A stretch of 28,182 bases of DNA from IMG/VR virus record IMGVR_UViG_3300042507_003696, positions 1 to 28,182 of that record. One strand, written 5' to 3'. Positions 1 to 28,182 of this stretch are shown here, one piece after another (the first letter of the stretch is position 1; the number at the start of each line of letters is the position of its first letter). The position numbers and the translations under genes were made by a program. The notes below the pieces were generated by a model. The model saw nothing but the letters and a program-made list of their open reading frames with translations, was not told the origin of the DNA and made no database searches. Source of the DNA: a virus.

Positions 1-87
1 AAGTGGTACGAGAAGTTCCCCAACTACCTTGTGCGTCGGCCCGCGCTCATGTTGGAGCGGGAGGTCACCCCCGAAGGAAGGCAAGTC

Positions 88-2268
88 ATGGCTTCTCTCC
101 GTTCCCCCGTTCTCGTAGACGAACCCGCCGTCGTTCCTGTTGAGGTTCCCATGTCGAAGCAAGCCAAGTCCCCGGTCCCCGTGGTTCAGAAGAAGAACCC
201 CAATGTCATGCGTGGCGAGGCCCCTTCGGGACGCAACCCCGTCGTGCAAGGGCTCATTGAGCGCGGCAATGCCGGGGCGGGCAAGCACAAGAACAAGGGG
301 GACTTCGACCGAGGCCATGCCCGCAACCCCAAGCACAAGGGGAAGGGATGGGGGGCCGAGTACATGACCCTGCCTGTCGAGGAAGCCTGCGGCGCGGAGT
401 ATATGCAGGACCACGCCGCGAAGTTTGAGGAGGGCGTGTCCGTTGACCCCACCAAGAACATGAGCAAGGCCGACGCTGCCGAGTGGAAGAAGCAGAACGC
501 TATCCACCGCAGCGAGTTCAAGACCGCCCGCGTGCTCTCCAAGGGAGACTCCATGCGCCGCTTGAACGAACTGCACAAGCAGCACGGTGGGTTCACTCGG
601 GCGTACTTTGAGGCCGCACTCCAAGAAGTGAAGGCGGGGGTCATTGCCCCGGCTGCGGTCGTGGGCGGGGGCTACAAGGACGGCAAGGCCGTGGCTATCA
701 AGTGGCTCACCGACAACATGAGCAAGGCCAAGACCGCCCGCGCCTTCGACCCTTCTGATTGGCCGAAGGCGTTGGAGGACTATGTTCTCTACAACCCGCT
801 CTCTTTTGGGGATCGGTGGGACATTGTGAAGATGTCCCATGACGAGTTCAAGGTCGAGGCCGTGGAGTCGGTCATGTACCTCCACGCAAAGACCTACTAT
901 GTCGGAGAGGCCGTTATCTCCGTCGTTGGGCGAACCGCCCAAGGCAAGAACTTCAAGAAGCAGTTGCCGCTCGACAACAAGGCCGTGCCTACTTTGATTG
1001 GGCTGCTGAACCGGGCCAAGACCGCCGCTGTGGCGGGGCTGCTTCCCTCCGAGGCAGCGCGCCTTCGGTCTGCGGGCTTGGGGGACACCTGTTGGGACGG
1101 CTACGAGGCCGTGGGCATGAAGGAGCAGGGTGGCAAGCAAGTCCCGAACTGCGTGCCGACCAAGACCGCTGCCGGACTGCCGCGAGGCTTCGACATGGAG
1201 GAAAACCCCATCCCGCTCTTGAAGCGGGTGCCGGGGTTCCAAGCCGTCTCGGACAACACCTTGTCCGCCAAGAACAAGTCTTTCAGCATTGTTCCCACCA
1301 ACACCCTTACGGAGCACCAACTGTCGCAAGTACGGAGCATTACGCCCAGAGACACGGTGGCTTTGCTCGACAAGCACGGTATGGCGTTGTGGGTGGGAAG
1401 CCCTGCTGACCTCAAACTCAACTTGAAGGCCACCAACAACGCTCTGTGGACCGATGTGAGAGAGCGTGTGGGTCTTGTGAAGGCAGCGGCGCACCGGCTC
1501 GACGGCGTGCGCGGGCACCAACTGCTTCCGGCGACCGTGGCCCGCAAACTCCCGGCCATCTACTCGCAAGAGAATGTGGACGACCCCATTGCCCAAGTCA
1601 AGTTGTTCAGCCCGTACTCGGGGGCCGTGTGGTACTTGACCGAGTACGACCCGTCCTCCAAGCAAGCCTTCGGGTGGGCTGACCTCGGCATGGGAATGGG
1701 CGAACTCGGCTACATTGACCTCTCCGAGTTGGAGGGCATGAACCGTCGCGGCCTCCCGCTCGTGGAGCGGGACTTGTATTGGAAGCCCATGCCCTTGTCG
1801 CGGGCCAAGCACAGTCGCACGGCCTCTGCCCTGCACCACGCCAAGTTCCCCAAGTTCGCGGACATGAACGAGAACCCGCCCGAGGCGGTGCTCGCCATTC
1901 GTGAGCAAATGGCGAAGCAGGCAGCAGAGCCGCTCCGTCCCGGCGACACGGCTATGTGGAACGGAAAGCGTGTCATGGTGTTGGACACGCACGGGTTCCC
2001 TCCCCGAGCCGTTGATGTTCGGTGGACGGAATCGGGTGTTCCCGGCTCCAAGGGCGAGGTTGCCAACACGAAGCGGAACGTGCCCGTCAATCAGTTGACC
2101 AAGTTGGCCCGCTACGACCGTGGCCCCCTGTCCCCCTCCGAGAAGAACGACCTGTTTGAGAGCAACCCCGAGTTCGCGGACATGAACGAGAACCCGCCCG
2201 AGGCGGTGCTCTCCGTCCGTGAGCAGATGGGGCGGCAAGCGGCGCGCAAGTTCCGCGCCCCGTTCTGA
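88..2268 (+). CDS. Modular phage protein with DUF2958-like domain; probable polyprotein
   Basis: A long protein (726 aa from this ATG) made of distinct modules. The N-terminus is basic and Lys/Arg/Gly rich. A CWDGYE...NCVP segment lies near residues 335-357. A segment resembling DUF2958 (ends ERDLYWKPMPLS) spans about 478-573. FADMNENPPEAVL occurs twice, at 590 and 696. Module borders carry similar short linkers: AKTAR (214), AKTAA (310), TKTAA (358), VKAAA (464), SRTAS (576), AKQAA (609) and GRQAA (715). Such spacing is what a polyprotein cut by a prohead-type protease would show; that is inference, and no protease is seen here. The ATG at 88 is preferred because AAGGAAGG lies just upstream. 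The frame is open to base 1, so GTG 31, ATG 49, ATG 151 or an earlier start outside the window are possible. It ends 2 nt from the stop of the convergent gene. Exact function unknown; a virion or head-associated role is only a guess. Confidence 0.75.
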   Translation: MASLRSPVLVDEPAVVPVEVPMSKQAKSPVPVVQKKNPNVMRGEAPSGRNPVVQGLIERGNAGAGKHKNKGDFDRGHARNPKHKGKGWGAEYMTLPVEEACGAEYMQDHAAKFEEGVSVDPTKNMSKADAAEWKKQNAIHRSEFKTARVLSKGDSMRRLNELHKQHGGFTRAYFEAALQEVKAGVIAPAAVVGGGYKDGKAVAIKWLTDNMSKAKTARAFDPSDWPKALEDYVLYNPLSFGDRWDIVKMSHDEFKVEAVESVMYLHAKTYYVGEAVISVVGRTAQGKNFKKQLPLDNKAVPTLIGLLNRAKTAAVAGLLPSEAARLRSAGLGDTCWDGYEAVGMKEQGGKQVPNCVPTKTAAGLPRGFDMEENPIPLLKRVPGFQAVSDNTLSAKNKSFSIVPTNTLTEHQLSQVRSITPRDTVALLDKHGMALWVGSPADLKLNLKATNNALWTDVRERVGLVKAAAHRLDGVRGHQLLPATVARKLPAIYSQENVDDPIAQVKLFSPYSGAVWYLTEYDPSSKQAFGWADLGMGMGELGYIDLSELEGMNRRGLPLVERDLYWKPMPLSRAKHSRTASALHHAKFPKFADMNENPPEAVLAIREQMAKQAAEPLRPGDTAMWNGKRVMVLDTHGFPPRAVDVRWTESGVPGSKGEVANTKRNVPVNQLTKLARYDRGPLSPSEKNDLFESNPEFADMNENPPEAVLSVREQMGRQAARKFRAPF
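1853..1893 (+). repeat. 41-bp exact direct repeat, copy 1
   Basis: Identical to 2171-2211. It encodes FADMNENPPEAVL inside the modular protein. The two copies start 318 bp apart, a multiple of three, so recombination between them would remove 106 codons in frame. Confidence 0.9.
2171..2211 (+). repeat. 41-bp exact direct repeat, copy 2
   Basis: Second copy of the repeat at 1853-1893. The amino-acid similarity continues past the exact DNA match as x-x-REQM, followed by Lys/Arg-Gln-Ala-Ala in both copies. This suggests duplication of a terminal module rather than chance identity. Confidence 0.9.
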
Positions 2269-2270
2269 AA

Positions 2271-2669
2271 CTACTCGGGTCCGGCGGCTGACTTCTTCAC
2301 CCCTGCGAGGGTGTCCTCTACCAAGTAGCGGGACACCCTCGCAAGCGTTTCCATGACCTGTCCGCGAACCGCCGCGTCGAGTTCGTCGGCGTCGAGCATG
2401 TCCACCGTCTGACTGCGAGACAGGCGCACGAGCACCGCCATGAGGGCTTCGCGCCGCACGGCCTCTACGAGCAAGGCCATGCAGGTTTGCTGCATTCCCC
2501 CCGTCTCCCACCCCATGAACACCTCCCGGTCTTGGGGGGAGAGCGGGTGAACGGAGGAGCGAATGGAGCCGTCGTCACGCTTGGTGACGACAACGGCCAA
2601 GCGGGCGGTTTCTTCCTGCTTGGCCGTCTCGGGGTTGTCGCTATTGGGAGACGAGGGCGTGGTGGGCAT
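2271..2669 (-). CDS. Hypothetical 132-aa protein
   Basis: I do not recognise this protein. The first 25 residues or so are polar and probably disordered (rich in Ser, Pro, Asn, Thr). A beta-like stretch follows (ARLAVVVTKRDDGS), and the second half is predicted helical with many Ala, Leu, Val and Arg. There are no membrane segments or Cys pairs. The start has AGGTAGGG upstream on the minus strand and lies 24 nt after the stop of the 482-aa gene, so the two form one minus-strand unit. Its stop is 2 nt from the stop of the convergent polyprotein gene. A strong 13-bp hairpin (2304-2343) is embedded in its last codons. Confidence 0.7.
   Translation of the reverse strand: MPTTPSSPNSDNPETAKQEETARLAVVVTKRDDGSIRSSVHPLSPQDREVFMGWETGGMQQTCMALLVEAVRREALMAVLVRLSRSQTVDMLDADELDAAVRGQVMETLARVSRYLVEDTLAGVKKSAAGPE
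2304..2343. terminator. Strong hairpin inside convergent gene end; possible terminator
   Basis: Arms TGCGAGGGTGTCC (2304-2316) and GGACACCCTCGCA (2331-2343) form a perfect 13-bp stem with a 14-nt loop. It begins 36 nt past the plus-strand polyprotein stop and lies within the coding end of the minus-strand gene. Because only 2 nt separate the two stops, this is the first place a terminator for the plus-strand transcript could sit. There is no U-run, so termination is inferred from structure and position. Confidence 0.5.
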
Positions 2670-2693
2670 GGCCCACCCTACCTGTCGGGCTTG

Positions 2694-4142
2694 TCAGTAG
2701 CCGTCCTCGTCAAAGGCGCGTGCCGCAAAGTCCCGCGCTGCGGCTTCGGCCTCCTTGCCCGTGAGAATGACCTTCCCAATGGGGTAGTAGAACACGCGCT
2801 CCCCGGCACGGAACGGCTTGCCGTTCTTGTCTACGCCGGGGTACTTCGCCGTCATCCAATACGGGTCACGGGAGTAGCGCGCAGCGGTCTTGCCGCGAGC
2901 CTGCGTCCGCAACGCCTTCTCGTAGTTGGCGAACTCCTTGCTCATGGGGCCGCGCAACCACCGCGAGAGGTCGGCTGCCGAGCCGAACGTGTCCGAGACA
3001 GAGCCGTTGCCCCCCACGCGGGCGTCAAGAACGCTCGCAAGGTCATGGGCGGTGCCGTCGAACTTCTGCATGAGCGCAAGTGCCTCGTCCAGCATTCCCG
3101 CGTCGTAGGCGTGCTTCACGATAGCGTGGTCCGCCTTCCGCAAGAGTGTGGCAAGCCGCGCCTTCTTGGACGCACGACGCAGGGTGGACAGTTCCACGAG
3201 CAAGTCCTTGTCGCCCACCAACTCGGGGTGGTCCGCGACGGTCTGCGCGAGCCGGACGAGCACCTTGTTTTTTAGTTGGCCGACGCCTTGCGGAGACACG
3301 GACTTGCCGGTGCGCTCCAAGTACGCGCTCGCCAGCCCCACGTTGCTGTCAATGAGCGCGGGGTTCTCTTTGAGGGCTTCCCACACGGCGCGCTGTTGGT
3401 CGGCCCCGGTGAAGTCCACGAGCCGGTCAAGTTTCTGCAACACGGCGCGGCCTTGGGCCGTGTCGAACATGACGCTCACCAACTCGGCAGCGCCCGACTC
3501 CGTAAGCATTTCGGAGTAGTTCAAGCCCTCGTCGTCGTCCTCGTCCGCACCGCTGTCGAAGCCTTCCGATTCCCGCAGAACGTCCTTCTTCTTGAAGAAG
3601 TCCTTGGCCCGGCGACGGGAGTTGTAGAAAATCTCCTTCGCCGCGTCGGCGGGGGAGAACACGCCGTCTGCAATGGCGTCCTTCTTCGACCGGCCCAACT
3701 GATAGAAGATGCTGTCCGTCTCTTGACCGGAAAGGGTCATACCAACGGAGAGGTTGTTCACGATTTCGTCGGGGTGAATGGAGCCTTCGGTGGTCACCCT
3801 CTTGCCGCCCGCAGAGGTCGTCTGCGGCTCGGGGACAACTTGGCGAACGCCCGCGCTCAACTTCTCGTACAACTTGTAGTCAACGCGGTTGTTGGCCCAC
3901 TCGGCACGGGCCTCGGGCGGAAGCCGCCCGGCAAGGTCTTGTAGCACGGCGAGCGGGCGACCCCGCTTCAAGGTCGCGGCGGGCACCTTGAACGCGCCGC
4001 CAAGAACCTGCACCCGTGCCCAAATGTCGTAGGCCATGTCCGAGACTTTGAGGTGTGCCATGAGGGAAGCCCGAGCCGGGGAGCCTGCGGGCAAGGACGA
4101 GGCGAAGCGCACGAGACGAGTGTGAAGGGACGGGCCGTACAT
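2694..4142 (-). CDS. Hypothetical phage protein, 482 aa, with C-terminal YWMTAKYPGVD-type module
   Basis: A soluble protein with no known catalytic motif that I can see. Residues 1-200 are mixed helical. An acidic low-complexity stretch (ADEDDDEG) lies near residue 200, and a mainly helical middle follows. A GKTAAR linker at about 417 precedes a compact C-terminal module of about 60 residues (SRDPYWMTAKYPGVD, then GERVFYYP). The linker matches those in the modular protein to the left, so this protein may be processed by the same activity, which is inference. Similar small modules occur in other large-phage proteins by my recollection, without an assigned function. The start has CAGGAG about 5 nt upstream. 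It is the first gene of a minus-strand pair and is read divergently from the sigma-like gene. Confidence 0.7.
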   Translation of the reverse strand: MYGPSLHTRLVRFASSLPAGSPARASLMAHLKVSDMAYDIWARVQVLGGAFKVPAATLKRGRPLAVLQDLAGRLPPEARAEWANNRVDYKLYEKLSAGVRQVVPEPQTTSAGGKRVTTEGSIHPDEIVNNLSVGMTLSGQETDSIFYQLGRSKKDAIADGVFSPADAAKEIFYNSRRRAKDFFKKKDVLRESEGFDSGADEDDDEGLNYSEMLTESGAAELVSVMFDTAQGRAVLQKLDRLVDFTGADQQRAVWEALKENPALIDSNVGLASAYLERTGKSVSPQGVGQLKNKVLVRLAQTVADHPELVGDKDLLVELSTLRRASKKARLATLLRKADHAIVKHAYDAGMLDEALALMQKFDGTAHDLASVLDARVGGNGSVSDTFGSAADLSRWLRGPMSKEFANYEKALRTQARGKTAARYSRDPYWMTAKYPGVDKNGKPFRAGERVFYYPIGKVILTGKEAEAAARDFAARAFDEDGY

Positions 4143-4195
4143 GAAGGCTCCTGCAAGTTCTTGCCCGCACTCGGAGGATAGGGCGTCTACCGCAA

Positions 4196-4257
4196 CCCCG
4201 GTGCGTCAAGACCAACCCCTCAAAGTTCTTTCGCGGAGCGGTCTTGACGCACCGGGG
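4196..4257. promoter_or_regulatory. 18-bp perfect inverted repeat in divergent intergenic region
   Basis: Arms at 4196-4213 and 4240-4257 are perfect reverse complements (right arm GGTCTTGACGCACCGGGG) separated by 26 bp. The element sits between the divergent starts at 4142 (minus) and 4395 (plus). Each arm carries a TTGACG that faces outward toward its own gene. This looks like a shared operator or paired -35 regions. A terminator role is unlikely between divergent genes. Confidence 0.7.
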
Positions 4258-4274
4258 GGAGGGTGCGTTATACT
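4244..4274 (+). promoter_or_regulatory. Putative rightward sigma70-like promoter
   Basis: TTGACG (4244-4249) and TATACT (4269-4274) are good matches to -35 and -10 hexamers. The 19-bp spacer is longer than the 17-bp optimum. The -35 lies inside the right arm of the inverted repeat, so a factor binding the repeat would compete with polymerase. It would drive the gene at 4395. No equally good -10 is seen on the minus side. Confidence 0.45.
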
Positions 4275-4394
4275 TCCGGGGCGGCACCTGACCTTGCTCA
4301 CCCGAGCCTTGTCCTCGCCGCTTCCCCGCACCCCCACACCGTGCCTCACGCCCCTCCTATTAGGGGGTCCGCCGAAGGCAAGGAGCCAAAACCT

Positions 4395-5345
4395 ATGAAA
4401 GCCTCCCCGACCTCGGGCTCTCTCGCCACGCCCGCGCCCATGAACGCGACCGCCGCGTGGCTCGCAGAGGAAATCGCCCACCACGGCCTCTACGAGTACC
4501 TTCACCGCGCCCTGTTGGCGTCGTCGTCGTTCAAGCGGGAAGACCCCGCCGAAATGCTCGACCACGTTCACACGGCGCTCGCCGCGTGGGTCAAGCGGGA
4601 CGCTTTCGCCAAGTACCTCGCAGCGGGCAAGGCCCCCCGCTACCGCAACCTCGTGGCGTGGGCCAAGCAGGTGAGCGCCAACACCATGCGCGACCGGGGC
4701 ACCGACGCGCTGCACCGGGAACTGCGCGGAGCGCGCACCGAACACGAGCGCGCCGAGTTCGTGGAGAATGAGAACGGCATGGCCCCGTGGGCGGCGTCAA
4801 ACCCCACCGTCTACGCGGCGGTGACCCTGCACGACGACAACGGCGAAGGGGAGTCGGAGTACGACCTCGTGGACCTCGACGCCGTGGACGCCACGGAGTT
4901 GCTTTCGCACGCGGAGGTGGTCGAGACGGTTGAGGAGTGCCTTGCGCGGGCGTGCCCCCGTTCCCCCGAAGCCGGGGCACGGCTCAACACGACCTTCAAG
5001 CGCATGTCCGAAGAAGCCCCCACGGCCCGTCTCGCGGAACTGCTCGGGACGAGCGAACTGCGCGCTGAAAAGTTGACGCAGCGGGTCCGCGACCGTCTCC
5101 GCGAGAGCGAGGCGACCGTGCGTGCCGCCCTGTCGGTGCTGCGCGTGGTGGCCGACGAGCCGTACTCGACCCGTGCCGAAGTGGCCGAGGCCCTTTCCGA
5201 CCTGTCTGAACTCCCGAGCGTGCTCAAGGAGTTGGTGGGGCGGGGCCTGCTCACCGAGCACAAGGGAGGCACGCTGCGCTGCACGGAGCAGGGCTACAAG
5301 CGCCTCTCGGACACCGAGGGGTGGGGTAGCCGCCTCCTCCTGTGA
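4395..5345 (+). CDS. Putative sigma-like transcription factor with C-terminal winged-helix domain
   Basis: A 316-aa protein. Residues 30-115 contain a helical stretch with sigma region-2 flavour (EMLDHVHTALAAWVKRD, then YRNLVAWAKQVSANTMRDRG and ALHRELRGART). An acidic middle follows. Next comes a helix-turn-helix-like segment (TARLAELLGTSELRAEKL) where sigma region 4 would be. The last 65 residues look like a winged helix (AEVAEALSDLSELPSVLKEL, then GRGLLTEHKGGTLRCTEQGY). No single motif is decisive, so a general DNA-binding regulator is the alternative. ATG 4395 is chosen because AAGGAG lies 10 nt upstream; the in-frame ATG at 4263 overlaps the promoter-like sequence. It stands alone behind a dyad-containing promoter region and ends at a palindromic terminator candidate. 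Confidence 0.5.
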   Translation: MKASPTSGSLATPAPMNATAAWLAEEIAHHGLYEYLHRALLASSSFKREDPAEMLDHVHTALAAWVKRDAFAKYLAAGKAPRYRNLVAWAKQVSANTMRDRGTDALHRELRGARTEHERAEFVENENGMAPWAASNPTVYAAVTLHDDNGEGESEYDLVDLDAVDATELLSHAEVVETVEECLARACPRSPEAGARLNTTFKRMSEEAPTARLAELLGTSELRAEKLTQRVRDRLRESEATVRAALSVLRVVADEPYSTRAEVAEALSDLSELPSVLKELVGRGLLTEHKGGTLRCTEQGYKRLSDTEGWGSRLLL

Positions 5346-5376
5346 GGACGGCTCCACGAGCCTTGTAGGGGGCAAG

Positions 5377-5402
5377 ACGGGCGGGGTTGCAACCCCGCCC
5401 GT
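5377..5402. terminator. Perfect 26-bp palindrome between convergent genes
   Basis: A continuous palindrome whose half-site is ACGGGCGGGGTTG. It lies between the plus-strand gene ending at 5345 and the minus-strand gene ending at 5408. Position and symmetry suit a two-way terminator, although no U-tract follows on either side. Confidence 0.6.
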
Positions 5403-5407
5403 TCGCG

Positions 5408-5785
5408 TCAGCAGTAGTTGTCCACGGTGCCCCTGCCCCCGTGGGCGTGGACGCCGTGGGGGCACACCTGTTCCTCTCCCCGCAGACGAAGGCGGGGGAT
5501 GAACACGGCCCAAGGGCTGTGCAGCAAGTAAACGAGCACCCCTTCATGCCCGCCAACCCCTTCATGCCCGTCAACCCCTTCATGCCCGTCAACCCCTTCA
5601 TGCCCGCCAACCAAGGCGTTGACGGCGTGGAGCCCGGTTGCCTGCTCCCCGAGCCTACGGACCACGACCCCGGCAGCGAGAAGGGCTACACGGGCCTCTT
5701 GTACGTTTTCGTGCAAGAGTTCAACGAGGGAAGGTTCAGCACCTTGCTCCCAACGAGCGAGCCAAACTTGTAGGTTCTTGTGCAT
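5408..5785 (-). CDS. Hypothetical 125-aa protein with four GHEGVD-type repeats
   Basis: I do not recognise the family. The first 60 residues look like an amphipathic helical domain (WLARWEQGAEPSLVELLHEN, then VQEARVALLAAGVVVRRLGE). Four tandem hexapeptides of type V-D/G-G-H-E-G follow, then a Cys/His-containing tail ending DNYC. The repeats place His-Glu pairs at six-residue spacing, which could bind metal; that is inference. The minus strand is preferred over the overlapping plus-strand frame because GAGGGAG lies 7 nt before this ATG and the N-terminal half looks like a folded domain. Upstream is an inverted repeat (5812-5848) and then the origin-like region. A role in controlling that region is possible from position only. 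Confidence 0.55.
   Translation of the reverse strand: MHKNLQVWLARWEQGAEPSLVELLHENVQEARVALLAAGVVVRRLGEQATGLHAVNALVGGHEGVDGHEGVDGHEGVGGHEGVLVYLLHSPWAVFIPRLRLRGEEQVCPHGVHAHGGRGTVDNYC
5537..5608. repeat. Four tandem 18-bp repeats
   Basis: Unit AACCCCTTCATGCCCGTC, four copies head to tail with a few single-base differences (including C/T at the 17th position). In the minus-strand gene they encode the GHEG hexapeptides. The unit is a multiple of three, so copy number can vary without breaking the frame. Confidence 0.9.
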
Positions 5786-5811
5786 GAGGTGTCTCCCTCA
5801 ATGAGCGCGTG

Positions 5812-5848
5812 GTCATGCTCAACGAGTGTTTGGGTTGTTGAGCATGAC
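5812..5848. promoter_or_regulatory. Inverted repeat upstream of the minus-strand GHEG gene
   Basis: GTCATGCTCAAC (5812-5823) and GTTGAGCATGAC (5837-5848) form a perfect 12-bp inverted repeat with a 13-nt spacer. It lies 27 bp before the start of the minus-strand gene and about 50 bp from the DnaA-box cluster. It could be an operator or a transcript leader hairpin. A second, weaker dyad (GGTTG/CAACC) follows at 5859-5870. Confidence 0.6.
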
Positions 5849-5900
5849 TACCCGTAGGGGTTGCACAACCTACCCCCTGTGACGAGGGCGGGTTGTTTAC

Positions 5901-5952
5901 TTGTCCACAGGGTTGTCCACTTGTCCACAGGGTAGACGGCTCCTGTGGATAA
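5901..5952. other. Cluster of DnaA-box-like sites; candidate replication origin
   Basis: Three forward sites TTGTCCACA (5901-5909), TTGTCCACT (5913-5921) and TTGTCCACA (5921-5929), and one reverse site at 5944-5952 that reads TTATCCACA on the minus strand, the classical DnaA box. A further near-match TTGTCCACG is at 5418-5426. TTGTCCACA is the favoured form in GC-rich bacteria. Four 9-mers in 52 bp within non-coding DNA is far from chance. The site is followed by a lower-GC, strand-asymmetric region. Origin function is inference. Confidence 0.6.
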
Positions 5953-6332
5953 CTTTGTGTGCTCGACCCACTTGCGTTCTACCCTGACCTCGGGGTAGAA
6001 CGAGGTCGTTCAGACCCGCTACCCGGTTCTACCCCAAGTAGCGGTCGTCCTTCGGTTCACTCCCATTTGCTCTCGACCGGAACCTTCGTTCGGAGTCGTG
6101 TCGTGGGAGAGGGTGCGAAGGCTCGGGAAACCGAGACGGAAAGGAACCCCGTCGTCTGAACCACTCCACTCAACCGAGAAGTGTAAAGGGAACCTTGAAG
6201 GGTAAGCCTAACCTCCAAAGTCCTCTCCACGAGAACCAACGAGTACGGCTTACGGCAGATAGAGGTTGTTCTCCCCTCTTACCTGCTTCGTCCTACGAAC
6301 CTTCCTTCCCATCCTCCCTGTTCTAATCGAGG

Positions 6333-6380
6333 TCTATGTCTCCTTCTCCTTGTTCATAGAACATAGGGTTTAGACATAGA
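6333..6380. repeat. Nested dyad at the pyrimidine/purine switch
   Basis: Outer arms TCTATGTCT (6333-6341) and AGACATAGA (6372-6380) enclose an inner dyad GTTC-ATA-GAAC (6352-6362). The inner dyad sits almost exactly where the plus strand changes from pyrimidine-rich to purine-rich. Confidence 0.6.
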
Positions 6381-6422
6381 GGACAGGAAAAAGAGGATAG
6401 AAGGAAGCCCGAAGGGCTGACT

Positions 6423-6543
6423 GACCAAAGACCAAAGAGAAAGCGACAACCACCAAAACCAGAACGACCAAGAACGAAGTCAAGAGAGACAGGAGAGAGA
6501 AGAAGAACAGGAAGGCCACCAAGGGAGCCAAGGACAACAAGGC
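6423..6543. other. 121-nt tract with a single T
   Basis: Between 6423 and 6543 the only T is at 6480; the rest is A, G and C. An open frame through it would encode a Lys/Arg/Thr-rich peptide but has no start codon, so I do not call a gene. The complementary strand is correspondingly almost free of A. Confidence 0.85.
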
Positions 6544-6914
6544 TGCTAAGGGAACCCGGAAGACCAACAAGACCAGTACCCGTAAGGGTAGTCGTCCAAG
6601 GGTCAACCACCCGCTCCCCTCCTCTACGGGGAGCCGTCTACCAAAGCCGTCTACCTACCACTCGTCAACCTGTACGGACGACAAGAGGGTGGAGAAGGAG
6701 ACGACAAGGAGTAGACGGAAGAAGGTAGAGGAAGCCACTACCAAGCCGTTACCATAGGAAAGGGGAGTAGGAACTTCACCTATCTGTGTAAGGCAAACTC
6801 ATGCCTAACGGAGCCGCCTACCAAAGAGCCGTGGACGTAGGGGGTAGGGAGCCGTGGACATAAGGTTAGAAGTAGGCAAGGCAGAAGGTTAGAAGCAGAC
6901 AGAGCCGTTGGCGG

Positions 6915-6936
6915 TACGGGTGCTATCGCACCCGTA
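6915..6936 (+). promoter_or_regulatory. Leader hairpin before the gene at 6952
   Basis: TACGGGTGC (6915-6923), loop TATC, and GCACCCGTA (6928-6936) form a perfect 9-bp stem. It ends 15 nt before the next start codon, just before the GTAGGA ribosome site. It could be a terminator of transcripts from the non-coding region or a leader element of the rightward operon. Confidence 0.5.
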
Positions 6937-6951
6937 GGGCGTAGGAACAAC

Positions 6952-7485
6952 ATGGCCCTCCTGTCCGCATACCGCTTCGGGCGTGCTCCGTTGAGGACGA
7001 CGGAAGAACTCCAACGGGTTCTTCCCGTGCCCGTCTACTTGTGGGTGTCGGGCATGGCAGGGCTCGTCTACCCCTCGACCACGAGGGCGAACCCGTCCGC
7101 AATGGTGGGGTTCGTGGCGACCCGAACCTTGCCCTCGTGGGTGGGTCAGGGCTCGCTACCGCTCTATGTGAACGGTCGCCAATGGGAGAAGGCCGTCGTT
7201 CCGCTCCTCCAAGACGGGCGGTTGACGACGTGGCGGGGCTCGTTGGCGGCTCGGGGCTCGTCGCCCGTGAGCGTGCCCGTGCTCACCCCCTCCTGTGAGG
7301 TCGGAGAAGAAGTCGTGGGGGCGCAGTCCCCGACGCTTGAACCGGGACCGGGGTTCCTGTACGGGTGCGATTGGAACGACGCCCGCAGGGCTCTTGGACG
7401 GTCAAGCGAGTACCTTGTCTTGCTCCGAGGGCTCGTGGGCGAGTACGCCGCAGAGGCGGGGTACGGGGACGCTGCCAACGGGTAA
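6952..7485 (+). CDS. Hypothetical 177-aa protein
   Basis: No family recognised. The N-terminus is AYRFGRAPLRTTEELQRVLP; the middle is beta-rich with Val, Trp and Gly; the C-terminal 40 residues look helical (DWNDARRALGRSSEYLVLLR). No signal peptide or obvious membrane span. TAGGA lies about 7 nt before the ATG. It is the first gene of the long rightward block, directly after the non-coding region and a leader hairpin, and is followed 32 nt later by the zinc-ribbon gene. The stop is embedded in AACGGGTAA, a sequence that recurs at gene ends in this window. Confidence 0.65.
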   Translation: MALLSAYRFGRAPLRTTEELQRVLPVPVYLWVSGMAGLVYPSTTRANPSAMVGFVATRTLPSWVGQGSLPLYVNGRQWEKAVVPLLQDGRLTTWRGSLAARGSSPVSVPVLTPSCEVGEEVVGAQSPTLEPGPGFLYGCDWNDARRALGRSSEYLVLLRGLVGEYAAEAGYGDAANG

Positions 7486-7517
7486 AGGTCATTCAGACGA
7501 GCAGAGGGTCACACCGC

Positions 7518-7763
7518 ATGTCCACCCCGTTTCAGCCCCCGAGCAAGCCTCCCGGCAACGGTGCCAAGAAGGAGCGCAAGCCTCCTGTGCCCGCGCCCGT
7601 AGACCCGCAGGCAGGGAAGTCGGTGTGGATGAAGTGCCGGGCGAAGGCCGCGTGCGAGGGGAACTCGTGCGTCTACCAAATGCGCTTCCGGCTCCCCTCG
7701 GGCGGGCAGAGCATCCGTTACCGCTGCTCAACCTGTGGCGGCTCCTTCCACATCACCTACTAA
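7518..7763 (+). CDS. Small zinc-ribbon-like protein, 81 aa
   Basis: The first 35 residues are Pro/Lys rich and likely disordered. The rest has Cys positions typical of a zinc ribbon: KCRAKAACEGNSC, then RYRCSTCGGSF. The CxxC pair near the C-terminus and the upstream Cys group could bind one zinc. Similar small ribbon proteins accompany phage replication genes by my recollection, with no defined function. GAGGG precedes the ATG. The clamp-loader genes follow after 38 nt. Confidence 0.65.
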   Translation: MSTPFQPPSKPPGNGAKKERKPPVPAPVDPQAGKSVWMKCRAKAACEGNSCVYQMRFRLPSGGQSIRYRCSTCGGSFHITY

Positions 7764-7801
7764 CGACCCGCACGACGTTCTCATGGGGGAGGGTAGGTGC
7801 C

Positions 7802-8452
7802 ATGACGCCATGCCTGTACCACGGGCCAAGCGCCCGAAGCCGTGCCGTGCAGGAAGCCGGGGGTGACGAGTACCGCCTCGTGGCTCCCCCGTTCGGGGAC
7901 GATGGCTTGAAGGTGGACGATGCCCGTGCGCTTGTAGAACTTCTTGGGGCTGCACCCGTGGGCGACAAGAAGGGCGCGCTCGTTCTTGGACCGCTCGACC
8001 GCACGACGCCCGAGGCAAGTGACGCCCTGCTCAAAACCCTTGAGGACTTCGGGGAAGGTCCGACCCGCGTGTTTGCGTGGGCTTGGGACTTGTCGGGCGT
8101 GTCGCCCACCGTTCGTTCCCGCACGCTCGCCGTGTGGTGCCCCGGCCCCGACCCGCTCACCCACCTCAAAGGGGCGGCGCAGACCCTTTACGCTGCATGG
8201 AGCCAACGGCGCACCAACGCCCTCGTGGAGTGCTTGACCGAGGCGAAGGACGACCTCGCCCGCGAAGACCTCTTGCTCGCGTTCCTCACGCCGCTCGCAC
8301 AGGAGAACACCCCCCGTGCCCGCGAAGTGTGGGCACGGGTTCGTCCCTTGCTCACGAACCGAGGTGTGTCTCGCCTTGCGGCCACGAGCGCGCTCTTGGG
8401 CTTGGAGGGCACCGCCCCCCTGCTCCTGCCTGTCCGTGGGGGCACACCATGA
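7802..8452 (+). CDS. DNA polymerase III delta-prime-like clamp-loader subunit
   Basis: A 216-aa protein resembling the clamp-loader AAA+ subunit delta-prime. The diagnostic stretch is VDDARALVELLGAAPVGDKK, then ALVLGPLDRTTPEASDALLK and TLEDFGEGPTRVFAWAWDLS, and finally PTVRSRT. This matches the family pattern ReliellsltP..g..KvvIid.aerlt.eA.NALLKtLEEP...PTIrSRc. The SRT corresponds to the SRC arginine-finger motif. There is no P-loop at the N-terminus, consistent with delta-prime being a non-ATP-binding subunit. It is about 100 residues shorter than E. coli HolB, so the C-terminal collar domain may be reduced. The stop overlaps the ATG of the delta-like gene as ATGA, so translation is probably coupled. 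Ribosome site GGGTAGGTG. It would act at the replication fork in loading the clamp encoded at 26225. Confidence 0.7.
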   Translation: MTPCLYHGPSARSRAVQEAGGDEYRLVAPPFGDDGLKVDDARALVELLGAAPVGDKKGALVLGPLDRTTPEASDALLKTLEDFGEGPTRVFAWAWDLSGVSPTVRSRTLAVWCPGPDPLTHLKGAAQTLYAAWSQRRTNALVECLTEAKDDLAREDLLLAFLTPLAQENTPRAREVWARVRPLLTNRGVSRLAATSALLGLEGTAPLLLPVRGGTP

Positions 8453-9468
8453 GCAAAGCGAAGTCGTGGGCGAACCCGCACCCCCTCATGTTCGTGGGCG
8501 GCAGCGAGGACTTCTTGGTGGGCCGGGAAGTGGGCCGTGCCCGTTCCGCTGCCCGTACCTTTGGTCGGCGGGTGGTGCGCGCTTCTTCTGTGGCCGAGGT
8601 TCGGGACGCCGCCGACGAGGCCGACACGTTCGGCCAACCCGTGCTCTTGCTCGTGGAGGGGGCGGGCACCCTCCCCCTCCCCGTGGTCGAGGAGTTTGCC
8701 GCCCGCACGGACAACGCGGCTGCGCTCGTCGTGGTTCACGAGGGCGAGGTCAACCCCGACAAGTTCCCCTGCCCCCCTGTTCCTGCGCCTTACCGGCTCG
8801 TGTTCAACCGTCCGGCCTCGCGCAAAGACCGGGAGAAGGCCGCACACAAGTTCGTGGTCGAGGAAGCCACCCGCGCCAAAATGACCGTCTCCGAGCAAGT
8901 GGCAGAGGCCCTTGTCTCGTTGGTGGGCGACGACCTTGGGATGCTTTCGTTTGAGGTCGTGAAGGCCACGACCCTCGCACGGGCGCGGGGGGTCACGTCG
9001 CTTGACGCCAAGTTGTTCGGCAGCGTTCTGCGCCCCGCCGCTGACGCCGACCTTCGACCCGTGACGGCGGCACTCGCGGCACGGGACACCGTGGGACTTA
9101 CGAAGTCCCTGCACCGCTTGCGTACTGCGAGCGAGGGGTCGGGCGACCCCGTGATGCTCTTGCTGAAAGCCAAGGGTGGTCCTGCCGACCAAGCCCTGTC
9201 ATGGCTCCAAACAGCCCACCTTCTCGATAGCGGGGCCAACGTGGAGGAAATTTCTGCACGCCTCTCGTCCCCGAAGTGGGCGGTCGAGAAAGACTTGGTG
9301 CCAACGGCAAAGAGGTGGGGCACGGAGGCGTTGTCAACTCTTGTAGCCGACCTTGCACGGGTCGAAGGTGCCCTCCTTCGGGGTGCCCCAAGTCCGTGGA
9401 ATGTCTTGGTTGCAAGCCTTCTTATCGCCTGTGCGTCCTCCCCCGTGGCTACTTTGGGGGCTCGTTAG
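8449..9468 (+). CDS. DNA polymerase III delta-like clamp-loader subunit
   Basis: A 339-aa protein, close to the usual length of HolA. It opens with PLMFVGGSEDFLVGREVGRA, comparable to the delta start (G.D.fL..e). It then has a beta-rich half with LLLVEGAGTLPLPVVEEF. The centre reads ALVSLVGDDLGMLSFEVVKA, which fits the delta signature of a helix followed by G-D-L-..L..E..K. The C-terminal helical collar contains LLKAKGGPADQALSWLQTAH. In bacteria delta opens the beta clamp and pairs with delta-prime and gamma/tau. It is translationally coupled to the delta-prime-like gene. No gamma/tau homologue is in the window, so that subunit would come from the host or elsewhere in the genome. Residue-level clamp-binding contacts cannot be confirmed by eye. 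Confidence 0.7.
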   Translation: MSKAKSWANPHPLMFVGGSEDFLVGREVGRARSAARTFGRRVVRASSVAEVRDAADEADTFGQPVLLLVEGAGTLPLPVVEEFAARTDNAAALVVVHEGEVNPDKFPCPPVPAPYRLVFNRPASRKDREKAAHKFVVEEATRAKMTVSEQVAEALVSLVGDDLGMLSFEVVKATTLARARGVTSLDAKLFGSVLRPAADADLRPVTAALAARDTVGLTKSLHRLRTASEGSGDPVMLLLKAKGGPADQALSWLQTAHLLDSGANVEEISARLSSPKWAVEKDLVPTAKRWGTEALSTLVADLARVEGALLRGAPSPWNVLVASLLIACASSPVATLGAR

Positions 9469-9582
9469 GCGCGCTATGCCTGTGCGGGAAGGTGCGCGGT
9501 TTGCTTCGACCCTTGCTCCGACACGTCGTTGATGCGTGTTGCGAGGGTTGCACGCCCAAAAAGTCAAATCAAAGGAGCGTTT

Positions 9583-11586
9583 ATGTTGACCGTGGAGCCG
9601 TCTGTGTCTATCGCCGCTTCCCTCGCGTCGTTGTCCCCCGACATTTCTGACGCTGATACGCAAGAGCAGTCCTTCTTTCGCAACGCCCTGTCGGAGTTCG
9701 TCTACACCCGCACCTACGCACGGTGGATGCCCGAGGAGGGGCGTCGGGAGACTTGGGCCGAGTCGGTGGACCGCTACCTCTCGTTCTTGCAGCAGGAGCG
9801 GGAACTTCCCCAAGGGCTCGTCGCGGAGTTGCGCGAGGCCATGCTGCACATGGGCGTGCTGCCTTCCATGCGCGCCCTGTGGTCGGCAGGCGAGGCCGCC
9901 AAGCGCGACAACACCATGTTCTACAACTGCTCTTTCGTGCCCCTCGACAACCTCAAAGCCTTCGCGGAACTGCTCTACATTCTCATGATGGGTTGCGGCG
10001 TCGGCTTCTCGGTGGAGCGGCAGTTCGTCAACAACCTGCCCCCCGTGGCCCCGCCGCAGGGCAAGCGCGTCTACTACACCATCGAGGACTCGACCGAGGG
10101 GTGGGCCAACGCCTTCTACGACGGCTTGGTGCATTGGTTCAACGGCATTGTGGTCAAGTACGACTACTCGCGCATCCGTGAGGCGGGTGCCCCCTTGAAG
10201 GTGAAGGGCGGGCGTGCTTCCGGCCCCGAGCCGTTGAAGCGGCTGCTCGACTTCGCGCAAAAGACGGTGCTTGGAGCACAAGGTCGTGGACGGCTGACCT
10301 CGTTGGAGTGCCACGACATTGCGTGCATGGTGGGCGAGATTGTCATGGCGGGCGGCGTGCGCCGTGCGGCCCTCATTTCGTTCTCCGACCCCGACGACGA
10401 CACCATGCGCCACGCGAAGGATTGGTCGAAGGGCGAGTTCCCGGCTTGCCGCTACATGGCGAACAACTCGGCGTTTTGGTACGAGAAGCCCGAGCGCACC
10501 ATCTTCGACAAGGAGTGGACGGCTCTCAAAGAGAGCGGTTCCGGCGAGCGCGGGTTCTTCATGTTCCCGCCCCACAAGCGCGCTGCCCGCAAGGGTGATG
10601 CTCGGGGCAACCCCTGCGCCGAAATCCTCCTCCGCTACTTGAAGGCCACCGACCCGTGGACGGGCGAGGGCGGCGGCGGGCAGTTCTGCAACCTGTCGGC
10701 GGCGGTCATGCGGGCCGAGGACACCAAGGAGACGATGGCTCGCAAGGTGCGCCTTGCTACTTGGATTGGGGCCATTCAGTCGTCGTTCACGGATTTTCCG
10801 TACCTTCGTCCCGGTTGGAAGCAGACCTGTGACGAAGACCGCCTCCTCGGCGTGGACATCACGGGTCAATGCGACAACCCCGCGCTCTCCAACAACACCG
10901 AGGTCATGGCGTACCTCAACGGGGTCGCCCGCGAGACGGCCAAGCAGGCGGCAGCACACCTCGGTATCAACGAGCCTGCGGCTATCACCTGCGGGAAGCC
11001 GAGCGGGAACTCCTCGCAACTCGTGGACTGCGCGAGCGGCTTCCACCCCCGGTACGCGCCCTACTACATTCGCCGCGTCCGCATCGCGAACACCGACCCC
11101 CTGTTCCGTCTCGCCCGTGAGGCGGGCGTCCCGGCGCACAAGGACAACTCGTTCGCGGATTGGGACGATGACAAGTGCCCCACTTGGGTCATGGAGTTCC
11201 CCGTGGCTGCTCCGAAGGGGGCCATGACCCGCAACGACGAGACGGCCATTCAGCAGTTGAACCGCTACCTGCACATCATGCGGACTTGGTGCTCCGAGAA
11301 GGGCCACAACCAAAGCGCGACCATTTACGTCCGCGACCACGAGTGGGACGAGGTGGGCGAGTGGGTCTACGCCAACTTTGACGAGATTACGGGCCTGTCG
11401 TTCCTGCCCTACGACGGTGGCACCTACAAACTCGCGCCTTACGAGGAAATCACCGAGGCGCAGTACCACGACCTCATGAAGAACTTCCCCTCGCTCGACT
11501 ACTCCATGCTCGCCCTGTACGAGCGCGAGGACATGGGCGACGGGGCCAAGGAGTATGCGTGCGTCGGCGGGGTCTGCACCCTGTGA
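9583..11586 (+). CDS. nrdJ: Monomeric class II (adenosylcobalamin-dependent) ribonucleotide reductase
   Basis: A 667-aa reductase making deoxynucleotides, of the monomeric type known from Lactobacillus leichmannii (RTPR, which uses triphosphates). Key residues are visible: C116 in NCSFVP (substrate-side redox Cys), C345 and E347 in NPCAEI (thiyl-radical Cys and the catalytic Glu), C369 in FCNLS (partner Cys), and C660/C665 in the tail ACVGGVC (re-reducing pair). PSGNSSQLVDCASGFHPRYA is also characteristic. No beta subunit is needed and oxygen is not required. ATG 9583 has AAAGGAG 5 nt upstream; an in-frame ATG at 9529 lacks such a site. It lies between the clamp loader and the RecD2 helicase, fitting a dNTP supply role in phage replication. 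The cofactor must be provided by the host. Confidence 0.93.
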   Translation: MLTVEPSVSIAASLASLSPDISDADTQEQSFFRNALSEFVYTRTYARWMPEEGRRETWAESVDRYLSFLQQERELPQGLVAELREAMLHMGVLPSMRALWSAGEAAKRDNTMFYNCSFVPLDNLKAFAELLYILMMGCGVGFSVERQFVNNLPPVAPPQGKRVYYTIEDSTEGWANAFYDGLVHWFNGIVVKYDYSRIREAGAPLKVKGGRASGPEPLKRLLDFAQKTVLGAQGRGRLTSLECHDIACMVGEIVMAGGVRRAALISFSDPDDDTMRHAKDWSKGEFPACRYMANNSAFWYEKPERTIFDKEWTALKESGSGERGFFMFPPHKRAARKGDARGNPCAEILLRYLKATDPWTGEGGGGQFCNLSAAVMRAEDTKETMARKVRLATWIGAIQSSFTDFPYLRPGWKQTCDEDRLLGVDITGQCDNPALSNNTEVMAYLNGVARETAKQAAAHLGINEPAAITCGKPSGNSSQLVDCASGFHPRYAPYYIRRVRIANTDPLFRLAREAGVPAHKDNSFADWDDDKCPTWVMEFPVAAPKGAMTRNDETAIQQLNRYLHIMRTWCSEKGHNQSATIYVRDHEWDEVGEWVYANFDEITGLSFLPYDGGTYKLAPYEEITEAQYHDLMKNFPSLDYSMLALYEREDMGDGAKEYACVGGVCTL

Positions 11587-11607
11587 CTGCCCGAGGGGGG
11601 CCATGAC

Positions 11608-11624
11608 TACCCGTTCGACGGGTA
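11608..11624 (+). promoter_or_regulatory. Small hairpin overlapping the ribosome site of the gene at 11634
   Basis: TACCCGT (11608-11614), loop TCG, ACGGGTA (11618-11624). The right arm runs into the GGGTAAGGG ribosome-binding sequence before the ATG at 11634. This could reduce translation or end transcripts from the reductase gene. Confidence 0.4.
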
Positions 11625-11633
11625 AGGGTGTTC

Positions 11634-12122
11634 ATGGCCTCCCTCACGCTCCTGCAAGGCACCGTCCCCACAGAAGGTCCACTACGGCTCGACGGCGGCA
11701 CCACTCGCCCGACCGTCGAGTTGGACGAACTGCTTTCTCCGCATGAGGGGAAGGTTGTGCAGGTGGTAGCCTACCACTTCCCGCAAGGTGTGCTCGACCC
11801 TTCACGGGTCGGAGCGGGAACGTGCCTGTGGCCCGTTGGCAAGTGCCCCTTCCACGCCACTACGCCCAACACGCTGTTCAGCGTGAGGGCGCAGGGCACG
11901 CTCTCCCGGCAGGGAGACGGCGGGTGGGTGGTTGGCTCTACTCCGCTTCGCTTGGAGTCGCTTCGGGGGCACCATGCGGGGTTGGTGTTCTTCCCTGTTC
12001 CTGACGCGAACGCAGACCCCGCTGCGGTCACCCCTTCGGACATGGGGGACTTGCTCGGGCACATAGAAGGTCTGCAAGGTCTGCTTTCGCAAGTTCGTGC
12101 GCGCCGAAACGGCCAAGGCTGA
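11634..12122 (+). CDS. Hypothetical 162-aa protein
   Basis: No family recognised. It has an N-terminal beta-rich part (LTLLQGTVPTEGPLRLDGGT), a central CLWPVGKCPFH with two Cys and a His, a GGWVVGSTPLRLESLRGHHA segment, and a helical C-terminal tail (DMGDLLGHIEGLQGLLSQVR). Overall beta-barrel-like composition might suggest an OB fold, but that is a guess. ATG 11634 is preferred over GTG 11628 because of its distance from GGGTAAGGG. It lies 47 nt after the reductase and 5 nt before the RecD2 gene, so it is probably in the same transcript. Confidence 0.6.
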   Translation: MASLTLLQGTVPTEGPLRLDGGTTRPTVELDELLSPHEGKVVQVVAYHFPQGVLDPSRVGAGTCLWPVGKCPFHATTPNTLFSVRAQGTLSRQGDGGWVVGSTPLRLESLRGHHAGLVFFPVPDANADPAAVTPSDMGDLLGHIEGLQGLLSQVRARRNGQG

Positions 12123-12127
12123 ACAAC

Positions 12128-15100
12128 ATGGGCACCTACTTCTCCGGGCGTGTCGCTTCCATTGTCTACGAGAACGCGGACTTCTACGTTCTGCGGGTCG
12201 TGCTCGACAACGACACCTCCTTGCTCAAAACCCCCGTGGCAGTACGCGGGGGTTTCGCTACGTTGGTGGTTCGCCCCGGCACTTGGCTATCGTTTGAGGG
12301 CAAGTGGGAGGAGCACGCGGCTTACGGCAAGCAGGTTGCCGTGACGCGGTTCCCCGTGGCCCCTCCGACTTGGACAACCGAGAGCATCCTTTCGCTCTTG
12401 TCGGCCAACAACGTCGGCACCACCACCTGCTCGACGCTTCGCAAGACGCTTGGAGAGAACTTGCACGCCGCCCTCCTCCAAGGTGAGGAAGGCTTGTTGC
12501 CCTCGGGGTTGGACGACTTCACGCGGCTGCATGTCCTCGCCCGGTGGAAGTCGGCGGTTGCCCATATCAAGAGCACGGCGTTTCTCTACGACGTAGGTGT
12601 GCCGCAGAAGGTGGTCGGCAGGGTGTGGGCGGTGCTTGGTGACCAAGCCGAAGAAGTCCTGACTTCCGACCCGTGGTCGCTCCTCAAAGTGGACGGCATC
12701 ACATTCCAACAAGCGGACGAGGTGGCGCAGCGGCTTGGTCTGCCAATAGACAACCCGCTCCGCGCCCGAGGTGCAGCCGTCTTTGCGCTCAAACAGGCGC
12801 GGTGGGAAGGACACCTCTACCTGACCCCGAGCGAACTTTCGGACGCGGTGCGGAACCTCGCCCCCGGCCTTGGGGCTGTCTCGGGCAGCACTCTCGCTGC
12901 GGAACTTGTGGGAGCGGGCAGCGCGGTGGTGGAGCAAGTCAACGGCGTCACGGCTATCTACGACCCGTGGTTGCTGCATTTGGAGCGGGACACCGCCGAG
13001 GGCTTGCGGGAACGGGCGGCTTCGTCCGTGGACCCGGTTCTTCGGCAGCGGTCAGAGGACGCGCTTCGGGAGTGGTGCGACACTCACCACGTCGCGCTCA
13101 CGGCCTCTCAAATGCAGGCCGCGCTCAACGCACTCACCGAGCCGGTGAGCGTGCTCACCGGGCTTCCCGGCACCGGCAAGACGACCACCCTGCGAGCCGT
13201 CGTGAGCGTGCTCAAAGAGCAGGGGGTGCCGTTTCTCTTGTGTGCCCCCACGGGCATTGCCGCCAAGCGCATGGCAAGCGTGGCGAACGCCCCGGCAAGC
13301 ACCGTCCACCGCGCTTTCGGGGCCAAGAACCCCGGCACGAGCAACGAGCGTGAGGCCACCTATGTAGGTGTCGTCGGGGACGCGAATGTGACCGAGGGCT
13401 CCGCAGGCTCGGGGGAGCGTTGGGAGTACGGCCCTGACAACATTCACCCTGCACGGGTCGTTATCTGCGACGAGTCCTCGATGCTCGACCAACACCTCCT
13501 GTACCGCATCGTGAGTGCGACTTCGGGCAGGCTGGTGTTCGTCGGGGACGCGGCACAACTCCCCTCGGTTGGACCGGGGGACGTGTTGCGGAACATGATT
13601 GCTTCCAAGCAGTTCCCGACCGTCGCCCTCACCGAAATCTTCCGGCAGAGCGACACCTCGGGCATCGTCATTGCCGCCCACGACATGCACGCCGGGAATG
13701 TCCCGACTTCGGACGGTAAGGACTTCGTGCTCGTGGAGGCGACCGAGGAGGACGCAGCCGCAGCGGTCATCATCAAGGTGGCGCAGCGGCTTTATGACGC
13801 CCGCGCCAACTTCCAAGTTCTCTCCCCCCGCCATGCCGGGGCATCGGGGGTCACGACGCTCAACCAACGGCTCCGCGCAATCCTCAACCCCGGCCAAGCA
13901 GGGCTGACCGAGGTGCGCCTTGGCACCGAGACGGTGCGAGAGGACGACCGTGTGATGGTCGTGAAGAACGACTACAACCTCGATGTCTACAACGGCGACG
14001 TTGGCAAGGTGTCCCGCGTAGACCGCAAGGCCCGTGAGATTGAAGTGCTGCTCCACAACGAGGTGCCCGCCCGACAGGTGCGGTTCTCGTTCACCGACGC
14101 CGCGAGCAAACTGCGCCTTGCCTACGCGCAGACCGTCCACAAGTGCGTCCACCCCGACACGCTTGTAGAGACTCCCGAAGGCGTGTTCCCTATTGCGGAC
14201 ATTCCTCCCACGGGGTTGGTGCGTACCCCCGAGGGGTTCAAGCCTTATCGCAGCAAGGTCATTCGCCCTACGGGGGCCATGCTCACGCTCATGACCGGGA
14301 GCGGCTACGGGGTGGGCGTCACGCCCGATCACGGGATGGACGCTTGGGATGGTGCTGCCTACTCGCGGGTGGAGGCGCAAGACCTCAAAGAAGGCATGTG
14401 GCTGCGGTTGCCTATTGGGGGAGCAGAGGACAAGCCCTTCTTGCCCCTCCCCCCGTTGCCCGAAGGTGCTCCCCAAGCAACTTTGTGGAGCACCCCGCAT
14501 GAACTTACCCCCGAGGTGGCAGAGTTCTTGGGCCTCATGGTCGCAGACGGCACGGTGTATGACCGGGGGTTTCGCCTCGCCAAGCGCCATGCTGACGTGG
14601 TGTGGCGGTTCTCGGAGTTGGCGCACCGCTTGTTCGGTGTGACCCCGCGTGAGATCACCGTTGGAAAGACCCTTGGAGCAGAGGTCAACAGCACCCTCTT
14701 ATCAACTTGGCTCTTGGGTTTGGGCGGTCTTTCCCCCAAGAACAAGTATGTCCCTGCTCTTGTCATGCAGTCGGGTGCGCCCGTCCTACACGCCTTTCTT
14801 CGGGGGCTGTTTGAGGACGGCACGGCGAATGTCCGTGGCGGTCGGCTCGACCATGTGGCGTGGGCCTCGTCCTCCGAGAAGTGTGTGGGGCAAGTGCGGC
14901 TCCTGCTCTTGCGTCTTGGGGTGGTGACCCACACCACCCGCACCAAGAAGGGCACCTACTCGTTGAGTATTCGCGCCCCCTACCTTGACCTGTTCCGGCA
15001 GGACATTGGGTTCGTGTCCGCGTGGAAGAACGAGCGGTTGGGTTTGCCGGGGGTCGCCCCCAAGACCGAGTGTTTGCCGCTCTCCAAGCAAGAGGCTTCT

Positions 15101-15613
15101 CTCTTGCGGCGGGAGTACAAGAACCTCCTTGGCCTGTCCGTTTGTCAGAACGCCATGAACACGGGTCGCATTTCCCGCCGCACGGCGGGTTTGGTGGTCG
15201 AAGCCGGGGGCACTCTTGCCCCCGTCATGGTGGAACGGTTGGCATTCCACCACACCCGCGTGGCCGCTATTGCTACGGGGGAAGGCCCGTCTATGTGCGT
15301 TGAGGTGCCCGAGGGTCACCGTTTCTTGCAGGACGGCTTCTCGGGGTGGAACTCACAGGGGCAGGAGTACGACATTATCGTGGCTCCTATTCTCGGCTCC
15401 TTCGGCTTGCAGTTGCAGCGCAACCTGTTCTACACGGCGGTCACCCGTGCCAAGAAGAAGGTCATTCTCGTCGGCACCTACGGGGCACTCTCCCGTGCCG
15501 TAGCCAACGACCGTGCTGACAAGCGGAACACGTTGTTCTCCTTGCGCCTCTCCTCTCCCGAACTTTTCACGGGCCAAGGTGAGGGGGGTACGGAGGCAGG
15601 GGGGAACGGGTAG
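12128..15613 (+). CDS. recD2: RecD2-type superfamily 1B DNA helicase interrupted by an intein
   Basis: A 1161-codon reading frame that should yield a mature helicase of 758 residues after removal of a 403-residue intein. The N-terminal 80 residues are OB-like (TYFSGRVASIVYENADFYVL). Helix-hairpin-helix-like segments typical of RecD2 follow at about 90-230. Walker A is GLPGTGKTT (345-353), preceded by ASQMQAAL. Walker B is VVICDESSML with D448/E449. QLPSVGPGDVL is motif III. The C-terminal 2A domain carries HK-SQGQEYD, split by the intein, and FYTAVTRAKK (motif VI). RecD2 enzymes unwind DNA 5' to 3' without RecBC. The start is 5 nt after the previous stop. The gene ends in a hairpin (15609-15636). 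The reading frame is intact, so the helicase should be functional if splicing works. Confidence 0.92.
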   Translation: MGTYFSGRVASIVYENADFYVLRVVLDNDTSLLKTPVAVRGGFATLVVRPGTWLSFEGKWEEHAAYGKQVAVTRFPVAPPTWTTESILSLLSANNVGTTTCSTLRKTLGENLHAALLQGEEGLLPSGLDDFTRLHVLARWKSAVAHIKSTAFLYDVGVPQKVVGRVWAVLGDQAEEVLTSDPWSLLKVDGITFQQADEVAQRLGLPIDNPLRARGAAVFALKQARWEGHLYLTPSELSDAVRNLAPGLGAVSGSTLAAELVGAGSAVVEQVNGVTAIYDPWLLHLERDTAEGLRERAASSVDPVLRQRSEDALREWCDTHHVALTASQMQAALNALTEPVSVLTGLPGTGKTTTLRAVVSVLKEQGVPFLLCAPTGIAAKRMASVANAPASTVHRAFGAKNPGTSNEREATYVGVVGDANVTEGSAGSGERWEYGPDNIHPARVVICDESSMLDQHLLYRIVSATSGRLVFVGDAAQLPSVGPGDVLRNMIASKQFPTVALTEIFRQSDTSGIVIAAHDMHAGNVPTSDGKDFVLVEATEEDAAAAVIIKVAQRLYDARANFQVLSPRHAGASGVTTLNQRLRAILNPGQAGLTEVRLGTETVREDDRVMVVKNDYNLDVYNGDVGKVSRVDRKAREIEVLLHNEVPARQVRFSFTDAASKLRLAYAQTVHKCVHPDTLVETPEGVFPIADIPPTGLVRTPEGFKPYRSKVIRPTGAMLTLMTGSGYGVGVTPDHGMDAWDGAAYSRVEAQDLKEGMWLRLPIGGAEDKPFLPLPPLPEGAPQATLWSTPHELTPEVAEFLGLMVADGTVYDRGFRLAKRHADVVWRFSELAHRLFGVTPREITVGKTLGAEVNSTLLSTWLLGLGGLSPKNKYVPALVMQSGAPVLHAFLRGLFEDGTANVRGGRLDHVAWASSSEKCVGQVRLLLLRLGVVTHTTRTKKGTYSLSIRAPYLDLFRQDIGFVSAWKNERLGLPGVAPKTECLPLSKQEASLLRREYKNLLGLSVCQNAMNTGRISRRTAGLVVEAGGTLAPVMVERLAFHHTRVAAIATGEGPSMCVEVPEGHRFLQDGFSGWNSQGQEYDIIVAPILGSFGLQLQRNLFYTAVTRAKKKVILVGTYGALSRAVANDRADKRNTLFSLRLSSPELFTGQGEGGTEAGGNG
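14144..15352 (+). other. LAGLIDADG intein inside the RecD2 helicase
   Basis: The insert starts at Cys673 (CVHPDTLVETPEGVFPIADI, block A) and ends at Asn1075, followed by extein Ser1076. Joining the flanks gives TVHK-SQGQEYD, the intact helicase motif. Block B is visible as VTPDHGMD. Two LAGLIDADG-type motifs are FLGLMVADG and FLRGLFEDG, so an endonuclease domain is present. Block F is EVPEGHRFLQDGF. The last residues are GWN: the penultimate residue is Trp instead of the usual His, which could slow Asn cyclisation, although inteins lacking this His are known. The catalytic Cys1, TxxH, Asn and Ser+1 are all present. Confidence 0.92.
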
Positions 15614-15636
15614 ACGGGGATACGCCCCCGTCTACC
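15609..15636. terminator. Hairpin at the end of the RecD2 gene
   Basis: GGTAGACGGGG (15609-15619) and CCCCGTCTACC (15626-15636) form a perfect 11-bp stem with a 6-nt loop. The TAG stop codon lies inside the left arm. The sequence after it, GGCTTTGCC, has only a short T-run. It is probably a terminator or a transcript-stabilising hairpin. Confidence 0.55.
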
Positions 15637-15685
15637 GGCTTTGCCTGCAACCACTCACGGGGGTTGGTCACTACGGAGAATGCTC

Positions 15686-16138
15686 ATGTCCACCCCCGAA
15701 ACCGACAAGCCTGACACCGCCCCCACCGTTGACCGCGAGCGCCTTACGGCGGTCGTGAACCGGGTCAAGCAGCACATGCGTATCACCAAGGTCGTCGCTA
15801 CCCGCAGCGTCAAGACCGCCAAGGGCGACTTCTTTTCGGGCTTCTCCGCTGCATGGGACAGCGTGCAGGACGACCACGGCTCCATCCCCGACGCCGACCT
15901 CACCTTCTCGGACGGCGAGACGGCCATGAGCGGCATGACGGTCGAGGAAAGCCGTGTGGCTCACATTCTCCTCTCTATGGAGGCGAGCATTGCCGCGTGG
16001 CGGGCCGCACACGCCGAAGGGGTACTCTCGGAGAAGGAGTTCAACGACCGCAAGAACGCCATCAAGCGTTCTCACGCGGCTCTGCTCACCTCCGTCCTCT
16101 CCGCAAACGCAACCGGCAACCCCACCCCGAGCAAGTAG
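15686..16138 (+). CDS. Hypothetical 150-aa protein
   Basis: No family recognised. The polar N-terminus is followed by a helix (LTAVVNRVKQHMRITKVVAT), a central GDFFSGFSAAWDSVQDDHGS segment, and two long predicted helices at the C-terminus (RVAHILLSMEASIAAWRAAH and SEKEFNDRKNAIKRSHAALL). No Cys and no catalytic motif. GGAG lies 7 nt before the ATG, which decides it over the nearby in-frame ATG at 15680. It is 3 nt from the following coiled-coil gene, so the pair is likely co-translated. Its position suggests an accessory role in recombination, which the sequence itself does not show. Confidence 0.65.
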   Translation: MSTPETDKPDTAPTVDRERLTAVVNRVKQHMRITKVVATRSVKTAKGDFFSGFSAAWDSVQDDHGSIPDADLTFSDGETAMSGMTVEESRVAHILLSMEASIAAWRAAHAEGVLSEKEFNDRKNAIKRSHAALLTSVLSANATGNPTPSK

Positions 16139-16141
16139 CCC

Positions 16142-16990
16142 ATGCAGCCCGTCACTCCCGACTACATCGAACAAGTGTTCTCCTCCTTGGAGGCCATGAG
16201 TGTCGAGTTGGACGATGACCCCTTGGAGTACGGGCCGCGACGGCTCGCACACAAGGTAGCCGAGACGCGCACCCACTTGTCCCGGTGCGAGCAAATCTCG
16301 CTGCAAATCTCCCGGCTCTTGCAGCAGTACAAGCGGGGGCACCGGGCAGCGCAGTTGGAGTTCGACCTCAAACTGCAACACATGCTCGCGAACGACCCCG
16401 AGGTTCGGGCGGGCCGCAACGTGGCCGACCGCAACGCCATTGCCACGGTGAAACTCAACGAGCAGCGCGAAGCCATGAGCCACATGGAGGTCGTTATCCA
16501 AGACCTTGAAGTGGTCATGACTTCCATCAAGTCGAAGCGGGCCGACCTCCGCGACGTGCAGGGGCGGCTCCGCGACCAAATGCGCCTCTGCCAAGAGGAA
16601 GTCGGGCTTGGCGGCAAGTGGGGGTCGAAGGCTCCCGGCTCGACCCCCAACTTGTCGAACGCGCCCCTTGTGGACACCAAGGCCCTCCGCGAACTCGACG
16701 CCATGTTTTCGGGAGAAATCCACCTGTCCGACCTGTCCGACCTCACCGTGGACGAGGCCGAACCTGTGGAGGAGACGCCCGCCCCTGTCCCCACCCCCGA
16801 GGTGCCCCCGGTTGCCCCGACCCCCGTGGTGGAGGCGGTGCAAGCAGAAGCCCCGGCCTTGCCCACGGGAGACGGCACGGACGACGACTTCGACGCGGTT
16901 CTCTCGGGTATTACTCCCACGGTCGAGGCAGTCGGCAAGCGGCCCTCCGTGTCCGTGGACGACCTTCTCAACTCGTTGCTTGACCCCTGA
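16142..16990 (+). CDS. Coiled-coil protein; candidate recombination mediator (UvsY-like role)
   Basis: A 282-aa protein. Residues 30-165 are strongly helical and charged (VAETRTHLSRCEQISLQISR, then LLQQYKRGHRAAQLEFDLKL), ending with LRDQMRLCQEEVGLGGKWGS. A long Pro/Val/Glu-rich linker follows (about 210-245). The C-terminal tail contains two short acidic-hydrophobic motifs, DDDFDAVLSGI and SVDDLLNSLLD. The tail resembles that of the candidate SSB encoded next (DVDSMLDGILG). A helical protein encoded beside SSB, resolvase and RecA would fit a mediator that loads recombinase, as UvsY does in T4. This assignment rests on context and shape, not on a recognised catalytic motif. It could instead be a structural or scaffold protein. 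Confidence 0.65.
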   Translation: MQPVTPDYIEQVFSSLEAMSVELDDDPLEYGPRRLAHKVAETRTHLSRCEQISLQISRLLQQYKRGHRAAQLEFDLKLQHMLANDPEVRAGRNVADRNAIATVKLNEQREAMSHMEVVIQDLEVVMTSIKSKRADLRDVQGRLRDQMRLCQEEVGLGGKWGSKAPGSTPNLSNAPLVDTKALRELDAMFSGEIHLSDLSDLTVDEAEPVEETPAPVPTPEVPPVAPTPVVEAVQAEAPALPTGDGTDDDFDAVLSGITPTVEAVGKRPSVSVDDLLNSLLDP

Positions 16991-17012
16991 CCGACACTAT
17001 CCGACCGAGGGG

Positions 17013-17044
17013 GGTGACCAACTTCTTCGGTACGGGTAACCAAC
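17013..17044. repeat. Two direct GGTRACCAAC repeats upstream of the SSB candidate
   Basis: GGTGACCAAC (17013-17022) and GGTAACCAAC (17035-17044), start to start 22 bp, about two helical turns. They lie in the 126-bp gap before the gene at 17117, so they may be regulator or phage promoter sites. No clear -10 hexamer is seen. Confidence 0.4.
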
Positions 17045-17116
17045 AACGCGGCACCTTCCCTCGCCTCTTGGCATTCACTACACCCGCCGCACAACCCCAA
17101 CGCAAGGAACTCCACC

Positions 17117-17830
17117 ATGTCCGGTTTCACCGACTTTTCCTTTGGCTCCGGTGACGAGGCGCTCGGCAAGAAGAACCGCCGCTTCAAGGCTGAGAAGGAC
17201 CGCACCTACCGCATGACCTTCTGTTGGTACAAGGACTTCGACGCCGAGGGTCACCCCATCAACAAGCCCGAGAACATTCGGTTCACGGGCTGCGAGCGCA
17301 TCTACAAGCAGGGTGTCGGCTACTTCTTGTACAAGGGGCCGGGCTACGCCGAGTTCGGCACGCCCAAGCAGACCATCGCCACCGTCGTCTGCGTGTGGCC
17401 GACCGACAAGGAGGGCAACCTCGACGTGGCTTCGTTCAAGAACGGCACGGGTTGGCAGGTGATGCCGTGGCTGTTCGACCCCGAAAAGTACGCCACCATC
17501 AAGAACGCCAACAAGCGTTTCCCGCTCATTGAGCACGACATTTCGCCGTCCTGCACCGACGCGCAGTTCCAAAAGATGACCTTCGCTTCCGAGAAGGACA
17601 ACCTGCTCATGGGGATGCTGCGCGGCAACTCGGCCATGCACCGCGACATTGCCAAGAAGGTCATTGAGCAGGCGAAGGCGTGCGGCGAGGGTATCCACCG
17701 CGAAATGGCCCGCGACCTCTCCATTGAGGAAATCCGCACGCTGCTCGGCGGCGACAGCGGTGGCCCCGTGGGTTCGGGCGCGTCGGCCAAGGACGTTGAC
17801 TCCATGCTCGACGGCATCCTCGGCAACTGA
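17117..17830 (+). CDS. Candidate phage single-stranded DNA-binding protein
   Basis: A 237-aa protein with features of phage ssDNA-binding proteins. It begins with a Lys/Arg-rich start (GKKNRRFKAEKDRTYRMTFC). A beta-rich core with many aromatic residues follows (RIYKQGVGYFLYKGPGYAEF, WQVMPWLFDPEKY). CTDAQFQKMTF is a segment I associate with such proteins. After a Gly/Ser-rich linker (GGDSGGPVGSGAS) it ends in DVDSMLDGILGN, an acidic-hydrophobic tip as in SSB tails used to recruit partners. The CxxC zinc site of T4 gp32 is not present. Ribosome site AAGGA before the ATG. It sits between a possible mediator and the RuvC and RecA genes. A strong hairpin follows it, suggesting that it can be expressed at high level from its own transcript. 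Confidence 0.55.
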   Translation: MSGFTDFSFGSGDEALGKKNRRFKAEKDRTYRMTFCWYKDFDAEGHPINKPENIRFTGCERIYKQGVGYFLYKGPGYAEFGTPKQTIATVVCVWPTDKEGNLDVASFKNGTGWQVMPWLFDPEKYATIKNANKRFPLIEHDISPSCTDAQFQKMTFASEKDNLLMGMLRGNSAMHRDIAKKVIEQAKACGEGIHREMARDLSIEEIRTLLGGDSGGPVGSGASAKDVDSMLDGILGN

Positions 17831-17863
17831 ACCGCCATGCCCGTTGGTGGGGCTATCGTGAGC

Positions 17864-17897
17864 GAAGGGCAGGGAAGTTCCCGCTTCCCTGCCCTTC
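17864..17897 (+). terminator. Strong hairpin after the SSB candidate
   Basis: GAAGGGCAGGGAAG (17864-17877), loop TTCCCG, CTTCCCTGCCCTTC (17884-17897): a perfect 14-bp stem starting 34 nt after the stop codon. Followed by TAACACC rather than a U-run. Position and strength fit a terminator between the SSB candidate and the homing endonuclease. Confidence 0.65.
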
Positions 17898-17926
17898 TAA
17901 CACCTCAACCTGTACAAGAGGTTGTG

Positions 17927-18746
17927 ATGCTGCCCTATCCTACCCCGCCAAGCGGCGGTGGCCTCTACGTTATTCGGCTCTCCGACAATCACTACTACGG
18001 AGGCCGCACCAAAGCCTTCACGAACAGGTGGGCGGTTCACTACCGCCTACTGCGTGACGGCAAGCACTTCAATGCCCACGCCCAAGCCGTGTTCAACCAA
18101 CACGGTCGGTTTGAGCCGGAAGTGCTGTGCGTCACCTCAAATGAGGGTGGGCGGCGCGAACTTGAAGGTTTGTGGTTGCAGGGCAACGTGGGCAAGCCGG
18201 GGTGTGTGAACCTCTCTCGGTCTGCGGACGGTGTTCATGTGGGCTACACGCACTCGGAAGCCACCCGAGTCAAGCACCGCCGCCCTGTGCATACGGACGA
18301 GTCGAAAGAGAAGTGCCGCCAAGCCGCACGCCGTCCCCGCAAGTCCTACACCCCCCACCCCCACACCGAAGAAAGCCGAGCGAAACTCTGCTTCCTTGAA
18401 GCGGGTGTGGGCACGGGAGAAGGAGGCCGGGGTCAAACGTGCAGGGTTTGGTGGCACCCACTCCGACGAGGCTCGCGCCAAAATCTCTGCGGCCAAGAGG
18501 GGGCGTCCCCACCCCCACACCGGGGTAAGCAAGACGCAGGAACAGAAAGACCACCAATCCCAAGCCATGCTTGATTGGTGGTCTTCCCTCACCCCCGAGG
18601 AGCGAGAGGCCCATGCCTCCAAGCAGAAGGGGCGTCCTCCCACCAAGGGCATGACCGGACGTAAGCACACCCCCGAGACAAAGCGCAGAATGTCCGAGGC
18701 CCGTAGAGCACGAACTTCCCGACTGACCCCCGAGAGCAAACCGTGA
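17927..18746 (+). pseudogene. GIY-YIG homing endonuclease with NUMOD3 repeats, frameshifted
   Basis: A free-standing GIY-YIG nuclease. The GLYVIRLSDNHYYGGRT motif opens it, and a Glu (ELEGLW) and an Asn (CVNLSRSADG) complete the nuclease domain. Several NUMOD3-type DNA-binding repeats follow (GYTHSEATRVKHR, HTDESKEKCRQAA, HTEESRAKL). At about 18383-18392 the frame changes by +1, and the repeats continue in the next frame (GGTHSDEARAKISAAKRG, KHTPETKRRMSEARRAR). Restoring a CT pair after AAACTC would give KLSASLKR, the expected repeat, so a 2-nt deletion in a CTCTCT-like run is the simplest cause. The conserved sequence on both sides implies a recent shift, a sequencing error, or recoding. ATG 17927 has AAGAGG 5 nt upstream. 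The end overlaps the RuvC-like start as GTGA. Confidence 0.85.
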
Positions 18747-19402
18747 AGGTTTTAGGCATTGACCCCTCCCTTACCGCGTATGGGTGGGCCATGCACGACA
18801 CCGAAGCCCCTGTGGGTTCCCCGAGCAGATGCCCTGCTCGGGGTCGGTTCTCTACCCCGTCCAAGATGGAGTTTGTGGTTCGCTACATGACCATGCGCGA
18901 CTCGTTGCGCGCCCTCATTCAGAGGGAGAAGCCCGACAAGATTGGCATAGAGCATCCTGTCTTTTCGGCCCTCTACTCGGAGGGGATGTACGGGCTGTTC
19001 CTCTACTCCTGCGAAGCCCTGCGAACCGAAGGTTGCGACGTAGTGTTTTGGTCGCCCCTGCAAGTCAAGGCCCATGCCCGTGAAACCCTCGACCGTCCGA
19101 AGTCGTGGGTCATGGACAAGGTGGACATGGTGGAGGCGGCGAAGAAAGACGCGGGTGGCAAGACATGGAACCACAACGAGGCTGACGCTTACCTTGTGGC
19201 CCGTCTTGCGGGACGGTTTTGGGGCCTGTACGAGCAAACCCTCGCAGAAGACGCTCTCACCCCTACGGAGCGCAAGTACTTCACCGAAATCAAGCAGTTC
19301 GTTCGCGGAAAGAAGGCGGGTCAGTCGGAACGCCGAGGGGTCATTTACCGCGAGGACGACCGCTTCTTCCTGTGGTCTAACACCCTCTCTCCCAAGGACT
19401 AA
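18743..19402 (+). CDS. ruvC: RuvC-like Holliday junction resolvase
   Basis: A 219-aa protein of the RuvC/RNase H fold, which cuts four-way DNA junctions made during recombination and phage DNA branching. Acidic residues expected in the active site are D7 (LGIDPSLTAYGWA), E70 (KIGIEHP) and E146/D148 (NHNEADAYLVARLAG). A 20-residue insertion follows the first strand. The C-terminal 60 residues (160-219) extend beyond the core and are of unknown role. The start is GTG, overlapping the stop of the upstream endonuclease frame (GTGA). It is followed 4 nt later by recA, consistent with a shared recombination operon. It might act on other branched substrates, as other phage RuvC-like enzymes do. Confidence 0.8.
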   Translation: MKVLGIDPSLTAYGWAMHDTEAPVGSPSRCPARGRFSTPSKMEFVVRYMTMRDSLRALIQREKPDKIGIEHPVFSALYSEGMYGLFLYSCEALRTEGCDVVFWSPLQVKAHARETLDRPKSWVMDKVDMVEAAKKDAGGKTWNHNEADAYLVARLAGRFWGLYEQTLAEDALTPTERKYFTEIKQFVRGKKAGQSERRGVIYREDDRFFLWSNTLSPKD

Positions 19403-19406
19403 ACAC

Positions 19407-20612
19407 ATGGCACGCACCGCCGCACCCAAACCGGACAAGGAAACCCCCGTCGTCACGGGGTCGAGCGCCCTCATGCGAGGGCTCGCTATGGCAAAGAAGA
19501 TGCTCCCCGACGTGGTGAAAACCTCGTTCGTGGAACTTGACCCCGACGCCATGAGCGAGAGCCTTCCCCACCTCCCCACCGGCAGCATTATCGTGGACTA
19601 CCTCATTGGCGGGGAGCCGAACTCCCGTGGCGTGCAGCCGTGCCCCGGCTTGCCCCGTGGGCGCGTGGCGCAGGTGTGGGGGCACGAGAGCGCGGGCAAG
19701 ACGACGCTCGCCCTCACCGCTGCCGCGACCGTGTGTGCGCGGGGCGGCACGGTTCTCTACATAGATTGGGAGAACGACATCGTTCCCGACTACGCCGAGG
19801 CCCTTGGCGTGCCCATTCTTGACCCCGAGAAGTTCCAACTCCATCAGCCCGAGACGTTGGAGGACGGCATCAAGTTGGCAATGGTGTTCGCACAGGCGGG
19901 CGTTGACCTCATTGTGTTCGATTCCATTGGCTCGGCCATTCCGGCGCGTATCGCCAACCGCGAGGTTGAAGAAGCGGGCGAGCAGTCCCGCGTCGGTGAG
20001 GAGCAGCAGGTGTGGAGCCGCGAACTCCCCAACCTCAAACGGGTCATCAACCAAAAGGGAACCTGCATCTTCGGCATCTCGCAGGTTCGTTCCAAGATTG
20101 GCATGACGGGGTACGGGCCGACCACGCAGCCGCAGGGCGGCAACGCATGGAAGTTCTACTCGGCGGTGCGCTTGGAGTTGACCCGCGTGAAGTCCGAGAC
20201 GGCGAAGGTTGTGAACGCGCTCACGAACAAGAGCGACGACCGCGTGGTGGGCGGCATCATCGAGTGCAAAGTCATCAAGTGCAAGTTGTCGAAGTCGCAG
20301 GGCCGTAAGGAGCAGTTCTACATTCGGTGGGGCGAGGGCATTGACGACCGCCGCTCCATCCTTGAAGTCGCCGTGGCAAACGGCCTCATCAAGCGGTCGG
20401 GCAACTGGCTCTCGTGGACGGCACCGGACGGTCGAGAAATGCGGCACAACGGCATGGAGTCCTTTCGCAAGGACTTGCTCAAGAACCCCGACAACTTCAA
20501 CGTGCTTGTGCGCGCCGTGCTCCCCCTCCTGTCGGGGGGTGGCAAGGCAGAGGACGTAAGCGTAGACGAGGACGACGACATGGACGGTATCGACGCCGCC
20601 CTTGTCGAGTAG
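19407..20612 (+). CDS. recA: RecA-type recombinase
   Basis: A 401-aa strand-exchange protein that forms filaments on single-stranded DNA. Walker A is GHESAGKTT (bacterial RecA has GPESSGKTT). Walker B is VDLIVFDSIGS. The family signature appears as GGNAWKFYSAVRLELTRV. GISQVRSKIGMTGYGPTTQP corresponds to the loop L2 region. The N-terminal extension of about 50 residues and the acidic tail (EDVSVDEDDDMDGIDAALVE) resemble RecA, whose acidic tail tunes DNA binding. Closer to RecA than to T4 UvsX by these motifs. AAGGA lies before the ATG, only 4 nt after the ruvC-like stop. Together with SbcCD, RecD2 and the resolvase it makes a full recombination pathway. Confidence 0.93.
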   Translation: MARTAAPKPDKETPVVTGSSALMRGLAMAKKMLPDVVKTSFVELDPDAMSESLPHLPTGSIIVDYLIGGEPNSRGVQPCPGLPRGRVAQVWGHESAGKTTLALTAAATVCARGGTVLYIDWENDIVPDYAEALGVPILDPEKFQLHQPETLEDGIKLAMVFAQAGVDLIVFDSIGSAIPARIANREVEEAGEQSRVGEEQQVWSRELPNLKRVINQKGTCIFGISQVRSKIGMTGYGPTTQPQGGNAWKFYSAVRLELTRVKSETAKVVNALTNKSDDRVVGGIIECKVIKCKLSKSQGRKEQFYIRWGEGIDDRRSILEVAVANGLIKRSGNWLSWTAPDGREMRHNGMESFRKDLLKNPDNFNVLVRAVLPLLSGGGKAEDVSVDEDDDMDGIDAALVE

Positions 20613-20654
20613 CCCCCGCAGCCAACCCCCGTAGTCCACGGGGTAGGGTGTTCC

Positions 20655-21905
20655 GTGCCTGTCACCGTCCGTATCCGCAACGTGCAGTCCATCCGTGACG
20701 CGACCCTTCGTGTAGAGGGGTTCACGGTGGTGACCGGCCCGAACAACTCGGGCAAGACCGCAAGCCAACGGGCCGTGCGAGGGGTGTTCACCAACGCCTC
20801 TCCCGGCCCGCTCGTGCGTCATGGGGAGAGCCACCTCACGGTGGACCTGACCTTTGACGACGGGCGAACGGTCAAGTGGGAGAAGGGCGAGAAGGTCAAC
20901 CGCTACACGGTGGACGGCAAAGTTCTCTCCACCGTGGGGCGCGGCGCACCGCCCGAAGTCACGGCTCTTGGTGTGGGGGAGGTCAAGGCGGGCAGCGACC
21001 GCTTGTGGCCGCAGATTGCCGAGCAGTTCGGCGGGGTGTTGTTCCTCGTTGACCGTCCCGGCTCCGTGGTTGCAGAAGCCCTGTCCGATGTGGACAAGGT
21101 GGGCAGGTTCACCGAAGCCCTACGGCTCGCAGAGAGCGACCGACGTTCCGTGGGGGCAGAACTCAAAGTCCGGCGGACGGACCTACTTGCAGCGGAGCAA
21201 GAACTTGCGGGGTTCGACACCCTCCCCACGGCGGCGTCTTGTGTGGAGCAGGCCGAGCAAGCCCTCGCAGACACCGAGAGCATCGGGGCGGACCTCGCGG
21301 TGCTCACCGACCTGTCTACGCGAAAGCAGGCTGCTAACGCTGACATCACGCACTTTTCGGGGGCTCCCGTTGGCGTCGTCCCGACGCAGGACGAAGTTTA
21401 TTTTGTTGAGGGTGTCCGGTTTCGGGTCCAAGAGGCGTCACGGCTCTTGGGGGAGCGGACCCGCTACTTGCGCGAGGTCGAGCGCCTCGCGCAAGTAAGC
21501 AGCGTTGTGTCGGTGCCGGACACCCGTGATGCTTTTACTGCCATGAACAACTTGTCCGACCTGCGGGCCATTCTCGACCGCCTCGTGTCCGCTCGGAAGC
21601 AGGAAGCGTCGGCGCAACGGAACCAAGACGGTGCTTCCGCCGTGCGCGTCCCCCCGTCCGAGGTGTTCGTCCGCGTGGACAAGGCCAAGGGCATTCTCGC
21701 AGACATGGCGAACTGCGCGTCCCGGCGCAAGAAGGCCCTGCATGACCTCTCCACGGCTACGCAGGAACTTGAAGCCGCAAAGAAGAACCTCGCGTTGCTC
21801 ACCAAAGAAGTCAACACTTTGCTTGGGGACCGGGGAGAGTGCCCCGTGTGCCGCGCCGTGTGTGACACGGGTTCCGGGGGTTCGCACGCCTCCGTAGACG
21901 GGTAG
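20655..21905 (+). CDS. SbcC/Rad50-type ATPase, N-terminal half (Walker A to zinc hook)
   Basis: A 416-aa protein equal to the first half of an SbcC/Rad50 ATPase. Walker A is GPNNSGKT (28-35), after the strand VTVRIRNVQSIRDATLRVEG. The ATPase lobe continues to about 140 (EQFGGVLFLVDRPGSVVAEA). A predicted coiled coil occupies most of 140-390. The protein ends with GECPVCRAVC (C396, C399), the zinc-hook position at the tip of the coiled coil, and stops 13 residues later. No signature motif, Walker B or H-loop is present. Those are found in the gene at 27346. The two together are 632 aa, a normal length for a compact phage SbcC. It cannot hydrolyse ATP alone. The GTG start has GGTAGGG 6 nt upstream. 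The stop is followed by a hairpin and then sbcD. Confidence 0.88.
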   Translation: MPVTVRIRNVQSIRDATLRVEGFTVVTGPNNSGKTASQRAVRGVFTNASPGPLVRHGESHLTVDLTFDDGRTVKWEKGEKVNRYTVDGKVLSTVGRGAPPEVTALGVGEVKAGSDRLWPQIAEQFGGVLFLVDRPGSVVAEALSDVDKVGRFTEALRLAESDRRSVGAELKVRRTDLLAAEQELAGFDTLPTAASCVEQAEQALADTESIGADLAVLTDLSTRKQAANADITHFSGAPVGVVPTQDEVYFVEGVRFRVQEASRLLGERTRYLREVERLAQVSSVVSVPDTRDAFTAMNNLSDLRAILDRLVSARKQEASAQRNQDGASAVRVPPSEVFVRVDKAKGILADMANCASRRKKALHDLSTATQELEAAKKNLALLTKEVNTLLGDRGECPVCRAVCDTGSGGSHASVDG

Positions 21906-21926
21906 CCTCCTTCATAGGTAGGAGGC
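21905..21926 (+). promoter_or_regulatory. Hairpin masking the sbcD ribosome site
   Basis: GCCTCCT (21905-21911) pairs with AGGAGGC (21920-21926). The right arm contains the GGAGG ribosome-binding sequence for the GTG at 21931. The last base of the upstream stop codon is in the left arm, so ribosomes ending the SbcC N-half would open the stem and couple the two genes. Confidence 0.5.
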
Positions 21927-21930
21927 CCCT

Positions 21931-22896
21931 GTGCCCGTTCGTCTCGTTTGGCGCACCGACGTTCACATGGCTGACCGTGGCCCCGAGAGCCGCAAGGACG
22001 ATTGGGCCTCCACCGTCCTCGACAAGTTGGGGCAGGTGCGGGCCGTGGCCGAGAAGGTGCGGGCCGTGGCCGTGCTCGACGGGGGTGACTTCTTTCATGT
22101 GAAGTCTCCGAGCCGGAACTCCCATGAACTCGTGCGGCAGGTGGCAGAGCACCACGCGGACTACCCGTGCCCTGTCTACTGCACGCCGGGGAACCACGAC
22201 TGCACCTACGGGGACTACGCCTTCCTGCCGCAGCAGCCTTTGGGGGTCTTGTACTCGACGGGCGTGTTCAAGCGCCTCTATGACGAGCACGAGGCCGTCT
22301 TTGAGCAAGACGGTGTGAAGGTACGGGTGGTCGGTGTCCCCTACCACGGCACCAAGTACGACCTCGACAGGTTCCGCCGTATCAAGAAGGGCGACGAGCA
22401 CCACCTTGTGTGCGTGGCGCACGTTCTCGCTTCCGAGAAGGGCGGCACCATGTTTGAGGGCGAGGACATCGTGCGCTACTTCGACCTCCTCGACACCGCA
22501 CCTGACCTGTTCCTGTTCGGGCATTGGCACAAAGACCAAGGCGTGACGACGCTCGGGGACAAGACGTTCGTGAACATTGGCTCCCTCACCCGTGGCTCGC
22601 TCTCGCAGGACGAGGTGGAGCGTCAGCCCGCGTGCGCGGTGCTCTCGTTCATGCCCGAGGGGCGAGACATTCGGGTGGTGCGCTTGAAGGTCAAGCCCGC
22701 CGACGAGGTGTTCGACGTGGAGCGCCGTCAGCGTGTGGAGACACGGCGCATGGAAATGGACGCCTTCGTGAGCACGCTGCGCGACACCTTCACCCAAGAA
22801 GTGTCGGGTGACGTGGCGGGGGTTCTCGCAGGCATGGCCGACGTTCCCGAGCAAGTGCGTGAGCGTGCGCTCGCCTACCTTGAACGGGTAGGCTGA
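21931..22896 (+). CDS. sbcD: SbcD/Mre11-type nuclease
   Basis: A 321-aa calcineurin-like phosphoesterase, the nuclease partner of SbcC/Rad50. All motifs are visible: DVH (10-12), GGDFFH with D53, GNHD (87-90), VAHVL, and GHWH with following K. The C-terminal part (PADEVFDVERRQRVETRRME) is helical and probably the ATPase-binding region. SbcCD cleaves hairpins and protein-blocked DNA ends; T4 gp47/46 is the phage counterpart and processes ends for recombination-dependent replication. It directly follows the N-terminal half of the split ATPase, as sbcD usually neighbours sbcC. The GTG start has GGAGG 5 nt upstream within a hairpin. Confidence 0.93.
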   Translation: MPVRLVWRTDVHMADRGPESRKDDWASTVLDKLGQVRAVAEKVRAVAVLDGGDFFHVKSPSRNSHELVRQVAEHHADYPCPVYCTPGNHDCTYGDYAFLPQQPLGVLYSTGVFKRLYDEHEAVFEQDGVKVRVVGVPYHGTKYDLDRFRRIKKGDEHHLVCVAHVLASEKGGTMFEGEDIVRYFDLLDTAPDLFLFGHWHKDQGVTTLGDKTFVNIGSLTRGSLSQDEVERQPACAVLSFMPEGRDIRVVRLKVKPADEVFDVERRQRVETRRMEMDAFVSTLRDTFTQEVSGDVAGVLAGMADVPEQVRERALAYLERVG

Positions 22897-22899
22897 CCC

Positions 22900-23814
22900 A
22901 TGCACGCCACGCTCTACCAAGCCTCCTGCTTTGATACCCTTGCCGCCGTGCAAGCCGAAGGCGGTGCTGACCTTGTGTTCACCTCTCCCCCGTATTGCGA
23001 TGCTCGCACTTATGGGAACGCTGTGTCGTGGTCTATGGAGGACTACGCCCGCCTTGGCGATGCTATCTTCGCGGCGTTGAAACCGGGTGGGCATTGTCTG
23101 TTCAACGTAGACGCGCCTATTCGGGAATGGAGGCCGGGGTTTGGCACGGAGCGCGGGTTTCACCCTTGGAAAATCATGCTCGATTGGGCCGAGCGTGTGG
23201 GGTTCCGCGTTCCCGACCGCTTGGCCTTTGCTCGCTTCGGTTCTCCCGGTGCATACGCAGGCCGCTTTCGGAATGATTGGGAGCCTTTGTTTTGGTTCCA
23301 ACGTCCCGGTGGCGACGGGTTCTTCGACAAGCATTCCATTGCCGCCGAATCAAAGCATGAATATGGGCGCAAGGTCGTCACTTCCCGCAAGAATGACGGA
23401 ACTTTGTATGTTCGTGCCGCGACGGGTTGGGCAGCGGAGAACAACAAGGTTCAACGTGGAACCTTATGGGACTACGGCCCGATAGGAGGCGGGGCCGCTA
23501 CGGAGAAAACTCTCTATGAGTTGAACCACCCGGCTTCATTCCCCTACGCCCTCGCTATCGACGTTGTGCGCTGCTTCGCCCCGGTTGGGGGCTTGGTCGT
23601 AGACCCGTTTCTCGGGAGCGGAACCTCTGCCTACGCGGCTTTCAGTCACGGGTGTCGGTTCATTGGGGGGGACTTGTACCACCACGAGGACGGTACGCCT
23701 TGGGTCGTCAAGGTGCGTGACATGCTCGCCAATGCCTTTGACCCCGGTGCCCTCGCCCTCTTTGGCGACAATCCCGTTCCGGTGGTTGAAGTTCGAGGCC
23801 CGTCTAACGGGTAA
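22900..23814 (+). CDS. DNA methyltransferase, amino (N4-cytosine or N6-adenine), beta-type order
   Basis: A 304-aa DNA methyltransferase. The catalytic motif TSPPY (motif IV) is near residue 28, and the S-adenosylmethionine-binding motif DPFLGSGT (motif I) is near the C-terminus; this order defines the beta class. SPPY is common in N4-cytosine enzymes, but the base cannot be settled by eye. The middle (RNDWEPLFWFQRPGG) is variable and probably part of target recognition. No restriction partner is adjacent, so it likely protects phage DNA. Codon use includes more A/T-ending codons than its neighbours (for example near 23330-23460), which suggests later arrival. It sits 3 nt after sbcD and lies between the two halves of the split ATPase. 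Confidence 0.88.
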   Translation: MHATLYQASCFDTLAAVQAEGGADLVFTSPPYCDARTYGNAVSWSMEDYARLGDAIFAALKPGGHCLFNVDAPIREWRPGFGTERGFHPWKIMLDWAERVGFRVPDRLAFARFGSPGAYAGRFRNDWEPLFWFQRPGGDGFFDKHSIAAESKHEYGRKVVTSRKNDGTLYVRAATGWAAENNKVQRGTLWDYGPIGGGAATEKTLYELNHPASFPYALAIDVVRCFAPVGGLVVDPFLGSGTSAYAAFSHGCRFIGGDLYHHEDGTPWVVKVRDMLANAFDPGALALFGDNPVPVVEVRGPSNG

Positions 23815-23840
23815 ACTGACTACTCCAAGGAAGCCTTTTC

Positions 23841-24917
23841 ATGGAACCTGTTTCTCTTTCCCCCGGCATCGGAGATAGCCGACCGACCGCCACGCTCTAC
23901 TACGGCCAAGACGTTCGGGAGACACTTCGCACGCTCCCCGAAGCGTCCGTCCACACGGTCTGTACCTCGCCCCCCTACTTCGGCCTTCGGGACTACGGCA
24001 CCGGGGACAAGCAGATTGGGTTGGAGGACAGCCCGGAGGAGTTCGTCGCGGCTCTCGTAGACGTGTTCCGCGACGTGCGCCGCGTGCTGCGCGACGACGG
24101 CACGCTTTGGCTGAACCTCGGGGACAGTTACGCCAGCAGCACTAAGGGCAGCGGGGGAACCGGAAAAAGTACGCTCGGTGCGGCGTCCGGGGGGAATGGG
24201 ATTAGCGCCGAAGGAATCGCGCGCTCGCAAGCACGGCAGAGCATGGCTCCGCGCAAAATGACGTGCGGTATTGCGGACAAAAACCTGCTCGGCATCCCGT
24301 GGCGTGTAGCGTTAGCCCTTCAAGCGGACGGGTGGTATCTGCGCCAAGACATTATTTGGGCCAAGCCGAACCCTATGCCCGAGAGCGTGACCGACCGCTG
24401 CACGAAGGCACACGAGTACGTCTTCCTGTTCGCCCACCCCGACAGCGGGGGCCGGTACTACTACGACAACGAGGCGGTGAGGGAGCCCGTAAAGGCTGGC
24501 AATACAGGGGTTCTCCGTATCCCCCAACAAGATAAGTACGCGCTTACAAGCACCAAGGTTGACCCAACACTTAGTCGAGTAGACCGATACGACACCATCA
24601 AGGGTGCCAATCGTCGCAGCGTGTGGAACGTGAATGTGGCACCTTACTCGGGTTCCCACTTCGCCACTTGGCCCCCCGAACTCGTCCGCCCGATGGTCCT
24701 CGCGGGGTGTCCGGCAGGGGGCACGGTGCTTGACCCGTTCTCCGGTTCGGGCACGACGGGCATGGTCGCACTCCAAGAAGGGCGTAACTACGTTGGGATT
24801 GACTTGAACCCCGACTACCTCCCCCTCGCCATGAACCGAGTGCAGGAACTTCCTGCCCCGTCCAACGCTTCCGACGAGGAGAGGGGGGACGCCTTCGACC
24901 TGTTCTCGGGCGGGTAG
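23841..24917 (+). CDS. Second DNA methyltransferase, amino type, beta order
   Basis: A 358-aa enzyme distinct from the preceding one. TSPPYFGLRDYG is motif IV (about residues 43-54). LWLNLGDSYAS follows, then a Gly/Ser-rich insertion (GSGGTGKST, not a real P-loop context). A conserved DIIWAKPNPMPESVTDRCTK segment and HEYVFLFA come next. Motif I, DPFSGSGTTGMVAL, is followed by YVGIDLNPDYL. This is a common phage methylase type, N4-cytosine or N6-adenine. The extreme C-terminus, DAFDLFSGG, faintly resembles clamp-binding peptides. AAGGAAG precedes the ATG. Parts near 24120-24240 and 24500-24600 are less GC-biased than neighbouring genes. Two different methylases in tandem point to protection against more than one restriction specificity. 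Confidence 0.9.
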   Translation: MEPVSLSPGIGDSRPTATLYYGQDVRETLRTLPEASVHTVCTSPPYFGLRDYGTGDKQIGLEDSPEEFVAALVDVFRDVRRVLRDDGTLWLNLGDSYASSTKGSGGTGKSTLGAASGGNGISAEGIARSQARQSMAPRKMTCGIADKNLLGIPWRVALALQADGWYLRQDIIWAKPNPMPESVTDRCTKAHEYVFLFAHPDSGGRYYYDNEAVREPVKAGNTGVLRIPQQDKYALTSTKVDPTLSRVDRYDTIKGANRRSVWNVNVAPYSGSHFATWPPELVRPMVLAGCPAGGTVLDPFSGSGTTGMVALQEGRNYVGIDLNPDYLPLAMNRVQELPAPSNASDEERGDAFDLFSGG

Positions 24918-24926
24918 GGTGCCACC

Positions 24927-25898
24927 ATGCCCGTACTGCCCCCCGCCGACAAGAAGCCGCGCCGCCCCTACACCTTGTATTGGAGCAGCCTCAAAATGTA
25001 CGAGGACTGCCCGCAGTCGTTCCTGTGGGGACGCGGGTGGGGCGACATTGACGTAGGCGGTGGGCCGGGGCGCAGCAAGCCCCTGCCCGTGAAGAAGTCG
25101 CGGCACCATGCTCTCATGGGCATGGTCATTCAGTACGCCATTGAGAAGATGTACAACGACGAACTGTGGCGTGCCCCCGCTGAACTCAACGGTCGGCTCA
25201 TGGCACTCGTGGAGGAGGAATGGGACCGGCAGGTGATGAAGCCCGACAACTACGTTGACTACGGGCTTGCGGGTGACCGAACCTCTCTGCTTGAAGTCTG
25301 CAAGAACGGCGTCATGGGCTACCTCCGCACCATGAAGGAGAACCGCCTTCTTGGTCCTTACGCGAAGGCCGAGGTGAGCCTGCTCGGGTGGGTGGACAAG
25401 TACAACCCCGTGGGGGGCCGGGCCGACTTGGTTATCCGGCGCGACGACACGGGCATCACCATCCTTGACGGCAAGAACAGCAAGACGAAGGGCGAGTACA
25501 CCGACCCCGACCAACTCCGGTGGTACGCCCTTCTGTTCTACTTGTCCTACAAGCAGCACGCGAACCGCGTCGGTTTCGTCTACTACCGCTACCCCTACGG
25601 TACGCCCATTCTCGGTGTGGACGGACAGCCCACGGGCGAAGTGGAGAGTGGGGTGGATTGGGTTCCCTTCACGGAGGCCGACCTCAAAGGCTTGGCGCAG
25701 CGCGCCGTGGACGCCCGCACGGGCATGAACCGGGAGAAGTTCGACGCGACCCCGGTGCCGTCGAAGTGCAAGTGGTGTGACTACGAAACGGTCTGCCCCG
25801 CTCGCCAAGCACAGAAGTCCGAGAACGCGGGCAAGCGGGCGAAGAAGGTGGAGGGGCTTCCCGAGGGCACCGGGGGCTTCACCGACCTCGACCTGTGA
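24927..25898 (+). CDS. PD-(D/E)XK nuclease with Fe-S cysteines (Cas4/AddB/RecB-like)
   Basis: A 323-aa exonuclease-like protein. Active-site residues are D167 (GGRADLVI), D181 and K183 (TILDGKNSK), with Q196 in the following helix (DPDQLRWYALLFYL), and a His near 60-61. Four Cys match the Fe-S cluster arrangement of Cas4 and AddB: C28 (YEDCPQSF) and C281, C284, C290 (CKWCDYETVC). Such enzymes resect DNA ends, usually making 3' tails for recombinase loading. With SbcCD and RecA in the same operon this gives an end-processing set. The start is 9 nt after the methylase stop, with GGTAGGGT as ribosome site. There is no helicase domain; RecD2 elsewhere could supply unwinding, which is inference. 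Confidence 0.87.
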   Translation: MPVLPPADKKPRRPYTLYWSSLKMYEDCPQSFLWGRGWGDIDVGGGPGRSKPLPVKKSRHHALMGMVIQYAIEKMYNDELWRAPAELNGRLMALVEEEWDRQVMKPDNYVDYGLAGDRTSLLEVCKNGVMGYLRTMKENRLLGPYAKAEVSLLGWVDKYNPVGGRADLVIRRDDTGITILDGKNSKTKGEYTDPDQLRWYALLFYLSYKQHANRVGFVYYRYPYGTPILGVDGQPTGEVESGVDWVPFTEADLKGLAQRAVDARTGMNREKFDATPVPSKCKWCDYETVCPARQAQKSENAGKRAKKVEGLPEGTGGFTDLDL

Positions 25899-25958
25899 GG
25901 GGTCGGGCACGAAGCCCCCACGGGTACTTGTCCCCCACTACGGGAGAACCTACACGAC

Positions 25959-26228
25959 ATGACCCTTGACGAACGGCTAAAACTCGCGGCGCAGCAGCGG
26001 GACGAACTCGCCGCTGCCGTGCAGCGCATTTCGGGGCGGTTGGAAGCCGCCAACAAGGCACTCGCACTCGTGGAGCAGGAGTGCCGGGACAAGGGGTACG
26101 ACCCCGACACCCTTGACGACACCCTGCGTGCCACGCAGGCCAAGTACGAGCAAGCCGTCACCGCTTTGGAGAAGCAAGTGGCAGAGGCCCGTGCCGCCCT
26201 TCAACCCTTCACGGAGAACCCCAAGTGA
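25959..26228 (+). CDS. Small coiled-coil protein, 89 aa
   Basis: A highly charged, almost entirely helical protein: one helix (DERLKLAAQQRDELAAAVQR), a break at ECRDKGYDPDTLDD, and a second helix (ATQAKYEQAVTALEKQVAEA). This suits an antiparallel coiled-coil hairpin. No family recognised. Its stop overlaps the GTG of the clamp gene (GTGA), so it is translationally coupled to the clamp and, through it, to the C-terminal half of the split SbcC. Because that half has only a short coil, this protein could complement it or bind it, but nothing in the sequence proves this. Confidence 0.7.
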   Translation: MTLDERLKLAAQQRDELAAAVQRISGRLEAANKALALVEQECRDKGYDPDTLDDTLRATQAKYEQAVTALEKQVAEARAALQPFTENPK

Positions 26229-27358
26229 AAATCGAGATTGCCAAGTCCGACCTTGAAAGCGCCCTCGCCGTCGTCGGCAACACCGTCAGCGGTTCCGGCT
26301 CCGACCTGTCCGCGCACTTCCTGTTCCGCGTCCAAGAGGGTGCAGCGCAGGTGCTTGCGTTCCACCACCGCACGTTCTCGCTCGCCCCGCTCACCAAGGC
26401 CCGCGTTGAGGGCGAGGACGGGGACGCCTTCACCGTGGAAGCATGGCGTCTCACCAAGTGGGTCAGCGGCATCGGTGACGTTGCCGTTCTCCTGTCCACG
26501 GACGGCAACGGCGAGGTGAAGGTGTCCGGTGGTCGCAGCACCATCCGTCTCCGCTCCCTCGACCCGTCCAAGTTCCCGTATTGGGACAAGACCCTCGCCG
26601 GGGCCACGAGCACGGGCAGCGTTCCGGCCAACCGTCTCGGTGCAGCGGTCGGCTACGCCCGCCGCTTCGTCTCGCAGGAGGACACGACCCGCCCCGAAAT
26701 CTCGCAAATCGAAGCAATGGGTGGGTGCTTGTGGTCGTCTGACCGCCGCGCCGTGTCGCTCGTGAAGGTGGACGGCTTGGAGGACATGGGGCTCCGCGTG
26801 GCGGGCAAGGACATTCCCGCCGTGTTGAAGTTCTTGACCACCAAGCCCACCGCTGACGACACCGTGGAGGTGTTGGAGGCGGATAGCGCGGTCTACTTCC
26901 GCCGCACGGACGGCGCGCATGTCGGCGTGGCCCGTCCGAACGCCGCCTTCCCCACGTTGAAGGGTGTCGAGAGCGACCCCTCCGAGGTGTGGGTGGAGTT
27001 CGCCGGGAGCGACCTCCGCGCCGCAGTCAATGTCCTGTCGGCGTCCGCGAGCAAGGACAACGAGGCCATTCTCTTGTCCGTGAAGGGCAAGCAGTTGGTG
27101 TTCTCCATGACCTCCGAGGCGGGGGGTACGGACGAGTACCCCGTTGATCTCACGGCTTCCGAGAACCTTGAAGCCTTCCCGGTGGACGGGGCGAGCGTTG
27201 GCTTCGGGCACCTGCTCGGGTTCTGCGACCACTTCTCCCTCGACAACCTGCGCTTGGAGGTCCACTTCAAGGGCAAGGGGGGCTTCTTCGCCTTCCGCAA
27301 GGGTACTTCCGGGGACGACGCGAACTCGTACTACACGGTTGTGGTGTGGCGCACCTGA
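26225..27358 (+). CDS. dnaN: DnaN-type DNA polymerase sliding clamp
   Basis: A 377-aa protein with the length and organisation of the bacterial beta clamp (three similar domains). The start MKIEIAKSDLESALAVVGNT matches the first helix of DnaN. Internal signs are STIRLRSLDPSKFPYWDKTL (compare the DnaN pattern with FP.l at the end of domain one) and RRAVSLVKVDG. A DnaN-like length is unusual in phages, which more often encode short gp45-type clamps (about 220 aa). It encircles DNA and tethers polymerase and repair enzymes. The loader subunits at 7802-9468 probably act on it. GTG start overlapping the upstream stop. The 3' end overlaps the next gene by 13 nt. Confidence 0.82.
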   Translation: MKIEIAKSDLESALAVVGNTVSGSGSDLSAHFLFRVQEGAAQVLAFHHRTFSLAPLTKARVEGEDGDAFTVEAWRLTKWVSGIGDVAVLLSTDGNGEVKVSGGRSTIRLRSLDPSKFPYWDKTLAGATSTGSVPANRLGAAVGYARRFVSQEDTTRPEISQIEAMGGCLWSSDRRAVSLVKVDGLEDMGLRVAGKDIPAVLKFLTTKPTADDTVEVLEADSAVYFRRTDGAHVGVARPNAAFPTLKGVESDPSEVWVEFAGSDLRAAVNVLSASASKDNEAILLSVKGKQLVFSMTSEAGGTDEYPVDLTASENLEAFPVDGASVGFGHLLGFCDHFSLDNLRLEVHFKGKGGFFAFRKGTSGDDANSYYTVVVWRT

Positions 27359-27996
27359 CGAACCTTTCTGACGCCGTGGCGTCCCTGCGCTCCGACCTTT
27401 CACGGGTCGAGGGTCGCAGGGACGCTGCCCGCACCCGCCTGCAACAAGCAGAGCGGGAGGTGGCACGGCTCATGGGAGAGGAACAAGTGCTCGACCGTGT
27501 GGCCGACTTGTTCCGCGTGCTCATTGACCGCGAGGTGGTGGACAATGCCAAGACGGCGGAAAGCCTTCTCACCGAAGGCTTGAAGGCTGTCTTTGACGAC
27601 ATGGACTTGTCGGTTCGCTCCGAGGTAGACGTACAGCGGGGCAAGGTGTCCGTAGACCTCTACACGGTGCAGACGCAGCCCAACGGGGTCAAGACAGAGG
27701 CCGCGAGCACGGACGCCTACGGCGGCTCCGTGTCCGTCGTGCAGTCGGTTTTGCTCCGTGTCGTCGTCACCATGCGCCGGGGAATGCGCCCGCTTCTCCT
27801 GTTGGACGAGAGCCTTGGGGCTGTGGCCGAGCAGTATGTTCCCCGTGTCGGGCAGTTCCTACGGCTTTTGTCCGAGCGGGTAGGAATGGACGTTCTTGCC
27901 GTCACTCACAACCCCGTGCTCGTGGAAGCCGCCCACAAGGCGTACCGCATTCGCAAGGACAACGGGGAAGCCACCTTCACCGAGATAAGAACATGA
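27346..27996 (+). CDS. SbcC/Rad50-type ATPase, C-terminal half (signature, Walker B, H-loop)
   Basis: A 216-aa protein equal to the second half of an SbcC/Rad50 ATPase. A short coiled coil lies at about 8-60. The ATPase lobe follows with the ABC signature as YGGSVSVVQS (125-134), Walker B LLLLDES with D154 and E155, a D-loop (SLGAV) and the H-loop VTHN (H188). No Walker A is present. It would complete the half encoded at 20655. Co-expressed N- and C-terminal halves of Rad50 are known to assemble into an active head, so a natural split is plausible. GTG start within the end of the clamp gene (13-nt overlap, different frame), so it should be translated by coupling. Its own stop overlaps the next ATG (ATGA). 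Confidence 0.88.
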   Translation: MAHLTNLSDAVASLRSDLSRVEGRRDAARTRLQQAEREVARLMGEEQVLDRVADLFRVLIDREVVDNAKTAESLLTEGLKAVFDDMDLSVRSEVDVQRGKVSVDLYTVQTQPNGVKTEAASTDAYGGSVSVVQSVLLRVVVTMRRGMRPLLLLDESLGAVAEQYVPRVGQFLRLLSERVGMDVLAVTHNPVLVEAAHKAYRIRKDNGEATFTEIRT

Positions 27997-28182
27997 AGTC
28001 CGAGGGTGCGGTTCGACAGAAGTTGAAGCAGGTGCGCTTCCGGCACGCGAAGCGCGTGTTGGAAAACTCCCTTGCAGTCGCCCCTCACAACTGCGCGCAC
28101 AATGCGTTTGTGGAAGTCCCCGGCGTGGGGGACGTTGGGTTCTGCACCCTGCCTTCTACTTCACCCGTGTTGTGTGACGCTA
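27993..28182 (+). CDS. Unknown gene, truncated by the window end
   Basis: Open from ATG 27993 (ATGA overlap with the preceding stop) to the last base, 63 codons, with no stop seen. The N-terminal 25 residues are basic and helical (KLKQVRFRHAKRVLENSLAV). Three Cys follow (HNCAHN, GFCTL, VLCD), which might bind a metal or Fe-S cluster with more residues beyond the edge. Family not recognised. The tight coupling to the SbcC C-half suggests a related role. Confidence 0.65.
   Translation, partial: MKSEGAVRQKLKQVRFRHAKRVLENSLAVAPHNCAHNAFVEVPGVGDVGFCTLPSTSPVLCDA

Follow-up and report, generated by a model that had tools for sequence, protein, structure and literature searches.

Many large phages and bacterial megaplasmids encode the Rad50/SbcC ATPase as two genes, cut at the zinc hook. 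In the stretch of viral DNA analysed here (the window, 28,182 nucleotides), the two genes lie 5.4 kb apart and together encode 632 residues, as an earlier note on this DNA had recorded. Judged from the sequences, this is very probably a natural and stably inherited split, the two products of which would associate as one ABC head. All features of the window described below are on the plus strand.

The two chains of the split ATPase

The first chain (N-half; 20655..21905, 416 residues) consists of lobe I with a Walker A motif, a helical arm and a terminal CPVC zinc-hook motif, after which the gene stops; coordinates and motifs agree with the earlier note. It matches PF13476 (AAA_23) with 27.1 bits at a cut-off of 27, and phrog_16465 with E=1.5e-11. 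A profile of the N-half family matched the N-lobe of Rad50 (E=6.5e-9) and gave weak matches to Rad50 zinc-hook structures (6zff, E=0.005; 1l8d, E=0.014). Within the Walker A motif GPNNSGKT (20736..20759, residues 28-35), G28, G33 and K34 are invariant among 28 N-halves. The CPVC motif (21840..21851) occupies residues 396-399 and the chain ends 17 residues on, so that the zinc hook is located near the free end of one chain, as had been proposed. Of 31 distinct N-halves, 30 have CxxC at this terminal position, 28 of them in the form CPxC, and the N-halves compared end 6-24 residues past its start. It is missing from the N-halves of Magritte and L109.

The AF2 model of the N-half (pLDDT 74, pTM 0.32) is weak outside the head. 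Past residue ~136 the predicted structure is nearly all helix and contains no second ATPase lobe, consistent with the earlier claim that this chain lacks one. What had been described as a long coil is a long helical arm, but not a plain coil: the model shows one 90-residue helix and three more helices, and the arm sequence has breaks every ~45 residues (243, 288, 333). Arm length differs among family members by about one such ~45-residue unit. Should the chain turn at every break, the hooks of different relatives would point in opposite directions. SMC and Rad50 were tied in a fold search with the N-lobe, the fold of which, taken alone, is also tied with RecF. A hinge-like segment, as in SMC, was not seen in the N-half model; the tail carries CxxC instead.

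The second chain (C-half; 27346..27996, 216 residues) comprises a proximal helix, the signature position, Walker B, D-loop and H-loop. Its match to phrog_15167 (E=7.8e-20) spans the full length, and its profile matches 3qkr_B (E=2.8e-10) and also 1ii8_B, in both of which the C-terminal part of Pyrococcus Rad50 was crystallised as a chain of its own. The C-half model, a single helix (residues 2-82) followed by a lobe, superimposes on Rad50 1f2u_B with Z=14.6 and rmsd 2.8 (144 aligned), and Walker A is absent. Of the Walker B motif LLLLDE (27793..27810, residues 150-155), D154 and E155 are invariant in 22 C-halves and again in 76; H188 of the H-loop (T-H in VTH; 27904..27909, residues 187-188) is invariant as well. 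By profile, and for the C-half also by fold, the two halves match complementary parts of one ATPase family, Rad50, as the earlier note had it.

The signature motif is altered. When aligned with Rad50, the C-half reads Y-G-G-S (27718..27729, residues 125-128), and the serine of LSGG[EQ] is replaced. None of 76 aligned C-halves has this serine; the position is mostly R, F or Y, and the pattern is x-G-G-[GSA], with GG retained in nearly all of the 76. Because the serine is absent throughout, ATP-driven head engagement cannot be assumed. The short helix, Walker B, D-loop, H-loop and lack of Walker A had been described correctly, but the loss of the signature serine had been missed.

Gene neighbourhood, distribution and fusions

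The halves belong to a conserved cassette with the order RuvC-RecA-N...SbcD-nuclease-coil-clamp-C. In the window it starts with a RuvC-like Holliday junction resolvase (18743..19402; phrog_159, E=7e-18) and a RecA/UvsX recombinase (19074..20612; PF00154, E=1.1e-39, domain from about 19380). The latter is directly upstream of the N-half, and in most core relatives it adjoins or nearly adjoins it. The genes between the halves are those named before: an SbcD/Mre11-like nuclease (21931..22896, 321 residues; Metallophos PF00149, E=7.5e-12; phrog_100 SbcD, E=1e-4), two DNA methylases of the N6/N4 type, a PD-(D/E)XK exonuclease (24927..25898; PF12705, E=5.2e-16), a small coiled-coil protein, and a sliding clamp (26225..27358, 377 residues; phrog_947 'DNA polymerase processivity factor', E=4.9e-22). 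A single-sequence search of the PDB with SbcD gave no match at 0.001. SbcD also lies within the cassette of relatives, alongside the N/C pair. The clamp gene begins before the small coil gene has ended and shares 13 bases with the start of the C-half, and the clamp-C order is the same in core relatives.

Among 32 records of up to 485 kb, 28 hold both halves, one copy each, and a fusion in the normal order was never seen. The split occurs in several phage lineages, including the isolates Magritte, Tunturi_5, vB_BboS-125 and Mvi-JY20, a breadth that had not been noticed in the earlier note. The halves are up to ~109 kb apart (~93-109 kb in Magritte, Tunturi_5 and G025), and in Tunturi_5 they are on opposite strands. 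In Magritte, a phage of Microbacterium foliorum, gp155 is the N-half, gp2 the C-half and gp228 SbcD. PF13476 gave at most one match in each of the 32 records and no complete second SbcC above the cut-off, in agreement with the earlier reading; 29 matches are N-halves and the remaining one is a weak 16-bit match in the record of L002, a contig without an N-half. N-head and C distances correlate (r=0.956, 49 pairs), which plain common descent also predicts, as it does the co-occurrence of N and C. Scanning for C-halves with the proteins of Mvi-JY20 and Tunturi_5 yielded no further relatives. A cellular origin was considered and rejected: in 296 Actinomycetota genomes a strong C-half match was found only in one MAG, on a contig that also looks phage-like, and a scan of genome contigs returned the same single MAG.

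Relatives on plasmids show the parts joined differently. Bacillota plasmids encode a fusion protein of SbcD and the N-half, with the coil and C genes separate and adjoining. On Pseudomonadota megaplasmids homologous halves are joined C-then-N (21 records, order checked in seven), and this protein, which retains both native outer ends, is a circular permutant of SbcC/Rad50; in several megaplasmids the coil is upstream and SbcD downstream of the fusion. Methylorubrum extorquens AM1 is one of the bacteria with the permuted protein and an SbcD. Both types of fusion, SbcD-N and C-N, also support the three-part complex of N-half, C-half and SbcD that had been predicted, the assembly of which we infer from the sequences. 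Since the halves are either split or, on some megaplasmids, joined in reverse order, the loop between the arms seems dispensable, and the Rad50/SbcC ATPase seems to need no loop joining its two arms.

A small hairpin protein and the proposed complex

The small coiled-coil protein (25959..26228, 89 residues) is a helical hairpin with the motif G-x-D-P-[DE]-x-[LI] between its two helices. Homologues are present in 27 of the 32 records (E<=0.001), and further ones in L108, L109, Firmicutes phages and plasmids, with gp245 of Magritte as a candidate; a hairpin protein of ~80-100 residues is detectable beside the halves in most lineages. Searches against PDB sequences returned generic coiled coils only, and profile comparisons with the C-half coil, of which it might be a fragment, gave weak matches (29.9% and 8.7% probability). 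The protein is unannotated, and its conservation was overlooked in the earlier note. We propose that it is an additional subunit of the complex.

The best reading of these data is a multi-chain Mre11-Rad50-like complex with a head assembled from two chains. The N-half, contributing lobe I, the arm and a free-end hook, and the C-half, contributing a short helix and lobe II, would form one ABC head, and ATP would be sandwiched between two such heads. SbcD may dock at the root, on the first arm helix of the N-half and the N-terminal helix of the C-half, and the hairpin protein may pack on the exposed arm or on the unpaired C-half helix. The terminal CPxC would pair via zinc with that of a second complex. 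By analogy with T4 gp46/47, the complex would process and tether DNA ends for recombination-dependent replication, a role that is the most likely one in line with the order of genes in the cassette.

Parts of this reading can be construed differently. The terminal CxxC might be a zinc site of small size with a structural role, such as docking of the hairpin protein, and not tether one complex to another. The position of the hook at a free end, beyond a variable number of helices, and its absence from Magritte and L109 are in favour of such a site. We nevertheless regard this as possible rather than probable, as CPxC is otherwise near universal, hookless Magritte keeps a candidate hairpin protein, and the tail profile matches Rad50 zinc-hook structures, if weakly; in the permuted protein Rad50_zn_hook aligns with residues 601-632 (E=0.03, below the cut-off). 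The two-chain head might also form without being a normal ATPase, serving as a nucleotide-bound structural clamp or slow switch. The loss of the signature serine in all 76 C-halves, next to an invariant Walker B D-E and H-loop histidine, points in this direction, and the title of PDB entry 1us8 describes the signature motif of P. furiosus Rad50 as essential to ATP binding. Retention of Walker A, Walker B and the H-loop suggests catalysis under selection, and the signature GG persists in nearly all C-halves; we consider a head of this kind unlikely.

The other readings fare worse. That the halves are single-lobe proteins with different partners might be argued from their frequent separation by other genes and, in some phages such as Tunturi_5, their location on opposite strands, but non-overlapping matches to complementary parts of one family, one-to-one co-occurrence and natural C-N fusions make it very improbable. 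Split genes of phages are often found near homing endonucleases, and 7 of 27 Firmicutes loci have an AP2-like protein between N and coil; this prompted the idea that the halves are rejoined by protein or RNA trans-splicing. No support for this was found: an intein fragment would not fit into an N-half that ends so soon after CxxC, the C-half starts independently, in an overlap with the clamp gene, the halves may be ~100 kb apart or on opposite strands, and the C-N fusion keeps the native outer ends. We give trans-splicing hardly any weight. A homing gene as the cause of the split was likewise rejected, with the AP2-like protein not detected in the remaining Firmicutes loci, which are equally split. 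Although the window is a metagenomic contig, misassembly or a frameshift in a full-length gene is refuted by the same arrangement in isolates and dozens of independent records, with the intervening genes intact, and its probability is negligible. A head assembled from N- and C-half accordingly remains our preferred reading.

Relation to known systems

The split family resembles cellular Mre11-Rad50/SbcCD, including that of P. furiosus, in its lobe I with Walker A, its lobe II with Walker B, D-loop and H-loop, its CxxC hook and its SbcD partner gene. It differs in having two chains instead of both lobes in one chain with hook-joined arms, a hook at a free end, two unequally long arms, no signature serine, and a small hairpin protein. 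The crystal constructs of split Pyrococcus Rad50 reportedly omit most of the coils and the hook by design. Those artificially split proteins (1f2u, 1ii8, 3qkr) likewise have two chains per head in the solved structures, whereas the natural N chain keeps the whole arm and hook and its split has been kept by evolution. RecF is a short ABC protein that lacks a long coil and has its two lobes on a single chain, unlike the two chains and long arm found here. T4 gp46/gp47 is also a phage Rad50/Mre11 pair near a sliding clamp gene, and by analogy the split pair likely shares its role, but gp46 is one chain of 560 residues with CPTC in mid-chain and an FSEGE signature.

Fusions of Mre11/Rad50 (SbcD/SbcC) on plasmids and in viruses have been described (Yoshida et al., 2011; PMC3175470), with SbcD joined to SbcC as seen here; the available portion of that paper notes for Bacillus phage 0305phi8-36 and Anaerostipes that one SbcC P-loop NTPase segment was not observed, and reports no separate C-half or split. 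In jumbo phages, core enzymes such as DNA polymerase III alpha and RNA polymerase are split into separate genes (PMC7824862), a likeness to the division described here; SbcC/SbcD are near universal in these phages according to the same source, which in its accessible part does not mention a split SbcC. PHROGs assigns the N-half to an 'exonuclease' family (phrog_16465) and the C-half to an 'ATPase' family (phrog_15167), two functions that are not linked as one enzyme. We found no description of a natural split or permuted SbcC/Rad50 in the open-access literature searched. The hairpin protein accompanying the halves, the SbcD-N fusion on Bacillota plasmids, the C-then-N permutant and the serine-free signature are new in this analysis.

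On balance, we favour the view that these proteins form a distinct phage and megaplasmid lineage of Rad50, with a two-chain head, a dedicated hairpin subunit, a serine-free signature and some permuted fusions. In models of Rad50 signalling, the ATP state of the head travels along two antiparallel coils joined at the zinc hook. In nature this joint has been cut, a state preserved in a diversity of phages, while megaplasmids have the other ends joined; the long-standing question of which covalent links Mre11-Rad50 requires becomes directly testable. If the lineage is as we think, Mre11-Rad50 can work without a closed loop at the hook that joins its arms. The assignment gives a function to phage families labelled 'ATPase' and 'exonuclease', brings to notice a small protein that is conserved but lacks annotation, and provides structural studies with parts that are compact and separable.

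AAA-ATPases of Pseudomonas, Aeromonas and Bordetella phages that were matched by the N-half were set aside. The one that was translated, Dolphis gp48, is a complete single chain with its own C-terminal lobe and a degenerate Walker B (read by eye), its gene adjoins one annotated as exonuclease, and it is hence not part of the split system.

The two halves in the window and their relation to Rad50

An earlier note proposed a single SbcC split at its zinc hook into two genes 5.4 kb apart, and on rechecking the coordinates in the window, itself a fragment (a 28,182-base viral record in IMG/VR), both genes lie where that note placed them. The N-half (20655-21905, 416 aa) contains Walker A and ends 17 residues past CPVC, and the C-half (27346-27996, 216 aa) contains the signature position, Walker B and the H-loop. 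In Pfam, the N-half reaches the AAA_23 cut-off, and the C-half has no ABC-like match; the PHROGs matches are phrog_16465 for the N-half and phrog_15167, spanning the full length, for the C-half. The clamp and C-half genes share 13 bases in the window, and because of this overlap expression of the C-half may be coupled to the clamp.

A profile built from 22 C-halves had the C-terminal chain of Pyrococcus Rad50 as its top PDB sequence match (3qkr_B, E=2.8e-10). The N-half profile matched Rad50 lobe I (E=6.5e-9), and its tail gave weak matches (E=0.005 and 0.014) to two zinc-hook structures of Rad50. The predicted C-half structure (pLDDT 86.7) superimposes on Rad50 1f2u_B over 144 residues (Z 14.6, rmsd 2.8), with the best SMC row below it (Z 12.5). 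For the N-lobe, fold comparison gave a tie among SMC, RecF and Rad50 (Z about 9-12), and the N-half model is of low confidence outside the head (pTM 0.32). The N-half is assigned to Rad50 by its hook and by SbcD, not by its fold.

Distribution and gene order among phages

A tblastn search of 50,697 phage records located both halves in LR745208 (a 485-kb uncultured phage), Tunturiibacter phage Tunturi_5 and Microbacterium phage Magritte. In Bacillus phage vB_BboS-125 and Microcystis phage Mvi-JY20 it located a C-half, next to which lies an N-half. Scans of viral contigs contributed 10 further C-half loci and 25 N-half loci, another 27 of Bacillus type, and three that are of Magritte type or more distant, with some near-duplicates in this total. 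The recurrent order in the core group is RuvC-RecA-N-half-(variable genes)-SbcD-nuclease-coil-clamp-C-half, loci at contig ends being partial. LR745208, at about 45% identity, shares the window's order except for different genes in between.

Each half, where found, is in single copy. Among 32 whole records, the C-half was found in 29, the N-half in 31 and both in 28; paired rows for a single N-half are alignment pieces of one gene, and incompleteness may explain the four records without one half. PF13476 matched at most once per record, in the N-half in 29, the exception being a weak hit of 16.1 bits, which is below the cut-off, in the record of locus L002, whose contig does not carry the N-half. 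Some 93 to 109 kb separates the two halves in Magritte, Tunturi_5 and record G025. N-head and C-half distances are correlated (r=0.956 for 49 pairs; none of 1000 permutations reached this value), which supports co-inheritance rather than contact, since common descent alone would yield such a correlation.

By eye, two TnpB-like transposon proteins lie beside the cassette in LR745208 (L003:21338-23577), and RuvC in the window adjoins what is apparently a frame-broken homing gene (17837-18746), with a GIY-YIG-like ORF (17837-18574) followed by NUMOD3-like repeats in another frame (18231-18746). In some Bacillus-type phages an AP2-domain protein, possibly a mobile gene, lies between the N-half and the coil (L008:2738-3310 and relatives). 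The AAA-ATPase of Pseudomonas phage Dolphis (L044:7986-9314), next to a gene annotated as exonuclease, is a complete one-chain ABC protein with VDG, not DE, at Walker B.

Fused and permuted forms on plasmids

On large Bacillota plasmids (Geobacillus, Aneurinibacillus, Paenibacillus, Brevibacillus), SbcD and the N-half form one protein of 801-937 aa that terminates in CPxC and a short tail (loci L130:1621-4026, L131:950-3763, L132:1462-3987, L137:1410-3965), with coil and C-half as separate genes downstream. In Alkaliphilus the four genes are unfused and contiguous.

The circularly permuted SbcC of Pseudomonadota megaplasmids stands as a separate finding. With a 635-aa Pseudomonas protein as query, tblastn detected relatives on 21 megaplasmid records (some near-identical), and in all seven proteins inspected, query included, the C-half precedes the N-half and CxxC is at or near the end (loci L135:4342-6249, L138:3617-5515, L139:3641-5518, L141:2507-4477, L142:2333-4252, L143:2492-4132, and L144 from 2330). 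In the query, Pfam placed the C-terminal part of SMC_N at 136-212, AAA_23 at 239-516 and a sub-threshold Rad50_zn_hook at 601-632. A coil-like gene stands in front and, at several loci, an SbcD gene behind; the latter is clear in Variovorax, Bosea and M. extorquens, and faintly SbcD-like in Pseudomonas (L138:5508-6410) and Alteromonas (L143:4135-4911), where divergence is strong (E about 0.001) and the usual metallophosphatase motifs seem to be missing. A tree of the C-halves places the seven permuted forms in a single group (100/100), and likewise the four SbcD-fusion forms; its root is a midpoint and does not set the forms in order of origin.

A predicted two-chain complex

Homologues of the 89-aa hairpin protein (coil; window 25959-26228) occur in 27 of 32 records and in all 27 Bacillus-type loci. 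Locus L108 has one in a left-out test (E=3e-5) and L109 a weak one (E=0.21), to which Magritte gp245 is 56% identical over 57 residues (E=0.007); L110 has an 81-aa candidate at the expected place, its match not significant. On megaplasmids the permuted SbcC is preceded by a homologue, with E between 2e-6 and 3e-3 in four of them. This recurrent association with the halves suggests that the protein is a subunit, its contact with them being predicted.

The likeliest arrangement is a two-chain Rad50 head of N-half and C-half, with which SbcD and the hairpin protein would associate. The complex would serve DNA-end processing and recombination-dependent replication, much like T4 gp46/47. Yoshida et al. 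(2011; PMC3175470) describe SbcD/SbcC fusions in viruses and on plasmids, and note that an NTPase segment is absent from a Bacillus phage and from Anaerostipes; the searched portion of a jumbo-phage survey (PMC7824862) reports other enzymes as split, and no split SbcC was found there. We found no description of a natural split or permuted SbcC in the open-access literature searched.

Of 31 distinct N-halves, 30 have CxxC 6-24 residues from the C-terminus. It is absent from Magritte and L109, a loss that is likely secondary because their relative L108 retains CPTC. Relatives differ in arm length by roughly one ~45-residue unit; were each unit a helix plus a turn, the direction of the hook would be reversed in some relatives compared with others. 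At the position aligned to Rad50 LSGGE, the split and permuted C-halves have x-G-G-[GSA], with the signature serine in none of 76 aligned sequences (some near-identical). This serine-free signature probably marks a clade, as judged from an alignment whose sole outgroup, T4 gp46, is poorly aligned in that column. All 76 sequences conserve D-E in Walker B and H in the H-loop.
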